Assembly: GCA_903913285.1 (NCBI GenBank)
Contig: CAIWKO010000004.1
Coordinates: forward strand, 1 to 64,000
DNA: 64,000 nt
Direction of reading: 5' to 3'
DNA from: an uncultured Bacteroidales bacterium
Lineage (GTDB): Bacteria > Bacteroidota > Bacteroidia > Bacteroidales > CAIWKO01
In this document: positions 1 through 64,000 of the stretch, piece by piece
Numbering within the stretch: position 1 is the first letter of the stretch
Layout of the letters: each line of letters begins with the position of its first letter
Notes under the pieces: generated by a model
The model's database searches: none
Seen by the model: the letters and a program-made list of their open reading frames with translations, nothing else
Told to the model about the DNA's origin: nothing
Program-made: the position numbers and the translations under genes

Positions 1-1
1 A

Positions 2-151
2 TCCGGCGACTATCTCATCCAGGGCATACCGGTAGGTATCTATAGCGTTGAATTCATTCAGGCAACATGCATCACACTTAAACAGGACAACGTTGAGATC
101 TTTCCCGATCTGGAAATTGAGCTCAACGTATCCTTAGATTCAGAAGTATAA
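2..151 (+). CDS. C-terminal end of an unidentified protein (partial)
   Basis: An open frame enters from the left edge and ends at a TAA at 149-151, giving 49 residues. The visible part (GDYLIQGIPVGIYSVEF) has the Gly-x-Tyr-x-Ile-x-Gly-Ile-Pro-x-Gly-x-Tyr pattern seen at the end of carboxypeptidase-regulatory-like beta-sandwich domains in secreted Bacteroidota proteins. That family assignment is inferred from a short fragment. A strong terminator follows 26 bases downstream, which supports this being a real gene end. Confidence 0.6.
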   Translation, partial: SGDYLIQGIPVGIYSVEFIQATCITLKQDNVEIFPDLEIELNVSLDSEV

Positions 152-176
152 TTCCTTCTTTTTCCCTCCTTAAAAA

Positions 177-211
177 CAACCCGCCACTCCCAAACGGCGG
201 GTTGTTTTTTT
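177..211 (+). terminator. Rho-independent terminator
   Basis: A perfect 9-bp stem (CAACCCGCC at 177-185 with GGCGGGTTG at 196-204) and a 10-base loop are followed by a run of seven T. It ends the partial gene at 2-151. Confidence 0.9.
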
Positions 212-278
212 ACTTTCACCCTAAACCACTTTTAAATCAAAACCCACATTATCAATATATCCCGTCCTTAGCCAAACC

Positions 279-329
279 TTTTCTGCCTTTTCCATCCTTC
301 AGGACAGGAGGCAAAGAAAAGGCAGAAAA
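279..329. repeat. 14-bp perfect inverted repeat
   Basis: TTTTCTGCCTTTTC (279-292) is exactly reverse-complementary to 316-329, with a 23-base loop that can itself pair (TCCT 295-298 with AGGA 306-309). No T-run follows on either strand, so it is not a standard terminator. It sits between the terminator at 177-211 and the 21-bp array. Function unknown. Confidence 0.7.
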
Positions 330-401
330 AAACCTTCCACAATCCCATTCTGACTTCTGACTTCTTCCTTATCATTGATTATTTCTCCTCCTCCAAATTT
401 T

Positions 402-737
402 TCCGACACACTGTCGAAGTCGTCCGACACACCGACGAAGTCTTCCGACACACCGTCGAAGTCTTCCGACACACCGTCGAAGTCGTCCGACAGCCCGTCG
501 AAGTCTTCCGACACACCGCCGAAGTCTTCCGACACACCGCCGAAGTCTTCCGACACACCGACGAAGTCTTCCGACACACCGTCGAAGTCGTCCGACACAC
601 CGTCGAAGTCTTCCGACACACCGTCGAAGTCGTCCGACACACCGACGAAGTCTTCCGACACACCGACGAAGTCTTCCGACACACCGTCGAAGTCGTCCGA
701 CACACTGACGAAGTCGTCCGACACACCGACGAAGTCG
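402..737. repeat. Minisatellite: 16 tandem 21-bp units
   Basis: Sixteen uninterrupted 21-bp units fill 402-737 exactly, followed by a decayed partial unit to about 752. The unit is TCCGACACACCG-N-CGAAGTC-K. Variation is concentrated at unit position 13 (T, A or C) and position 21 (G or T); two units have CTG for CCG, and one has AGC for ACA. The period is a multiple of three and the unit lacks stops, so reading frames stay open on both strands (for example Ser-Asp-Thr-Pro-Ser-Lys-Ser on plus). I treat these as by-products, because no frame has a convincing start, signal or flanking domain. Units with T at position 13 can form a small CGAC/GTCG hairpin. The rest of the 152-904 gap holds the terminator, the inverted repeat and the promoter of the next gene. 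Confidence 0.9.
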
Positions 738-869
738 TTCGACGTCCTGACCAATGTTAACGCACTCAAGATCATTCAGGTTCACTCAAGTTCACTCCCA
801 ACTCCTTTTACTAACAATCACTTTTTTATAACTCCCACAATTTTTTTTATCGCGCCACTTTTTCTTTTG

Positions 870-877
870 TATATTTG
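870..877 (+). promoter_or_regulatory. Bacteroidota -7 promoter element
   Basis: TATATTTG matches TAnnTTTG and lies 28 bases before the phosphatase ATG. No clear -33 TTG is visible. Confidence 0.6.
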
Positions 878-904
878 CCTTTATAATAACTTATAAATAC
901 GGTC

Positions 905-2320
905 ATGGCAAAGACAAAAGATCTGAAAAATTTTGATTTCGGCAATTCTACTGATGTAGGCCTGGTGCGTCAGGAGAACGAAGATTACATGGGATATTTT
1001 GAAAGCATCAACGGACACGTTTTCATAGTGTGCGACGGCATGGGCGGACATGTTGGAGGCGCTGCCGCATCGCGCATTGCTGTGGAAAACATACGCGCTT
1101 TTCTCGAAAACCATTATTTCGATTTGCCCGAAGATGCCCTCACTGCCGGTATCGAGTTTGCCAACTCGGTGGTGTATAAGCGTTCGCGCGATAATGCCGA
1201 TCTTGCCGGGATGGGAACCACCATAGTGATGGCCATAGTGCGCTCCGATAAAGTGTTTTATGCACATGTGGGCGACAGCCGTATTTATATCTTTTCCGAA
1301 AACAAACTCTACCGTCTCACCCTCGATCATTCGTATGTGCAGACGCTGGTCGATCAGGGTCTGATTAAAGAAGAGGAAATGGAAGAGCATCCGCGCAAAA
1401 ACGAGATCACACGCGCGCTGGGCATAGGTCCTGACATAGAAATAAGCGTGGGTTCGGCTCCGGTGATACCTGCCAACGGCGATATTTTGCTGCTGTGCAC
1501 CGACGGGTTGACGGGCATGCTCAAAGACGACGAAATAGAGGCCGTGTTGGCCGAAGATGTTTCGGTGCAGCACAAAGCCATGAAACTAACACAACTTGCC
1601 AACGATAAAGGAGGAGTGGATAATATAACCGAACAACTGATACTATTCTATAATGTGGCAAACCGCAAATCGAAGTTCGTTACGGCCAATGCCGAAGTGA
1701 AAGAAATTAAAGCAGAAAAGAAAAAAGAACCGAAACCCGAACGCGCCCCGAAAGAAGAAGGCGAACCAAGAGAGAAGCGCAAAATCGTAATGCCCAATTT
1801 GCTGGGAAAGTTGAATCTGCAAGGCGATACAAAACGCAAAATACGATTTGTACTTATCGTTTTGGGTGTGTTGTTTCTGGCGTATATTGTGTGGGATCTG
1901 TTTATAAAAGAAGGCACCACTTCGAATATGAACCATGCTGTAGCTCCTTCGGCCGATACCATTGCAAAACATAAAACGGATAGCGTAGCCAAAATCAAGA
2001 ACGCCCAGCCGGCCAAACCCGACACATCGTGGATAAGCTATTCGGTGAAGAAAGGCGAAGCCCTGAGCAAGATTTCGAATAAGTTTGGGGTGCCCGTTGA
2101 TTTTATCAAGCTGAAGAACAAACTGAAGAATGACAAAATTGGCGAAAATCAAAAACTTACGATACCGATACGAACCAATTATACCGTTGCCGCCAACGAA
2201 ACCCTGGATGCTATAGCCACGAAGTTTAAAGTGAATAAAACATCCATTATGAAAGCCAACGATATTAAAGACGAGAAAACGGTGAAAGCCGGGAAAGACC
2301 TGATCATTCCGGTGAAATGA
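905..2320 (+). CDS. PP2C-type protein phosphatase with transmembrane helix and two LysM domains
   Basis: Predicted Mg/Mn-dependent Ser/Thr protein phosphatase of 471 residues. The PP2C domain covers about residues 10-250 and keeps the metal-binding motifs DVGLVRQENED (17-27), CDGMGGH (43-49), VGDSR (122-126), CTDGL (198-202) and GGVDN (236-240). A Lys/Glu/Pro-rich linker leads to one transmembrane helix (about 313-334). Two LysM modules follow (about 378-422 and 426-470). By charge the phosphatase should be cytoplasmic and the LysM repeats periplasmic, where they would bind peptidoglycan glycan strands. This mirrors PASTA-type receptor kinases but with a phosphatase inside. No kinase gene is adjacent. 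The ATG at 905 fits the -7 box 28 bases upstream. Domain calls are secure; the topology and envelope-sensing role are inferred. Confidence 0.92.
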   Translation: MAKTKDLKNFDFGNSTDVGLVRQENEDYMGYFESINGHVFIVCDGMGGHVGGAAASRIAVENIRAFLENHYFDLPEDALTAGIEFANSVVYKRSRDNADLAGMGTTIVMAIVRSDKVFYAHVGDSRIYIFSENKLYRLTLDHSYVQTLVDQGLIKEEEMEEHPRKNEITRALGIGPDIEISVGSAPVIPANGDILLLCTDGLTGMLKDDEIEAVLAEDVSVQHKAMKLTQLANDKGGVDNITEQLILFYNVANRKSKFVTANAEVKEIKAEKKKEPKPERAPKEEGEPREKRKIVMPNLLGKLNLQGDTKRKIRFVLIVLGVLFLAYIVWDLFIKEGTTSNMNHAVAPSADTIAKHKTDSVAKIKNAQPAKPDTSWISYSVKKGEALSKISNKFGVPVDFIKLKNKLKNDKIGENQKLTIPIRTNYTVAANETLDAIATKFKVNKTSIMKANDIKDEKTVKAGKDLIIPVK

Positions 2321-2333
2321 GGTAAAAAAAGGT

Positions 2334-2368
2334 TCAAATCACTAATCGCTAATCACAAATCGCTAGAA
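2334..2368. repeat. Heptanucleotide repeat (5 units)
   Basis: Five consecutive 7-mers (TCAAATC, ACTAATC, GCTAATC, ACAAATC, GCTAGAA) fill most of the spacer between the phosphatase and the next gene. Read on the minus strand they are GATTAGC/GATTAGT/GATTTGT-type units, the same family as the array at 24541-24617 in the opposite orientation. Confidence 0.7.
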
Positions 2369-2374
2369 TAAAAG

Positions 2375-4525
2375 ATGGGATCGGCCAAACCGGATAAATA
2401 CAGAAAACCTCCTGCAAAGAAGAGTGTTGTGGCTACTTCGAAACCGGCAGAGGAAAAACACACCGTACTGCCTGAGAAATACGTTAAATGGCTGGTGTTT
2501 ATCTTCGCCTTTTTGCTCTATGCCGATACACTCGACCTGAAATACACCCTCGACGATTCGCTGATGATAACAGAGAACTCGTTCACAAAAAAAGGGGTTT
2601 CGGGAATCAAAGAGATATTTACGAACGACGCTTTCGTGGGTTTTTTGGGAAAGAACAATCTGTTGCCGGGCGGTCGCTACAGGCCGTTGTCGCAGGTGAT
2701 GTTCGCGCTCGAAAAAGAATTATTCGGGTTCAATCCATTCGTGGGCCATTTGCTGAATGTATTGTTTTATGCATTGGCCTGCATGCTGCTGTTTGTTATT
2801 TTGCAGAAACTGTTTAAGAACTATACGGCCAACCGATGGTATTTGTCGCTGGCGTTTGTAGCAACAATACTGTTCGCCGCCCACCCCTTGCATACGGAAG
2901 TGGTGGCCAACATCAAAGGCCGCGACGAGATATTGTGTTTGCTGTTTTCGCTGCTCACTCTCTATTGCTCGATGAAATACATCGAAAAACCCCGCTCATA
3001 CCTGGTACTGATAACATGTGCAACATTTTTCCTGGGCATATTATCGAAAGAAAATGCACTTACCTTTATTGCCGTGATTCCGCTGGTATTGTATATGTTT
3101 ACCAAAGCAAAACCCAACGACTATGTGATAGTGCTGGTGCCGCTGGTGGTTGCGGTGTTGTTGTATTTTATACTTCGTGTGAGTATGATAGGCACGCGCA
3201 TCAGCCACGGCGCAGGAATAGAGCTGCTCAACGATCCGTTTATCGGGGCCTCGCTCATGCAACGCTATGCCACCATATTGCTGACCTGGCTAAAATATTT
3301 GTCCTTGCTGGTGTTTCCGCATCCGCTCACGCACGACTATTATCCCAAACAAATACCCATCATCGGCTTCGGTGATTACAGAGCGTTATTGTCGCTGCTG
3401 ATATTCGGCGCTTTGTTTGTGTTTTCCCTGCTAAAACTTCGCAAAAAGAGCATGCTTGCTTTCGCTATATTGTTCTTTTTTGTCACCTTCTCCATCGTTT
3501 CGAATCTGGTGTTCGACATCGGCACATTTATGAACGAACGTTTTATGTTCACGGCTTTGCTGGGATTTACAATATTTATTGCATGGCTCATCACGGAAGT
3601 GATGCGCAAAAAAATAAAGAACCCTTCGGCCTACCGCTCGTTAGCAGTTACGATACTGATCGTGGTGCTTTTGGCCTATTCGGCCAAAACGGTGAGCCGC
3701 AATCGAGTTTGGATGGACGATCTGACACTGTTCACCACCGATGTGAAAGTGTCGGCAAACAGCAGCAAATGCAACACATCGGCAGGAGGTAAGCTATTGG
3801 AGAAAGCCGATTCGACGAAGAATGACGTTCAAAAGCGCGCCTATGTGAATCAGGCAGTGAAATATCTGAACAAAGCCGTCGAAATATACCCGCGCAACCT
3901 GAACGCATGGCTGCTGCTGGGCAACGGAAACATAAAGCTTGAACAATTTGCTGCAAGCCGCGAATGTTATGTGAATTGTTTGAAAATTAACCCGAAATAT
4001 ACCTTTGCCATCAATAATCTGTTGCATGTGGCACAAGCTTCGGGATTGAAAGAGCAATTCGGCGAATCAAAAAAGTGTTACCTTTTGCTGAACTCCTATA
4101 AGCCGAATCAGGCTGAAAATTATTATGGACTTGGGTTGGCCTATCGTGGCCTGAACCAATTCGATTCGGCTCTTATCTCATTCAATAAGGCATTGGAACT
4201 TAAACCGAAATATGGGGATGCGATGAGCAAGATGGGCGAAGTGTTCGGGCAAAACCTTCAGATGACGGATAAAGCTGAGGAATGTTTTATGAAAGCGCTG
4301 CAAATAAATCCGAAGGATGAATCGGCACTCGAGAACCTGGGTATTGTTTACGGGATGAAACATGATTACAAAAATTCGCTGTATTATTTTCAGAAAGCGC
4401 TCGAAGTGAAGCCCGATCGTTACGCGATATATCAAAATATATCCCTGACCTATAGGAGTATGGGCGATCTGAAATCAGCACAGAGTTTTTTGATGCTAGG
4501 AGAGAAATATAAACCAACTAAATAA
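2375..4525 (+). CDS. Polytopic GT-C-like membrane protein with C-terminal TPR repeats (DUF1736/TMTC-like)
   Basis: 716 residues. After a short basic N-terminus there are about ten hydrophobic helices (residues about 35-440). An early luminal-type loop carries YTLDDSLMITEN and GGRYRPLSQV, typical of GT-C fold/DUF1736 proteins related to protein O-mannosyltransferases. The last 250 residues are TPR units (for example AWLLLGNGNIKLEQFAASRE, YYGLGLAYRGLNQFDSAL, ALENLGIVYGMKHDYKNSL). In TMTC proteins this combination transfers sugar from a polyprenyl donor to proteins; here that is an inference, since donor and acceptor cannot be read from sequence. It follows the phosphatase by 54 bases and the bestrophin gene starts 6 bases after its stop, so the three may be co-transcribed. 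Confidence 0.8.
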   Translation: MGSAKPDKYRKPPAKKSVVATSKPAEEKHTVLPEKYVKWLVFIFAFLLYADTLDLKYTLDDSLMITENSFTKKGVSGIKEIFTNDAFVGFLGKNNLLPGGRYRPLSQVMFALEKELFGFNPFVGHLLNVLFYALACMLLFVILQKLFKNYTANRWYLSLAFVATILFAAHPLHTEVVANIKGRDEILCLLFSLLTLYCSMKYIEKPRSYLVLITCATFFLGILSKENALTFIAVIPLVLYMFTKAKPNDYVIVLVPLVVAVLLYFILRVSMIGTRISHGAGIELLNDPFIGASLMQRYATILLTWLKYLSLLVFPHPLTHDYYPKQIPIIGFGDYRALLSLLIFGALFVFSLLKLRKKSMLAFAILFFFVTFSIVSNLVFDIGTFMNERFMFTALLGFTIFIAWLITEVMRKKIKNPSAYRSLAVTILIVVLLAYSAKTVSRNRVWMDDLTLFTTDVKVSANSSKCNTSAGGKLLEKADSTKNDVQKRAYVNQAVKYLNKAVEIYPRNLNAWLLLGNGNIKLEQFAASRECYVNCLKINPKYTFAINNLLHVAQASGLKEQFGESKKCYLLLNSYKPNQAENYYGLGLAYRGLNQFDSALISFNKALELKPKYGDAMSKMGEVFGQNLQMTDKAEECFMKALQINPKDESALENLGIVYGMKHDYKNSLYYFQKALEVKPDRYAIYQNISLTYRSMGDLKSAQSFLMLGEKYKPTK

Positions 4526-4531
4526 TATGCT

Positions 4532-5401
4532 ATGATAATTTATGACAACAAAGCCTGGTTGCGCCAGTTATTTGCATGGAGAGGAACCGTCATCAAAGGC
4601 GTTATGCTGCGGATGATATTTTTTATGGCCTGGACCGCATTAGTCGTTTATCTTTACGAACGCAATATCATTTCGAAAGACATCAAGATCGATATGGTGG
4701 TCTACAATGTGGTTGGACTTGCCTTAGGTTTGTTATTGGTTTTTCGTACCAACACCTCATACGATCGCTATTGGGAAGGGCGCAAATTAGCGGGTGCGAA
4801 CGGCAACTCATCGCGCAACCTTTCTCTGATGCTCAACAATATCATTCCAAAAGAAGATACTGAAACCCGAGCAAAATTTCGTGAGCTGATCGTTTCGTTC
4901 AATTATGCCGTGAAAGAAAAACTGCGCGACGGAGTGAAAGCCGAGCATTTGCCTGATCTTCGCCCTGAATATAAAGAGACAGTGATGGCGAGCACAAACA
5001 TTACTTTGTGCATTTTGATGCTAATTCATGAAAACATAACAGTTTTGCATAAAACGGTCAGCGGTAAAGATTATGTGTTTAAGGTGATAAACGATGAAAT
5101 GACCAATCTGCTCAATAATTCAGGTGGCATGGAGCGGATACGCACTACCCCGGTTCCGTTTGCCTATGCTTCGCATCTGCAATTGTTCATTATGATGTAT
5201 TTCTTGTCGTTTCCGTTCGGGTTATACGACAAATTTCATTGGATATCGGTGCCGGTGATCGGAATTGTTGCAATGATATTGTTAGGTATAAACGAAATAG
5301 GAGTTGAAATTGAAGATCCTTTTGGAGACGACCCGAACGATCTGCCTATGGATTCCATTTGCGAAGGTATCGACAAAAACGTTAGCGAGATAATGAAGTA
5401 G
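4532..5401 (+). CDS. Bestrophin-family ion channel
   Basis: 289 residues, usual for bacterial bestrophins (YneE/UPF0187). The family signature region is clear: a TM helix FFMAWTALVVYLYE, then FRTNTSYDRYWEGRKLAG (about 72-89), and a C-terminal helical part with DPFGDDPNDLPMD (about 263-275), which matches the conserved acidic ENPFG-like segment. Bacterial members are pentameric anion or cation channels of the inner membrane; ion selectivity cannot be judged here. It starts 6 bases after the TPR protein and is probably translated from the same transcript. Confidence 0.9.
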   Translation: MIIYDNKAWLRQLFAWRGTVIKGVMLRMIFFMAWTALVVYLYERNIISKDIKIDMVVYNVVGLALGLLLVFRTNTSYDRYWEGRKLAGANGNSSRNLSLMLNNIIPKEDTETRAKFRELIVSFNYAVKEKLRDGVKAEHLPDLRPEYKETVMASTNITLCILMLIHENITVLHKTVSGKDYVFKVINDEMTNLLNNSGGMERIRTTPVPFAYASHLQLFIMMYFLSFPFGLYDKFHWISVPVIGIVAMILLGINEIGVEIEDPFGDDPNDLPMDSICEGIDKNVSEIMK

Positions 5402-5438
5402 ACAGCCTGAATAGCTTTCATTAAAATGATTTCAGCAA

Positions 5439-8400
5439 CTAATACAAGTGGAACTTTTCCACATCGATAAGTTGTCGGTTGTCGTTCAATGAAAAAATGT
5501 ATTCGTTTTTCTTTTGCGATGGAGTTCCGTAATTTGAAAAGACCTGAACATTGATTGTGACAAGCTTTTTGGTGTCCTGTCTTCCTGAACCATAATAGTT
5601 AACCTGAATTTTGTAATCACCCTTTTCGGCATTCTTCATCAAAAATTCTTCAGGTCCGTAGCCTCTGGTATAATCCTGCGAAAGATATCCCCCGAATTTT
5701 GGATTCCGGTTGCTGTAGAAACATTTTTCACCATCCGGGCCTGTTACCCAAAGATCCATATCGGTATTGTCGGCATCCCAATTGATGACCACCCGCAAAT
5801 CAACAGGAAGGTTTTTTATCAATCGCTTATCAATCTTTGAAAGATCGATCTTGTCGCCAACCTGGTTTATAATGGCCCCCAGTTCACCTATCACGATCGA
5901 TTCAAAACCCGGAAACCTGCTGTCCCATTCTTTGGTCAGTATATTGTAGAGTATATCTACAGCTTCCTGATACTGACCGTTGTCATAATAAGCAAGTCCC
6001 AAATCCCTGTACGACTGAGGTTCTTCTGGTCTCAGTTTTAAAATGTCCTGATACTTTAATATGGCATATTCCTTTTCATGATTCTGCTGGAGTTTTCTGG
6101 CTAGAATCTTTGACAGTTCATGATTTGCCAGATCGATCTCCGCAAGATTCGATAAGATCTTTATTCCATACTTACGTTGTCCTGCCTTAAAACATGCATC
6201 CGAAAAATCAGCGTAAAAAGCAGATGATTCAATATATTCAGGCTTTAGCTTACAATATAAACTGTAAATGTTTTTGTTTGAAACTCCGTCCAGATCTTTT
6301 GCCCATGGAGCTGGCTCAGGCTTGGGATAATCGATCTTTTCATTATTTGTTGCAGCATTTCCTCCAGACCAGGAATAAGCATAATTTTCATTGCTTCTGT
6401 ATCCACGCGTAGTGATTGAAATAACACCTCCGGTTAGATCTCCGAATTGTGCAGGAATTCCTCCCGTATAGACCGTGATTTCATCGATAGAGGATCTGGG
6501 AACGTTATAATTTCCATTTACCCTGACACCGTCAACATAAACAGCATTAGCATTGCTTCGCGCACCGCGGAAATTAATTTCTTCCCCATTATCGGAAACA
6601 TTCAATCCCCCAATAGTGGAAATAATTTCATTGATTGATCTGCCTGCAACTCCTGTGATATCTGAAGAGTATATTGCATTTGAAGTGGTTTGATCCATTG
6701 AAATCAACGGGGAAGAGTATTCAATTACTTCAATTGTCGACAAATCAAATGAAGCTGGACTTAAAGGAATTTCAAAATTTGAAGATTCAGTAACCGATAT
6801 GGTAGCTGACTGATATCCCAGACTACTTATTTTTAGTTGGGAGTTAGCAGGAACGTTTATCGAAAAGTTCCCGTCAATATCTGAAGTTGACCCTGAGGAG
6901 TTGGCCGCATCCACAATTATAGCAAAGGGAATGGGTTCGCCGGTTTGTGAATCTACAATTTTGCCAACCACTGTTATACCTCCCGAATGATTGCCCGGAA
7001 TTGTCCTTATTGTCGTTTGATTCGGTGTCGGATTATTGGCAGTATGATTGTTGTTATTCGAAACAGGTGATTCAACAATTTCAGTTATCGTAGTTATATT
7101 AGGATTTGAGTTAATGTTTGTATTGCTTGTGCTGGTTTGATTTTTTCCATTCCACCAATTCACTTTCTGTTGATAAGCGTTTAATAGCTTATCAATTTTC
7201 TCACTGAATTTTGCTTCAACTTTAGTTTTTTTAAGTTTTAGTAATTCGTAATATTGATCTTGCATTTCAGGAGGAGGAACAATTTCGTAAAGAACATAAT
7301 CGGTGATGGAATCCAAAACAATCAGTGAAGTATTTCTGGTGACAATAGAATATTTTTTACCGGTTTGAGTGATCTCATTATCATTGTTTTTATAATCTTC
7401 TTGTAGGTCTTTAATCTTTTTTTGTGCCCAGATTCTTTCAACAATTCCATTAGTTGGTAACGTATCTTGTCGAATGAGTATTTCTTCCGAAGATGTAATT
7501 GTCTTGCCATAACCGAAATTGAGTTTAATTTTTGCTTCAGGTTTTTTTATAATCCCTGCAAAAGTGATATTACCACTGCACAAAACTGGTTTGGACGGGT
7601 AAACATCCTCAATGGCATTCTTATCGTATTCGGCTGAAATAAAACTTAAGTTCATGTTTGAGATGATGCCGATTGCTTCATCAGCACTTAATTTTGTGAG
7701 ATTGATATATTCTCCGGCCGTTTTATCGGCAATAAAATTCAAATATGAATGTTCAGCGTTGTTGGATGAATTGATGACAAAAACTGGTGTATTGGAAAGT
7801 TTAATTTCAGAATGTCCAAAATTGCTGACTCCGTCTGTGAATAAAAGTATTTCATCACAGGGATATTTATTGAAATCAAGGGCACCCAGTTGTGTACCAC
7901 CATCATAATATGTCTTTTTTAAGGTTGAAATAAGTTTATGGCAATTTCCCTGAATAATGTTGAAATTCATTACCGTATCTATTTCATTACTGAAAAGTAT
8001 AAGTTTAACATCCACATCGTTACATTTTTTCAAATACGATTGCAGCAGAGCGATCTCTTTACTGCTGTCACGTGAAGCTTCTGAAGCTGATTCGTCCCAA
8101 TAGATGCATATACTTTTAGGAAATTCTTTCGGAATGATCTGTTTTTGTTTAAAGATGTTGATATAGAAGAAGTCCCGATCATCAATTTTTCCTGATTGTG
8201 AATAAACAAAACTTTTTTTATGAGAAACAGGAATGAAAACTTCGAGATTGTCAGCAGAAATATAATTGTAGATAGTGAAATCAGCTTTGAAAGAAGTAAA
8301 TTCTTTATGGAATTTTAATTGTTTCCATGTTGTAGATTTTACGAAAGGGGTGTTTATTGTGTTAAAGACTTGAAAGCTCAATAGAAATGTATTTATAGGC

Positions 8401-8948
8401 ATGCTATATTCAAGAGGTATTTTATAGACATAAGAGGAGCTGTCTTCTAGCTTTAATTCCTGTTCGTATGCTATCACAATTCTTTTTGTCCCTTTGGAAG
8501 GAATAGGAAAAATTCTTGCTTTAAAATTATTACCGGGAGTCCATTCAAGCAGAGCAGGATCAATTCTTCTGCGAACAACAGCTTCAAAAACTTTTTGCCC
8601 TTTTTGTTTTTCAACCACAACACCTTCTCTCAATTTTCCTTTTAGTTCCATGGCAAAACGACTTACTGTTTGTCCTTCAGCCAATGGAAAAACCAATTCG
8701 CCTTCCAACTGCCTGCTAAAGTCATTGGAAAAGGTCATATCCATCGTTGTAACAGCGATGTTGTCGACAACTTCAACCTTTACATCGAATTTGTTTATTT
8801 TTAGTGGCACCGGCTTTCCTGTTTCCGGATTCGTTATCATTAATCGCGGACCAATAACTCTGGCACTGTCTTGAACCTGAGAATAAGAAATAATATACCA
8901 CAACTGAAATATTATGGTAAACAGAAATTTCATGTATTGTTTTTTCAT
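5439..8948 (-). CDS. Secreted VIT/vWA protein with carboxypeptidase-regulatory, TonB-plug-like, TPR and DUF2135 regions
   Basis: 1169 residues with an N-terminal signal peptide (MKKQYMKFLFTIIFQLWYIISYSQ). Domains in order: VIT (about 35-165); von Willebrand A (about 277-420) with an intact MIDAS (DESAS near 285, the Thr of GGTQLG near 352, and FTDG near 371); an Asn/Thr-rich linker; a carboxypeptidase-regulatory-like domain (about 656-725); a segment matching a TonB receptor plug (about 735-850, with INEIISTIGGLNV, NFRGARSNANAVYVDGVRV and FGDLTGGVISITT); TPR-like helices (about 900-1010); and a C-terminal DUF2135 domain (about 1040-1169, INWDADNTDMDLWVTGPDGE). No beta-barrel follows the plug. 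Start chosen at the ATG of MKKQ because it begins the signal peptide; upstream codons overlap the regulatory region. VIT-vWA proteins mediate adhesion or assembly elsewhere; the function here is unknown. Confidence 0.85.
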   Translation of the reverse strand: MKKQYMKFLFTIIFQLWYIISYSQVQDSARVIGPRLMITNPETGKPVPLKINKFDVKVEVVDNIAVTTMDMTFSNDFSRQLEGELVFPLAEGQTVSRFAMELKGKLREGVVVEKQKGQKVFEAVVRRRIDPALLEWTPGNNFKARIFPIPSKGTKRIVIAYEQELKLEDSSSYVYKIPLEYSMPINTFLLSFQVFNTINTPFVKSTTWKQLKFHKEFTSFKADFTIYNYISADNLEVFIPVSHKKSFVYSQSGKIDDRDFFYINIFKQKQIIPKEFPKSICIYWDESASEASRDSSKEIALLQSYLKKCNDVDVKLILFSNEIDTVMNFNIIQGNCHKLISTLKKTYYDGGTQLGALDFNKYPCDEILLFTDGVSNFGHSEIKLSNTPVFVINSSNNAEHSYLNFIADKTAGEYINLTKLSADEAIGIISNMNLSFISAEYDKNAIEDVYPSKPVLCSGNITFAGIIKKPEAKIKLNFGYGKTITSSEEILIRQDTLPTNGIVERIWAQKKIKDLQEDYKNNDNEITQTGKKYSIVTRNTSLIVLDSITDYVLYEIVPPPEMQDQYYELLKLKKTKVEAKFSEKIDKLLNAYQQKVNWWNGKNQTSTSNTNINSNPNITTITEIVESPVSNNNNHTANNPTPNQTTIRTIPGNHSGGITVVGKIVDSQTGEPIPFAIIVDAANSSGSTSDIDGNFSINVPANSQLKISSLGYQSATISVTESSNFEIPLSPASFDLSTIEVIEYSSPLISMDQTTSNAIYSSDITGVAGRSINEIISTIGGLNVSDNGEEINFRGARSNANAVYVDGVRVNGNYNVPRSSIDEITVYTGGIPAQFGDLTGGVISITTRGYRSNENYAYSWSGGNAATNNEKIDYPKPEPAPWAKDLDGVSNKNIYSLYCKLKPEYIESSAFYADFSDACFKAGQRKYGIKILSNLAEIDLANHELSKILARKLQQNHEKEYAILKYQDILKLRPEEPQSYRDLGLAYYDNGQYQEAVDILYNILTKEWDSRFPGFESIVIGELGAIINQVGDKIDLSKIDKRLIKNLPVDLRVVINWDADNTDMDLWVTGPDGEKCFYSNRNPKFGGYLSQDYTRGYGPEEFLMKNAEKGDYKIQVNYYGSGRQDTKKLVTINVQVFSNYGTPSQKKNEYIFSLNDNRQLIDVEKFHLY

Positions 8949-9031
8949 AGCGATATGTTTTTTAATTAAGATTTGTTTTTTGGAATATTTTACTAAAATA
9001 ATATCGTAATGAAGAAAAAGCAAGACTGAAT

Positions 9032-9064
9032 AAGTTAACGGTAGCATTAAAAAAGTTAACGGTA
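9032..9064 (-). promoter_or_regulatory. Paired direct repeat, candidate LytTR-type operator
   Basis: On the minus strand the 12-mer TACCGTTAACTT occurs twice (9053-9064 and 9032-9043), exactly 21 bp apart. Two short direct repeats of the form ACCGTTNAN one to two helical turns apart are the known architecture of LytTR-family response regulator sites. The pair lies 84-116 bases upstream of the VIT/vWA gene start, an activator-like position. No LytTR regulator is present in the window. Confidence 0.5.
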
Positions 9065-9188
9065 AAATTTCGACCAAAAAGCTATAAAAAAACAAAGAAT
9101 GAATGGAAATAAAATAAAAAATCGTATTACAATTTCGATAAGCAGGATTGTCTTAGTATCAGTTTAAGGGTATCAAAATTGTTACCTC

Positions 9189-10277
9189 CTAACTATCTTT
9201 AATCATTTGATAATGACAACGCAAAACATCATTATTTTCAACATCACGTAGGTGAGTTCCATTGCCTCTGCACCATTTGAATTCTTTGCAATCGGCACAC
9301 ATCCCGACTTTTGCCCAGTTGCGGTCTCGCATGGGTTGGAACTTAGTATTCCACACATCGATAAAATCGTCTTTGTATATATTGCCTTGGGTGAAAGCTT
9401 CGCGGTTGATGTTGGGACAAGCACATATAGAACCATCAGCAAGCACCGATGCGATGTTGATGCCTGCACGACAAAAGAAAAAGCCATCGCGAACTTCGGA
9501 TTCATAATCACCAAGAAACCCTTCACAACCGAAACTTGTCTGTATGATTCCTTCTTCGCGATTTGATCTGATGAAATCAAGAACCTGACGGAATTGTTCA
9601 TTACTGATGCTTAACAATGGATTTTCTTTTGCTCTGCCAATTGGGCAAATGCTGAATATTCTCCATTTTTTCACACCCAGTTCAATCAGAAATTGTTTGA
9701 GAGCAGGAAGTTCATCAATGTTTCTCTGGTTCACACAGGTAACCACATCGTAAACGATTTCATCTCGTGCACTAATAGCAAGTTTAATGGCATTGACTGC
9801 TTTCTCGAAACTGTGTTTGTTGCCCCGCATCCAGTTATGACTTTCTTCAAATCCATCCAGACTGATGGTCATGGAGCGCAAGCCACTATTGAGCAGGTTT
9901 TTGAAACGTTCGGGAGTCAGAGCATATCCGTTGGTGACAAAGCCCCAGGGAAAACCCTGTTTGTAAAGTTCCATACCGCATTCTTCGAGATCTTTACGCA
10001 TCAGCGGTTCACCGCCGGTTATTACAATCATTACCTTGTTCGGATTGTAAACTTCGCGCACTTTGGCAGTTACTTTCAGAAAATCCTGATACGGCATGTC
10101 CTTTACCTGTGAATCGGAATGGCAATCGCTGCCGCAATGAATACAACTTATATTGCAGCGGAGCGTGCATTCCCAAAAAAAGTATGAGAGTTCATGCAGT
10201 TGCGATTGCACGTTCACATATTTACTGAAAACATTGAGCGCAACGCGCTTTCTGAATCCCGGGCGATAATTTTTCAC
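9189..10277 (-). CDS. Radical SAM/SPASM enzyme of the rSAM/lipoprotein type
   Basis: 362 residues. The radical SAM 4Fe-4S motif is CNISCIHC (Cys41, Cys45, Cys48), followed by GSDC, then the SAM-binding ITGGEPLMR. The C-terminal 100 residues hold a SPASM-type cysteine set (FFCRAG, SICACPN, MCADCKEFKWCRGN, LRCHY) for auxiliary clusters. Enzymes with this layout usually modify ribosomally made peptides or proteins. The N-terminus (WECTLRCNISCIHCGSDC) and the adjoining lipoprotein genes match, from memory, the Bacteroidota rSAM/lipoprotein pair described as TIGR04133/TIGR04134, whose chemistry is not established. It is the last gene of an apparent operon, 28 bases after the small YG-motif gene at 10306-10683. 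The likely substrates are its neighbours; this is inference. Confidence 0.85.
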   Translation of the reverse strand: MKNYRPGFRKRVALNVFSKYVNVQSQLHELSYFFWECTLRCNISCIHCGSDCHSDSQVKDMPYQDFLKVTAKVREVYNPNKVMIVITGGEPLMRKDLEECGMELYKQGFPWGFVTNGYALTPERFKNLLNSGLRSMTISLDGFEESHNWMRGNKHSFEKAVNAIKLAISARDEIVYDVVTCVNQRNIDELPALKQFLIELGVKKWRIFSICPIGRAKENPLLSISNEQFRQVLDFIRSNREEGIIQTSFGCEGFLGDYESEVRDGFFFCRAGINIASVLADGSICACPNINREAFTQGNIYKDDFIDVWNTKFQPMRDRNWAKVGMCADCKEFKWCRGNGTHLRDVENNDVLRCHYQMIKDS

Positions 10278-10305
10278 GTTGGTATATTAATATGCTTTTG
10301 AGGAA

Positions 10306-10683
10306 TTAATAAGTGTTTGGAAGAACGCCATATTTAGTGGCGGTATGATGTATAGGTATCCCATATTTTGTGACAGGATGTGCCGGTTTGTATATGTTAT
10401 TGTGTATTTTTTTTGCTTTTGCAATAGAATCGGCTTTTGCAATAGAATCAACTTTTGCCTTTTCTTTCTGCATATGGGCTATTGAATCAGCCTTTGCTAT
10501 TTTTGTAATAGAATCGTACTGATGTTTGGTCTTAGCAACCGAATCGTTGATATGAGCTGTTTTGTCAGCCTGGTTGGGATTGTGGCAACGAGTGAGAAAC
10601 AACATGCTAACAGAACCGATGATGACCAATGTATAATAATAGTACCTTGATTTGCATTTCAGAAACGTTCTGCGAATTTTCAT
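10306..10683 (-). CDS. Small exported YG-motif protein, candidate radical SAM substrate (paralogue 1)
   Basis: 125 residues. The N-terminus is basic then hydrophobic (about 14-31) and ends in LTRC at Cys33; Arg at -1 makes this a poor lipobox, so it may be an anchor rather than a lipoprotein signal. Residues 45-95 are a charged low-complexity stalk built from DSIAKAD-like repeats. The last 21 residues carry two Tyr-Gly motifs, KYGIP (Tyr107) and KYGVL (Tyr118), 11 residues apart. It is a clear paralogue of the next gene upstream (10740-11132): same N-terminus, same CHNPNQ after the cysteine, same motif spacing. Possible -7 box TAAATTTG on the minus strand at 10701-10708. No known function; the context suggests a target of the radical SAM enzyme 28 bases downstream. 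Confidence 0.75.
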   Translation of the reverse strand: MKIRRTFLKCKSRYYYYTLVIIGSVSMLFLTRCHNPNQADKTAHINDSVAKTKHQYDSITKIAKADSIAHMQKEKAKVDSIAKADSIAKAKKIHNNIYKPAHPVTKYGIPIHHTATKYGVLPNTY

Positions 10684-10739
10684 AACAAATAAATTTGAAT
10701 CAAATTTACTATAGTTTAGACTACTTATTATCGGAAAGT

Positions 10740-11132
10740 TTAATTTTTATAAAAATTTCTTTGAATGCCATATTTCGTAGGGTAATCACCAGGTACAATT
10801 CCATAATCCACAATCGGTTTTATAGTTGGAATAAATTGATTTTGCTTCAGTCGTTTCTTTATTAATTTTTTCTTAGCATTTGAAATTGAATCGGCTTTAT
10901 GAGTGGAATCAATTTGTGCTAATTTTTTTTGTTCGACAATAGCTTCCGATTTGGCAACCGAATCCAAATGGTATTTTGCCTTTACTAATGATTCATTAAT
11001 GTTGGTTGTTATTTTTTCCTGATTGGGATTATGACAACGAGTTAGCAATATTATACTCACAGAACCAATTAAAACAAGTGTATAATAATAAAAGCACGAT
11101 TTGCATTTAAGAATTGTCCTGTGAATTTTCAT
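10740..11132 (-). CDS. Small exported YG-motif protein, candidate radical SAM substrate (paralogue 2)
   Basis: 130 residues. The N-terminal MKIHRTILKCKSC is followed by a hydrophobic helix (about 15-30) and LTRCHNPNQ with Cys33, nearly identical to paralogue 1. A Lys/Ala/Ser/Asp-rich stalk follows. The C-terminus has two Tyr-Gly motifs, DYGIV (Tyr110) and KYGIQ (Tyr121), again 11 residues apart, although the residues between them differ from paralogue 1. It starts 3 bases after the stop of the lipoprotein gene at 11136-11585, so translation is probably coupled. The conservation of the hydrophobic segment and motif pair with drift of the stalk suggests those are the working parts. Function unknown. 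Confidence 0.75.
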   Translation of the reverse strand: MKIHRTILKCKSCFYYYTLVLIGSVSIILLTRCHNPNQEKITTNINESLVKAKYHLDSVAKSEAIVEQKKLAQIDSTHKADSISNAKKKLIKKRLKQNQFIPTIKPIVDYGIVPGDYPTKYGIQRNFYKN

Positions 11133-11135
11133 AGA

Positions 11136-11585
11136 TCAAGGTTTTCTTTGAAGAGATACATCTGCTAAATGATCCATATTATTAATATCTCTGAAGCTCA
11201 CATCAACTTCGATGTTTTTCGATAAAAAACTTCCGTTTAGTGTGCTGTCTACATCATAAAAGATCATTTTGACCTTTTGATTTTCGAAGGTATATTTATG
11301 GGCAGAGTAAATTCCTTGTGCATTTGTTGCAGTATAAACTGTGTCGTCGACATCGGAATAAAGCTTCACCTTTATATTAGGAATTGGTTTAAGAGAATCG
11401 GCCGATAAGACACTTCCATGAAAATCAACCGTATTCACAGAGTAAGGAACACCATATTCGGCAATCGGTTCACCGTATTTGTTACAGGACATTAAGAACC
11501 CAAATCCGGCGAGTCCCATCACCCAAAGAGTTTTCTTTAAGGTCGCAGAACGAAATCGTAGCACAGATCTTTTGAAGTTATACAT
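11136..11585 (-). CDS. Putative lipoprotein of the rSAM/lipoprotein system
   Basis: 149 residues. The signal ends in a good lipobox, GFLMSC, with lipidated Cys34. Directly after it come two Tyr-Gly motifs, NKYGEP (Tyr37) and AEYGVP (Tyr44), and then a carboxypeptidase-regulatory-like beta domain (FHGSVLSADSLKPIPNIKVKLYSDVDD...TNAQGIYS). A lipobox, a YGxP motif and a small beta-sandwich form the architecture I recall for TIGR04134 lipoproteins paired with a radical SAM enzyme in Bacteroidota. The motif is N-terminal here but C-terminal in the two smaller paralogues. Likely anchored by lipid in the outer or inner membrane; role unknown. Confidence 0.8.
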   Translation of the reverse strand: MYNFKRSVLRFRSATLKKTLWVMGLAGFGFLMSCNKYGEPIAEYGVPYSVNTVDFHGSVLSADSLKPIPNIKVKLYSDVDDTVYTATNAQGIYSAHKYTFENQKVKMIFYDVDSTLNGSFLSKNIEVDVSFRDINNMDHLADVSLQRKP

Positions 11586-11669
11586 GGCTCAATTTTTATA
11601 TTTGATAATTTCTAAAGCAAAAAGATTAATACTAAGGAATTAAATCAGCAAAAATTATGCCTTAAATAG

Positions 11670-12134
11670 TCATTTACAAGGGGTGTCTTGCTTAGATTTC
11701 ATTCCCATATAGTATATGGTTTTGCTGTCGTAATAATTGTCCCAACTTCCCTTCTTTGTTAAAATAAAATCATCGTTATTGAGATTAATTGTCTGCCTGG
11801 CAGGTAAAAATTCACCGTTGTTTACTTTACCGTCAATATCTTCTGCGGTGATTTCGAATTTATCGGAACTACTCATCATACTTGTTATCAGCATCAGAGA
11901 AAAATTACCTTTTTCATCCGTATAAGCTGAATCGTACACATTTTTGCCATAATTATCCGTAACATTCAGTTTTACTTTGATCTTAGGAACAGGATTTTTG
12001 CACTTTTCTGAAATGACATTTCCTTTTAAGGAATAATGATTTTCAACGATACCGTATTGTGCAGCAGCAGTTCCTGAAAAACCAAAAATAAATGCTACGA
12101 TCGTAAAAAAGAATTTGTTGAATTTTAATTTCAT
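11670..12134 (-). CDS. Secreted beta-domain protein with N-terminal YG motif
   Basis: 154 residues. Start set at the ATG of MKLKFNK because this begins a signal peptide ending GTAAA before Gln26; longer versions add an unlikely extension into the upstream gene. The mature protein begins QYGIVENHYSLKGNV, so a Tyr-Gly motif (Tyr27) sits at the very N-terminus. A carboxypeptidase-regulatory-like domain follows (KIKVKLNVTDNYGKNVYDSAYTDEKGNFSLML). It resembles the adjacent lipoprotein in layout but lacks a lipobox cysteine. It begins 31 bases after the DUF2400 gene stop and ends 84 bases before the lipoprotein start, which places it first among the four YG proteins of the cassette. Function unknown. 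Confidence 0.75.
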   Translation of the reverse strand: MKLKFNKFFFTIVAFIFGFSGTAAAQYGIVENHYSLKGNVISEKCKNPVPKIKVKLNVTDNYGKNVYDSAYTDEKGNFSLMLITSMMSSSDKFEITAEDIDGKVNNGEFLPARQTINLNNDDFILTKKGSWDNYYDSKTIYYMGMKSKQDTPCK

Positions 12135-12165
12135 GATAATGAACTTCAAAGTATGGACAAATTTA

Positions 12166-12933
12166 TTAAAGTTTATCGTAAATTCCCAATCCGAATAAAG
12201 AAAAATCATATTTTACAGGATCGTTAGCATCAAATTTTCTCAAAATAGTGGTCAGTTCTTCAACAGCTTTCCAATTATTCTGTTTCGTATTGAGAAGTCC
12301 AAGCTCACGTGAGGTATTTCCCGTATGCAGATCCAGAGGGCAATAAAGTGCTGATGATGGTATCTTTTTCCATAAGCCAAAGTCTACCCCACGGCCATCA
12401 TTACGGACCATCCAGCGAAGAAACAGATTTATACGTTTGCAGGCAGATTCTTTAGCAGCGTCGGATATGTGTTTTTCAGCATGATGTAAATGCGGAATTT
12501 CGAAAAAGATCCTGCGGAATTCAATCAGGGATTGTTTTAAATTATTATGACGATAAAAAGCATCCGAGAAAACATCTTCTAGGCCATTATGTTTTAAGTA
12601 AATATTTTTTAGGGAACGAACGAAAAACATACAATCTGAGCCATTGAATGTTCTGTGTACAAACCTCTGTAGCATTTTTATCTCATTTTCAGATGAAGAT
12701 GTGATAAACTTGTATGGCTCATGATCCATCATTTGCATGAGTTTCATCGAACTTCTAATTATTTGAGGACGCTGCCCCCAGGCAAGTGTAGCTGCGAAAA
12801 AACCGGCTATTTCCATATCTTCCTTATGCGAAAAACTATGAGGAACTATAATAGGATCTTCGGTAATAAAAACAGGGTTATTATAGCGTTCGTACGATTC
12901 GTTGAGCAGGTCTTTTAATTCCGTAAAATTCAT
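12166..12933 (-). CDS. TIGR02757/DUF2400 family protein
   Basis: 255 residues. The sequence FFAATLAWGQRPQIIRSS, NRSLFLRWM-like FLRWMVRNDGRGVDFGLW and CPLDLHTGNTSRELGLL are the family hallmarks of TIGR02757 (DUF2400), common in Bacteroidota and predicted to have a helix-hairpin-helix DNA-glycosylase-like fold. No catalytic role is established. The start is the ATG of MNFTELKDLL; upstream in-frame codons would read into the coding region of the Memo-AMMECR1 gene, whose stop is 10 bases away. It is the second gene of the apparent operon ending in the radical SAM enzyme; whether it shares a function with the rest is unknown. Confidence 0.85.
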   Translation of the reverse strand: MNFTELKDLLNESYERYNNPVFITEDPIIVPHSFSHKEDMEIAGFFAATLAWGQRPQIIRSSMKLMQMMDHEPYKFITSSSENEIKMLQRFVHRTFNGSDCMFFVRSLKNIYLKHNGLEDVFSDAFYRHNNLKQSLIEFRRIFFEIPHLHHAEKHISDAAKESACKRINLFLRWMVRNDGRGVDFGLWKKIPSSALYCPLDLHTGNTSRELGLLNTKQNNWKAVEELTTILRKFDANDPVKYDFSLFGLGIYDKL

Positions 12934-12943
12934 TTCCAAAGCA

Positions 12944-14449
12944 TTATTGGGATTCTTTTTCGCCGAAAACAACCGCTGTATAAATATAAATATCGGCATC
13001 TTTCCAACCGTTCCATCCGATACCTGCCTTATCTTCAGCGCAGTGTCCCAGAAACTCATTTTTGGTCCAACCTGTTTGTGTGGCTACTTGTGGTAAAAAT
13101 GTACCGCTGTAGTTTCCCTTAATAATATAGATACCATGCTTCCCTAATTCAATTTCATCAATCGATTGTATTTTTTTTAGCGGTGAAAGTACCGATATCT
13201 CAATATCAATCTGATCGAGTTCATCTGAAGAGACTCTTTGAAACCGTGTATCCTCTGTTGCTGAAGCTTTGGCTATGTCCTGAACAATTTGGTACAAAGG
13301 TTTTTTTGCAGTAAATTGTCCAATACAACCTCGCAGGTCACCTTTTTTATGCAAAGAAACAAATGCTCCGCAGTATTGTTTTATTGTCTCAGATAACTTT
13401 GCAGAATCAATAGTAGGTGTGACCCCTGTTCTAATGAATTCATTCAGGGTGTTTCGTGCAATAAGCAACAGATCTTTTTTATTGGTTTTGCTTAAAGTAA
13501 ATTCAGTGTTTTTAGTTTTATTTTGAGTAATTACTATTGAATTATAACCGACAACCCGCGATGAATCGCCATAGGCAGGAGTATCACCTGAATTTTTATA
13601 TTTCAGAACTTTGATATTGATGTCTTTTATTTTTTCGGTAATATAAAGCATGGTAAGAACTGAGGTCCATCCGCATAAACTTGTTAATAAGTTTGGAATA
13701 TTCAGTTTCGTATTCGATTTAATAGTTTTTAGTAGTGCGGAGGTAGAATTACTTTGTATCGCGTCAGAAGTTAGTTTGTCAACTTTTACTGCATCGGCGT
13801 ATTTGGGATAATGCGAAAAATCGCTGCTGATAACGAAAAGGTTATCCGAATTAAAATACGGTGCCATAACATCTGCAATTTTCTCACAGGTTTCTGCATC
13901 ATCAGTACCTAGTATTATTGGTACTATTCGAAAAGGTTTTTTCATATGATATTGAAGGAAAGGAAGCTGAACTTCAATGCTATGTTCCAATCGGTGGGCT
14001 TCATTATACTTTATAAAAACACTGCCAGTATTCAGAAGCTTTCTTCCTAGAGATGTATCAACCTCAACAACTCCAAGCGGAGTGATAAAATTGCCATCAA
14101 TAAAAATGGCTGCACCGTTAAAGTATTCCCGATGGCTGGAGCCGATAACAAAAATATCGGTATATTCTTTATCGGCATCGATTTGATTGAAACTGCATGC
14201 TGCAACTTCTCCTGAGAAAATATAGCCGGCATGTGGTGAAATTATTGCCAAAACATTTTTACTTTGATTTGGAACTGCTTTTGAAAAAAGTTTTTTCAGA
14301 TTATTCACTAATGTGAGTGAATCTGCAGCATAAAACTGACCGGCGACGGCAGCCGGCCGGTCGTTTGGACTAGATTTATTATTCTGCGAATTACAACTTT
14401 CAGACATAATCAATAGATTTATTATTATGATGGTCAATAACCGATTCAT
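12944..14449 (-). CDS. Exported AmmeMemoRadiSam protein B-A fusion (Memo + AMMECR1)
   Basis: 501 residues, two domains. Residues about 30-300 are a Memo-like (AmmeMemoRadiSam B) domain: DRPAAVAGQFYAAD, ISPHAGYIFSGEVAACSF, GSSHREYFNGAAI, HSIEVQLPFLQ, VISSDFSHY. Residues about 320-501 are an AMMECR1 (A) domain: GAFVSLHKKGDLRGCIG and FLPQVATQTGWTKNEFLGHCAEDKAGI. The N-terminus is hydrophobic and ends in SESCNSQNNKS, which looks like a Bacteroidota lipoprotein signal, though the lipobox is imperfect. The third family partner, the radical SAM enzyme AmrS, is not in the window. A -7 box TAACTTTG lies on the minus strand at 14466-14473, so this is probably the first gene of the operon that ends with a different radical SAM enzyme. 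Confidence 0.88.
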   Translation of the reverse strand: MNRLLTIIIINLLIMSESCNSQNNKSSPNDRPAAVAGQFYAADSLTLVNNLKKLFSKAVPNQSKNVLAIISPHAGYIFSGEVAACSFNQIDADKEYTDIFVIGSSHREYFNGAAIFIDGNFITPLGVVEVDTSLGRKLLNTGSVFIKYNEAHRLEHSIEVQLPFLQYHMKKPFRIVPIILGTDDAETCEKIADVMAPYFNSDNLFVISSDFSHYPKYADAVKVDKLTSDAIQSNSTSALLKTIKSNTKLNIPNLLTSLCGWTSVLTMLYITEKIKDINIKVLKYKNSGDTPAYGDSSRVVGYNSIVITQNKTKNTEFTLSKTNKKDLLLIARNTLNEFIRTGVTPTIDSAKLSETIKQYCGAFVSLHKKGDLRGCIGQFTAKKPLYQIVQDIAKASATEDTRFQRVSSDELDQIDIEISVLSPLKKIQSIDEIELGKHGIYIIKGNYSGTFLPQVATQTGWTKNEFLGHCAEDKAGIGWNGWKDADIYIYTAVVFGEKESQ

Positions 14450-14465
14450 GAGATAGCTCTTTATA

Positions 14466-14473
14466 CAAAGTTA
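14466..14473 (-). promoter_or_regulatory. -7 element of the Memo-AMMECR1/rSAM operon
   Basis: TAACTTTG on the minus strand, 17 bases before the gene start. It forms a divergent promoter region with the ftsE promoter. Confidence 0.6.
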
Positions 14474-14514
14474 AGAAAAAAAACATCTAAAATTTCACAA
14501 AAATTGATTTAATA

Positions 14515-14545
14515 TTGGTTAGCTGGACAATAAAACTTATTTTTG
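14515..14545 (+). promoter_or_regulatory. ftsE promoter
   Basis: TTG at 14515-14517 and TATTTTTG at 14538-14545, separated by 20 bases, match the Bacteroidota -33/-7 pattern. The -7 box overlaps an in-frame TTG, so translation must start at the ATG at 14564. Confidence 0.65.
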
Positions 14546-14563
14546 AATCCTGAAACTGAAGTT

Positions 14564-15253
14564 ATGGAAGATACCCAAAAAATAAAAAGCAATGCCATCA
14601 TTCAACTCGAAAAAATTTCTGTTTTTCAAAATAATGTATTGATTTTGGCTAATGTTTCATTATGTATTGAACGTGGTGAATTTGTATATTTGATTGGCCC
14701 TACAGGAAGCGGAAAAAGCAGTTTGCTGAAATTAATTTATGCTGATTTACCATCATTGGATGGTTTTGCACAAGTTGCAGGATATGATTTGAGAACTATA
14801 AAGCGTAAACAAGTCCCATATTTACGCAGGAAACTTGGTATCGTATTTCAGGATTTTCAGCTGCTAACAGACCGAACAGTTGATGAGAATCTGCTTTTTG
14901 TGATGAAAGCAACAGGTTGGAATAGTAAAATTGATATTAAACAACGCAGTTTGGAAGTACTGGAAATGGTTGGATTGAGTGGCAAAGGCAACAAAATGCC
15001 TAATCAGCTTTCCGGAGGTGAGCAGCAACGAGTTGTTATAGCACGGGCATTGATAAATCATCCGGAAGTTATTTTAGCTGATGAACCTACAGGGAATCTT
15101 GACCCAAATACATCAGAAGATATCATAAATGTGCTTTTAAATATCAGTAATACAGGAACAGCCGTATTAATGGCAACTCACGATTATTCTTTGTTTAGAA
15201 GATTTCCAGCGCGAACATTAAGGATAGAGGAAGGGTTACTACTTGAGAAATAA
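14564..15253 (+). CDS. ftsE: Cell-division ABC transporter ATPase FtsE
   Basis: 229 residues, the normal FtsE length. Walker A is GPTGSGKSS, the signature is LSGGEQQRVVIARAL, and Walker B is VILADEPTGNLDP, with the H-loop histidine in MATHDYSLF. FtsE pairs with the membrane protein FtsX and couples septal peptidoglycan hydrolysis to cell division at the inner membrane. No ftsX is adjacent, which I recall as common in Bacteroidota. Start set at the ATG at 14564 because the upstream in-frame TTG lies inside the -7 promoter box. Some lipoprotein-release ATPases (LolD-like) look similar, so FtsE is the best but not the only reading. It converges with the glycosyltransferase at 15263. Confidence 0.82.
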   Translation: MEDTQKIKSNAIIQLEKISVFQNNVLILANVSLCIERGEFVYLIGPTGSGKSSLLKLIYADLPSLDGFAQVAGYDLRTIKRKQVPYLRRKLGIVFQDFQLLTDRTVDENLLFVMKATGWNSKIDIKQRSLEVLEMVGLSGKGNKMPNQLSGGEQQRVVIARALINHPEVILADEPTGNLDPNTSEDIINVLLNISNTGTAVLMATHDYSLFRRFPARTLRIEEGLLLEK

Positions 15254-15262
15254 TCGGTTTAA

Positions 15263-16384
15263 TTAAAAAAGCATATCGATTAAAGTTTTTGTATTGTGCT
15301 CATTGGAAAAGCCATTATGAAGCAAAATCTCATCTCGTTTAATGGTTTCATCAAAATCGAAATCTTTTTTAAAAAGTGATTTTAGTTCAGTCTTCATTTC
15401 TTCAGCTGTGTCTCTGCAGATGCAAATATTTTCCAACCCCGTATTTTCGATCATAAGTGAATTTACGAGACAATATCTTCCCTGAAATAATGCTGCTAAA
15501 AGTTTTAGTTTGATTCCAGTTGCCTGGAATGTTGGAAGCACATTAACATGGGCATCGGAAATTAATTCGTAAATATCATCACTCGTGATTCCGGTTCTCA
15601 ATTCGATGTTTGATTTGCCAGAGATTGCGTTTCGTAATTCTTTTGAAGGTTTGTTGCCGGCAATTATTAGATGTATTTTGAGATTATTAAACACTTGATT
15701 AACAAGAAATAATGCTGCTTCATTGTTTTCGCCAACATCCAAACTCCCATGATAAAGAGCAAATGAGCCTTTACCGCGTTTTGAAGTCACAGTATTGTTT
15801 GGATGAAAAGCAGATATAGTTTGGGCGTTTTTATATTTTTTTGAGAAATAATCTGTATCGTTTTTTGAAATTGCAGCAATGCCTTCTGCATAATCAAGAA
15901 CTTTCTCATATCGTGCAAGTTTTCCGGCTTCATTCAAAAAATAATACCGTTTAAAGAGGTCTTTTTCAACACGTGCCAAATTATTATAATAATCGTGTTC
16001 AATATTGTGAGTCCTGACTATCTTACGTCTCTCACGGATTCGTTTGTCATTAATAAAGTAGGTAGTATGTAATCCTTCAAATAAAATCGGATAATTATCT
16101 TTAAGTAATAAATTCAACAGTTCTTTTGAATAGCGTGTAGCAACTATATATGGTTTGCGATTAAAAAGCTTTGTTTTTGAAATATCTCTTTTAAAATAAT
16201 GAACATCTTCACATAGCTCATCTAATAATTCCGAAGGTTTTCTATCATATTCAAAACAGTATAAATGGATTTTAATACCCGCATTTTTCAAACTTTTCAG
16301 TTTGTAAAAGATATCAATTGCACCGCCATAATTAACAGGAACTGGAATGTCAAAAGCAATAATATTAAGGTGTTTATCAGGCAT
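15263..16384 (-). CDS. Glycosyltransferase (GT4-like)
   Basis: 373 residues. The N-terminal half contains IAFDIPVPVNYGGAIDIFYKLKSLKNAG, typical of the donor-sugar fold start in GT-B enzymes. The C-terminal half has FALYHGSLDVGENNEAALFLVNQVF, LIIAGNKPSKEL and the phosphate-binding-like DAHVNVLPTFQATGIKLKLLAALFQGR. The latter resembles GT4 family glycosyltransferases, although the usual EGFG glutamate motif is not obvious. It overlaps the upstream glycosyltransferase gene by 8 bases, so the two are co-translated and probably act on the same surface glycan. Donor and acceptor are unknown. Confidence 0.78.
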   Translation of the reverse strand: MPDKHLNIIAFDIPVPVNYGGAIDIFYKLKSLKNAGIKIHLYCFEYDRKPSELLDELCEDVHYFKRDISKTKLFNRKPYIVATRYSKELLNLLLKDNYPILFEGLHTTYFINDKRIRERRKIVRTHNIEHDYYNNLARVEKDLFKRYYFLNEAGKLARYEKVLDYAEGIAAISKNDTDYFSKKYKNAQTISAFHPNNTVTSKRGKGSFALYHGSLDVGENNEAALFLVNQVFNNLKIHLIIAGNKPSKELRNAISGKSNIELRTGITSDDIYELISDAHVNVLPTFQATGIKLKLLAALFQGRYCLVNSLMIENTGLENICICRDTAEEMKTELKSLFKKDFDFDETIKRDEILLHNGFSNEHNTKTLIDMLF

Positions 16385-17492
16385 ATTTCTGTAGTAATGA
16401 AATCAGAATTTTTTCTTCGGATTCCCAGTTAAGTGATTCAGATGCAAGTATAAGATTTTTTTTCCAAATTTCACGCATTTTTACATCTTCCAACATATAT
16501 TGGATTTTGTCAGCAATATGTTTAGGGTCATGTGAATCAATAATGCATCCGATTTGATATTCGTCGATTATTTTTTTTATTTCAGGAAGCGAGGATGCAA
16601 GAATAGGTATAAAAGCATTTATATAATCGAAAATTTTATTGGGTAAACTAAAACGGTAGTTGATATTAGTATCCTTATCGAGTGAAAGCCCGATATCTGC
16701 ACTGGCTGTGTAATGAAATAATTGTTCAGGAGATTGTTTGGGAATGAATAAGATTTTATCCAGAAATTCCGGTTTTTTGGATGTTTCTTTTAAAATTGGT
16801 ATTACATCTCCATCTCCAACGATTAGTAAAACTGCATTTTCAAGATATTGCATCGCCTCCAATGCTTCTTCCGAACCTCTTTGTATATTTATTCCTGCAC
16901 CTTGTAAAATAATGAGATGTTTGTCTTCGGGCAAACCGAGTTCTAGTCGGGTTTTAACAGAACTATGTGTTTGAATTGGTGAAATATTCCTAACGACAGT
17001 AATGTCTTTATGATATTCATTTTGATATAATGCTGCAATAGAACTATTAACGGTAATAATATCGTTTAGTTTTGGAAAAATGGAACGTTCAATTCTTTTC
17101 CAAAATTTCTGAATCTTTGGTCGATCAATTAGTTCAGGAACATCAGTGAAATATTCGTGACTGTCGTATACTAAAGGAATCTTTTTTATGCGTGAAACCC
17201 AATAGTTAGGTAAAAGCGTATCCAGGTCGTTTGAAAAAAGAAGGTCAGTTTTTTTAAAGAGGAGCAATAAAAATAAACGGATATTATAAAAACTATAAAA
17301 TAAGGGCCCTTTTTCAAATAGCATATTAAACCTGTAAGTGCGGTAGTTTCGTTTTTGTAATTCGTAACTGTTCTTTTTCCTTCTTCCTACCAAAAATACA
17401 TCAAATCCTAATTTAACCAAAGTATTACATGTTTTGTTTACACGTTGGTCCGTACTAAGATCATTAATGACTGATACAATAGCTTTTTTCAA
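16377..17492 (-). CDS. Glycosyltransferase family 4
   Basis: 371 residues of GT-B layout. The N-terminal part includes NDLSTDQRVNKTCNTLVKLGFDVFLVGR and SNDLDTLLPNYW; the C-terminal part has LIILQGAGINIQRGSEEALEAM, VLLIVGDGDVIP and DIGLSLDKDTNINYRFSLPNKIFDYINAFIP, the nucleotide-sugar binding region of GT4-like enzymes. The start codon is TTG (complement of 17490-17492), only about 11 bases downstream of the -7 box TATCTTTG at 17504-17511, so the transcript is nearly leaderless. It heads a two-gene unit with the glycosyltransferase that overlaps its 3' end. Probable role in lipopolysaccharide or capsule glycan assembly at the cytoplasmic face of the inner membrane. Confidence 0.82.
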   Translation of the reverse strand: MKKAIVSVINDLSTDQRVNKTCNTLVKLGFDVFLVGRRKKNSYELQKRNYRTYRFNMLFEKGPLFYSFYNIRLFLLLLFKKTDLLFSNDLDTLLPNYWVSRIKKIPLVYDSHEYFTDVPELIDRPKIQKFWKRIERSIFPKLNDIITVNSSIAALYQNEYHKDITVVRNISPIQTHSSVKTRLELGLPEDKHLIILQGAGINIQRGSEEALEAMQYLENAVLLIVGDGDVIPILKETSKKPEFLDKILFIPKQSPEQLFHYTASADIGLSLDKDTNINYRFSLPNKIFDYINAFIPILASSLPEIKKIIDEYQIGCIIDSHDPKHIADKIQYMLEDVKMREIWKKNLILASESLNWESEEKILISLLQKYA

Positions 17493-17503
17493 ATTTTTTT
17501 ATA

Positions 17504-17511
17504 CAAAGATA
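17504..17511 (-). promoter_or_regulatory. -7 element of the glycosyltransferase pair
   Basis: TATCTTTG on the minus strand, 11 bases before the TTG start at 17492. Confidence 0.6.
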
Positions 17512-17596
17512 AATGAATTTATTTTTCTTGAAAAGTTCAATCTCTGATAATTAACATAGAACTGAATAAAAAAAGCAGACCCATGTCTGCTTTATG

Positions 17597-17680
17597 TGCC
17601 CGGAACAGGACTCGAACCTGCACATCCTTACGAATACTAGTCCCTGAAACTAGCGCGTCTACCAATTCCGCCATCCGGGC
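17597..17680 (-). tRNA. tRNA-Leu (anticodon CAG)
   Basis: Minus-strand sequence folds as a class II tRNA: acceptor GCCCGGA with TCCGGGC, anticodon stem CTAGT/ACTAG with loop TTCAGGG (anticodon CAG), a variable arm and a T-loop GTTCGAGTC. No CCA is encoded after the discriminator A. Confidence 0.93.
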
Positions 17681-17732
17681 GTTTGTGATCTTCTTAATAT
17701 TAAACAGATAACGAAATAGGTTAGCTGTTTGT

Positions 17733-17819
17733 TGGTGCCCAGAACAAGACTTGAACTTGCACGTCCGTAAGGACACTACCCCCTCAAAGTAGCGTGTCTG
17801 CCAATTTCACCACCTGGGC
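17733..17819 (-). tRNA. tRNA-Leu (anticodon GAG)
   Basis: Minus-strand class II tRNA: acceptor GCCCAGG with TCTGGGC, anticodon stem CTACT/GGTAG with loop TTGAGGG (anticodon GAG), a long variable arm, T-loop GTTCAAGTC. CCA is encoded (complement of 17733-17735), unlike its neighbour. The two genes are tandem, 52 bases apart, and their sequences are similar enough to suggest an ancestral duplication. Confidence 0.92.
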
Positions 17820-17953
17820 AATCTTTGTGCAAAAGTAATTAAAAATCGTATTCAACAAAGCAATTACTTTAATTTTTGGAGAAAAGACTCATAATACTCT
17901 ACACGACAATATTTGATTAGCCGTGCAATAATAGTAATGACAATGATTCTATC

Positions 17954-19114
17954 TCATGGATCTTTAGCACCTTCAAATACATCAATTCTTTCGAGATAAT
18001 TTATCGAGTTCACGATATACTTATCTGCAGGTATCGATTTCCCAATATCAGTATCTTCTAATAGTTTAGTATTATCAAAAACATGACTGAGTTCAATAAA
18101 ATCTATATATGGACCCAAGCCTGCAAGAATTATCCTTAAATTTCCAACATTGACGAAGATCTCTTCCCAGTACTTCAAATATTTCTGGTAGCTGTATAAT
18201 TCACTGTCATGTTTTAAATTGTTTTTCGCCCAAAGTTTCATTTGATTTAGTAACTGTTTGTCAATAAATTCGTAATTGGGTCGATTTTTAAAATGTTTTT
18301 CTATTGATTTAGTAACTTTGAATGGTGTTGTGCATGAATTTTCTCCGGCTGAAATATGATACACCTGGTGATTTCTTTTTGCAAAAAGTAATTTTACGAT
18401 AGCTTCTGCACAATAATCAACAGAGATAATGTCAATTTTTGACTCCGGGTTAATTGGGACAAGTCTTAAAAGATCTATAGTAGCTAAAGCCCATAAAATA
18501 ACAGGTGATCTAGGATGTTTATTTTTACTGTCACCCATAATAATAGATGGTCGTGCTACCAAAATTTTATCTTCAGGGAGATATTGGTGCAATAATAACT
18601 CACCATGCATTTTAGTGTAAGTGTATTTTACCAGATGATTTGCAGCAAGGTTAGGAGATTCTTGCTCGAGAATTGTCCGGTTTGAAATGTCTTTACCACA
18701 AATTGTAGCTGTGCCAATATATAAAAATGTTTCAAGGCTTGCCAATTGCTTTGCCCAGATAAGAATCTTAATTAGACCTCCGATGTTGGTTTTTTCAACC
18801 ATATTATCGTAGATCTTAGAGAAAGATGTGTTAGCGGCTGAATGGATAATAACGCTAACATCTTTTAATATAGGGTTGTTTATTAATGAGGAACTAAGAT
18901 TATCATCAAAGAGATTCCCAATAACAGGGAACACCTTATTTCGATCAAAATAATCGTTGTGAAAATTAAAAACATGTTCAAGTCGCTGATAAGCGTCGGC
19001 TTCGTTTTTAGCCCGAATTAGACAGTAAATCTTATTTATTTCTTTATGTTTTGTAAGATTTACCAATAATTCTCCACCCACAAATCCGGTAGCTCCGGTG
19101 ATAAATATATTCAT
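17954..19114 (-). CDS. NAD(P)-dependent SDR, thioester-reductase/fatty acyl reductase-like
   Basis: 386 residues. The N-terminal Rossmann motif is ITGATGFVGGELL (residues 5-17), followed by LIRAKNEADAYQRLEHVF, the pattern of extended SDRs that reduce thioesters (NAD_binding_4, male-sterility type). The catalytic Tyr-Lys pair is YTYTKMHGE (about 184-192). These enzymes typically reduce acyl-CoA or carrier-bound acyl groups to aldehydes or alcohols; the substrate here is unknown. It starts 16 bases after the SMR transporter gene, so they are probably co-transcribed. No adenylation or carrier domain is attached, so it is a free-standing reductase. Confidence 0.78.
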   Translation of the reverse strand: MNIFITGATGFVGGELLVNLTKHKEINKIYCLIRAKNEADAYQRLEHVFNFHNDYFDRNKVFPVIGNLFDDNLSSSLINNPILKDVSVIIHSAANTSFSKIYDNMVEKTNIGGLIKILIWAKQLASLETFLYIGTATICGKDISNRTILEQESPNLAANHLVKYTYTKMHGELLLHQYLPEDKILVARPSIIMGDSKNKHPRSPVILWALATIDLLRLVPINPESKIDIISVDYCAEAIVKLLFAKRNHQVYHISAGENSCTTPFKVTKSIEKHFKNRPNYEFIDKQLLNQMKLWAKNNLKHDSELYSYQKYLKYWEEIFVNVGNLRIILAGLGPYIDFIELSHVFDNTKLLEDTDIGKSIPADKYIVNSINYLERIDVFEGAKDP

Positions 19115-19130
19115 AAAATAATTTTGTTAA

Positions 19131-19445
19131 TTAATCAAGTAGTTCAAGGCCAATAATTCCTATAATAATAAGACATAATGATACAACTTTGGCTATTGAA
19201 ACAGAATCATGAAACCAAATAATCCCAATAAGTGCAATTAACGCTGTTCCCGCACCTGCCCATATTGCATAAGCAATGCTTACTTCCATTTTTTTTAATA
19301 CCAGTACAAGTACAGCCAAGCTTAATCCATAAAATACAAATACTAATATAGAAGGAATGAGTTTAGTAAAACCTTCTGCATACTTCATGCAAATTGTTCC
19401 TAAAACTTCAAAAACTATACCAAATGAAAGTACTAACCATTTCAT
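19131..19445 (-). CDS. SMR-family small multidrug transporter
   Basis: 104 residues in four transmembrane helices, the standard size for EmrE/SugE/Gdx-type proteins. The essential membrane glutamate is Glu13 in FEVLGTICMKYAEGF, and the conserved helix-3 motif AYAIWAGAGTALIALIG is present. These proteins act as antiparallel or parallel dimers exchanging protons for cationic drugs or guanidinium. Which substrate class applies cannot be decided. It lies just upstream of the SDR gene. Confidence 0.92.
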   Translation of the reverse strand: MKWLVLSFGIVFEVLGTICMKYAEGFTKLIPSILVFVFYGLSLAVLVLVLKKMEVSIAYAIWAGAGTALIALIGIIWFHDSVSIAKVVSLCLIIIGIIGLELLD

Positions 19446-19701
19446 CTCTATACTTATATTTTCTTATTATTTAAGGATAATTATTAATTTAAATTTCTTA
19501 TCAATCCTTTTAATTCATTAGAGCGAAGAAATGTTCTTTTTATTATACTTTTATGAATAAATATTTTAAAAATATCTTTCGTGCTCGTTATTCAAAAATT
19601 CAAATCCCGACCAAAGATATGAATTTTTATAAACTTGTAGCTTTTTGACCTTGCCTGGGAGATTTGGATTCGCTAATTAATGAAACAAGGAATAAGTAAT
19701 T
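19446..19701. other. Intergenic stretch without recognised features
   Basis: AT-rich spacer between the SMR gene start and the terminator of the PepSY-like gene. I see no open frame, RNA structure or promoter that I would support, although the SMR gene must be transcribed from somewhere in its right part. Confidence 0.5.
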
Positions 19702-19730
19702 TATAAAAAAAAACCGGGCTGAAGCCCGGT
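19702..19730 (-). terminator. Terminator of the PepSY-like gene
   Basis: Stem ACCGGGC/GCCCGGT with a TGAA-type tetraloop (19713-19730). On the minus strand it is followed by eight or more T. Confidence 0.85.
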
Positions 19731-19764
19731 AAAACACATAAAAGAACGTGGGTGTTAAAAATAA

Positions 19765-20082
19765 TTACTTTGTTTCAGTTTTAGGTTTTGTTGTTGTGGG
19801 TTTTGTAGTAGTTGGTTTATTATTCTCTGTTTTCAGAAAAGCACCTTTATCATTATATACCAAAGTAATTTTTGAAGTTTCTTTTTGTGCGATAACTTCA
19901 AAGGTAATTACTTTATTAGTTTCTACTTTGAAAGCACTCTTAATTAGATAGCCCGGGTAATTTTTTGTAATATGACTTGTAATCTCTTTTTTCAGATCAG
20001 TAGTTTTCATTGCTGTTCTTGTTTGTGCACTTGCATAACCAACAAACAGTATTGCAATCATTAATACAAATAACTTTTTCAT
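19765..20082 (-). CDS. Small periplasmic PepSY-like protein
   Basis: 105 residues. Signal peptide MKKLFVLMIAILFVGYASA is cleaved before Gln. The mature part (LKKEITSHITKNYPGYLIKSAFKVETNKVITFEVIAQKETSKITLVYNDKGAFLKTE) has the one-helix-plus-sheet pattern of PepSY-like/DUF2874 proteins, related in fold to beta-lactamase inhibitor protein. The tail is Thr/Pro/Lys-rich (TTTKPTTTKPKTETK). It has its own terminator and lies 89 bases downstream of a two-component system on the same strand. PepSY-like proteins often accompany sensor kinases, so it could be a target or periplasmic partner; that is inference. Confidence 0.72.
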   Translation of the reverse strand: MKKLFVLMIAILFVGYASAQTRTAMKTTDLKKEITSHITKNYPGYLIKSAFKVETNKVITFEVIAQKETSKITLVYNDKGAFLKTENNKPTTTKPTTTKPKTETK

Positions 20083-20171
20083 CGTTTTAAAAATTAAATT
20101 AATAACGGTACAAAATTATACTTCAATTCTGAAGAAAATTTGTAGTTAAAAATATTAATAAATAAATCTTG

Positions 20172-21440
20172 TTATTTTTTATAAAAAAACACTTGTAGAG
20201 TGTGGTAACGGTCAGCGTAAGAATATTCTATAAACAAATTGTTTGTATCAACAATCTTTTTTACAATTGCTAAACCTAAACCAAGAGAATCCGGTTTGGA
20301 TTTGTCTTTGCTGAACCTTTGAAATAGTTCATCGGGATTAATACAAAGTTCTTTACCGGTATTTGAAATATAAAGCTCCGATTTTCTTATTTTGATAATA
20401 ATTTCACCATTATTCAGATTATGCTTTATAGAATTGCTTAATAAGTTCGTCAATAAAATATCGGCCAGAGTCGGATTAATATCTACATCAAGTTCGTTTT
20501 GATATTCTTTGGTTACGCTAATTCCCTTTTCACTAATTAGTTCTGCAAAGTTCTCTAATAGTTTATCAAGTAAGAAATTAATGCTGACTTTTTTTGTTTC
20601 ATTGAATTGTAAACTTTCTATCCGCGTTATTAATACCAAAGCCCGACTCATTTTAGATAGCCGATTAGTTGAATCATAAATTGATTGGATCAAAGCCAAT
20701 TGCTCTCCACTAAGTGTTTCATCCTGAATGATCAATTCTAACTTTGCTCTGATAATTGACAAAGGGGTTTGCATTTCGTGTGAAGCATTTTCAGTAAATT
20801 CTTTGAGGCTAATAAAGTCGGTATAAATTTTTTCAGACATTATATTCAACACTTCGTTCAGCAGGGTAAATTCTTTGGTTTTTGTTTTTGGTAATTTAAG
20901 TCCAGGGCTTCTGGCTATCTGATAATTTTTTAAAATTCCTAAAGTTGTATAAAAAGGAGTTAGTAACTTTCGGGAAATAAAGAAATTCACCAGCATCATA
21001 ATTGCCAGTAAGGAGAAGAACAGGAACAACATTAAAATTAATATATCTCTGATTAAATCTCCTTTATTGATGAGTGATTTGCTTACATCTATTTTATAGG
21101 TTTTGGTATATAGATGGATGATTGATTCGAGTGTTCGGAATGGTATAAAATGGTTTTCGATACTATCAAATATCAAGGTATCACTTATCTTTTGAAAGGG
21201 ATAATCAACTTCGTCGTTATTTTCGACTTTAATTTGATTCTCGAAGCTTGTATAAAACTCCGGGATGGTGTCAGAAACCATTAGTTTTTGAATAATACGA
21301 TCTTTTTCAAGTTTAAGACTTTGATCAACTTCCTGGTAAATTTGCGTTTTCAGGTTGTAATAAAAGATAATACCACCCATAGTGAATGTTCCTAATGATA
21401 CTAGTAGCAGCAAATAAATATTTTTTACGAGGAGTTTCAT
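20172..21440 (-). CDS. Sensor histidine kinase
   Basis: 422 residues. Two transmembrane helices (about 9-28 and 132-156) flank a periplasmic domain of about 100 residues. The H-box is ENASHEMQTPLSII with phosphoacceptor His221. The N-box (LLTNLLSNSIKHN) and G-box (DSLGLGLAIVKKIV) are intact, so the kinase should be active. The periplasmic sensor domain has no recognisable fold. It overlaps the response regulator by 4 bases (21437-21440), which indicates a coupled pair. Signal unknown. Confidence 0.92.
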   Translation of the reverse strand: MKLLVKNIYLLLLVSLGTFTMGGIIFYYNLKTQIYQEVDQSLKLEKDRIIQKLMVSDTIPEFYTSFENQIKVENNDEVDYPFQKISDTLIFDSIENHFIPFRTLESIIHLYTKTYKIDVSKSLINKGDLIRDILILMLFLFFSLLAIMMLVNFFISRKLLTPFYTTLGILKNYQIARSPGLKLPKTKTKEFTLLNEVLNIMSEKIYTDFISLKEFTENASHEMQTPLSIIRAKLELIIQDETLSGEQLALIQSIYDSTNRLSKMSRALVLITRIESLQFNETKKVSINFLLDKLLENFAELISEKGISVTKEYQNELDVDINPTLADILLTNLLSNSIKHNLNNGEIIIKIRKSELYISNTGKELCINPDELFQRFSKDKSKPDSLGLGLAIVKKIVDTNNLFIEYSYADRYHTLQVFFYKK

Positions 21441-22114
21441 AGGGTGGCAAATTTATATCCCATTCCATAAATAGTTCGGATATAATCGTTATTAGTTTTT
21501 TCGAGAATTTTTTTACGCAGGTTTTTAATGTGGGTGTAAATAAAATCGAACGAATCGGCCATGTCCATTTCGTCGCCCCAAAGATGTTCGGCTATAGATT
21601 CTTTTGTAATGATGCGGTTTTTGTTTGAGATGAAAAATAACAGAAGTTCATATTCTTTTCGGGTGAGAATTATGAGTTCTTCGTTTACGAATACTTCGGC
21701 TGAGTCGGGCAGTATTTTTATTTCGTTCAGTAAGATTTCGTTTTTGCCTTCGAAAGATTTTCTTCTGATAATTGATTTGATACGTGCATTCAATTCGGAG
21801 AGATGGAATGGCTTGGTTAGATAGTCGTCGGCACCCGTTTCTAATCCAATTATTTTATCGTCGAGGGCGCTGCGGGCAGAAACTATGATTATGCCTGTTT
21901 GGCTGCCGAGTTTTTTTAATTCCTTAATTATATTAAGCCCGTTGCCATCGGGTAGGGTCAGGTCCACAATAAGGCAATCATAGTGATAGAGGTTTATTTT
22001 TTCCTGAGCGGCATCATAAGTTTGGGCAGTTTCGCATACGAAACCTCCTTTTTCGAGAAAATCGGAAATGGATTCTGATAATACTTTTTCGTCTTCAACA
22101 ATCAATATTTTCAT
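21437..22114 (-). CDS. OmpR/PhoB-family response regulator
   Basis: 225 residues. The receiver domain has acidic pocket Glu7-Asp8, phosphoacceptor Asp51 (LIVDLTLPDG), Ser79 (VSA) and Lys101 (LTKPFH). The winged-helix DNA-binding domain follows (about 125-225: LTRKEYELLLFFISNKNRIITKESIAEHLWG and RTIYGMGYKFATL). It is the first gene of the pair with the histidine kinase. Targets are unknown, but the adjacent PepSY-like gene is a natural candidate. Confidence 0.93.
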   Translation of the reverse strand: MKILIVEDEKVLSESISDFLEKGGFVCETAQTYDAAQEKINLYHYDCLIVDLTLPDGNGLNIIKELKKLGSQTGIIIVSARSALDDKIIGLETGADDYLTKPFHLSELNARIKSIIRRKSFEGKNEILLNEIKILPDSAEVFVNEELIILTRKEYELLLFFISNKNRIITKESIAEHLWGDEMDMADSFDFIYTHIKNLRKKILEKTNNDYIRTIYGMGYKFATL

Positions 22115-22210
22115 TTTTCCGCCTAATATATTTCTTGTTCTTCTTTTTTAATTAAAAAACGAACCGAAAAGCCGATTATTTTTTGTGTTAAATAAATTAA
22201 GTAGCCAAAA

Positions 22211-23425
22211 TTAATATTTTCGTTTTTGTTTTGGTCTATTTGAGTGACTTCTTGCAGGGTTGTGATATTTTTTTGTGGGTGCATATTCGGGACCCTGGCC
22301 AAACTGTGAAGGAACGATACCTTTGTAAACTTCTTCGCCAAGCAGTTTTTCGATCTCTGCAAATTTTTGTTGTTCTTTTTGGTTAATAAATGTAATGGCA
22401 ACTCCGTCGGATTCGGCCCGTGCGGTGCGACCAATGCGATGTATGTAATCTTCGCCGTCGTGAGGGACATCATAATTTATCACCAGGTCGATATCTTCTA
22501 CATCGATACCTCGCGACAAAATATCTGTTGCCACCAGTACGTGTATGTTCCGGTTGCGAAAATCGAGCAGCACCTGTTCGCGGGTTTTTTGATCCAGATC
22601 GGAATGTATTTCGGCAACTTTCAATCCGGTTTGTTTGAGTTCGCGGCTCACTTGTTTGGTGCTGCTTTTGGTGGAGCAAAATATCAGTACGCAGCGAAGT
22701 TTATCTGATTTCAGCGTGTGGACGGTTAATGGAATCTTTTGAGCATCGTGAACGCAATAGGCAATCTGCAATATTTTTTCGGCCGGTTTTGAAACCGATA
22801 GTGAAATTTCCAGAGGGTTGACGAGGATTTTTTGTGCCAGTTGTTTTATTTCGCGAGGCATGGTGGCGGCAAACAAAAGGTTTTGGCGTTTGGCGGGCAA
22901 GTGTTGTATGATCTTCATCAGATCGTCGAAGAAACCCATGTCGAGCATGCGATCGGCTTCGTCGAGTATCAAGAACTTCAGGTGCGAGAAGTCGGCGTAT
23001 CCCTGATTCAGATGGGCTATCATGCGGCCCGGAGTGCAAATCACCACGTCGGCGCCATCGATGAGCGATTGTTTTTCGCGTTCGAAAGATGCTCCGTCGG
23101 TGCCGCCATAAATTGCCACCGAACTCACAGGTGTGAAATAAGAGAAGCCTTCCATTTGCTGATCAATTTGAACGGCAAGTTCACGCGTAGGTACTATAAC
23201 CAATGCTTTTATAAAATTGTCGGGAGGCGAAGCAATGATGTTGTTGATAACAGGCAACAGAAATGCAGCCGTTTTGCCGGTGCCGGTTTGGGCCGATCCC
23301 ATCAGATCGCTGCCGTTCATTATTATTGGGATGGTTTGTTGTTGGATTGGAGTGGCACTTTCGTAGCCTATGGCATTTATTCCTTCAAGTAGTTGTGTGT
23401 TGAAGCCAAATTCGTCGAATTTCAA
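22211..23425 (-). CDS. DEAD-box ATP-dependent RNA helicase (RhlE-like)
   Basis: 404 residues with all DEAD-box motifs: Q-motif (YESATPIQQQ), [36 protein letters not shown] in place of SAT, ATDILSRGIDV and HRIGRTARA. The C-terminal tail is short and basic (HSNRPKQKRKY). Acts in RNA remodelling such as ribosome assembly or mRNA decay. The frame is open further upstream, but that region contains the -7 box TACCTTTG (23440-23447). The start is therefore probably the TTG at 23425 (protein beginning KFDEFGFN), leaving a leader of about ten bases. No in-frame ATG exists before the Q-motif. Confidence 0.9.
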   Translation of the reverse strand: MKFDEFGFNTQLLEGINAIGYESATPIQQQTIPIIMNGSDLMGSAQTGTGKTAAFLLPVINNIIASPPDNFIKALVIVPTRELAVQIDQQMEGFSYFTPVSSVAIYGGTDGASFEREKQSLIDGADVVICTPGRMIAHLNQGYADFSHLKFLILDEADRMLDMGFFDDLMKIIQHLPAKRQNLLFAATMPREIKQLAQKILVNPLEISLSVSKPAEKILQIAYCVHDAQKIPLTVHTLKSDKLRCVLIFCSTKSSTKQVSRELKQTGLKVAEIHSDLDQKTREQVLLDFRNRNIHVLVATDILSRGIDVEDIDLVINYDVPHDGEDYIHRIGRTARAESDGVAITFINQKEQQKFAEIEKLLGEEVYKGIVPSQFGQGPEYAPTKKYHNPARSHSNRPKQKRKY

Positions 23426-23439
23426 AGTATATTTTTTTG

Positions 23440-23447
23440 CAAAGGTA
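23440..23447 (-). promoter_or_regulatory. -7 element of the DEAD-box helicase gene; decides its start
   Basis: TACCTTTG on the minus strand lies inside the longest open frame, so translation has to begin downstream of it. Confidence 0.7.
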
Positions 23448-23554
23448 AGCAAATAAATTGGTTTGGTCTATTCAATCAGGAAGGATACCCTTATAGATAT
23501 CCCGGAAGACGATAAGAAGATGCCGGATATGATACTGAATATTGCAGCAATGAC

Positions 23555-24529
23555 TTAGTAATATTGTTTGTTGATAAGATACGATTGCACGTAATCGTCA
23601 ATTCCTTCTTCCAGCGAGGCAAATTCAAGATCATAGCCGATGGAGTGCAATTTGGCCATTTTGGCTTCGGTGAAATATTGATATTTATCGCGGATATCAA
23701 GAGGTGTGTCGATAAAATCGATCTTGGGTTCCAGGCGCATCGCCAAAAAAGTGTTGGTCACCAGATCCAAAAATGTGCGTGCTTCGCCGGTTCCCAAATT
23801 GTAGATCCCGGAGTTTTTTTGATTCAGATAAAAGAACAGACACACTTTCACCACGTCTTTCACATAAATGAAGTCGCGTTTTTGATGCCCGTTTTCAATC
23901 CCTTCTTTGTGCGATTTGAACAGTTGCATACGGCCGGTTTCGTTGATCTGGTTAAAAGCATGAAACACCACCGAAGCCATGCGCCCTTTGTGATATTCGT
24001 TCGGACCGTAAACGTTGAAAAACTTCAAACCGGCCCAAAACGGGGGAGTGGTGGTTTGGGTTAACACCCATTTGTCGAAATCGTTTTTCGATTCACCGTA
24101 AGGATTCAGGGGTTTCAACTGTGGAATCAGACTTTCGTTGTCGTCATACCCCAACTCGCCCAAACCATAGGTGGCAGCCGAAGATGCATACACCAAAGGG
24201 ATATTAAATTCGGTGCATAATTGCCAGACGCTTTTCGAATAGTTGAGGTTGAGCTCATCAAAAACCGATTTGTTAAATTCGGTAGTGTCGGTTCGGGCGC
24301 CCAAATGAAAAATAAATTCAACGTCGCGGTAGTTTTCGCGAAACCAATCGAAAAAAACATCGCGTTGCACATGATCGACGTAGGCCTTGCTGTCGATATT
24401 CACCAATTTGTAGCCTTTATAAAAATCATCAACAATAATAATGTTCTTGATGCCTTTGTTATTCAGCTTTGCCAGTAAACAACTGCCGATAAACCCTGCC
24501 GCTCCTGTTATAACAATTAATTTACTCAT
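23555..24529 (-). CDS. hldD: ADP-L-glycero-D-manno-heptose-6-epimerase
   Basis: 324 residues. NAD(P)-binding motif TGAAGFIGSCL, catalytic-type serine and YxxxK (SSAATYG, NPYGESKNDFD), and the HldD-specific stretch FFNVYGPNEYHKGRMASV with HQKRDFIYVKDVV. The enzyme converts ADP-D-glycero-manno-heptose to the L-glycero form for the lipopolysaccharide inner core. Same strand as secA and 83 bases downstream of it, separated only by the heptanucleotide repeat, so it may be read through from secA or have a promoter in the repeat region. lpxB elsewhere in the window agrees with a lipid A/LPS envelope. Confidence 0.93.
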   Translation of the reverse strand: MSKLIVITGAAGFIGSCLLAKLNNKGIKNIIIVDDFYKGYKLVNIDSKAYVDHVQRDVFFDWFRENYRDVEFIFHLGARTDTTEFNKSVFDELNLNYSKSVWQLCTEFNIPLVYASSAATYGLGELGYDDNESLIPQLKPLNPYGESKNDFDKWVLTQTTTPPFWAGLKFFNVYGPNEYHKGRMASVVFHAFNQINETGRMQLFKSHKEGIENGHQKRDFIYVKDVVKVCLFFYLNQKNSGIYNLGTGEARTFLDLVTNTFLAMRLEPKIDFIDTPLDIRDKYQYFTEAKMAKLHSIGYDLEFASLEEGIDDYVQSYLINKQYY

Positions 24530-24540
24530 TTTCTTTCAGT

Positions 24541-24612
24541 GATTAGCGATTAGCGATTGGTGATTTGTAACTTATAACTCGTAACTCGTAACTTGTAACT
24601 AGTAACTAGTAA

Positions 24613-24617
<5 letters not shown>
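24541..24617. repeat. Heptanucleotide repeat array (11 units)
   Basis: Eleven successive 7-mers without phase loss: GATTAGC, GATTAGC, GATTGGT, GATTTGT, AACTTAT, AACTCGT, AACTCGT, AACTTGT, AACTAGT, AACTAGT, AACTATT. The unit changes gradually from GATTAGC to AACTCGT/AACTAGT while the period stays at 7. The array runs into the last codons of secA (stop at 24613-24615). It resembles short tandemly repeated sequences known from cyanobacteria and some Bacteroidota; function unknown. Confidence 0.85.
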
Positions 24618-27912
<3,295 letters not shown>

Positions 27913-27939
27913 TCTGATTGTAATTTTTGAACTAATCGA

Positions 27940-27947
27940 CAAAAGTA
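27940..27947 (-). promoter_or_regulatory. -7 element of secA
   Basis: TACTTTTG on the minus strand, 28 bases before the chosen secA ATG, which rules out the longer upstream frame. Confidence 0.7.
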
Positions 27948-28040
27948 CGCTAAATAAATGTGTCGGAGAAACGAAAAGTGAGGGAAATTTTGGGAAGTTG
28001 GAAGGGGGAAGTCGGAAGGGGTTAGTTTTTGCGAAACCAT

Positions 28041-28076
28041 AAAAAAACTTCCGAAACAAGTGTAACGGAAGTTTTT
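28041..28076 (-). terminator. Terminator of the gene at 28101-29075
   Basis: Stem AAAACTTCCG/CGGAAGTTTT (28044-28053 with 28066-28075) and a 12-base loop, followed on the minus strand by further T. It separates the hypothetical gene from secA. Confidence 0.8.
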
Positions 28077-28100
28077 CCACATGAGAACTAAAAAGAAAAT

Positions 28101-29075
28101 TTATGCGAGCATTATTTCCACTTCGCCATTGTCGGTGGTGCTGGGATTGATAAAAATTAAAAACTTTTTTTCGGGTGCGCCAATGGTATTGGCTTTCACT
28201 TCGGCTTCTTCGTCGATGGCCAGTGCGAAAGGTTCGGCGGGTGGTTCTTCATCGGCTGTGGCGGCAAAATAATATTGCAAAGAGGCATCGCCCGTGTTGG
28301 TAATAATTAGAGTGTCGTCTACCGAGAAACTCACGTCGGCAACCACTGTTTTACCCATACCAACCGGTAACACATATTCGCCGTCGTCGTCGTCGGGGGG
28401 GGTGGTAGTTTTTTTCTTTTTCGGATAAATAAGGTATTCGTCGAAAAAGCTGGTCAACACCATCGGGTTATCGAGGTTTTGAATTAAAATGGTGCAAATG
28501 TTCTTTAAAATTTGCTTGTCGATGAGTTCTTTTTTGGCTTTATAGTTGGGGATGATCGATTTTACATGCCCGTGAGTGGTCGATTGCAATGTGGCTGCAT
28601 TGTTGAAATCGGTTTTTATTTGAGTGAAAGCATCTTTAATGTCAGTACCCAGATCTGCTGAATATTTGTCGGCCAAATCGAGTGCTTGTTGAATTTTGGC
28701 CGGATATTCGTCCAGATGGTTGTGTTTGTATCCCAACACACCATCGGGAAAACATTCTTTATATTTTACCGAGTTTTTGTGAAACTTAAAAACCACAGCT
28801 TCATAAAAAATGTCTATTTCTGCATTAAATGACTTGAGCACCACGCCTACCTGTTTGGTGTAGGCTTGTTGAGCACCAAAATCCTCGTTGTATTGGGTTA
28901 TCTCACCAAATGTACTGGTGTAGAGGTTTTTTGTTTCCAGAATAATGGGAGCGTAAGCCACATTATTGGCTGCTACCAAATATTGCCAATGTTTGTAAAA
29001 AAATCCTGCAAAAGTAAAACGACCAACATAAATGTTTTTTGTAGGATAAACTGCAAAGCTGCTGAAATGTTTCAT
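28101..29075 (-). CDS. Hypothetical protein with Asp-rich linker and C-terminal beta domain
   Basis: 324 residues, not recognised. There is no signal peptide. Residues 1-220 look mostly helical, with regularly spaced aromatic and charged residues. A Lys/Thr/Pro and Asp-rich linker ([15 protein letters not shown], about 229-243) leads to a beta-rich C-terminal domain of about 75 residues ([50 protein letters not shown]). That domain resembles a small immunoglobulin-like fold and in character resembles the fibronectin-like proteins at 46816 and 48489, but I cannot claim homology. It has its own terminator. Function unknown. Confidence 0.7.
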
Positions 29076-29288
29076 TTTCGATTGATTTTAAGGGTTATTA
29101 ATTTTTGTTAATTTTTATGATAGAGCAAATATAATATAAAAAAGTACATAGTGCTAATAATTGGCAAAATATTTTAACAAAAAAATAAAGTTTTTTGCTG
29201 CCACAAAGTTATGTTTTTGATATTTTAAAAAGATAAGAGGCAGAAATACAGTATTTATGAATGATTTATTTAACAATTATAATAAACA

Positions 29289-29650
29289 ACATTCCAATGG
29301 AATGTACCTCATTTCACAGGCGCAACACGTAACATTACTTTGGAAGGTACCTCATTTCACAGGCACAACATGCAACATTCCGTTGGAATGTACCTCATTT
29401 CACATGCGCAACATGCAACATTCCGTTGGAATGTACCTCATTTCACAGGCGCAACATGCAACATTCCGTTGAAAGGTAGCTCATTTCACATGCGCAACAT
29501 GCAACATTCCTTTGGAAGGTACCTCATTTCACAGGCGCAACATGCAACATTCCGTTGGAAGGTAGCTCATTTCACAGGCGCAACATACAACATTCCATTG
29601 GAAAGTACCTCATTTCACAGGTGTAACATGCCACATGCCATTGGAAGGTT
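29289..29650. repeat. Minisatellite: 8 tandem 43-bp units plus a partial ninth
   Basis: Unit starts fall at 29289, 29332, 29375, 29418, 29461, 29504, 29547, 29590 and 29633, always 43 bp apart. Each unit begins with an imperfect palindrome (ACATTCC-N3-GGAATGT in the best copies, such as 29375 and 29418) and continues with a conserved stretch around TACCTCATTTCACAGG and GCAACATGCA. Forty-three is not a multiple of three, so it is not coding. No unique spacers exist, so it is not a CRISPR array. The 29076-29944 gap otherwise holds AT-rich sequence before the array. Confidence 0.92.
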
Positions 29651-29944
29651 TAGAATTCATAATTCAAAAGCCCGAAGCCCGAAAACGGAAGTAAGAAGTC
29701 AGAAAAATTTCTCTGTGAAACTTTGTGTTTTCCTTTGTGCAACTTTGTGGAACTAAAAAAAGTTGGAAGCCCGAAGACGGAAGTAAAATCCCACCGCCAA
29801 ACTCTTACCTATTACCTAAAAGACTAAACAGCTAAAAAGCTAAACGCCTACATTTCTTTTTTTCAAATTTATTTGCTTAAAACTAATTATTTTTTGTTAA
29901 TTTCGTTAATAATATTATAAAATATCACCCAAATACCTCCCGCA
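29651..29944. other. Low-complexity spacer before the T9SS cargo gene
   Basis: Word-like reiterations such as AGCCCGAA, GGAAGTAA, and CTAAA-ending octamers at 29821-29852. The last 60 bases are AT-rich and should contain the promoter of the gene at 29945, but no convincing TAnnTTTG is seen. Confidence 0.5.
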
Positions 29945-32900
29945 ATGAAAAAACTCTACATGCTTTTGTTTTTGGTGGCTTTCATGATAAATAATTCATG
30001 GGCACAATGTAATTTAACGGTTAATCCAAGTCCTTCATATCCGGTTTGCCTGGGTTCATGTCATTCCATCCATGTTAGCGGAGCGCACACCTACCTGTGG
30101 GCGCCGGGCGGAATGACCGACAGCATAGTTTCGGTTTGCCCCTCAACCACTACAACCTATACCGTAACCGGAACCGATTTAAGCAGCAATACCTGTTCGG
30201 CTACTACAACAATTACGGTTAATCCAAATCCGGTCATAACAGCCACTGCTACACCATCGACAATTTGTTCAGGCGCTACTTCCAGCTTAAGTGTTACAAG
30301 TTCTTTGACCGGGACAACCTATTCTTGGGTACCGGGAGGTTTATCGGGAATTTCTGTTAATGTAAATCCTTCCACTACTACATGCTATACGGTTGTAGGT
30401 ACTTCGCCATATGGTTGTACAGGTAGTGCAACCGTAACCGTAATGGTTAATCCAAATCCGGTTTTAACAGTCACAGCCACACCGCCTACAATCTGCAGTG
30501 GGGCTACTTCCGTATTAAGTGTTACAAGTACTGTGATCGGAACAACCTATTTTTGGGTACCGGGAGGTTTACCGGGTTTTCCCGTTTATGTAACCCCATC
30601 TACAACGACAACCTATTCAGTAACAGGTACGGCTTCCGGTTGTACAGGAGCCTCAACAGTAACCGTAACGGTTAACCCAACCCCAACAGTAACTGTTCCG
30701 GCAAATATTGTTGTATGCAATGGAGGTACAGTTCCGGCAGCTAGCTTTACCAGTTCAACTCCCGGGGCTACTTTCAACTGGATGAATACAAATACGGCAA
30801 TTGGAATAGCTGCAAATGGGATGGGTAATATTTCAAGTTTCACAGCAACCAATACCACTACCTCACCAATTACAGCCACGATAACCGTTAATGCAACAGC
30901 AAATGCATGTTCAGGACCACCCTCATCCTATACCATCACCGTTAACCCCGCCCCGGCCATAACAGCCTCTGCCAGCCCTCCTTCATATTGTGCAGGACAA
31001 TCGTCTTGGTTAACAGCAACGGGCGGAACAAGCTATATTTGGCAACCTGTTGGTTTGACCGGAAGTACGATAAGTGTTCACTCTTCATACACCTTAACTT
31101 ATACTGTAACCGAAACCTCGTCGGGCTATAATTGTTCGACCACTCTAACTGTCCCCGTATATCCAAATCCGGTATTAACCCCCACAGCGACACCGTCTAC
31201 AATATGCAGTGGGGCTTCTTCCACATTAGGTGTATCAAGTACCTTGACGGGTACTACTTATTCCTGGATACCATTTTCTCCATACTTTCCGCAAGTATAT
31301 CCCACCGCAACCACAACCTATACGGTAACAGGTACGGCTTCAGGTTGTACAGGAACTGCAACAGTAACGGTAAACGTTAACCCAAGTCCTGTTATTACAA
31401 TCAGCCCTATCAACCCAAGCATTTGTCCGGGAACCTGCGTTGCATTAACCGCGGTCGGTGGTTCAACTTATATGTGGTATCCGCCGGGTTTAAGCGGGCC
31501 AACACAACTTGTGTGCCCTGCTGCAACCACAACCTACACGGTTTATGTTACAACTTCGGCGGGTTGCACGGGTACAAGTACTGTTACGGTTACAGTTAGT
31601 CCTCCCTACACATTTACGGTTGCTCCGGCCGATATCACGCTCTTGCCGGGCCAATGCACCCCTTTAAGCATAGCCACCGCAGGAACCTACATCTGGACAC
31701 CGTCTTCAGGGCTCAGCGCCTCAACGGGTGCAAACGTCACAGCCTGCCCGGCTTCCACAACCACCTATAGCGTTACGGGAACCAGCGCGGATGGCTGCAC
31801 CGCAGCAGCCCAGACCACGGTTCACATAACCGATAAATACATTCACGAAGTTTCGGGCAGCACAGCCTGCCATTTGCCCTACCTGGCCATTTTTACCATA
31901 GCCGATGCCTTCGTGTTGTCCAGCGATACCATACAATATCAGTTCGCGTTCGGCGACGGAACCGACACAACGTTTAGCCGTATCTACGCGAGCGATCCCG
32001 CGCCTCTGGCATCCCTAAGCCATGCCTACACGGCAACGGGCAGCTATTCGCCTGTAGCAATTTTGCAACATACCGGCGGTTTGGCCGATACCATTCAGGC
32101 AGCCAACCTCATTAACTTGACCGATACCTGCGGCGATATTTCGGGTAAGGTTTTTCTCGATATCAATCATAATTGCTCAGCCGACAGCGGCGAATACCTG
32201 ATGGTGAACAAACTCGTTAAATTGTACAATTCGTCGCATGTTTTGGTTCAGGCGCAGTATACCGATGCAGCAGGCTTTTATTCGTTTGATGTTTCGGGCG
32301 GAACATACACGCTTGCGATCGACAGTTCTATTTATTCGTCCTATAGTTTATATTGTCCGTCGGGCGGAAGCTATGCAGTTAGTACGTTGCCTGCTACCGG
32401 TAAAAATTTTGGCGCCGATTGTCTCGGAGATTTCGATTTATACGGACACATTACGGGCAGCACCTTCCATCCCGGGCAGAATACTAATATGTATCTAACC
32501 GTCGGAAACAACAATTGTACACCCGAAAATGCGGTAGCTAAATTTGTTCCCGACCCCTTAACGTCGTTTGTAACATCGTCGGTAAGTCCTTCGGCTATTA
32601 TTGGCGATACGGTTTGTTTTGCAGTTAACAATCTATCGTCGGTTAACAATCCGTTCAAAACTATCGTGGTCAGGGTGCTTACATCGGCATCTGCCTCGGT
32701 GGGCGATTCGCTGCATTTCAAACTTTTCATCGATCCGCTAACCGGCGATGCTGTTGCCACGAACAATACGGTGATCAAAAAGGCTATAGTAACAAGCTCT
32801 TCGAAAGAAACCCTTGCAACATCTGCTTCAGGTTTTAACTCAAAAGAAGTGGACCCGTCGGGCGACATAACTGCAACTACCGACCTGACCTACACCATTT

Positions 32901-33505
32901 ATTTTCAAAACCAGGGAAGTGCAACAGTTGCTAATTTGTTTGTGCTCGACACCCTCGATGCAAGTCTCGATCTGAACACCTTGCAACTCATCGCGGCAAG
33001 CCATAGCTATACTTCGCAGATACTAACTTCAGGAACCCGAAAAATAGTAAAGTTCTTGTTTGCCAATATTAATTTGCCCGACAGCAGTGCCAGTCCATTG
33101 CTGAGCAATGGTTTTGTAACATACCAGATTACTCCGCTATCAACTGCGCCCCAGGGAACTACCATCAGCAATAAAGCAGGAATTTATCAGGATGCAACAC
33201 CTGTTATTGCTACCAATACGGTTCAAAACACTATTCCCTTAGTAACAGGCGAAAGCACGAAAGTTATTTCAACCCCTGCCGACCGGATATATCCCAACCC
33301 GGCAAGCAACACTATCATCATCGAACTTAACAATAACACTACAACCACGGCGTCGGTTTATAACCTGCAGGGGCAACTTCTGATGCAACAAGCTCTAACC
33401 GCACCCAAAACCGAAATGGATATACGCTCATTGCCCAACGGGGTTTATGTGATAAAACTCAGCTCTGAAAACGGTGTGACGGTGAAGAAATTCATTAAGG
33501 AGTGA
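29945..33505 (+). CDS. Large secreted T9SS cargo protein with repeated Ig-like domains
   Basis: 1186 residues. Signal peptide MKKLYMLLFLVAFMINNSWA. Residues about 25-625 are six to seven tandem beta-sandwich repeats of about 80 residues, each with the pattern NPxPVxT...TICSGAxSxLxV...YxWxPGG...TTTTYTVTGT...CTGxATVTVxV, containing paired cysteines. Next come a PKD-like domain (FAFGDGTDTTFSR), an SdrB-like domain (GKVFLDINHNCSADSGE), a DUF11/DUF7619-like domain (DLTYTIYFQNQGSATVANLFVLDTL) and finally a type A T9SS sorting domain (RIYPNPASNTIIIELN...VYNLQGQLL...LPNGVYVIKLSSENGVTVKKFIKE). It should be exported by Sec, then moved across the outer membrane by T9SS and anchored or released. Likely an adhesin or surface matrix protein. 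Confidence 0.9.
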   Translation: MKKLYMLLFLVAFMINNSWAQCNLTVNPSPSYPVCLGSCHSIHVSGAHTYLWAPGGMTDSIVSVCPSTTTTYTVTGTDLSSNTCSATTTITVNPNPVITATATPSTICSGATSSLSVTSSLTGTTYSWVPGGLSGISVNVNPSTTTCYTVVGTSPYGCTGSATVTVMVNPNPVLTVTATPPTICSGATSVLSVTSTVIGTTYFWVPGGLPGFPVYVTPSTTTTYSVTGTASGCTGASTVTVTVNPTPTVTVPANIVVCNGGTVPAASFTSSTPGATFNWMNTNTAIGIAANGMGNISSFTATNTTTSPITATITVNATANACSGPPSSYTITVNPAPAITASASPPSYCAGQSSWLTATGGTSYIWQPVGLTGSTISVHSSYTLTYTVTETSSGYNCSTTLTVPVYPNPVLTPTATPSTICSGASSTLGVSSTLTGTTYSWIPFSPYFPQVYPTATTTYTVTGTASGCTGTATVTVNVNPSPVITISPINPSICPGTCVALTAVGGSTYMWYPPGLSGPTQLVCPAATTTYTVYVTTSAGCTGTSTVTVTVSPPYTFTVAPADITLLPGQCTPLSIATAGTYIWTPSSGLSASTGANVTACPASTTTYSVTGTSADGCTAAAQTTVHITDKYIHEVSGSTACHLPYLAIFTIADAFVLSSDTIQYQFAFGDGTDTTFSRIYASDPAPLASLSHAYTATGSYSPVAILQHTGGLADTIQAANLINLTDTCGDISGKVFLDINHNCSADSGEYLMVNKLVKLYNSSHVLVQAQYTDAAGFYSFDVSGGTYTLAIDSSIYSSYSLYCPSGGSYAVSTLPATGKNFGADCLGDFDLYGHITGSTFHPGQNTNMYLTVGNNNCTPENAVAKFVPDPLTSFVTSSVSPSAIIGDTVCFAVNNLSSVNNPFKTIVVRVLTSASASVGDSLHFKLFIDPLTGDAVATNNTVIKKAIVTSSSKETLATSASGFNSKEVDPSGDITATTDLTYTIYFQNQGSATVANLFVLDTLDASLDLNTLQLIAASHSYTSQILTSGTRKIVKFLFANINLPDSSASPLLSNGFVTYQITPLSTAPQGTTISNKAGIYQDATPVIATNTVQNTIPLVTGESTKVISTPADRIYPNPASNTIIIELNNNTTTTASVYNLQGQLLMQQALTAPKTEMDIRSLPNGVYVIKLSSENGVTVKKFIKE

Positions 33506-33526
33506 AAAGATAACAAATAACAGTGA

Positions 33527-33560
33527 AAAGGCCTGCCCAAAAGGGCGGGCCTTTCTTTTA
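33527..33560 (+). terminator. Terminator of the T9SS cargo gene
   Basis: AAAGGCC-T-GCCC pairs with GGGC-G-GGCCTTT around an AAAA loop (33527-33554), followed by CTTTT. Confidence 0.85.
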
Positions 33561-33592
33561 TAGAATTGTTATCTTTACAATCTTTTTTTTCT

Positions 33593-33600
33593 TAATTTTG
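33593..33600 (+). promoter_or_regulatory. -7 element of the toxin-antitoxin pair
   Basis: TAATTTTG, 18 bases before the antitoxin ATG. Confidence 0.6.
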
Positions 33601-33617
33601 TATAAAATATTACAATT

Positions 33618-33854
33618 ATGACAAACGTAGAATTGAAAAATATTCTGATCCACCGCATTGCAGGTATAAACGATAAATCCTTTCTGAATGCCATTAAAAC
33701 CATAATTGAAACCAAATCAGAACATACCGTCTATAAAACTACTCCTGAACAGCAACAACGTATTTTGGAAAGTCGGAAACAGATTGCAAGAGGAGAATAT
33801 TTTACTAATGAAGAGGTTGAAATGGAGATCGATCAATGGTTAAAAGAAAAATAA
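33618..33854 (+). CDS. Antitoxin of a RelE/ParE-type module
   Basis: 78 residues, acidic C-terminal half (EEVEMEIDQWLKEK) typical of antitoxins that wrap around a RelE/ParE toxin. Many Bacteroidota antitoxins have this layout with an N-terminal helical segment and a TPEQQQRILESRKQIARGE core. It overlaps the toxin gene by 19 bases and is the first of the two, the usual order. It probably also represses its own promoter; no operator palindrome is evident near the -7 box at 33593-33600. Confidence 0.78.
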   Translation: MTNVELKNILIHRIAGINDKSFLNAIKTIIETKSEHTVYKTTPEQQQRILESRKQIARGEYFTNEEVEMEIDQWLKEK

Positions 33855-34132
33855 TCTGGTCACTACAGTCAAAACTCGACTTGTTCGCCACTCTTGATTA
33901 TTTCTATAAGCGCAATGGCACAAAAACCTATAGCAGGAAACTTAATTTATCATTACGAAAAGCTATAAAACTACTTGAAAAGAATTCTGATATTGGCGTT
34001 CACACAGATATTGAAAATGTCAGAAACATGATACATGGTAACTACAATGTTTTTTATGAAGTTAAATCTGAACTCATAGAAATAATAACCATTTGGGATA
34101 GCCGTCAAAATCCTGATGACTTAAAACTATAG
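33836..34132 (+). CDS. RelE/ParE-family toxin
   Basis: 98 residues, basic. The family core is visible: IIWSLQSKLDLFATLDYFYKRNGTKTYSRKL, IHGNYNVFYEVKSELIEIITIWDSRQNPDDL, matching ParE/RelE-like proteins that inhibit gyrase or cleave ribosome-bound mRNA. Which target applies cannot be read from sequence. It overlaps the antitoxin gene by 19 bases. The pair sits between the T9SS cargo gene and the ribosomal protein operon, with its own promoter-like element. Confidence 0.85.
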   Translation: MVKRKIIWSLQSKLDLFATLDYFYKRNGTKTYSRKLNLSLRKAIKLLEKNSDIGVHTDIENVRNMIHGNYNVFYEVKSELIEIITIWDSRQNPDDLKL

Positions 34133-34261
34133 ATTTTATTAATCAGTTTTTTGGCAGAAAATCGTACAATTTTCTATCAGAATAACAAAAGGAATTTAGT
34201 TGTAAAAATAAAACGGACTCGACAAGTTGTATCTCTAAATTGTTGTTTTTTGTGCATTTGT

Positions 34262-34292
34262 TTTGTCAATCAAAATATTATTTCTACTTTTG
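34262..34292 (+). promoter_or_regulatory. Promoter of the rpsF-rpsR-rplI operon
   Basis: TTTG (34262-34265), a 19-base spacer and TACTTTTG (34285-34292) give a near-ideal Bacteroidota -33/-7 promoter. It lies inside a longer upstream open frame and so fixes the rpsF start at 34349, with a leader of about 50 bases. Confidence 0.85.
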
Positions 34293-34348
34293 CACTCCAT
34301 TTTTTGGAAAAACCAAATAAATTATTAATAATTAAAACAGTAAAAGAA

Positions 34349-34702
34349 ATGATCAAACATTATGAAACCGTTTTCATTTTAACTCCCGTTTTATCTGAAG
34401 ATCAGGTAAAGGAAGCGGTAAAGAAATATCATGATTTTCTGCAAAAAAGAGATGTGGAGATCGTGGTATCAGACAATTGGGGTTTACGTAAACTGGCTTA
34501 CCCCATTCAGAAAAAATCTACAGGATTTTATCATCTGATTGAATTTAAAGCCGATACCAGCGTTATTGCTGATCTGGAAATCGCTTTCAAACGCGACGAA
34601 CGGATGATGCGTTTTTTGACCGTAGCTCTCGACAAACATGCCGTGGCATACAAAGAAAGAAAACGTGCCGAAAAGTTGAGCAAAGAAAAAGTGGTATCTT
34701 AA
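34349..34702 (+). CDS. rpsF: 30S ribosomal protein S6
   Basis: 117 residues, the usual S6 size plus a short basic tail. Hallmarks are KHYETVFILTPVLSEDQVKEAVKKY, WGLRKLAYPIQKKSTGFYHLIEFKAD and FKRDERMMRFLTVALDKHA. S6 binds S18 on the platform of the 30S subunit, and rpsR follows 25 bases downstream. Start taken at the ATG at 34349 because the promoter lies inside the upstream extension. Confidence 0.97.
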   Translation: MIKHYETVFILTPVLSEDQVKEAVKKYHDFLQKRDVEIVVSDNWGLRKLAYPIQKKSTGFYHLIEFKADTSVIADLEIAFKRDERMMRFLTVALDKHAVAYKERKRAEKLSKEKVVS

Positions 34703-34727
34703 TGTGTAACTAAAAACTCTAGAAATT

Positions 34728-35000
34728 ATGACAGCACAAAACGACAGCGAAATCAGATATTTAACTCCCATTAATGTTGATGTTAAAAAGAAAAAATATT
34801 GCCGTTTCAAGAAACACGGCATCAAATTCATCGACTATAAAGATGCGGATTTTTTGCTCAAATTCATCAACGAACAAGGCAAAATTCTTCCACGCAGACT
34901 CACCGGCACTTCGCTGAAATATCAGCGTAAACTGGCAAAAGCTATTAAAAGAGCACGCCATATAGCCTTATTACCTTATGTTGCCGATTTATTAAAATAA
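34728..35000 (+). CDS. rpsR: 30S ribosomal protein S18
   Basis: 90 residues with [60 protein letters not shown], the S18 signature. Partner of S6 in the 30S platform. Middle gene of the operon; no ssb or priB gene lies between it and rpsF. Confidence 0.97.
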
Positions 35001-35015
35001 GAGGAGGGTAGAATC

Positions 35016-35465
35016 ATGAAAATAATATTAAAACAAGACGTTGCTAAATTGGGTTATGCCCATGAAATCGTGAAGGTAAAGAACGGTTATGCCCGAAATT
35101 ATCTTATCCCCAAAGGGTTTGCAATTATGCTCACACCTTCTTCTGAAAAAGAACATACCGAAATGGTTCGCCAGAAAGCCTTTAAAGAAGAAAAGATCAG
35201 AAAAGAATCGGAAACTCTGGCTAAAGCTCTTGAAAACATTACCGTGAAAGTTGGCGCTAAAGCCGGCACCTCGGGAAAGATCTTCGGCTCGGTGAACGCG
35301 ATACAAATTGCTGATGCTATAAAAGAACAATTCAAATACGATATCGATCGCAAGAAAATTATTGTCGACGGCGAAAGCGTTAAGGAATTGGGAACCTACA
35401 CAGCAAAAGTGAACATCTATAAAGAGATCAAAGTAGAAATTAAATTTGAAGTTGTAGCTGAATAA
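35016..35465 (+). CDS. rplI: 50S ribosomal protein L9
   Basis: 149 residues, standard length. The N-terminal domain MKIILKQDVAKLGYAHEIVKVKNGYARNYLIPKGFA is diagnostic, followed by the long connecting helix and the C-terminal domain (GKIFGSVNAIQIADAIKEQ). L9 reaches from the L1 stalk base to neighbouring ribosomes. Preceded by GAGGAG at 35001-35006, an unusually good Shine-Dalgarno for this phylum. Terminator follows. Confidence 0.97.
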   Translation: MKIILKQDVAKLGYAHEIVKVKNGYARNYLIPKGFAIMLTPSSEKEHTEMVRQKAFKEEKIRKESETLAKALENITVKVGAKAGTSGKIFGSVNAIQIADAIKEQFKYDIDRKKIIVDGESVKELGTYTAKVNIYKEIKVEIKFEVVAE

Positions 35466-35495
35466 GCACAAGCTATTTTTAATTAGGTTTAATTT

Positions 35496-35524
35496 AATCC
35501 CGGCTTTATGCCGGGATTTTTTTA
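35496..35524 (+). terminator. Terminator of the ribosomal protein operon
   Basis: AATCCCGGC (35496-35504) pairs with GCCGGGATT (35510-35518), followed by a T-run that merges with the -7 box of the next gene. Confidence 0.9.
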
Positions 35525-35530
35525 TTTTTG
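35523..35530 (+). promoter_or_regulatory. -7 element of the TrmH-lpxB unit
   Basis: TATTTTTG overlaps the T-run of the preceding terminator and sits only 10 bases before the ATG at 35540, which predicts an almost leaderless transcript. Confidence 0.65.
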
Positions 35531-35539
35531 CACTATACT

Positions 35540-36319
35540 ATGATATCTAAAAACGAAATAAAATTCATCCGCTCGCTTTCGTTAAAAAAGTTTCGCATAC
35601 AATCGGGAAAATTTGTTGCCGAAGGATCGAAAATAGTTGCCGATCTGCTCAGCAGTTCGTTTAAGATATCAACTCTTTATGCGCTGGAAAATTGGATACG
35701 ATCAAATTCTCAGCTTTCGCAAAAAGCTGATTCGGTAATAGCTGTTTCGGCTGATGAGTTGAAAAAGATAAGCTCGTTGACTACACCCAATCAGGTGTTG
35801 GCCATTGCTGATATTCCGAAAACAACTTACGATGCTGAGGTATCATCCCAATCCATGATAATTGCCCTCGACGATATACGCGATCCGGGAAATCTGGGTA
35901 CTATTATCCGCATTGCCGACTGGTTTGGATATAGAACCATTGTATGTTCGGAAAGTTGTGTGGATGCTTATAATTCAAAAACGGTGCAGGCTAGTATGGG
36001 TTCTATTGCCAGAGTTGAGATCTTTTATCTGGATTTGAAAACAGTGTTGAAAAATTCAGGCCTTGCAGTTTATGGGGCTTTTTTGGATGGTCGAACTGTT
36101 TATGATGAAACTTTCGATAAAACAGGTTTCCTGGTCATCGGAAACGAAGCGAACGGCATATCGCCTGAAATTGAAAAACTCATAACCCACAAGATTTTTA
36201 TTCCTGCCGGTAATACATTCGGGATGCATGCAGAATCGTTAAATGCTTCTATTGCTACTGCGGTAATCTGTTCCGAAATTCAGCGTCAATCACTTAAAAA
36301 GGGAAAACGTACCGAATGA
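35540..36319 (+). CDS. TrmH/SpoU-family RNA 2'-O-methyltransferase
   Basis: 259 residues. The SPOUT catalytic domain shows ALDDIRDPGNLGTIIRIADWFG (motif 1), LVIGNEANGISPEI (motif 2) and IPAGNTFGMHAESLNASIATAVICSEI (motif 3), with an N-terminal substrate-binding domain (FIRSLSLKKFRIQSGKFVAEGSKIV). It transfers a methyl group from SAM to a ribose 2'-OH in rRNA or tRNA; the target nucleotide is unknown. Start at the ATG at 35540, since an upstream in-frame TTG is part of the -7 box. Its stop overlaps the lpxB start (ATGA at 36316-36319). Confidence 0.92.
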   Translation: MISKNEIKFIRSLSLKKFRIQSGKFVAEGSKIVADLLSSSFKISTLYALENWIRSNSQLSQKADSVIAVSADELKKISSLTTPNQVLAIADIPKTTYDAEVSSQSMIIALDDIRDPGNLGTIIRIADWFGYRTIVCSESCVDAYNSKTVQASMGSIARVEIFYLDLKTVLKNSGLAVYGAFLDGRTVYDETFDKTGFLVIGNEANGISPEIEKLITHKIFIPAGNTFGMHAESLNASIATAVICSEIQRQSLKKGKRTE

Positions 36320-37428
36320 AATATTACGTAATTGCCGGCGAAGCTTCCGGCGACCTTCATGCCTCAAACCTTATCCGCGAGATCAAAAAAAATGATCCGC
36401 AGTCCGTTTTCAGGAGTTGGGGAGGCGACCTGATGCAAGAGCAGGGCGCAGAAATAGTGAAGCATATTAAAGATATTTCGTTCATGGGTTTTGCAGAAGT
36501 TGTGTTAAACCTGAAAACCATATTGAATAACCTGAGTTTTTGCAAAAAAGATATTTTGGAATTTAACCCTGATGTGTTATTATTAGTCGATTATCCCGGT
36601 TTTAATCTGCGCATTGCTGAATTTGCACACCAAAAAGGCATAAAAGTCTATTATTATATTTCTCCTCAAATATGGGCATGGAAGCAATCGCGGGTGCATA
36701 AGATCCGGAAGATCGTCGATAAAATGCTTGTTATTCTTCCATTCGAAAAGGATTTTTATAAGAAGTTCAATGTTGATGTAGATTTTGTGGGTCATCCATT
36801 ACTTGATGCTATCGAAAACTATAAACAGAAGGAAACCTATAAGAATTTCAGGGAAGAAAATCAATTGAATGAAAAACCGATTGTGGCATTATTACCCGGA
36901 AGCCGGAAACAGGAAATTTCGCGTATGCTGAAAATGATGTTATCGATAAAACCCGATTTTAGTGATGTGCAGTTTGTGATAGCCGGTGCTCCATCTATCG
37001 AACCTGATTTCTATGAAAAATGTGTTGAAGGCAAACATGTTCACATTGTATACAATAAAACATACGATCTGTTGATGAATTCAAATGCTGCATTGGTCAC
37101 TTCAGGAACGGCAACTCTTGAAACTGCATTATTTGAAGTGCCCGAAGTGGTTTGTTATTCAGGTTCATTTTTTTCATACGAAATTGCAAAAAGGGTGATT
37201 AAAGTAAAATACATTTCGTTGGTAAACCTGATCATGGATAAGCAGATCGTTACCGAATTAATTCAACATGATTTGAATTATAAAAATCTGAAATTTGAAT
37301 TGGATCAGATATTAAACAATCCCGAAAAAATACATCAGTTAAAATCCGATTATCTCGAATTAAAGAATAAACTCGGTATACATGGCGCATCTGCAAATGC
37401 TGCAGAAATAATACAGAAAAGTCTATAA
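36316..37428 (+). CDS. lpxB: Lipid-A-disaccharide synthase
   Basis: 370 residues, usual length. Diagnostic stretches are YVIAGEASGDLHASNLI, WGGDLMQEQGAEIVKH, FMGFAEVVLNL, LVDYPGFNLRIAEFA, YYISPQIWAWKQSRV and VALLPGSRKQEI. The enzyme condenses UDP-2,3-diacylglucosamine with 2,3-diacylglucosamine-1-phosphate to make the lipid A disaccharide at the inner membrane. It overlaps the TrmH gene by 4 bases and converges on the next gene with a 6-base overlap of stop codons. Confidence 0.96.
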   Translation: MKYYVIAGEASGDLHASNLIREIKKNDPQSVFRSWGGDLMQEQGAEIVKHIKDISFMGFAEVVLNLKTILNNLSFCKKDILEFNPDVLLLVDYPGFNLRIAEFAHQKGIKVYYYISPQIWAWKQSRVHKIRKIVDKMLVILPFEKDFYKKFNVDVDFVGHPLLDAIENYKQKETYKNFREENQLNEKPIVALLPGSRKQEISRMLKMMLSIKPDFSDVQFVIAGAPSIEPDFYEKCVEGKHVHIVYNKTYDLLMNSNAALVTSGTATLETALFEVPEVVCYSGSFFSYEIAKRVIKVKYISLVNLIMDKQIVTELIQHDLNYKNLKFELDQILNNPEKIHQLKSDYLELKNKLGIHGASANAAEIIQKSL

Positions 37429-38736
37429 ATTTTCGATGAAACTTTCCATATATTTAAACTCGGGTGTAAATTCTCCGTTATGGAGTATCATTCCTTTTTT
37501 AATGGCTCTCGGCAAATCAATATCCTCAAATGACATTTCGTAATCTGCATTTGCGATTGGTTTAATAAAATTTATAAGCATATCACCAAACGAGTATGAG
37601 GCATCTCTGGGCAATTCGCTTGGTAAAATATCAACAGCCATATCAAGTATACCAGGACCTTCGAATCCCATTTTATAGGTATCAGTAATAGGATCGTAAA
37701 CAAATATAGGATCTTCGATATGAGTTCCGGTATGAGTGCATTCGATAGAACCGTCAGGGTCGCATGTTATGTCTCCAATAACTGTTAGTTTTGGCTGTCC
37801 TTTAGAAAATAACTTCTTTAAGTATTCTTTGGTTAATATGCGCGGGTATCTATTGTCCCAATACATACAGTTCATCAAAACCGATAAATGAGGAACGTAT
37901 TTTTCGAATTTGCTTTTATATTCGTGGGGGTTAGTATAAAAATCCAGCAAATCAAATTCAGTACCGTCAATTCGCTCATAAATATCTTCTTCGCGGAAAA
38001 TGACCTTATAGATAATATTTTCAGGAATGTTTTGACGGTTTTTTAGGGTCAGAAGTTTTTCAGGTGATATTTCTTTAACTGGCAGTAGTCCGAGGATTTC
38101 CTGAGCTCCGTTTGATACATTTCCATAACCTGTAAATCCAACAACAAAAGGTTTTAGGCCTTCAGTGATACCATTTTCGGCAAGTCTTTGTCCGATGAGC
38201 GAAATTTCATCTTTAGCTTCAGCAAGTGAATTATACTGATGCGCTTGTTTTATTTTTGTAAGTTTGGTTTCTTTTCCAAAATGCTTCAACCGAAGACCAA
38301 ATGACCAAATAGTATTGATCATACCTGCCAAACCTGCGTATCTGCCGAAAAAGATCAGTCGTTTACCTTGTTCATCCACTATTTTTTCGTAATCAATCAG
38401 ATTGCATTTGAGATCGATCATTTTTTTAAGCATTGGCATATTATAAGGTTGACCTTTAATAACGTGCGAGAAAAAAACATAGGTTTTCTCCGGTTCGAAA
38501 AAATCTTCAGGTATTTCTTTTATTCCTAATATTATATCACACTTTTTTAGGTCTTTAGCAACTTTTGCTCCGGCTTTTAAATATTCTTCTTCCTTAAAAA
38601 CTCTTTTTTCAGAAGATTGAATAACAAAATCCAGTTTATGATGTTTGATTAATCGTTCAATATGTTTGGGTGTGAGTGGTGCACGACGCTCCATTATATA
38701 CCTATCCTCGTGCCTGATACCAATAAACTTGCTCAT
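37423..38736 (-). CDS. Lysine-ketoglutarate-reductase-like protein (AlaDH/PNT fold)
   Basis: 437 residues. Begins IGIRHEDRYIMERRAPLTPKHIERL, the N-terminal motif of the alanine dehydrogenase/transhydrogenase fold as found in the LKR half of eukaryotic aminoadipate-semialdehyde synthase. VGFTGYGNVSNGAQEILGLLP is the nucleotide-binding loop, and GDITCDPDGSIECTHTGTHIEDPIFVYDP is highly characteristic of LKR-type proteins. In the two-domain enzyme this half condenses lysine and 2-oxoglutarate to saccharopine; here the saccharopine dehydrogenase half is absent from the gene and its flanks. The reaction is therefore probable, not certain. Convergent with lpxB. Confidence 0.82.
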   Translation of the reverse strand: MSKFIGIRHEDRYIMERRAPLTPKHIERLIKHHKLDFVIQSSEKRVFKEEEYLKAGAKVAKDLKKCDIILGIKEIPEDFFEPEKTYVFFSHVIKGQPYNMPMLKKMIDLKCNLIDYEKIVDEQGKRLIFFGRYAGLAGMINTIWSFGLRLKHFGKETKLTKIKQAHQYNSLAEAKDEISLIGQRLAENGITEGLKPFVVGFTGYGNVSNGAQEILGLLPVKEISPEKLLTLKNRQNIPENIIYKVIFREEDIYERIDGTEFDLLDFYTNPHEYKSKFEKYVPHLSVLMNCMYWDNRYPRILTKEYLKKLFSKGQPKLTVIGDITCDPDGSIECTHTGTHIEDPIFVYDPITDTYKMGFEGPGILDMAVDILPSELPRDASYSFGDMLINFIKPIANADYEMSFEDIDLPRAIKKGMILHNGEFTPEFKYMESFIENL

Positions 38737-38896
38737 AAAATATTTTTTACAAACCTACATGAATTTTTTCAATTATGATCAATTACTTAAAAAAATCATT
38801 ATTGCATTGATCGTGTTGACTAGCACCCAATGATATTAAAGTCAATTTATCAAGCCTTGTTTGGTGTCCAAAAAATGATAATCAAAAAACGAAAAC

Positions 38897-38926
38897 TTGT
38901 ATGGTTAAAAAAAAGTGTTAATTTTG
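38897..38926 (+). promoter_or_regulatory. Promoter upstream of the DUF4476 gene
   Basis: TTG (38897-38899), a 19-base spacer and TAATTTTG (38919-38926) make a good promoter. The next gene starts at 39146, so the leader would be about 210 bases. Confidence 0.65.
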
Positions 38927-38973
38927 TAAAAGAATTAGTTTAAAATATTCCAGACTGACTTATTCAATAATAA

Positions 38974-39003
38974 CTTATAATGAAAGCCTTTAATCATTAT
39001 AAG
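38974..39003 (+). promoter_or_regulatory. Perfect 9-bp inverted repeat in the long 5' leader
   Basis: CTTATAATG (38974-38982) and CATTATAAG (38995-39003) with a 12-base loop, about 40 bases downstream of the expected transcription start. It could be an RNA hairpin or a protein-binding palindrome. The rest of 38737-39145 is AT-rich without further recognised features. Confidence 0.5.
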
Positions 39004-39145
39004 GAAATAAATTGATGTGTATAAATTATCGTTGATACAGGGATTGTTAATTATTTGGCATGTAATTTGTCTAAAAAATTAACCTAATTAATGGCAACGT
39101 TTTATTAAGAATAATAAATTAATAACCACTAAAATATAACAAACA

Positions 39146-40141
39146 ATGAAAAAATTATTACTTCTCAGTTTAATCGTAGCGGCATTTTCATTAAAAATTG
39201 CAGCACAATCATCAGATGTTACATTTTTCAATCAGGAAGGTCAGAAATTCTATGTAATTGTAAACGGAATCAAACAAAATGACTCTCCACAGACAAATGT
39301 TAAAGTTACAGGACTGACAGCCCAAAATTACAAAGTGAAAATAATTTTCGATAATGCTTCAATTCCTGCTATCGACAAAACGATTTTTACAAAGGATGCT
39401 GATGGGAAATATTCCAGTGTTACTTATGTAATTAAACAAGACAACAAAGGGAACTGGGTTGCCCGAATGAACAGCATGCAGGAAAACACTAATGTTGTTA
39501 CAACAGGACAGTATGATCAACCGTTATTGATAGAAGAAAGACCCGTTACTACCACTCAAGTTACTACAACAAGTGTTAGCACAAATACCAATAATGGTGG
39601 TGGTGGCATTAGTGTTTCTGCAATTGACCCCAACACCGGGCAGGCAGTTAATATGAATGTTTCGGTTAATGCAAACGGAATGAATACGAATGCTGGAGTT
39701 ACGGGAGTGACAACAACAACGACGACAACAACTACTTCGTCTTCATCTTCAAACGGGGTAGTTTATTCTGATAATGGTCAGGTTCCAAACGACAACCACG
39801 CCAACGGTCATTATATTATGCAAGGCTATAATGGTAATGTTGGTTGTCCATGGCCGATGAATGCAAATGATTTTCAGGCAGCAAAGAATTCGATCGCTTC
39901 AAAATCATTCGAAGATAGCAAATTGACGATAGCCAAGCAAATTGTTGGTGCTAACTGTCTATTCTGTTCTCAAGTAAGAGATATTATGAATCTATTCTCA
40001 TTCGAATCAACAAAATTGGATTTTGCAAAATTTGCATTCAGCCATGTTTACGATCAGGGAAATTACTTTAAACTCAATGATGCTTTCACTTTCGAGAGTT
40101 CAATCGATGAATTGAATACATATATCAACGGAAACAAGTGA
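39146..40141 (+). CDS. Secreted protein with C-terminal DUF4476 domain
   Basis: 331 residues. Signal peptide MKKLLLLSLIVAAFSLKIAA before Gln. An N-terminal beta domain (about 22-110, DVTFFNQEGQKFYVIVNGIKQN) is followed by a Thr/Ser/Asn-rich linker with a run of Thr and Ser (about 185-205). The C-terminal DUF4476 domain (about 230-331) shows MNANDFQAAKNSIASKSFEDSKLTIAKQIV, NCLFCSQVRDIMNLFSFESTKLDFAKFAF. DUF4476 is common in Bacteroidota secreted proteins and has no established function. The gene has a long leader and its own terminator, so it is a single-gene unit. Confidence 0.85.
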   Translation: MKKLLLLSLIVAAFSLKIAAQSSDVTFFNQEGQKFYVIVNGIKQNDSPQTNVKVTGLTAQNYKVKIIFDNASIPAIDKTIFTKDADGKYSSVTYVIKQDNKGNWVARMNSMQENTNVVTTGQYDQPLLIEERPVTTTQVTTTSVSTNTNNGGGGISVSAIDPNTGQAVNMNVSVNANGMNTNAGVTGVTTTTTTTTTSSSSSNGVVYSDNGQVPNDNHANGHYIMQGYNGNVGCPWPMNANDFQAAKNSIASKSFEDSKLTIAKQIVGANCLFCSQVRDIMNLFSFESTKLDFAKFAFSHVYDQGNYFKLNDAFTFESSIDELNTYINGNK

Positions 40142-40159
40142 TCTTAAGAAGAATAACAG

Positions 40160-40192
40160 AAAGCCGGTCATTTACGACCGGCTTTTTTTTTA
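40160..40192 (+). terminator. Terminator of the DUF4476 gene
   Basis: AAAGCCGGTC (40160-40169) pairs with GACCGGCTTT (40176-40185), followed by a long T-run. Confidence 0.92.
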
Positions 40193-40225
40193 TGAATTAT
40201 ATTAGGTTTAAAGGATTAAAAGTTC

Positions 40226-40233
40226 TAATTTTG
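40226..40233 (+). promoter_or_regulatory. -7 element of ppdK
   Basis: TAATTTTG, 57 bases before the ATG. Confidence 0.6.
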
Positions 40234-40274
40234 CGCCTTATTTTATAAAATTACATTTAATTATTTATTTCAAT

Positions 40275-40280
40275 AGGAGG
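40275..40280 (+). promoter_or_regulatory. Strong Shine-Dalgarno of ppdK
   Basis: AGGAGG lies 10 bases before the ATG at 40291. Strong Shine-Dalgarno sequences are uncommon in Bacteroidota and suggest high translation of this gene. Confidence 0.7.
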
Positions 40281-40290
40281 ACCCTTAAAA

Positions 40291-43203
40291 ATGTCGAAAG
40301 AGAACACAAAAAAGTACGTTTATTATTTTGGCGGAAAAAAAGCCGATGGTAAAGCAGAAATGAAAAATTTGCTTGGAGGTAAAGGTGCTAACTTAGCAGA
40401 AATGGTTAATCTGGGATTGCCGGTTCCTGCAGGACTATCTATTACAACTGAATGCTGTACAGCATACTACGAAAACAAATGCGAACTGCCAAAATTATTA
40501 TTTGATGAGGTTTGGGCAGGGATGAAAAAAGTGGAAGCCGAAATGGGAATGAAGTACGGCGATCCAAAAAATCCTTTATTATTATCATGTCGTTCCGGCG
40601 CAAGAAAATCAATGCCGGGTATGATGGATACAGTATTGAATGTTGGTTTATGCACTGCCACGATCCCGGGATTAATTAAAAAAACGAATAATCCTCGTTT
40701 TGTTTGGGATTCGTATCGCCGTTTGGTAATGATGTATGCTGATGTGGTTATGGATAAAGCTGAAGGGCTTGATATTAACATCCGCAAAAAACTGGATGAT
40801 ATGCTTGATGCATATAAAAAGACAAAAAAAGTTAAAGAAGATACTGATCTGACTGCTTATGATCTGAAATTCTTAGCTGAAGAATTCAAAAAAAGAATAA
40901 AGAAGGAAATAGGTAAAGCTTTTCCGGATGATGCAAAAGAACAATTATTCGGTGGAATCAAAGCAGTTTTCAAAAGCTGGAATGGTAAAAAAGCTATTTC
41001 TTATCGTCGTATTGAAGGTATTCCTGATGATTGGGGTACAGCTGTGAACGTACAGGCAATGGTATTTGGTAATATGGGCGATACATCTGCTACGGGAGTT
41101 GCTTTCACCCGTAACCCGGCCACAGGCGAAAACTTATTTTATGGTGAATGGCTGATCAATGCTCAGGGAGAAGATGTTGTAGCTGGTATTCGCACACCGA
41201 GCCCACTGAACAATGATACGAAAAACAATCAGAACAAGCATTTGATGAGCATGCAGGAACAAATGCCAAAAACGTACAAAGAACTTGATAAGATCCGTAC
41301 GATTTTGGAAAACAATTACAAGGATATGCTTGACATCGAATTTACGATACAGGAAAGCAAATTATACATGTTGCAATGTCGTGTTGGAAAACGTACCGGA
41401 ACAGCTGCATTGAACATGGCCATGGATATGCTTGCTGAAAAACGTATCGATGAAAAAACTGCTGTGATGCGCGTTGAACCTGCTCAGTTGGACGAATTAT
41501 TACATCCCATTTGCGACCCTGCAGAAGAAAAGAAAGTTTCTGTTTTGGTTAAAGGATTACCTGCAGGACCCGGTGCTGCTGTCGGACAATTGGTGTTTAC
41601 CGCCGAAGATGCAGTAGCTTGGGTACGTAAAGGCAAAACCGTGATTTTGATACGCGAAGAAACCAATCCGGAAGATGTTGAAGGTATGCGCGCTGCTGTT
41701 GGTATTTTGACTGCCCGCGGTGGAATGACCTCGCATGCTGCTCTTGTAGCTCGCGGTTGGGGAAAATGCTGTATAGTAGGTGCCGGGAAATTGCACGTTG
41801 ATGCTGCTGCAAAAACTGCAAAAGTTGAAGGAACAAATGTTGTTCTAAAAGAAGGCGACGTGGTTACTTTGAACGGAACCAGAGGCTTTGTTTACCAAAA
41901 AGGATTGAAATTGATGGATGCTTCTGAGAATCCACGTTTCAAAACATTCATGAAAATAGTGGATAAATTCCGTACCATGGGTGTTCGTACCAATGCCGAA
42001 ACTCCTGAAGATGCTAAGATTGCACGCGATTATGGTGCTGAAGGTATTGGATTGTTCCGCACTGAACATATGTTTTATGGTGTGGGCTCCGAAAAACCTT
42101 TGTTGGCGCTTCGTAAAATGATATTAAGCAATACTATTGAAGAACGCGTTAAAGCCTTGAACGAATTATATCCTTTCGTGAAGAAAGATATCAAAGCTAC
42201 ATTATTGGCTATGGATAATCTTCCGGTTACGTTCCGTTTGCTCGATCCGCCTTTGCACGAATTTGTTCCGCAAAGCCCCGACAAACAAGCTGAACTTGCA
42301 AAAGAACTGAAAATTAAAGTTGCCGATGTTGCAAAACGCGGCGAAGCTCTGCACGAAAATAACCCAATGATGGGACATCGCGGCGTTCGTTTAAGTGTTA
42401 CCTATCCTGAAGTTTCGGAAATGCAGTTCCGCGCTATTTTTGAATCTACACTCGAATTGCTGAAAGAAGGCCATCATCCGAAACCCGAAATTATGATACC
42501 TGTTACCTGCGAAGTAGGCGAACTGGATGTTACCAAGAAAATTGCCGACCGTGTTTATGACGAAGTGTGCAAAAAATTCAAGGTAAAATCCATCAGCTAT
42601 CTTTACGGAACGATGATCGAAATTCCGCGCGCTTGTTTGCTGGCCGATCGTATGGCTAAAACGGCTCAGTTCTTCTCATTCGGCACAAACGATCTAACTC
42701 AGATGACTTTCGGTTTCAGCCGCGATGATATCGGTGGTTTTATGAACGAATATTTAGATCAGAAAATATTGGCTGCCGACCCATTCCAGACTATTGATCA
42801 GGATGGAACAGGTCAGTTGATCGAAATGGCTGTTACAAAAGGACGCGCTACACGCCCCGACCTGAAAGTTGGTATTTGTGGCGAACAAGGCGGCGACCCT
42901 GCATCAGTTGAATTCTGTTATAAAACCGGATTAAGCTATGTAAGTTGCTCACCGTTTCGCGTTCCGATAGCTCGTTTGGCTGCTGCTCAGGCTGCTGTGA
43001 AAAACCCAAAAACAATTCCGGCTGCTAAAAAACCTGTAGCAAAAGTTGTTGCTAAAGCAAAACCCGTTGCCAGCAAAGAAGCCGCAAAAAAAGCAGTTTC
43101 AAAAGCAGTTGCCAACAAAGTGGTTGCTAAAGCAAAACCGATCGCTAAAAAAGTGGTTGTTAAGGCAAAACCTGCTGCAAAAAAAGTAGTAAAGAAAAAG
43201 TAA
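40291..43203 (+). CDS. ppdK: Pyruvate, phosphate dikinase with Lys/Ala-rich C-terminal tail
   Basis: 970 residues. The core (1-905) is a complete PPDK: an N-terminal ATP-grasp domain (GGKGANLAEMVNLGLPVPAG, SCRSGARKSMPGMMDTVLN), the phosphohistidine domain with GGMTSHAALVARGWGK (His482) and the PEP/pyruvate barrel ending in GICGEQGGDPASVEF (Cys863). It interconverts pyruvate, ATP and phosphate with PEP, AMP and pyrophosphate. Residues 906-970 are an extra tail made almost only of Lys, Ala, Val and Pro (AAKKPVAKVVAKAKPVASKE type), like a histone H1 or bacterial AlgP-type tail. This tail is not part of normal PPDK (about 880-910 residues). The next gene, pckA, supplies or consumes PEP in the same node. 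Confidence 0.96.
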   Translation: MSKENTKKYVYYFGGKKADGKAEMKNLLGGKGANLAEMVNLGLPVPAGLSITTECCTAYYENKCELPKLLFDEVWAGMKKVEAEMGMKYGDPKNPLLLSCRSGARKSMPGMMDTVLNVGLCTATIPGLIKKTNNPRFVWDSYRRLVMMYADVVMDKAEGLDINIRKKLDDMLDAYKKTKKVKEDTDLTAYDLKFLAEEFKKRIKKEIGKAFPDDAKEQLFGGIKAVFKSWNGKKAISYRRIEGIPDDWGTAVNVQAMVFGNMGDTSATGVAFTRNPATGENLFYGEWLINAQGEDVVAGIRTPSPLNNDTKNNQNKHLMSMQEQMPKTYKELDKIRTILENNYKDMLDIEFTIQESKLYMLQCRVGKRTGTAALNMAMDMLAEKRIDEKTAVMRVEPAQLDELLHPICDPAEEKKVSVLVKGLPAGPGAAVGQLVFTAEDAVAWVRKGKTVILIREETNPEDVEGMRAAVGILTARGGMTSHAALVARGWGKCCIVGAGKLHVDAAAKTAKVEGTNVVLKEGDVVTLNGTRGFVYQKGLKLMDASENPRFKTFMKIVDKFRTMGVRTNAETPEDAKIARDYGAEGIGLFRTEHMFYGVGSEKPLLALRKMILSNTIEERVKALNELYPFVKKDIKATLLAMDNLPVTFRLLDPPLHEFVPQSPDKQAELAKELKIKVADVAKRGEALHENNPMMGHRGVRLSVTYPEVSEMQFRAIFESTLELLKEGHHPKPEIMIPVTCEVGELDVTKKIADRVYDEVCKKFKVKSISYLYGTMIEIPRACLLADRMAKTAQFFSFGTNDLTQMTFGFSRDDIGGFMNEYLDQKILAADPFQTIDQDGTGQLIEMAVTKGRATRPDLKVGICGEQGGDPASVEFCYKTGLSYVSCSPFRVPIARLAAAQAAVKNPKTIPAAKKPVAKVVAKAKPVASKEAAKKAVSKAVANKVVAKAKPIAKKVVVKAKPAAKKVVKKK

Positions 43204-43223
43204 TTTAACTTTTTTACTTAATG

Positions 43224-43255
43224 AAAAGCCGCCCTATAAAGGAGCGGCTTTTTTT
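43224..43255 (+). terminator. Terminator of ppdK
   Basis: AAAAGCCGC (43224-43232) pairs with GCGGCTTTT (43244-43252), followed by T. Confidence 0.9.
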
Positions 43256-43323
43256 GTTTAATAAGGCTTTTGAGGAGCAGAAATAAATTCGTAAATTTTT
43301 GGGATGTTTTGTCTAATTTTATA

Positions 43324-43331
43324 TAAGTTTG
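43324..43331 (+). promoter_or_regulatory. -7 element of pckA
   Basis: TAAGTTTG, 64 bases before the pckA ATG. Confidence 0.6.
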
Positions 43332-43395
43332 CACCAATTTTATTTCAAAATAAATTTTTAATTAACTAATTATTAATCACTATAAAAATTACTTT

Positions 43396-45036
43396 ATGGA
43401 TTGCGGTTGTGGAAAAACTAAAAAAGTTGATTTATCAGCTTACGGAATTAACGATGTGAAAGAATTGTACTATAATCTTTCTTACGACGATCTGTTCGTG
43501 CATGAAACAGATGCAAAATTACAGGGATTCGAAAAAGGATTTGTCACCAATACAGGTGCAGTGGCTGTCGATACGGGTATCTTTACCGGACGCTCGCCTA
43601 AAGACAAATACATTGTGCGCGAATCACAAAATGAAGGCAACGTTTGGTGGGCAAATCCGCTGAGGAAAAGTTCGGATAACAAACCTATTTCAGAAGAAAT
43701 TTGGGGACACCTGAAAGGCATTGCCAAGAACCAACTCAACGGCAAAAAGCTATACGTAACCGATGCTTTTTGTGGCGCTAACGAAAATTCGCGCATCAAG
43801 ATCCGCGTGGTTTCTGAAATTGCATGGGCTTCACATTTCGTGAAAAACATGTTCATCCGTCCAACGGAGGAAGAGCTAAAAGATTTTACACCCGACTACG
43901 TGATTTTGCATGCATGCAAAGCCACTAACCCCAACTGGAAAGAACAGGGTTTGAACTCCGACGTGTTTGCAGCATTCAACCTGAAAGAACGTATGGCTGT
44001 GATAGGTGGAACCTGGTACGGCGGCGAAATAAAGAAGGGAATTTTTTCGGTGATGAATTATTTTTTGCCGCTCGAAGGTATTGCCTCTATGCATTGTTCG
44101 GCTAACCAAGGCAAGGAAGGCGATACTGCTATTTTCTTCGGTTTGTCGGGTACAGGAAAAACTACGTTGTCGGCCGACCCGAAACGCTTTTTGATAGGCG
44201 ACGACGAACACGGTTGGGACGATGAAGGTATCTTTAATTTTGAAGGCGGTTGTTATGCAAAATGCATCAATCTGAGCAAGGAAAACGAACCCGACATATA
44301 CAATGCTATCAAACGCGATGCACTGCTCGAAAACGTGGTGTTCGACGAAAAAACAGGCGCTATCGACTTTGCAAGTGGTGCGAAAACCGAAAATACGCGC
44401 GTTTCGTATCCCATCTATTTTATCAACAATATCGTGAAACCCGTTTCGAAAGGAACGCATCCGAAAAACATCATCTTTTTAACCGCCGACGCATTCGGCG
44501 TGTTGCCTCCGGTTGCAAAACTCACCTACGACCAAACCATGTATCATTTTTTGAGCGGTTACACCGCCAAAGTGGCCGGAACCGAACGCGGCATCAAAGA
44601 ACCCACGCCCACGTTTTCATCGTGTTTCGGTGCTGCTTTTTTGCTGTTGCACCCAACCAAATATGCTCAGGAATTGGCAAAGAAAATGCAACAGCACGGC
44701 TCTTCGGCCTATTTGGTGAACACAGGCTGGATTGAAGGTCCTTACGGAACGGGCCGCAGAATTGATATCCCATCAACCCGCGCCATCATCGATGCCATTT
44801 TGGATGGCTCGTTGGAACATGTGGAATATGAAGAATTACCCATCTTCGGTTTGATGATACCGAAAACGGTGAACGGTGTGAACCCGAAAATATTGAACCC
44901 GAGAAACATTTGGGCCGACCCGACTGCATGGGATGCCGGCGCAAAAAGCCTTGGCGAAAAGTTTATCAGGAATTTCGAGAACTTTACCGATAACGACGAA
45001 GGCAAACGCCTGGTAGGGGCAGGACCGAAGGTTTAG
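43396..45036 (+). CDS. pckA: ATP-dependent phosphoenolpyruvate carboxykinase
   Basis: 546 residues, typical length. The phosphate-binding loop [11 protein letters not shown] (249-259), [52 protein letters not shown] and [27 protein letters not shown] are all conserved. It converts oxaloacetate and ATP to PEP, ADP and CO2, or runs in reverse for CO2 fixation in fermenting Bacteroidota. The N-terminus [10 protein letters not shown] has a Cys-Gly-Cys-Gly motif; I do not recognise a role for it. It has its own promoter and terminator and sits next to ppdK, its metabolic neighbour. Confidence 0.97.
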
Positions 45037-45066
45037 TTATAAAGTATCCGGTACATGATAAAATGA

Positions 45067-45099
45067 AAAGGCCTGCCGTTTTGGGGCAGGCCTTTTTTT
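45067..45099 (+). terminator. Terminator of pckA
   Basis: AAAGGCCTGCC (45067-45077) pairs with GGCAGGCCTTT (45085-45095), followed by T. Confidence 0.92.
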
Positions 45100-45101
45100 C
45101 A

Positions 45102-45121
45102 AGTGGTTTCCGGTCTCCACT
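45102..45121. repeat. Dispersed AGTGG...CCACT element, copy 1
   Basis: AGTGGTTTCCGGTCTCCACT, directly after the pckA terminator. Related copies lie at 45977-45996, 46740-46758 and 48413-48432. The ends AGTGG/CCACT are complementary. Confidence 0.75.
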
Positions 45122-45123
45122 AT

Positions 45124-45176
45124 TAAAAAAAACTCATCCGATGACTCTCAGCATAATTCTTTTTCTCACCGGATGA
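45124..45176 (-). terminator. Terminator of the gene at 45189-45896
   Basis: On the minus strand TCATCCG (complement of 45170-45176) pairs with CGGATGA (complement of 45134-45140) across a loop of about 29 bases, followed by eight T. Confidence 0.65.
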
Positions 45177-45188
45177 ATCTTCATAATA

Positions 45189-45896
45189 TTATGCGGCAAA
45201 TAAAATTACCATTATAGCTACCCAGCCTATTAGATCTATTAACCCAAGTATTAATCCAGCAATAGCCTTCCCCTTTCCTTTATATTTTCCTGGATTTTTA
45301 GCAATTTTACCTAAACTGATTGCACTAAAGATAATTGATAATAAACCTAAAATAAATCCAAAAACAAAAAAACCAACAATTCCTAAAACAAGTCCTGCTG
45401 TTGAGAGTGGAGCACTTACAGGGTCAGTTTCACCTACATTAAGCGAATTAGAATTTAATGCAATCTTTTTTTCTAAATATTTATTAACAGGTGTATCATT
45501 AAAGCCCATTTTATTAAAAACTTTATTGATTCTTTTAGCAAGAAATATTTTTTTAGCTGTCTTTAATTGAGTTGTTTTTTCAGGAGAATCTTTTACAACA
45601 TCATTATAATTAAGGACATTATTATTTGTGGAAGCAATTAAAGATTCATCTATAGTTGGTTCAATAATTAATGGTTCTGCTTCTTTTATATTCTTGTTTA
45701 TTTTTGATAAAGGTTTAATTTTAATATTTGCAATATTATCGGCCTTAGCTTGTTTCTTTTTTTGTATTCTTTCATTTTTTTGAAAATAATACCCTTTACG
45801 ATATTGTCTTTTCGTTAAAGAAAAATCCTGACTAAAGGAACTCAATGACAATCCAAGCATTAAAAAAATTAAAATCAAGAGTTTTGTTGTTTTCAT
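45189..45896 (-). CDS. Membrane protein with signal peptide and C-terminal DUF4190-like helices
   Basis: 235 residues from the second ATG (MKTTKLLILIFLMLGLSLSSFS before Gln); a start two codons earlier at 45902 is equally possible. The middle (about 25-165) is Lys/Asn-rich and polar. The C-terminal 75 residues hold two to three transmembrane helices: LSTAGLVLGIVGFFVFGFILGLLSIIFSAISLGKIAKNPGKYKGKGKAIAGLILGLIDLIGWVAIMVILF. That Gly-rich paired-helix segment with SLGKI and GKGKAIAGLILG resembles DUF4190. Function unknown. It shares an 83-bp upstream spacer with the gene at 46014, and its helices resemble the C-terminal part of that protein. Confidence 0.72.
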   Translation of the reverse strand: MKTTKLLILIFLMLGLSLSSFSQDFSLTKRQYRKGYYFQKNERIQKKKQAKADNIANIKIKPLSKINKNIKEAEPLIIEPTIDESLIASTNNNVLNYNDVVKDSPEKTTQLKTAKKIFLAKRINKVFNKMGFNDTPVNKYLEKKIALNSNSLNVGETDPVSAPLSTAGLVLGIVGFFVFGFILGLLSIIFSAISLGKIAKNPGKYKGKGKAIAGLILGLIDLIGWVAIMVILFAA

Positions 45897-45913
45897 AAGC
45901 ATTTTTTTATTTC

Positions 45914-45996
45914 CCTACTCATCTGGCTTTTCAGTTCCGCCCCCCGATAATCCTATCGGGGCAGGCCGTTTTTTATAGTGGTTTCTGGTCTCCACT
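45914..45996. repeat. 83-bp spacer repeat, copy 1 (contains AGTGG element copy 2)
   Basis: Nearly identical to 46676-46758. It contains a perfect hairpin CCCCGATA-ATCC-TATCGGGG (45942-45961), then CAGGCCG, a T-run and AGTGG...CCACT (45977-45996). Located upstream of the gene at 45189-45896. Confidence 0.85.
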
Positions 45997-46013
45997 TTAT
46001 TCTTTATGATACA

Positions 46014-46658
46014 TCAATGTGACATAGAGCCAATCCCTAAAAGAGCTCCAAATACTGAAATTAATATAATAAGAGCTATCAAGGAAATTATTAAGCCTGC
46101 AATAGCTAAACCTCTGGGTGCTTTAAATACTCCGATAAAGGAAAATAATAAACCCAGAAACCATAGTACCCCTCCTAACATTTGAACGATTGGAATCCAG
46201 CTTAAACAAACTGCTATTAATGCAAGTATAAAACCTGCTGTAGCTATTCCATTTGATTTTTTCGTTGTCTGATTTACAACAATAGTTTTTTCTGGCGCTT
46301 TACTAAATTCCAATTTGATATCAACTTTATCAAAATCATATTTTATCTTCCTTTTTTTCGCCTCTGCTAAAGCGGCTTTATATGGTTCAATTTCATAGTC
46401 TTTGAAATTGTCCAAAATATGTATCAACACATCATCAGAAACAGTTACCATTTTTTCACGTAATTCATTTTTTGTTTTTTCTAAATTTTGTAAATTTTGT
46501 TCTGCTAATTTTCGATTCTTTTTTACAGCCCTTACAACAAAAAATACAATTAAACCTACTATAATCACCATCATTATAATAGTTGAAACTGCACTGCTTC
46601 CTCCACCTCCGCTGCTTGCTCCAGAGGGTGCCATCAAAAGAATATTTACTAATTCCAT
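46014..46658 (-). CDS. Hypothetical membrane protein with C-terminal DUF4190-like helices
   Basis: 214 residues. An N-terminal Gly/Ser-rich segment (SGASSGGGGSSAVS) precedes one transmembrane helix (about 25-43). A coiled-coil-like charged region follows (about 44-125, KNRKLAEQNLQNLEKTKNELREKM). Then two or three hydrophobic helices form the C-terminus (GIATAGFILALIAVCLSWIPIV, GGVLWFLGLLFSFIGVFKAPRGLAIAGLIISLIALIILISVFGALLG). The last part resembles DUF4190-type helices and the neighbour at 45189. No function can be assigned. It is separated from its neighbours by repeated spacers on both sides. Confidence 0.7.
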   Translation of the reverse strand: MELVNILLMAPSGASSGGGGSSAVSTIIMMVIIVGLIVFFVVRAVKKNRKLAEQNLQNLEKTKNELREKMVTVSDDVLIHILDNFKDYEIEPYKAALAEAKKRKIKYDFDKVDIKLEFSKAPEKTIVVNQTTKKSNGIATAGFILALIAVCLSWIPIVQMLGGVLWFLGLLFSFIGVFKAPRGLAIAGLIISLIALIILISVFGALLGIGSMSH

Positions 46659-46675
46659 TTTTTTGTTCTTTTTTT

Positions 46676-46758
46676 CCTACTCATCTGGCTTTTCAGTTCC
46701 GCCCCCCGATAATCCTATCGGGGCAGGCCGTTTTTTTTTAGTGGTTTCTGGTCTCCAC
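46676..46758. repeat. 83-bp spacer repeat, copy 2 (contains AGTGG element copy 3)
   Basis: Second copy of 45914-45996, with the same CCCCGATA/TATCGGGG hairpin and ending in AGTGG...CCAC. Located upstream of the gene at 46014-46658. Confidence 0.85.
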
Positions 46759-46764
46759 CTATAA

Positions 46765-46804
46765 TTTAAAAAGTGATAGCCCCACTCAAAGTGAAACTAT
46801 CACT
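46765..46804 (-). terminator. Terminator of the gene at 46816-47427
   Basis: AGTGATAG (46772-46779) pairs with CTATCACT (46797-46804); on the minus strand it is followed by TTTTTAAA. The sequence is repeated at 48436-48477. Confidence 0.75.
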
Positions 46805-46815
46805 CGTTTGGTTTT

Positions 46816-47427
46816 TTATCCTACAATAATATCCAAAGCTTTGCTCCAGGGTGTCATGCCTTCGGGCAAAACACCACAATAGCGTATCCACACTTTTTTG
46901 CCCGAATCAAGGTCGGATATGGTCATTTTTATTTGAGTTGAAACTCCTGCCAAAACCCAAACTGTAGCATCAGTTGGCGCCGTTTCGCTCACATAATACT
47001 GCCAAACATAGGATTTTGAACGTTTGATGCGGGCACAACCACATTCAACCTCGCCCGGAAAACCACCGCGGTCGATCCAAAAACCGGCTTTATTTCCTCT
47101 CGAGGTATCCTTGTTAATTTCAAACCCACTTCGGTCGATAATAAGGATATCTCCCTGTGCGATTTTATCAACATATAAACCCAAACTGCGCAAAATTAAT
47201 TCAAGTTCTTTGCGTTTGGCTATCATAGAGTCGTGAGCCGGATGCGAGCCATCGGCTGCCAAAATCACCAACTTTTCCAAATCGTCGACCAGAGCTTTTA
47301 CATCGGCGAGTGCCGGATCGGGTGTTGGAAAATCGGGATTACCCGTCATTTTTGCAATAATGTTGCGGGTTTTGGTAATGAGAATGTCAACATGATATCT
47401 GGCAAAATTGTAACGCGGCTTTTTCAT
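46816..47427 (-). CDS. Fibronectin-like hypothetical protein, paralogue A
   Basis: 203 residues from MKKPRYNF; this start gives the same length as paralogue B at 48489, whereas the longer frame runs into the upstream gene. The N-terminal half is helical (NIIAKMTGNPDFPTPDPALADVKALVDDLEKLVILAADGSHPAHDSMIAKRKELELILRSLGLYVDKIAQGD). The C-terminal half is a beta domain with VAPTDATVWVLAG-like and GKKVWIRYCGVLPEGMTPWSKALDIIV stretches, resembling a fibronectin type III module. I recall similar proteins as widespread in Bacteroidota, without known function. No signal peptide. It starts 4 bases after the stop of the gene at 47432. Confidence 0.78.
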   Translation of the reverse strand: MKKPRYNFARYHVDILITKTRNIIAKMTGNPDFPTPDPALADVKALVDDLEKLVILAADGSHPAHDSMIAKRKELELILRSLGLYVDKIAQGDILIIDRSGFEINKDTSRGNKAGFWIDRGGFPGEVECGCARIKRSKSYVWQYYVSETAPTDATVWVLAGVSTQIKMTISDLDSGKKVWIRYCGVLPEGMTPWSKALDIIVG

Positions 47428-47431
47428 AATG

Positions 47432-48382
47432 TTATTTTTTTTGGTCATCACTTTTTTTAGTATCCTCAGTTTTTTCTTTTTTCTGATGCTGAAATGGATT
47501 TGGTGGGCCGCCAAAAGGATTTGGACCATTATTATTCATTGAAGACCTTTGTTTTTTATCAATTGTGGGATAAATACCAAAATCAAATAATTTTGTAATA
47601 CGACTGGAATATGTAAAACAATATTCTCCCTGGAGTGGCTGACTAAATGTAACTTTATATATTCCTTCGGCTACTTTATCATAATGGAAGGGTACTTTAT
47701 CTTTATCGGGAATTCCTATACTACTTCCACCAAAACTACTAACACCGGTTGAACCACCGGTTTTGAAATATCTTGAATTCCGGGAAATATCAAATTTCAC
47801 TAAAACAAATTCTTTTGGTGTTTCAGCATGGGCAGTTAGAAATTCGTTAGAACCATTACTATTATCTTTGTTAAAATAGAAATAGAAAACGGGCGAGGTT
47901 TCAATTATTTGTGTTTGACTATATTCACCAACTAAACTTGCAGTACTTTTTGAATGGCTAATTCCCTCATAGCTTCCACCGCCTTCTTTTTCATTGCCTA
48001 TTACTGATGCATCTATTTTCTTAATTGGATGATCAACATCATTTTTATCATAATAATAAATCCCATCATCACGCATTGAAAGTGGATTTTTCAAATCCAT
48101 AGTGCTTCCTTCAATCGTTTGCTGTTTTGTGTTAGCAGTAATCATTTCGGCAAGCACATTTGGGTCAACTTTATTTTCATTTAGTTTTATCAAAGCATCG
48201 GTGCTCACATCAAAAACACATACACTGGTTTTAATTTTGCCAACAATTACATTAGGTGCTAAATTAATTTTTGTTAGTTGAATAATCTTTTCATTATTTA
48301 AGGTATCAACTTTTTGCTGTGAATATCCGATCTCACTAACTAATATTAATATTGCAATCAGTGCTAAATAATATTTTTTCAT
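47432..48382 (-). CDS. Secreted hypothetical protein
   Basis: 316 residues. Signal peptide MKKYYLALIAILILVSEIGYS before Gln. The mature protein opens with NNEKIIQLTKINLAPNVIVGKIKTSVCVFDVSTDALIKLNENKVDPNVLAEMI, a short helical repeat-like element found in other Bacteroidota secreted proteins. A beta-rich centre has GYYYYDKNDVDHPIKKID-like stretches, and the C-terminus is a disordered Asn/Pro/Gln/Lys tail (NNNGPNPFGGPPNPFQHQKKEK). Function unknown. Its stop is 4 bases from paralogue A, which suggests co-translation, and it lies between the two paralogues. Confidence 0.75.
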   Translation of the reverse strand: MKKYYLALIAILILVSEIGYSQQKVDTLNNEKIIQLTKINLAPNVIVGKIKTSVCVFDVSTDALIKLNENKVDPNVLAEMITANTKQQTIEGSTMDLKNPLSMRDDGIYYYDKNDVDHPIKKIDASVIGNEKEGGGSYEGISHSKSTASLVGEYSQTQIIETSPVFYFYFNKDNSNGSNEFLTAHAETPKEFVLVKFDISRNSRYFKTGGSTGVSSFGGSSIGIPDKDKVPFHYDKVAEGIYKVTFSQPLQGEYCFTYSSRITKLFDFGIYPTIDKKQRSSMNNNGPNPFGGPPNPFQHQKKEKTEDTKKSDDQKK

Positions 48383-48412
48383 TTCATTATTTTAATTCGC
48401 CCCGTTTATTAT

Positions 48413-48432
48413 AGTGGTTTCTGGCCTCCACT
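48413..48432. repeat. Dispersed AGTGG...CCACT element, copy 4
   Basis: AGTGGTTTCTGGCCTCCACT, upstream of the gene at 47432-48382, preceded by a remnant (CGCCCCG-TTTATTAT) of the longer 83-bp spacer. Confidence 0.75.
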
Positions 48433-48435
48433 TTT

Positions 48436-48477
48436 ATTTTTTAAAGTGATAGCCCCACTCAAAGTGAAACTATCACT
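48436..48477 (-). terminator. Terminator of the gene at 48489-49100
   Basis: Same stem as 46772-46804 (AGTGATAG 48445-48452 with CTATCACT 48470-48477), so the terminator was duplicated together with the gene. Confidence 0.75.
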
Positions 48478-48488
48478 CGTTTGGTTTT

Positions 48489-49100
48489 TTATCCTACAAT
48501 AATATCCAAAGCTTTGCTCCAGGGTGTCATACCTTCGGGCAAAACATTGCAATAGCGTATCCACACTTTTTTACCTGCATCCAGGTCGCTTATGGTCATT
48601 TTGGTTTGAGAGGTAACACCGGCCAAAACCCAAACCGTGGCATCGGTAGGGGCTATTTCGCTTACGAAAAACTGCCAAACAACAGATTTCACCCTTACTA
48701 TGCGTTTGCAACCGCATTCAATTTCGCCCGGAAATCCGCCGCGGTCGATCCAAAAATCGGCCTTGCTGCCGCGGATGTAATTTTTGCTGACTTCAAACCC
48801 ACTATTTTCAATAATAAGCAGGTCTCCCTGTGCAATTTTATCTACATATAAACCCAAACTGCGCAATGCTTTTTCGAGTTCAACTCTTTTGGCCAACATG
48901 GCATCGTGAGCCGAATGTGAGCCGTCGGAAGCTAAAATAACCAGTTTTTCAAGTTCGTCGACCAGCGCTTTTATATCGGCAAGGGCAGGGTCGGGAGTTG
49001 CAAAATCGGGATTAGCCGTCATTTTGGCAATAATGTTGCGGGCTTTTGTAATTAATACTTCAACTACATAAATTTTAAAATTGATAAGTGGCTTTTTCAT
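48489..49100 (-). CDS. Fibronectin-like hypothetical protein, paralogue B
   Basis: 203 residues, the same length as paralogue A and aligning without gaps. The helical N-terminal half (NIIAKMTANPDFATPDPALADIKALVDELEKLVILASDGSHSAHDAM) and the fibronectin-like C-terminal half (GKKVWIRYCNVLPEGMTPWSKALDIIVG) are closely similar, with the last 13 residues identical. The stretch of about 60 bases downstream (terminator included) is also shared, so this is a recent tandem duplication separated by the secreted protein gene. No signal peptide is visible. Function unknown. Confidence 0.78.
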   Translation of the reverse strand: MKKPLINFKIYVVEVLITKARNIIAKMTANPDFATPDPALADIKALVDELEKLVILASDGSHSAHDAMLAKRVELEKALRSLGLYVDKIAQGDLLIIENSGFEVSKNYIRGSKADFWIDRGGFPGEIECGCKRIVRVKSVVWQFFVSEIAPTDATVWVLAGVTSQTKMTISDLDAGKKVWIRYCNVLPEGMTPWSKALDIIVG

Positions 49101-49211
49101 AGGATTTGTTTTTTTTGGGGTGTGAATAAATATGTTTGCTTAAAATTAAATTGCATGAGAGTGGAGGAAGAAGCTAGCTGAACCCTAAAAATTGGTTGGT
49201 GGCGTAAAATT

Positions 49212-49411
49212 TTAAGTTTCGGCTCAAACAAAAAAGTTAGAGCCCGAACTAAAAAGTTAGAGCCCGAAATTAAAAGTTTGGGCCCGAAATTAAAAGTTAG
49301 AGCCCGAATTGAAAAGTTACGGCCCGAAATTAAAAGTTTGGGCCCAAAATTAAAAGTTAGAGCCCGAATTAAAAAGTTATGGCTCAAACTAAAAAGTTTG
49401 GGCAAATAATG
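49212..49411. repeat. Minisatellite: ten tandem 20-bp units
   Basis: Units start at 49212 and every 20 bases to 49392; the first and last are degenerate. The consensus is AAAAGTT-N-G-A/G-GCCCGAA-ATT with changes mostly at positions 8-10 and 18-20. It lies in the 49101-49705 gap between paralogue B and the RDD gene. The rest of that gap holds a run of C (49464-49472), AT-rich sequence and a Ser/Thr-word-like stretch at 49620-49670 with no gene. The short frames across it are repeat artefacts. Confidence 0.88.
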
Positions 49412-49705
49412 ATTAAAAGAAAAACAAAAACTAAAAGAATCGAAATCTAAAACCTCAAAATACCCCCCCCCTACGGAAATAGGCCTTTCAGAACATGATA
49501 TATCAGAACGATAGATCATCGGGTTTATATGGTTTAATTTATGAGAAACAAATTACGTTAATTATTTTCAATGTTGCAACTTTTTTGTTAAAAAAATAAA
49601 ATATTTTTTTTGAATGCAAAATAATTTCTCTGCGGCACTCCGTTTTTCCTCTGCGTCCTCTGTGGTTTTTTTCAAATCGCCAATCAAAATAAACAACACA
49701 CCGTT

Positions 49706-50314
49706 TTATTTTTTAATAACAACAGTACCTGAAAGTTTATCGTGCCATCCTGCAGGTTTTTTTGAGAAAAATGTAAAAGCATCAAAAGGAATGAAACGGC
49801 AGAGTGTTCTGATTAGTATTTTTGAGAATCCAGGGTTTCCCCAGTTTCTTACTTCAACAACTTTTAATCTGAAGATAAGTTTACCAATTGTTGTATAAGT
49901 AAAAGATTCTAAAAAGAAGTAATAAATAAATATCAGAGCCAAGAAATAAAAATTGATTTCGTTACGGGCAACATTAAAATAAATAACAATTATCACCGTA
50001 ATAAAAGTGCAAATAATATAATCGATAACAAAAGTAAGCAAACGTTGCCACCAAAAAGCTCTCTCATTAATTCTAATCTGACTAAGGTCAAGTTCGGTTT
50101 CCTCTTGCTCAATTACTTTTGGATTTCGAAGCACTGTTAGCTCCGTTATGAGATAGAAAAGGCTTATACCTATCATTAAGGAACTTCTTATATAATTTGC
50201 ATCTTCTGCAAAAAAACCAAATATACCAACGATAAGAAGAAGAATACTTAGTAAAGTTAAAAGAACCCGAACGATTGGCTGCTCAAGAAACCCTTTTTTA
50301 TTTTTTGTTCCCAT
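49706..50314 (-). CDS. RDD-family membrane protein
   Basis: 202 residues. Two helices at the N-terminus (about 14-35 and 44-62) precede a typical RDD domain: INERAFWWQRLLTFVIDYIICTFITVIIVIYF (about 112-143, the R..D pattern with WQRLLTFVIDYI), a second helix and IGKLIFRLKVVEVRNWGNPGFSKILIRTLCRFIPFDAF. RDD proteins are inner-membrane proteins with no general function; some act in ion or peptide transport. The N-terminal helix pair is an addition to the basic domain. Divergent from the glsA promoter. Confidence 0.85.
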   Translation of the reverse strand: MGTKNKKGFLEQPIVRVLLTLLSILLLIVGIFGFFAEDANYIRSSLMIGISLFYLITELTVLRNPKVIEQEETELDLSQIRINERAFWWQRLLTFVIDYIICTFITVIIVIYFNVARNEINFYFLALIFIYYFFLESFTYTTIGKLIFRLKVVEVRNWGNPGFSKILIRTLCRFIPFDAFTFFSKKPAGWHDKLSGTVVIKK

Positions 50315-50480
50315 AAATTTTTACTTAGATATATTAATTTTTATTGCAAATATAATTTCAATTAAATAATAATCTATAAAAAAAGACAGAAAATAATAAA
50401 AAGATTCAAAATTCTTTGTCTTTACGAAATTTTCACTAAAAATTACTTTCCATCAGATTTTAGTCAATCAAAAAATCTAT

Positions 50481-50488
50481 TACCTTTG
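50481..50488 (+). promoter_or_regulatory. -7 element of the glsA-glsB-engB unit
   Basis: TACCTTTG, 21 bases before the ATG, with a -33-like TTTAG about 19 bases upstream. Confidence 0.75.
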
Positions 50489-50509
50489 CATGTCAAATAT
50501 TAACGCAGC

Positions 50510-51382
50510 ATGTCAGAGAGTGTAAGTGCGCAAACTTCCGAAACGAAACCCGAAAAATTTATCGATATCGATAAAGTTATTGGCAATAAAAATCCCCGTT
50601 TGCTGAAGATATTGCCCGGCTTTATACTCAACTACCTCAAGCGCATTTTGCACGAAGACGAGATCAACGATTTTATTGCCCGCAACGGTCATCTCTACGA
50701 TCTGGAATTTACTGCACGCATCGTTGCCGAATTTTCGAAACAGGTAAACGTATTTGGCATCGAAAACATCCCGAACGATAAACGGATACTCATATCATCA
50801 AATCATCCGCTGGGCGGTTTGGACGGAGTAGCGCTGATGAACGCGGCAGGCAAGGTGAGACCCGATATTTTGTTTCCGGTAAACGATATATTAATGAACA
50901 TCACCAACATCAAGAACCTGTTCATCCCAATCAACAAGCACGGGAGCAATTCGCAAAACGTTAGGATCATTAACGATACCTTTGCATCCGATGTGGCGAT
51001 ATTGTATTTTCCGGCGGGTTTGGTTTCGCGCAAACAAAAGCACGGCATTATAAAAGACCTCGAATGGAAAAAAACATTCATCTCGTACTCCCGAAAATAT
51101 CAGCGCGACATTATTCCTACGTTTATTGACGGTCAAAATTCGAATTTCTTTTATAACTTTGCGCGGTTCAGAAAAAATATGGGCATCAAACAAAATTTAG
51201 AGATGCTGTATCTCGTTAATGAACTATATAAATTTAAAGACAAAACAATAGATATTATTTTCGGAAAACCTATTCCTTTTACTACTTTTGACAAACGATT
51301 CACCGATCAGCAGTGGGCGCTGAAAATAAAAGAATATGTTTATCGGCTAAAACTAAATCACGAATCAGAATTTGAACTTTAA
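50510..51382 (+). CDS. glsA: O-acyltransferase, probable glycine-lipid synthesis protein GlsA
   Basis: 290 residues of the PlsC/LPLAT superfamily: catalytic block SSNHPLGGLDGVALM (NHxxGGxD variant of HX4D), PAGLVSRKQKHGIIKDLEWKKTFI and FGKPIPF. The gene directly after encodes a GNAT N-acyltransferase. In Bacteroides thetaiotaomicron such an adjacent pair makes N-acyloxyacyl glycine lipids, with GlsB adding the first acyl group to glycine and GlsA the second. I infer the same here from neighbourhood and domain type; a glycerophosphate acyltransferase cannot be fully excluded. The stop at 51380-51382 is one base before the glsB ATG, and transcription starts from the TACCTTTG promoter. Confidence 0.78.
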   Translation: MSESVSAQTSETKPEKFIDIDKVIGNKNPRLLKILPGFILNYLKRILHEDEINDFIARNGHLYDLEFTARIVAEFSKQVNVFGIENIPNDKRILISSNHPLGGLDGVALMNAAGKVRPDILFPVNDILMNITNIKNLFIPINKHGSNSQNVRIINDTFASDVAILYFPAGLVSRKQKHGIIKDLEWKKTFISYSRKYQRDIIPTFIDGQNSNFFYNFARFRKNMGIKQNLEMLYLVNELYKFKDKTIDIIFGKPIPFTTFDKRFTDQQWALKIKEYVYRLKLNHESEFEL

Positions 51383-51383
51383 G

Positions 51384-52331
51384 ATGGAAAACCTTATACC
51401 TCCTGTAGACAAATCGATATTGGAAAGCGAACTCACCGAAAAACTGTTTATCCGAAAAACTAATTTTAGCGATAACCACATTTATATTCTCAATGCCCAC
51501 AATGCGCCCAATGTGATGAAAGAAATAGGCCGCCTGCGCGAACTCACATTCAGAATTGCAGGCGGAGGCACGGGCAAAGCCATTGATATTGACGAATACG
51601 ATACCATGGAAAAACCCTACCAGCAGCTTATTGTTTGGGATCCTGTGGTTAAGGAGATCATCAGCGGCTACAGGTTTATTCATTGTAAAGATAGTGTGTT
51701 GGACGAGAAAGGTATTCCTTTTATTGCAACTGCCGAATTATTTCATTTTTCCGATCATTTTATTAAAGATTTTTTGCCTCATACCATTGAGTTAGGCCGT
51801 TCCTTTGTGCAACCCGACTACCAACCCAAACACAACAGCCGCAAAGGACTCTTTTCGCTCGATAATTTATGGGACGGATTGGGCGCTCTGATTTTCGATC
51901 ATCCCGATGTAAAGTATTTCTTTGGAAAAGTTACGATGTACCCGCATTTCAACCTGCAGGCCCGCGACATCATACTGTACTTTTTGTTTAAATATTTTCC
52001 CGATAAGGACAATCTGGTAACCCCAATCATTCCGCTTGAAATTGAAACCGATTATAAAGAACTGGAGCGTATCTTTAACGGCGGCAATTATGGCGCTGAC
52101 TATAAACTTTTGATGCAGACCCTGCGCAACCATTTCAACGAGAACATACCGCCATTAGTAAATGCATACATGAATTTAACCTCAACCATGCGCAATTTCG
52201 GAACAGCTATCAACCCCGGATTCGGAAATGTTCAGGAAACGGGTATTTTAGTGACCATACAAGATATTTACGATTCAAAAAAGGAACGTCACTTAAACTC
52301 CTACCGCAAAGAATCATCTGATGATAATTAA
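51384..52331 (+). CDS. glsB: GNAT-family N-acyltransferase, probable glycine-lipid synthesis protein GlsB
   Basis: 315 residues. The OlsB-like GNAT N-acyltransferase pattern is visible: IGRLRELTFRIAGGGTGKAIDIDEYD, QQLIVWDPVVKEIISGYRF, HTIELGRSFVQPDYQPKHNSRKGLFSLDNLWDGLGALI and YFFGKVTMYP. In Bacteroidota this enzyme attaches a 3-hydroxy fatty acid to glycine (or a related amino acid), making the precursor of glycine and serine-glycine lipids. The ATG at 51384 is chosen because the upstream in-frame TTG overlaps glsA. It overlaps engB by 11 bases. Confidence 0.82.
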   Translation: MENLIPPVDKSILESELTEKLFIRKTNFSDNHIYILNAHNAPNVMKEIGRLRELTFRIAGGGTGKAIDIDEYDTMEKPYQQLIVWDPVVKEIISGYRFIHCKDSVLDEKGIPFIATAELFHFSDHFIKDFLPHTIELGRSFVQPDYQPKHNSRKGLFSLDNLWDGLGALIFDHPDVKYFFGKVTMYPHFNLQARDIILYFLFKYFPDKDNLVTPIIPLEIETDYKELERIFNGGNYGADYKLLMQTLRNHFNENIPPLVNAYMNLTSTMRNFGTAINPGFGNVQETGILVTIQDIYDSKKERHLNSYRKESSDDN

Positions 52332-52932
52332 AACGGCATCGTACATTTCGAGTTGTGTTGATCCCAAGAAATGTCCCGAACCTAAACTTCCCGAATACGC
52401 TTTTATTGGCCGTTCGAATGTCGGAAAATCGTCGCTTATCAATATGCTTACGGGCATTGGTGGTTTAGCTAAAATATCATCCACTCCGGGCAAAACTCAA
52501 TTAATTAATCATTTCCTGATAAACGAACAATGGTATTTGGTCGATCTGCCCGGCTACGGATTTGCCAAAGTGGCAAAAACAGTTAAAAAAGGCTGGGAAG
52601 CAATGATATTAAATTATCTGGCCAAACGCGAAAATCTGATGAGTACGTTCCTGTTGATCGATTCGCGCATTACGGTTCAAAAAAACGATGTACATTTTAT
52701 TAATACTCTTGGCGAACGACAAATTTCCTTCGTAATTGTAATGACCAAATGCGATAAAATATCAAAAGGTCAGTTGGGTGCCATAATTCTTGAATTAAAA
52801 AATGCGTTGAAAGATACCTGGGATGAACTGCCGCAGATTTTCAAATCATCATCAAAAGCAGGGGATGGAAAAACTGAAATTCTAAAATTTATAGAAAGCA
52901 CGAATCCTTTGTTCGAGAATCCGATCAATTAG
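52321..52932 (+). CDS. engB: Ribosome biogenesis GTPase EngB (YihA/YsxC)
   Basis: 203 residues, usual length. G1 is GRSNVGKSSLI, G2 is STPGKTQ, G3 is VDLPGYGFAKV, G4 is TKCDK and G5 is SSSKAG. It assists late assembly of the 50S subunit. It starts inside the end of glsB (11-base overlap) and its stop overlaps the convergent gene at 52925 by 8 bases. Confidence 0.95.
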   Translation: MIIKTASYISSCVDPKKCPEPKLPEYAFIGRSNVGKSSLINMLTGIGGLAKISSTPGKTQLINHFLINEQWYLVDLPGYGFAKVAKTVKKGWEAMILNYLAKRENLMSTFLLIDSRITVQKNDVHFINTLGERQISFVIVMTKCDKISKGQLGAIILELKNALKDTWDELPQIFKSSSKAGDGKTEILKFIESTNPLFENPIN

Positions 52933-53680
52933 GCTGATTATTTATTTTTACAACAGATTTCGAGTTATTTTCCGAACCTGTGTTATTGTTTTCAGGAACA
53001 GTTTGTGTTTTTGTTCCGGTTTTCTGATTCTTATTTTCTTTTTTATTGCCTTTAAAGCTGGTGGCTTTAATAGCAACCGTTTTCTGATCTTCGGGTGCCA
53101 CACCTTTCACATATTTCTTTTGTTCAAGTACAGTTCCGTCGTCATTATACGAAGTCCATTCACCTTCACGCAAACCGTTAACATAATCGCCCATAAAACG
53201 TAATTTCCCTTTCGAGCTGTAATAAACCCATTTTCCTTCCCGTTTACCATCAATATACGCACCTTCACATTTTTTTTCACCGTTCACCGGATAGTAATTT
53301 GTCCATGTACCGGTTTTGCGGTTGTTGGTGTAGGTCCCTTCCGATATTAATATTCCGGTTGAACTGTAACGTTTATAATCCCCGTCGCGTTTACCATTAA
53401 AATAATTTGATTCTTCGGTAACAATTCCTGTGGCTGACGAGTGTCGGGTGCAGGGTCCGTGTTTTACATCGTTCTGAAAAGTAAGTTCGAGTAATAATAT
53501 TCCGTCACGGGTATAATAGCGCCATAAACCTTGTTTACGTCCGTTTTCATCAATCTTATTCCGGTTTTTATCGGAGTGGGGAGCATATTGCGGACGTAAT
53601 TCCTGTTCATTCTGAGCAAAAATATTGCCCGAATACAGTAATACAAATAAGGTTAACAATAAGTAAAAGTTACGTCTCAA
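52925..53680 (-). CDS. Secreted MORN/YwqK-type repeat protein
   Basis: 251 residues from a TTG start. The signal peptide (RRNFYLLLTLFVLLYSGNIFA before Gln) begins right after that TTG. Residues about 45-190 are MORN-like beta-hairpin repeats of about 23 residues, each with GxxxGxWxYYxxxG (GRKQGLWRYYTRDG, GKRDGDYKRYSSTG, NRKTGTWTNYYPVNG, GKREGKWVYYSSKG, GLREGEWTSYNDDG), as in the YwqK antitoxin-like family. The tail is Lys/Asn/Thr-rich. The -7 box TATATTTG at 53695-53702 lies inside the longer frame, so TTG at 53680 is the probable start. Location and role unknown; convergent with engB. Confidence 0.75.
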   Translation of the reverse strand: MRRNFYLLLTLFVLLYSGNIFAQNEQELRPQYAPHSDKNRNKIDENGRKQGLWRYYTRDGILLLELTFQNDVKHGPCTRHSSATGIVTEESNYFNGKRDGDYKRYSSTGILISEGTYTNNRKTGTWTNYYPVNGEKKCEGAYIDGKREGKWVYYSSKGKLRFMGDYVNGLREGEWTSYNDDGTVLEQKKYVKGVAPEDQKTVAIKATSFKGNKKENKNQKTGTKTQTVPENNNTGSENNSKSVVKINNQPN

Positions 53681-53694
53681 TGCCAGTTTTTTTA

Positions 53695-53702
53695 CAAATA
53701 TA
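53695..53702 (-). promoter_or_regulatory. -7 element of the MORN/YwqK gene; decides its start
   Basis: TATATTTG on the minus strand, 15 bases before the TTG at 53680. Confidence 0.65.
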
Positions 53703-53814
53703 AAGAAATTCGCTGAAAATAGCAAATATTTTAGCTCTTATACGACAGGAAAACTGAAAGGTTATACTTTGAAAAAATTAATCGAAGTATTTGCGAATAC
53801 TTGTTTGAGTTAAA

Positions 53815-54381
53815 TTATTTGTTTTTCAAAGGATATTTATCATCCAGATAAATCCAGAATAAAGGTTTGTAGCCTTTTATTTCGTTGCTATCGGCATAAA
53901 TAGTCATTGCCGGAGCTATACCAACTACTTTCTTTTCCATCGTGAAATTCTTTTCATCAAAATACCATTCTTCCAGGAAAGTGATGCGATGAATATCTTT
54001 TCGTTCGAGTTTCTGAACTACAATAGTGTCGTATTCATCATAAGGGGGATAAGCTCTAACCATTCTTATTGTATCCTTATGGTTGGTAATATTATCAATT
54101 TGTGCTTTCGATAAGAGCGAATTATCCATATAATCGTATGCTTTTACTTTACCTCCGAAGGCCGCATCAAGCAATATATTTACAAATTTTTCGCGTTGCG
54201 AGCCTTCCATATTTTCTTTCCACCAGTCGGTTTCGTCGGGGTAAGGACTTTTAATAAACACCGGATATTGGATGCGTTCGGTTAAAACGGTTTTGTTTTC
54301 GTTGCTGCCTGTCTTGTTTCTACAGGAATAACCGGAAAACATAAAAATAATGGTAAGAGAAATCAGATAAAGCTTTTTCAT
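53815..54381 (-). CDS. GldN/PorN-like lipoprotein
   Basis: 188 residues from the ATG at 54381. The signal MKKLYLISLTIIFMFSGYSC ends in a lipobox-like cysteine (Cys20). The C-terminal half matches the GldN/PorN pattern, with ITFLEEWYFDEKNFTMEKKVVGIAPAM and KGYKPLFWIYLDDKYP. GldN is part of the T9SS ring/motor complex with GldKLM. Here there are no gldK, gldL or gldM genes nearby, and the protein is shorter than GldN (about 300 residues) and lipidated. It may be a paralogue adapted to another envelope role. -7 box TATATTTG on the minus strand at 54408-54415. Confidence 0.7.
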   Translation of the reverse strand: MKKLYLISLTIIFMFSGYSCRNKTGSNENKTVLTERIQYPVFIKSPYPDETDWWKENMEGSQREKFVNILLDAAFGGKVKAYDYMDNSLLSKAQIDNITNHKDTIRMVRAYPPYDEYDTIVVQKLERKDIHRITFLEEWYFDEKNFTMEKKVVGIAPAMTIYADSNEIKGYKPLFWIYLDDKYPLKNK

Positions 54382-54407
54382 GATCTTATGACTTTTTTTG
54401 TTCAACA

Positions 54408-54415
54408 CAAATATA
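54408..54415 (-). promoter_or_regulatory. -7 element of the GldN-like gene
   Basis: TATATTTG on the minus strand, 27 bases before the ATG. Confidence 0.55.
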
Positions 54416-54476
54416 TAAAAATTAATTTGTGCAAATGGCAAATAAATTAATTGTATAACTTTTCCCGCCCCGATTA

Positions 54477-56678
54477 TTATCTGACGATGAATTCATCTGC
54501 AAATACCCATGCATCTTCACCTGCCCCGTTATGCCATTCGGGAAGCTTTCCGAAGTTTGTGGCAACAACTTTTACATACCTTGCTTTTAATTTATCCGGA
54601 ATTTGATATGAGAATTTATGAATAATGGGTTTGAAATCATCAGCAGGAACCGTGTGGGTTATATGTGCAATTTGTTTCCAATTATTTCCATCATCCGATA
54701 TAAAGAACTCAACATATTTTGGCAGAAGTATCCACGACTGCGTTTGCTGCATGCAGTTGATCTGCAGATAATGAATAGTCGTACTTGAGTCCAGATCGAC
54801 ATACATTTCCATATTCTCACCCAACCATGCCATCCAGGTGCCATTAGAAAAATTAGAACTGCCCAGAATTCCGTCTGTCATTCCATATATTCCGCCTTTG
54901 TTGTACTTTTTGTTGCAATCCGTCTTGAAAACGGGTGTAATGCCAACAGCCTTATGATCTTCTACATAAAAATTCACAGGCATTGAGGCTTGTTTTCCGT
55001 GACGAAAAGCCGCAACTGAAAAAGAGGTTGGATTTATTAATGAAATTGAATCGGAAAAAGCAGTTGGTTTATTATCATGGTTGTCACCTCCATCATCATA
55101 ACAAATCACCATATCGTTTATGCCGTGCTTTTCGTATAAACGCCAATACTTTTCCTCAGGAATATATTTCAGACTGACATTCAGGAAAATCTTGTTTTCG
55201 TCTCCGTACAATATGTCCTTTTTATCCATTAAAGCATAATGATATTTCAGCCTGTTTCTAAAATCATCAAAATCAGTCTTCCCGCTCCATAAAACTTCGG
55301 AAAAGGCTTGCAAACGCGGATATAACATGTAATCGGCGTTGTACTCGGTAATTCCTTCTGTCCACAAAGGGCATTCAGCTCCAAGAACATTATCGTTGTG
55401 ATTTGCCACTGCCGGGTCATAGTTGAAAGTTTTCGATAAATTCAACGAACTCATGGGCGAATCAAAGTAGAGTGTCTGGATAATTTTATTATTATTGGCT
55501 ATGGCTTCATTGGCTTTTTCCGGTCCGCGCCATACTTCAATAATGGCATCATCAGTAATTCCGCCTTCAAGAATTTCATCCCAGCCAATTAGTGTGCGAC
55601 CTTTCGATTGCAGATATTTTTGAATACGTTTCACGAAATAACTCTGTAATTCATGTTCGTTTTGCAAATGCTCATCTTTAATTTTCTGTTGACAAACAGA
55701 GCATTGCTGCCATCGATATTTGGGAACTTCATCGCCACCGATATGAATGTATTTTGAAGGGAACAATGTCAGCACTTCATCCAGAACATCCTCAATAAAT
55801 TTATAGGTTTTCTCGTTTCCTGCACAGTATACATCATTGATAACACCCCAATAAGTAGCTACTTCAAAACCACTTTTTCTGCACGAGAGTTCGGGATAGG
55901 AAGCCAATGCAGCCAAACAATGCCCGGGCATTTCAATTTCAGGAATAATAGTGATGTTTCGTTCCTGTGCGTATTTTACAACTTCTTTAATCTCCTCCTG
56001 AGTGTAAAATCCACCGTATTTCTCACCATTGGCTTCATTTCTCCAGGCTCCAATGGATGTTAATTCGGGGTATTTTTTGATTTCGATCCGCCATCCCTGA
56101 TCATCTGTTAAATGCCAATGAAACGTATTAAATTTGTAATAGGAAAGCATATCGATATGCTTCTTGATAAATTCAACCGTGAAGAAATGCCGGCTAACAT
56201 CCAGCATATTACTTCTCCACGGATACAGCGGAAAATCTTTTATTTCCAAACAGGGAATCAATACCTCGTCCTTTTTTTCTAAAGGCAGTAATTGTCGTAT
56301 GCTTTGAACAGCCCATAAAAGACCGCTTCTATTTTTGGCAGTTATACTAATTTTGTTTGGTGTGATGCTTATTTCATAGCCTTCCTGCTGTTGAATTGAT
56401 TTTGAATAGCCAAAACTGATACTATTAATTGATTTTTTCTTTAACAGATCAATGCCTGTTTGTTGTAAAACAGCATCAGCAAAGAACAGCGCAATACGTT
56501 TTTGATCCACATCAGCAGGTAAAACGAGTCTGGCATCATGCAGTGGAAAATAACCTTTTCCAGAAATGATTTCTTTTGGTTTGGGTATTATGGATATGGA
56601 TGGTTGTGCAGAGCTATCAAAAAAGGCAAGAACAAACATCAGTCTCAGAACAATAATAAGTAATTGTCGGTGCTTCAT
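54477..56678 (-). CDS. Beta-N-acetylhexosaminidase (GH20) with C-terminal discoidin-like domain
   Basis: 733 residues with a signal peptide (MKHRQLLIIVLRLMFVLAFFDSSA before Gln); a start ten codons earlier is possible. A GH20b N-terminal domain (about 25-150) precedes the GH20 barrel with WHLTDDQGWRIEIKKYPELT and the catalytic pair HIGGDEVPK (Asp316, Glu317). After the barrel is a domain (about 490-585) followed by an F5/8 type C-like carbohydrate-binding domain (about 600-733). It releases terminal GlcNAc or GalNAc from glycans outside the cytoplasm. It follows the acyl-CoA ligase gene by 38 bases. Confidence 0.93.
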   Translation of the reverse strand: MKHRQLLIIVLRLMFVLAFFDSSAQPSISIIPKPKEIISGKGYFPLHDARLVLPADVDQKRIALFFADAVLQQTGIDLLKKKSINSISFGYSKSIQQQEGYEISITPNKISITAKNRSGLLWAVQSIRQLLPLEKKDEVLIPCLEIKDFPLYPWRSNMLDVSRHFFTVEFIKKHIDMLSYYKFNTFHWHLTDDQGWRIEIKKYPELTSIGAWRNEANGEKYGGFYTQEEIKEVVKYAQERNITIIPEIEMPGHCLAALASYPELSCRKSGFEVATYWGVINDVYCAGNEKTYKFIEDVLDEVLTLFPSKYIHIGGDEVPKYRWQQCSVCQQKIKDEHLQNEHELQSYFVKRIQKYLQSKGRTLIGWDEILEGGITDDAIIEVWRGPEKANEAIANNNKIIQTLYFDSPMSSLNLSKTFNYDPAVANHNDNVLGAECPLWTEGITEYNADYMLYPRLQAFSEVLWSGKTDFDDFRNRLKYHYALMDKKDILYGDENKIFLNVSLKYIPEEKYWRLYEKHGINDMVICYDDGGDNHDNKPTAFSDSISLINPTSFSVAAFRHGKQASMPVNFYVEDHKAVGITPVFKTDCNKKYNKGGIYGMTDGILGSSNFSNGTWMAWLGENMEMYVDLDSSTTIHYLQINCMQQTQSWILLPKYVEFFISDDGNNWKQIAHITHTVPADDFKPIIHKFSYQIPDKLKARYVKVVATNFGKLPEWHNGAGEDAWVFADEFIVR

Positions 56679-56716
56679 TGTGCTTGTTTTACGAAAGAGC
56701 CAAATCATTTTGGTTT

Positions 56717-58501
56717 CTAGAATAAGGTGTTTCCGGTGCTCGTAAATAGTTTGGTAATGGTTGGTTCGTATTTCTGCATGATATAATTTCGTTTTATTTT
56801 CAGAGTAGGAGTGAGTTCCCCGCTAAAGCTGGTCCATTCCGATTCCATCAGTTCCCATTTCTTTATTTGTTCAGTTTCACCAAAAAATGTGTTATAAAAA
56901 TCCACTTCTTTCTTAAAACGTTTTTTTATGCGTGGCAGGTTTATCATTTCCGAGTTCGTAGTATATTCAATCCCTTTGTTTTCGCACCACGATTTTAAAT
57001 CATTAAAATCGGGGACGATGAGAGCAGCTGCATATTTTTGATTTTCACCCAATACTATTAAGGTGTCAATAAAAGGCGATTCTTTAAATTTATCTTCTAT
57101 CTTTCCGGGATTAACATACTTTCCGAATGAAGTTTTAAATATTTCCTTTTTTCGTCCTGTGATGTGAAGCTGACCTTCGGGTTCAATCAGACCAAGGTCA
57201 CCGGTATGAAACCATCCATCTGCATCAATCACTTCCTGTGTCATTTTTTCATCTTTATAGTATCCCTTCATCAATCCGGGACCTTTGCACAATATTTCGC
57301 CATCATCGTCAATTTTTACCTCAACTCCTGTCAAAACAGGTCCAACAGTGCCGAACATAACTCCGTTCTTACCTAAATGACTCACGGCAATAACAGGTGA
57401 TGTTTCTGTCAGACCATAACCTTCAAGTATCGGAATTCGGGCTGCCCAGAAAATACGGTTTAACCTGGGCTGAAGAGCAGCACCACCCGAAACGATCACT
57501 TTAATATTATCCCCAAGTGCTTCACGCCATTTCTTGAAAACAAGGATGTTTGCAATTTTTAATTTAAATTCATACCACCATCCGTTGGCTTTATTCATTT
57601 CATATTGCAAGCCCAGATCAACCGCCCAAAAGAATAATTTTTTCTTAACTCCGGTTAGTTTTCGCCCGGTTTTAATAATTCTGTCATAAATTTTTTCAAG
57701 TAAGCGGGGAACAGTTGTAAGTATATCGGCATGAATCTCCTTGATGTTATCGGCTATGGTTCCCATATTTTCAGCATAATATACCGAAACACCCAGATAT
57801 TGATACATATAGTTGAGCATACGCTCGTAGATGTGACATAAAGGCAAATAACTCAATGCTTTTGATTGATATCCGACCGGAGGAATTCCTGAAACTGCAA
57901 TGGAGTTGGAAATTATGTTCGAATGCGATAGCATCACACCCTTGGGTATACCTGTAGTTCCGGAAGTGTAGATAATGGTTGCGATGTCCTCAGTATTTAC
58001 TGATTTTTTTATTTCATCAAGTTTTTCTTTACAGGGATTTTGCCAACCTAAGCGGATAAGTTCGTTAAGGTGTTTAAATCCATGAAGGTTTTTAAAGGTA
58101 TAAATATCTTTTAATGAAGGTATTTCGGGCAGAATATGTTCAATCTTTTTAAACAGATCTTCACCCGCAACAAACACATATTTTATCTCGGCATGATTTA
58201 AAATGTATTTATAATCAGCTTCGCTGATAGTGGGATAAATAGGAACATGTATAGCACCAACCTGTTGAATAGCCATATCGAGGAAGTTCCATTCAGGACG
58301 GTTGAACGTGATGGTGGCAATTTTATCACCTATTTCAACCCCTAACTTCAGAAATCCGTAGCTAATGTAATTTACGATATCGATGTATGATTTTGTACTG
58401 TATTTTACCCATTCGCCTTCTTCTTTCCCGGCAAGGGCATCTTCTTTCGGAAATTTTTCCGCATAACGTTCCAGCAAATCAAAAATACGTGTAACAGCCA
58501 T
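56717..58501 (-). CDS. Long-chain fatty acid-CoA ligase
   Basis: 594 residues, ANL superfamily. Motifs: TIIYTSGTTGIPKGVMLSHSN (P-loop), YGLTETSPVIAVS, GWFHTGDLGLIEPEGQLHITGRKKEIFKTSFGKYVNPGKIE (hinge and catalytic Lys region). The sequence resembles the long-chain (FadD15/AcsL) branch with an N-terminal FDLLERYAEKFPKEDALAGKEEGEWVKYSTKSY. It activates fatty acids to acyl-CoA via an acyl-adenylate. Located upstream of the GH20 gene on the same strand, with no obvious metabolic link. Confidence 0.93.
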   Translation of the reverse strand: MAVTRIFDLLERYAEKFPKEDALAGKEEGEWVKYSTKSYIDIVNYISYGFLKLGVEIGDKIATITFNRPEWNFLDMAIQQVGAIHVPIYPTISEADYKYILNHAEIKYVFVAGEDLFKKIEHILPEIPSLKDIYTFKNLHGFKHLNELIRLGWQNPCKEKLDEIKKSVNTEDIATIIYTSGTTGIPKGVMLSHSNIISNSIAVSGIPPVGYQSKALSYLPLCHIYERMLNYMYQYLGVSVYYAENMGTIADNIKEIHADILTTVPRLLEKIYDRIIKTGRKLTGVKKKLFFWAVDLGLQYEMNKANGWWYEFKLKIANILVFKKWREALGDNIKVIVSGGAALQPRLNRIFWAARIPILEGYGLTETSPVIAVSHLGKNGVMFGTVGPVLTGVEVKIDDDGEILCKGPGLMKGYYKDEKMTQEVIDADGWFHTGDLGLIEPEGQLHITGRKKEIFKTSFGKYVNPGKIEDKFKESPFIDTLIVLGENQKYAAALIVPDFNDLKSWCENKGIEYTTNSEMINLPRIKKRFKKEVDFYNTFFGETEQIKKWELMESEWTSFSGELTPTLKIKRNYIMQKYEPTITKLFTSTGNTLF

Positions 58502-58654
58502 ATTACAATTTTTTTAATTTAGAAAATCTGAATATTTGTACCAGAAATTGAACACAATAAAATCAATATTGAAAACAAATTAAATTTATTTTTCGATATG
58601 AGTCCCTAAAAATCAGCAAAAGTTTTAAACAGTCGTTTAATTTCCGGTTGTTTT

Positions 58655-59422
58655 TTACATGTTTTTGAAAGTATGTGTGGTGTTTGCCTGTGCGGTTGGA
58701 ACCACAATCACATCGTTGATGTTAACGTGTGCCGGAAGTGTTGCTGTATAAAAGACAACACCCGCAACATCCATAGCTGTAAGTGGTTTAAATCCCTCAT
58801 AAACTTTTCGGGCAGCATCTGCATTGCCTTTAAAGCGCACCATCGAAAATTCGGTTTCGACAGCACCTGGGGCAACCTGTGTTACTTTTATGCCGAATTT
58901 TAGCAGATCGATCCGCATGGCTTTGGTTAAGGCATCAACGGCTGCTTTTGAGGCGCAGTATATATTTCCGTTCAAATATGTTTCTTTTCCGGCAATGGAA
59001 CCTATGTTAATGATATGGCCCGAATTACGCGCGGTCATTGATGGTATCACGCATTTTGAAACATGCAGTATTCCTTTGAGGTTCGTATCTATCATTTGGT
59101 TCCAATCCTCAAGGTTCCCTTCCTGAATGGGTAAAATACCCAGAGCCAATCCTGCATTATTAATGAGTATATGAATCTGCGACCATTCTTTGGGCAGGTT
59201 CTTTATAGCATTTTCTGTTTCTTCGAAATAACGCACATCGAAAGCTAAACTCAACACTTTACTATTGTATTTTGCAGACAGTTCTTCTTTTAACGTATCA
59301 AGTTTTTCAGCACGTCGGCCGCTGATGATTACCTTAAATCCGTTTTGTGCAAAAATATGCGCGCATGCTGCTCCTATGCCACTGGTGGCGCCCGTTATCA
59401 ATACTGTTTTTTGCTGATTCAT
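58655..59422 (-). CDS. SDR-family NAD(P)-dependent oxidoreductase (YdfG-like)
   Basis: 255 residues. Cofactor motif TGATSGIG (residues about 10-17), NNAG (NNAGLALG), catalytic Ser in GSIAGKE and Tyr-Lys in YCASKAAVDALTKAMR. The pattern ISGRRAEKLDTLKEEL after the cofactor site suggests NADP. Similar to YdfG-type reductases acting on 3-hydroxy acids, but the substrate is not determined. It overlaps the end of the TonB receptor gene by 4 bases and is therefore probably co-translated with it. Confidence 0.9.
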   Translation of the reverse strand: MNQQKTVLITGATSGIGAACAHIFAQNGFKVIISGRRAEKLDTLKEELSAKYNSKVLSLAFDVRYFEETENAIKNLPKEWSQIHILINNAGLALGILPIQEGNLEDWNQMIDTNLKGILHVSKCVIPSMTARNSGHIINIGSIAGKETYLNGNIYCASKAAVDALTKAMRIDLLKFGIKVTQVAPGAVETEFSMVRFKGNADAARKVYEGFKPLTAMDVAGVVFYTATLPAHVNINDVIVVPTAQANTTHTFKNM

Positions 59423-61359
59423 TTTTTATGTTGTTTTTTTGAGAAATCAAAGGTATACCTAATTCCCCCCGAAATCCAACGTCCGGGCATTTCAATATTT
59501 CCGAAATCATAATAACGGGTATCGAACAGGTTGCTGCAATTTAAATAAATATCGAAATTGCGCGGTCGCCAGAATAATTTCGCGTCAAATGTCGTATAGC
59601 TGCCATAGCTGGTTTCTTTGCCGTTTGCGAAATTAGTGTACGAACCGTTTCTGTCGTTGCAGGCTAATACCATATTCATTCCTATCTTTTTATATATCTT
59701 TACATTAATACCCAGCGTGAATTTATGCTTTAAATAATCCATCACATAGTAGGAGATATAATCTCCGCTGTTTTTGGTTGAGTTCATGTATGAATAGGCA
59801 ATATCGATGCTGCTGATGGGAGTATATTTGAAATGATAATGATCGAAATTGATGTTAAATGCAGTTTCTACACCCCATGTCTGCAATTTTGTAAGGTTGG
59901 CACTTTGCCAGACAACTGAATCGGGCTGCTTAACCCAATCGATGATATCTTTTCCATAACGGTAAAATCCGGAGATATGAGCAAACATACCTTTGAACAA
60001 AAATTTAAAACCCGTTTCGGCTGTATAAGCTATTTCCGGGACCAGATTGGCGTTGCCTCTGTTGGTAGGTCCCTGATAATATAAGTCGGTGAAGGTGGGC
60101 AAGCGGAACGATTTGTTGGCCGAGACATACCATTTTACCCAGTGCATTATATTATAGGCAGCGTCTAAACCCGGGCAGATATCGAACTTAAAAGCATCGT
60201 TATAGTTCGCCAGCAAACCAACTGAAAATGAGAATTTCGGAATGCTATAAGCATGTTCTATTGCCAGACTAACGTTATTTCTTTTTCCCATTTTGGTGAA
60301 ATAGCCTGATTTGTCCATCACATCACTGATGGTGTCGTTTAGCGGAGTGCCAAGCACATTGCTATTGATCTTCTCGAGAAAGTATTCGGCTTTTATCCCG
60401 GTTTTTCCTAAGATTGAATTAAACTGAACATTAACCGAACTTCCTAATACATCGGTGAGGTGATAATTATGAGTTTTATACCATGCGGGAGCATCTTCGC
60501 GAAAGAGTTCAAACCTGTCGTGATGACGCCGCCAATATATCTGAGGTGTTACTTTTACTTTGCCTGAAGAAGTGAATTGCACACTGCTGAATATGGTTTT
60601 GGTATGTTCGAACTGGTCGGGGTATTTGGGCGTATAAAAACTGTTGGCCCCGAAGGCTTTGTCGGCATAACCTGCCTGAATACTGTAGCTGCCGGCCGAA
60701 GTATTGAAACTCCCGGAATAAAATCCTTTCATCACGCTGTAATCGGTATTTTTGGTGTAGCCCGAACAGGTCTTGCCCGAAAGCGATATGAAGTTGGATG
60801 TTTTTTTTGTAGCAAAACCTCCAGTAATGTCGCCCTCGTATTGGTCGTACATGCCGGTAGCCATGGTCAGTTTCAAAAAGCTTTTGTCGGGAACATTCGT
60901 GATGATGTTGATGATGCCGCAAAATGCATTGGCTCCGTATAAGCGTGCGCCGGCACCTTCGAGTATTTCGATGCGTTCAACCTGACTTAGGTCAACCGGA
61001 ATATCAAGGTTGTGGTGACCTGTTTGCGGGTCGTTTACACGCACCCCGTTGAGCAATACCAGGGTTTGTTCGAGCGAACCGCCGCGTATGCTCACGTCGG
61101 CCTGCACTTCGTCAGCACCGCGTTTCCTTACATCGGCATTGATGGCGTATTCGAGCAGGTCGTTGAGGTTTTGGGCAGGTAAATTCTGAATTTGTTCTCG
61201 GGTGATGATCTGTACAATGCGGGTTGCATCCATATAATACGACGACAGTTTGCCCGATTGTATCACCACTTCGTCAATATAAACCGTGTCGGTTTGGGCA
61301 AGTCCCTGCATTGCAGTTAAAGTAAAAAGCAAAAACGGAAGTATCCGCAGAAATTTCAT
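59419..61359 (-). CDS. TonB-dependent outer membrane receptor (BtuB-like)
   Basis: 646 residues. Signal peptide MKFLRILPFLLFTLTAMQGLA before Gln. The plug domain (about 40-150) shows TREQIQNLPAQNLNDLLEYAINADVRKRG, VSIRGGSLEQTLVLLNGVRVNDPQTGHHNLDIPVDLSQVERIEILEGAGARLYGANAFCGIINIIT, close to BtuB-type cobalamin receptors. A 22-strand barrel follows, with aromatic-ended strands to the final GGIRYTFDF. There is no N-terminal carboxypeptidase-regulatory domain. Likely imports a large nutrient such as cobalamin or a haem-like compound; the substrate is inferred by similarity only. The -7 box TACTTTTG (61374-61381) is 15 bases before the ATG, so the leader is very short. Confidence 0.9.
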   Translation of the reverse strand: MKFLRILPFLLFTLTAMQGLAQTDTVYIDEVVIQSGKLSSYYMDATRIVQIITREQIQNLPAQNLNDLLEYAINADVRKRGADEVQADVSIRGGSLEQTLVLLNGVRVNDPQTGHHNLDIPVDLSQVERIEILEGAGARLYGANAFCGIINIITNVPDKSFLKLTMATGMYDQYEGDITGGFATKKTSNFISLSGKTCSGYTKNTDYSVMKGFYSGSFNTSAGSYSIQAGYADKAFGANSFYTPKYPDQFEHTKTIFSSVQFTSSGKVKVTPQIYWRRHHDRFELFREDAPAWYKTHNYHLTDVLGSSVNVQFNSILGKTGIKAEYFLEKINSNVLGTPLNDTISDVMDKSGYFTKMGKRNNVSLAIEHAYSIPKFSFSVGLLANYNDAFKFDICPGLDAAYNIMHWVKWYVSANKSFRLPTFTDLYYQGPTNRGNANLVPEIAYTAETGFKFLFKGMFAHISGFYRYGKDIIDWVKQPDSVVWQSANLTKLQTWGVETAFNINFDHYHFKYTPISSIDIAYSYMNSTKNSGDYISYYVMDYLKHKFTLGINVKIYKKIGMNMVLACNDRNGSYTNFANGKETSYGSYTTFDAKLFWRPRNFDIYLNCSNLFDTRYYDFGNIEMPGRWISGGIRYTFDFSKKQHKK

Positions 61360-61373
61360 CAGATAATTTTTTG

Positions 61374-61381
61374 CAAAAGTA
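61374..61381 (-). promoter_or_regulatory. -7 element of the TonB receptor-SDR unit
   Basis: TACTTTTG on the minus strand, 15 bases before the ATG, predicting a leader of about 8-10 bases. Confidence 0.7.
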
Positions 61382-61464
61382 ATTATTTATGCAGAGGGAG
61401 GAAAGGATAGAATGGATAAATGGGAAATTGGATGAATGGAAATATGGAAAGGTGGAAAGATGGA

Positions 61465-62775
61465 TCAGAGCAGAAATTTGTGCAGAAAGGGAAGTTTTTG
61501 CAGCATCTTTTCTTTGTTATAGATCATAAAAAATAAGATCATCATGAAAGGCAGAGCAGGAACTTTGTAGCGAACCATGGCACCAACGACGGGTGTGGTC
61601 AATCCTGTCAGAATAAATGTCCCGACAAAAAAGAAGAGTGAAAAATATACCACGCTCTGATGTGCAGGTTTTTTGCCGATGAATAGTATGCAGAACAGTA
61701 TGATGGCCAGCAACAGCAGGTTTTCGGCCGCAGCAAACAGTATCATGAACGAGTTGGATTCGAAAATATAGGGCCGCACCAGGGTATTATAGAAAGCCTC
61801 CGGCACATGTTTTATCATATCAGTAAAAGTGGGTTGCAGCATGGTGTTTGTCAAAAGGCTGCCCGAATGCATTTCTTTTGCCAGCCCGATAAAATCCTGC
61901 TGCTTCTGCGAAAGTATCTCCAGAATATTATAACCCGGAAACAACAAATGAATGTTGATGGCGGTGAAAAAACAGATCACAACAACGCCCGTGTATTTGA
62001 GCCAGCTGAGTTTTTCGCTGGTGAACCAGCACCACACGAACGAAATGAGCAAGGGAATGAAAATAATAAAAATGTAGTATTTCGTATAAACCAGCAGCAA
62101 CATCGAAAGCAAAAACCACACTATACTTTTGATCTTCAAACTGCCCGACAACATGGCTCCCAAATTAAACAGCATGACACCCATACCGAACAGCAATATG
62201 GCTTCTTTGAGAACTCCCGAACCCCAGAACAACACCGACGGAATTAAGAATACGGCGAAAAACAATTCCTTTTTCTTGTCTCTCATGTAAACTACAAAGA
62301 ATTTGTACAATGCCACCAAACCCGTGAACGACAGAAAACACATGAAAACCGTGTGTACATTAAAATATCCGAACGAAAACAAACGTATAAATGCATTGAA
62401 GCGGATGATGGTATGGCTGTCGTTATAGATATTGCTTTCGAACACGCGGTACCAGTTGTTCATCTGTTTGTAATACACATCAAAATAGGGCGAATCGTTG
62501 CCAATGCCTGTTAGCATTTTTACAGAATCAAGCGGGTGTTTCCACAACGCATCGTACATCACTTTGCTGTCGTCGAAATATTTGAAGATATCGGCCGTGT
62601 TGCGGTCGGTGTAGTAATAGGTGTAGATCATATACATGAACACTCCTGCGGCTATCTTCAGCAAGAAAACAATTATCAGACTTCGTTTGCTAAAACCTTC
62701 TATGGCAAAGAAACGGAGTTTATAGATCAGTAATATGAACAGCAGGGTGTATAATATGGGCAGGAATATTTCCAA
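61465..62775 (-). CDS. Polytopic inner-membrane protein, possibly envelope glycan assembly
   Basis: 436 residues with about ten transmembrane helices. There is a soluble-like stretch after helix 2 (TDRNTADIFKYFDDSKVMYDALWKHPLDSVKMLTG), and the motif LIPSVLFWGSGVLKEAI in the middle. This layout (many helices, an early Asp/Tyr-rich loop, WGSGVLKE) is seen in unassigned Bacteroidota membrane proteins near glycan genes, and could be an EpsG or polymerase-like protein, but I recognise no family. Start is a TTG (complement of 62773-62775), 24 bases after the -7 box TATCTTTG at 62799-62806; the next ATG would remove the first helices. Confidence 0.7.
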   Translation of the reverse strand: MEIFLPILYTLLFILLIYKLRFFAIEGFSKRSLIIVFLLKIAAGVFMYMIYTYYYTDRNTADIFKYFDDSKVMYDALWKHPLDSVKMLTGIGNDSPYFDVYYKQMNNWYRVFESNIYNDSHTIIRFNAFIRLFSFGYFNVHTVFMCFLSFTGLVALYKFFVVYMRDKKKELFFAVFLIPSVLFWGSGVLKEAILLFGMGVMLFNLGAMLSGSLKIKSIVWFLLSMLLLVYTKYYIFIIFIPLLISFVWCWFTSEKLSWLKYTGVVVICFFTAINIHLLFPGYNILEILSQKQQDFIGLAKEMHSGSLLTNTMLQPTFTDMIKHVPEAFYNTLVRPYIFESNSFMILFAAAENLLLLAIILFCILFIGKKPAHQSVVYFSLFFFVGTFILTGLTTPVVGAMVRYKVPALPFMMILFFMIYNKEKMLQKLPFLHKFLL

Positions 62776-62798
62776 GAAAAAGAATTTGTGTTTTAGGG

Positions 62799-62806
62799 CA
62801 AAGATA
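62799..62806 (-). promoter_or_regulatory. -7 element of the polytopic membrane protein gene
   Basis: TATCTTTG on the minus strand, 24 bases before the TTG start. Confidence 0.65.
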
Positions 62807-62825
62807 ATTATTTAGACGAAAATAA

Positions 62826-62912
62826 GTGCCTAAAGTGCCTAAAATGCCTAAAGTTAAAAGTTAAATGGTATCAGGTATCTGGCTCCATCTACCATCTACC
62901 ATCGACCATATA
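62826..62912. repeat. Short tandem repeats (9-mer and 7-mer)
   Basis: GTGCCTAAA, GTGCCTAAA and ATGCCTAAA (from 62826) form a 9-mer repeat. Four heptamers (CCATCTA, CCATCTA, CCATCGA, CCATATA) fill 62885-62912. Located in the divergent promoter region of the membrane protein and the helicase. Confidence 0.7.
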
Positions 62913-62940
62913 CTTTTTACCAAATACCAATAATAAAGCG

Positions 62941-62948
62941 TATCTTTG
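62941..62948 (+). promoter_or_regulatory. -7 element of the DEAD-box gene at the right edge
   Basis: TATCTTTG, 79 bases before the ATG at 63028. Confidence 0.65.
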
Positions 62949-63027
62949 CAAAAAATTCACTTACGGACATTTCCCACCTATACTAGTCAGGTTTTGGTTC
63001 TCTAAAAAATTACATTTCATTTTACTT

Positions 63028-64000
63028 ATGCCATTTCAATCATTAAACATCATTGAACCCATACTGCGGTCAATAGAGCAGGAGGGTTACACCATTCCCA
63101 CACCCATTCAAAAAGAAGCAATACCTATAGTGTTGCGCGGAACAGATCTGCTGGGTTGTGCACAAACCGGAACCGGAAAAACTGCGGCTTTTGCCATCCC
63201 CATACTTCAGCTATTGTCTGCTTCGAAATCTTTCGACCGCAAACGCAAAATACGCAGCCTCATTGTCACTCCCACCCGCGAACTCGCCATACAAATCGAC
63301 GAAAGTTTTAAAGCCTACGGTCGCTTTTGCGGCCTCACCAGCACCGTTGTTTTCGGCGGTGTGAACCAAAACCCGCAAACGGCCATTTTGCAACGCGGTG
63401 TTGATATACTGGTTGCCACACCCGGCCGCCTGTTGGATCTGATGGATCAGGGATTTATTTCGCTGCGCGATATCGAGATATTTGTGTTGGACGAAGCCGA
63501 CCGCATGCTCGACATGGGTTTTATACACGATGTGCGTAAAATTATTGCCGCGCTGCCCCGCAAACGTCAGTCCTTGTTTTTTTCGGCTACCATGCCTCCC
63601 GAGATCGTGAAGTTATCGAACACCATCTTGTTTCAACCCACCAAAGTGGAGGTAACACCTTCCGCTTCGACGGTGGATATTGTTGAACAATACGTTTATT
63701 TTGTGGATAAGGGCAATAAACCCGCGCTGCTTATAGATGTGCTGAAAGATAAAACCATTAAGACCGCGCTGGTTTTTACGCGCACCAAACACGGCGCCGA
63801 CCGCGTGGTGAAGATTTTGGCGAAAAACAAAATAAGCGCCGAAGCCATACACGGCAACAAAGCACAAAACGCACGGCAACGTGCCCTGGCAAATTTCAAG
63901 GCACAAACCACGCGTGTGTTGGTGGCTACCGACATTGCCGCCCGCGGCATCGATGTGGAAGATATGGAGTTTGTGATCAACTACGAACTGTCGAACATGG
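63028..64000 (+). CDS. DEAD-box RNA helicase, RhlE-like (partial, runs off the right edge)
   Basis: 324 codons are visible from the ATG at 63028 and the frame is open at the edge. Motifs: Q-motif ([13 protein letters not shown]), [54 protein letters not shown] and [11 protein letters not shown]. Residues [12 protein letters not shown] and [11 protein letters not shown] are typical of the RhlE branch. The leader is about 75 bases, long compared with most genes here, which could allow cold-shock control; no cold-box motif is recognised. This is the second RhlE-like helicase in the window, with the canonical SAT motif that the first (22211-23425) lacks. Confidence 0.93.

Follow-up and report, generated by a model that had tools for sequence, protein, structure and literature searches.

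What does a radical SAM enzyme do to four small proteins that are encoded just upstream of it and that share a Tyr-Gly motif? This question is raised by positions 9189-12134 of the window, by which we mean the whole 64,000-nucleotide stretch from an uncultured Bacteroidales bacterium that was analysed here. We see about an even chance that the locus is a motif-directed modification system in which a leader-free, splicease-like maturase acts on surface proteins before their export. According to passages of PMC11002830, the splicease PlpX excises tyramine from Xaa-Tyr-Gly, and the tags presented in a part of PMC10533398 include PIRPLYGLPI. Excerpts of PMC10533398 and PMC10373908 credit Scott et al. 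2022 (Chem 8:2659) with 27 characterised and 939 predicted splicease systems, and with protease-inhibitory activity of the products.

The enzyme is encoded at 9189-10277 on the minus strand (GTG start, 362 aa). Its description in the earlier note as a SPASM radical SAM enzyme with Cys41/45/48 was borne out, since these residues form a CX3CX2C motif and a domain search returned Radical_SAM (37-197) and SPASM (269-331). It is a member of TIGR04133, as had been suspected, with a profile score of 547.6 bits over model positions 1-349 of 350 (curated cut-off 425 bits). One SPASM cysteine of a CX3C pair is replaced by Gly340, which counts against the splicease reading. The AlphaFold2 model (pLDDT 92.1) has a peptide-maturase fold, with SuiB (Z 26.4) and the anaerobic sulfatase-maturating enzyme anSME (4k38, Z 25.7) among the structural matches. 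No solved splicease structure was named among the sequence matches of this enzyme or of a related Nostoc enzyme, or among the 50 fold-comparison matches listed for the window enzyme.

All four proteins and all seven motifs listed in the earlier note were found again. The ORFs (125, 130, 149, and 154 aa) lie upstream of the enzyme on the same (minus) strand, with intergenic gaps of 28, 56, 3, and 84 bases from the enzyme outward. They are called exported on the basis of their hydrophobic N-termini. Protein 1 (10306-10683, 125 aa) has a Lys/Ala/Asp-rich stalk and two C-terminal motifs, KYGIP (Tyr107-Gly108, 10360-10365) and KYGVL (Tyr118-Gly119, 10327-10332). Protein 2 (10740-11132, 130 aa) is its paralogue (55% identity) and likewise ends in two motifs, DYGIV (Tyr110-Gly111, 10800-10805) and KYGIQ (Tyr121-Gly122, 10767-10772). 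Both have an atypical LTRC. Protein 3 (11136-11585, 149 aa) is the only one of the four with a good lipobox-like sequence (LMSC), and its motifs KYGEP (Tyr37-Gly38, 11472-11477) and EYGVP (Tyr44-Gly45, 11451-11456) follow directly after the lipobox-like Cys34. Protein 4 (11670-12134, 154 aa) has no early Cys and carries an AAA|Q-type site, with AAAQYG following the signal peptide; its motif is QYGIV (Tyr27-Gly28, 12051-12056). In its AlphaFold2 model the motif lies in a low-confidence stretch outside the folded domain, which matches a transthyretin-like beta sandwich. An eighth Tyr-Gly (NYGKN, Tyr62 of protein 4) is located within the beta domain and is not motif-like.

The TIGR04134 membership that the earlier note considered for all four proteins holds for two of them: proteins 3 and 4 score 53.4 and 57.8 bits (curated cut-off 39.8 bits). 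Proteins 1 and 2 did not match TIGR04134 even when E values up to 1 were allowed, and they reached the cut-off of no NCBIfam family.

The survey of enzyme neighbourhoods started from 77 distinct enzymes. Three with less than 38% identity (L107, L112, L113) were excluded from the counts, the plasmid members L116-L118 (49-59% identity) were retained by hand, and four loci with less than 400 bases upstream (L018, L019, L092, L109) were set aside from the testable ones. Among the excluded enzymes, L107 has a CYGVP protein upstream, and no YG protein was found upstream of L112 and L113. In 61 of the 70 testable loci, a same-strand ORF adjoining the enzyme encodes YGxP, compared to 5/70 loci on the opposite strand and 5/47 further upstream. 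Five of the 70 loci have no convincing YG protein, which also counts against the splicease reading. When exported-type small ORFs are considered, YGxP occurs in 72 of 174 adjacent to the enzyme and in 7 of 604 elsewhere in the same loci (Fisher p 1.4e-44); plain YG is less telling (104/174 versus 137/604).

The association extends beyond the immediate neighbourhood. TIGR04133 is present in 27 of 29 genomes that carry TIGR04134, compared to 46 of 198 genomes overall. The YG is retained in 12 of 13 TIGR04134 copies that are on other contigs of enzyme-bearing genomes. In an alignment of 15 TIGR04134-type sequences, Tyr and Gly are among eight invariant columns and, together with Met1, are the sole invariant ones ahead of the domain. 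It is the motif, rather than a protein fold, that goes along with the TIGR04133 enzyme. Because YG is kept while the surrounding protein varies in fold, length, and position, the comparison supports the proposal of the earlier note that YG is a modification site or recognition element.

That note also saw an expansion from one substrate to four. This is only partly right because several YG proteins per enzyme are common: four are indeed present here, but of 62 loci at which the enzyme has any YG neighbour, 36 have one such protein and 26 have two or more, up to six in a Marinifilum locus (L009). The arrangement is thus not exceptional. These counts are loose, as any YG in an exported-type ORF was accepted, and a few therefore reflect chance. 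Further TIGR04134 copies occur away from the enzyme, including one with a T9SS tail in the genome studied here.

The chemistry, for which the earlier note made no proposal, was approached via the relatives of the enzyme. Six rows that formed very long branches in a first tree, together with L112 and L113, were dropped from both later trees. TIGR04133 shares one side of the tree with TIGR04103, TIGR03913, and Agathobacter-type enzymes (support 97/88 among rows that include no characterised splicease). The same side was recovered when AhbD-like outgroup rows were added and ten further TIGR04133 rows left out, with a support of 94/90 that is not decisive and again with rows that include no characterised splicease. 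For the 97/88 tree, an AU test left the three groups within the clade unordered. Seven alignment columns are common to TIGR04133 and splicease-type rows and rare in the ten outgroup rows. These trees suggest that the TIGR04133 enzyme groups with splicease-type enzymes. The window enzyme differs from TIGR04103, which we take to be the PlpX family (IPR026482), in scoring 118.8 bits, far below the cut-off of 725; over part of its length, it scores higher on TIGR04053 (132.3) and AhbD (123.9). These scores count against the splicease reading.

Tyr-Gly precursors are found beside relatives within the enzyme clade, with ALYGLPPELF, VMYGTG, and repeated KYGYPC. The Nostoc TIGR04103 enzyme adjoins a Nif11 precursor that ends in SIALYGLPPELF, an Agathobacter relative adjoins an ORF that ends in GPVMYGTGVRM, and three Bacteroidota relatives adjoin proteins in which a (K/L)YGYP unit occurs six or seven times. 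A tblastn search for plasmid relatives of protein 3 and of the KYGYPC protein gave no match. Against the splicease reading, the DUF1843 peptides of GDL-type relatives have Tyr at the comparable site in 8/8 cases and YG in only 4/8 (judged by eye).

Given the splicease relationship found here, we consider tyramine splicing at Xaa-Tyr-Gly the likely reaction. In the cytoplasm and prior to export, the TIGR04133 enzyme would recognise a short tag that lies in a disordered tail of every substrate and reads approximately Xaa-Tyr-Gly-(Thr/Val/Ser/Ala)-Pro-x-x-x-(Tyr/Phe). It would do so without a leader peptide or an RRE partner. It would then excise the tyrosine unit (tyramine) from the backbone, leaving a reactive group. 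Export would follow, with lipidation of Cys or cleavage by signal peptidase I, and the group, now exposed on the cell surface, would sit at the N-terminus of the mature protein or at the end of the stalk. Xaa is particular to each site (K, K, D, K, K, E, and Q at the seven sites of the window). Protease-reactive surface ketoamides, with Xaa as P1, might be a fitting use. More tentatively, we propose that TIGR04133 enzymes of Bacteroidota, and of some Fibrobacterota and Spirochaetota, are leader-free spliceases of whole exported proteins that rewrite the backbone at Xaa-Tyr-Gly, both in surface lipoproteins and in T9SS cargo. Paralogues with varied Xaa would provide a single cell with a panel of ketoamides that differ in P1 specificity and serve as attachment points or as covalent traps against foreign proteases.

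Other reactions have to be weighed. The enzyme might crosslink the Tyr side chain, either in a three-residue cyclophane like those of triceptides or by linking the Tyr ring to residue +2 in some other way. The Tyr-Gly-X spacing would suit this, a beta carbon is available at residue +2 in all seven window sites, and the enzyme has a fold common to peptide maturases at large, as the SuiB match illustrates. However, the would-be attachment residue is Gly in 3 of 94 strict motif windows and in the KYGGL of L015 and L016, and a crosslink accounts neither for the nearly invariant Gly that follows Tyr nor for the splicease-type grouping. We regard it as unlikely. We are slightly less sceptical, though still doubtful, about YG as a mere docking tag, with epimerisation, thioether formation, or dehydrogenation at a nearby residue (for example the Cys of the lipobox, the alpha carbon of Gly, or the conserved aromatic at +7). 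Cys is the commonest Xaa (24/94 strict motif windows) and an aromatic residue occupies +7 in 43 of 92, but this leaves 70/94 and 49/92 motif windows without the respective residue. Tyr-Gly is thus more constant than any further residue, and five of the seven window sites are in proteins or tails that have no Cys near the motif.

It is very improbable that YG just serves structure or export in a lipoprotein family whose genes happen to adjoin that of an enzyme with another target. The motif could persist by descent within TIGR04134 alone, yet it is also carried by both stalked proteins, which match no TIGR04134 model, and at other loci by short or Ser-rich proteins that are unlike TIGR04134 and encoded beside the enzyme. 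Unrelated YG precursors beside relatives from the same enzyme clade argue in the same direction, as does the predicted position of the motif outside the folded domain of protein 4.

Splicease-like maturation would add chemistry to a pair that is already catalogued. The enzyme belongs to TIGR04133, and proteins 3 and 4 belong to TIGR04134 (NCBIfam hypothetical equivalogs, the latter a radical SAM-associated putative lipoprotein). These names give no chemistry, and searches by name in the literature collection used here found no paper on the pair. The locus differs from it by two extra putative substrates of another build, stalked proteins that each end in a double YG, and the genome by the distant T9SS-tailed copy. 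The likeness to PlpXY consists in a SPASM radical SAM enzyme, an Xaa-Tyr-Gly site (as portrayed in parts of PMC11002830 and PMC10533398), here present seven times, and the grouping with the TIGR04103-type enzyme in our trees. In contrast, PlpX works with PlpY, and no PlpY-like gene was seen near the window enzyme, which counts against the splicease reading. The substrates are whole exported proteins, not peptides, and profile and domain searches of the four detected no Nif11 or nitrile-hydratase leader.

Similar logic is known from anSME, a leader-free SPASM enzyme of similar fold whose target is a short motif of exported proteins. It makes formylglycine at the Cys or Ser of C/S-x-P-x-R, whereas the constant part here is Tyr-Gly. 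Triceptide maturases also belong to the SPASM enzymes, and their three-residue target motifs begin with an aromatic residue; the motif described here seems to differ in tolerating Gly at the third position.

Tying the TIGR04133/TIGR04134 tag to the splicease tag leads to a prediction that a single experiment can address, a loss of 135.07 Da (C8H9NO) at Tyr-Gly. If true, backbone splicing would reach beyond small peptides to surface proteins, including those of gut bacteria such as Parabacteroides and Phocaeicola. An enzyme that needs a short tag but neither leader nor RRE would, moreover, offer an easy way to install ketoamides in proteins.

Besides the YG proteins, the 74 loci have no recurrent small neighbour of at least 50 aa that could supply an RRE; a smaller or non-recurrent partner would escape this survey. 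The sole PqqD match of the genome is on contig C45 and not near the enzyme. Two neighbours were rejected as parts of the system upon clustering of the 74 loci: an AmmeMemoRadiSam A/B fusion has a counterpart in L005 alone, and TIGR02757-like genes are present at four loci, with the same orientation as the enzyme at two. The largest neighbour cluster after the YG proteins consists of ABC ATPases (9/74 loci; 10 ORFs, 2 of them same-strand). A scan returned 25 promoter-like sites versus 20.9 expected and 8 terminator-like sites versus 4.0 expected.

The window enzyme, a radical SAM/SPASM protein of 362 residues (9189-10277, minus strand), is a member of family TIGR04133 (547.6 bits, cut-off 425), as the earlier note had proposed. 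Upstream and in the same direction are the genes for four proteins of 125, 130, 149, and 154 residues (proteins 1 to 4: 10306-10683, 10740-11132, 11136-11585, and 11670-12134), the gaps from the enzyme onwards being 28, 56, 3, and 84 bases. All seven Tyr-Gly (YG) motifs that had been claimed for these proteins are present in the sequence, with K, K, D, K, K, E, and Q as the residue preceding Tyr (Xaa). The proposed relationship to TIGR04134 holds for proteins 3 and 4, which pass the cut-off, and fails for proteins 1 and 2, for which no family scores above its cut-off. The latter two are paralogues (55% identity) which are similar over the first 38 residues and again in the YG tail, with a diverged middle part. 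In the structure model of protein 4, the tag is located in a low-confidence stretch, with the signal peptide on one side and a transthyretin-like sandwich on the other.

To survey co-occurrence of motif and enzyme, 77 distinct enzymes were gathered from GTDB contigs, genomes of the phylum and the order, and plasmid records. The neighbourhood set comprises 74 of these (three with less than 38% identity were omitted), 70 of them with at least 400 bases upstream. An ORF with YGxP on the strand of the enzyme, between 2.6 kb upstream and 0.4 kb downstream, was found at 61 of the 70 loci, which are non-independent samples as several pairs are closely related. The corresponding values are 5/70 for the opposite strand of the same stretch and 5/47 for the region 2.6-5.6 kb upstream. 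Four further loci have a YG protein devoid of the Pro, either upstream (L058, L078) or downstream (L073, L105), and inspection of the 70 neighbourhoods revealed no convincing YG protein near the enzyme in L023, L024, L057, L061, and L094. Plasmid pTS1 of Treponema saccharophilum (L118, 3613-5089) carries a CYGMP lipoprotein together with a TIGR04133 enzyme, and the system is thus not limited to Bacteroidota.

It is the tag and not the protein fold that is constant across the carriers. TIGR04134-like proteins form one cluster, present at 47 of the 74 loci; YG occurs in 52 of its 53 ORFs, all of which are on the strand of the enzyme. Other carriers are short proteins (53-130 residues) whose tag is C-terminal or lies somewhere in the second half, and two Fibrobacterota contigs (L013, L014) code for a Ser-rich carrier of about 346 residues with four tag units. 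The gene for this lipoprotein-like protein is some 1 kb upstream of that for the enzyme, and Ser linkers and CYRCP repeats lie between the protein's Xaa-Tyr-Gly units. The search pattern itself dictates Tyr, Gly, and the +3 Pro in the 94 distinct YGxP windows, and their constancy there is no result. At Xaa, these windows have C (24), E (18), K (17), M (11), L (7), V (5), Q (4), A (3), D (2), N (2), or I (1). Position +2 is most commonly T (37), V (13), S (9), or A (7), and 43 of 92 windows have an aromatic residue at +7. Tyr and Gly are invariant in an alignment of 15 TIGR04134-type proteins, a set not chosen by the Pro.

In 198 genomes of the order, TIGR04133 (E ≤1e-60) was detected in 46 (41 above cut-off) and TIGR04134 (E ≤1e-6) in 29 (24 above cut-off), with both families together in 27 (Fisher p 9e-19). 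The 19 of 46 enzyme-bearing genomes without a TIGR04134 match are as expected if other proteins can bear the tag. Only two genomes have TIGR04134 and lack the enzyme: G416, in which CYGTP lies on a 10-kb contig, close to its end, and G479, with a weak match (31 bits) without YG. In enzyme-bearing genomes, 13 TIGR04134 copies are located off the enzyme's contig, a count limited by the draft state of the assemblies, as an enzyme may go unseen where a contig breaks off. YG is retained in 12 of these copies, close to the presumed start of the mature protein, and has been lost from the remaining one (L180). On contig C60, distant from the enzyme, the window's genome encodes one more YG protein (L145, 1483-2343), and the single enzyme may thus serve at least five proteins. 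The fifth protein (286 aa) has IVAQYG and shows IVAQYGAIQNNY after the signal peptide; it also comprises a TIGR04134-like domain and has a T9SS sorting tail, which scores 28.7 bits on Por_Secre_tail (cut-off 27). Ala-Gln-Tyr-Gly has 30 DNA matches in this genome versus 12 for the reversed-pattern control; five of the 30 pass a crude signal-peptide test, and of those only protein 4 and the contig C60 protein combine signal peptide, tag, and domain by eye.

In trees, TIGR04133 is placed on one side with splicease-type enzymes (97/88), and this grouping persists with AhbD-like rows added (94/90), all of which score below the AhbD cut-off; the order of groups inside the clade is not settled by the AU test. 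Seven columns of the window enzyme (G49, S50, S156, T180, W205, G253, I300) recur in the splicease-type rows but are seldom seen among the ten outgroup rows. The profiles of TIGR04053 and AhbD score slightly above that of TIGR04103 (IPR026482), which we take to be the PlpX family, on part of the window enzyme, an unclear ranking that counts against a placement with the spliceases. Among the matches listed of 351 on plasmids, the best outside TIGR04133 by E-value are from Agathobacter (5e-35), Aureibacter (4e-29), and Nostoc (4e-28). The Nostoc enzyme belongs to TIGR04103 (853 bits) and is flanked by a Nif11 precursor ending SIALYGLPPELF and by a 71-residue protein, consistent with the plp layout, in which PlpX is accompanied by a precursor and a small RRE protein. 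A small ORF ending GPVMYGTGVRM precedes the Agathobacter enzyme. Three genomes from one genus of the window's order have a TIGR04103-like enzyme below cut-off (218-221 bits; L138 3928-6059, L141, L142), each preceding a gene whose product carries the (K/L)YGYP unit six or seven times. These proteins exceed 200 aa, their units are mostly followed by Cys, and a profile search gave no NCBIfam family match. GDL-type relatives adjoin DUF1843 peptides, in which Tyr is kept in 8/8 and YG occurs in just 4/8 (by eye), so that the Gly is not always found across the wider clade. The N-terminal Tyr contexts in these peptides (L120, L121, L137; by eye, 8/8) are LYG, PYG, MYM, LYA, and MYA, and the real site may be this Tyr instead of the GDL motif.

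PlpX is a SPASM radical SAM enzyme that cuts tyramine out of Xaa-Tyr-Gly, so that an alpha-keto amide remains (PMC11002830); MYG and LYG are described as natural PlpXY sites, and published tags include PIRPLYGLPI (PMC10533398). By analogy, the window enzyme would excise tyramine at the tag and leave a ketoamide on exported proteins. A domain search revealed no RRE in the enzyme and neighbour clustering at the 74 loci no recurrent RRE-like gene, and the enzyme model has the fold of peptide maturases (SuiB 5v1s, Z 26.4; anSME 4k38, 25.7; the sactipeptide/thioether enzyme 5why, 25.7). The enzyme thus probably reads the tag itself, on preproteins before export, comparable to anSME and its motif. 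The ketone would derive from the carbonyl of Xaa, so that a protease encountering the product would find Xaa in the P1 position. Splicease products with beta-residues are reported to be potent protease inhibitors (PMC10373908, citing Scott et al.). That the seven Xaa residues of the window provide a panel of reactivities is an attractive, hypothetical idea. In its SPASM CX3C pair, the window enzyme has Gly340 where the second Cys would be expected. All 22 aligned rows have Cys251, which lies between the radical SAM and SPASM domains, and the Agathobacter and L138 enzymes also have a Cys at this position; it may substitute for the lost ligand.

A search by the family names TIGR04133 and TIGR04134 found no paper in the literature collection covered, and no system joining splicing or a ketoamide with Bacteroidetes or a lipoprotein is treated in the titles and abstract openings of the matches listed. 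The title of Scott et al. 2022 mentions "peptides and proteins", and the TIGR04133 family may thus already be included there. We consider the novelty to be a new form of an already known kind of system, which that work may have covered.

Upstream of the operon, AmmeMemoRadiSam system proteins B and A are fused in one lipoprotein-like gene (12944-14449), a neighbour common only to the window and L005. Downstream, on the same strand, an unusual 1169-aa protein (5439-8948) combines VIT, CarboxypepD_reg-like, and TonB plug-like domains, TPR, and DUF2135 in a single chain.
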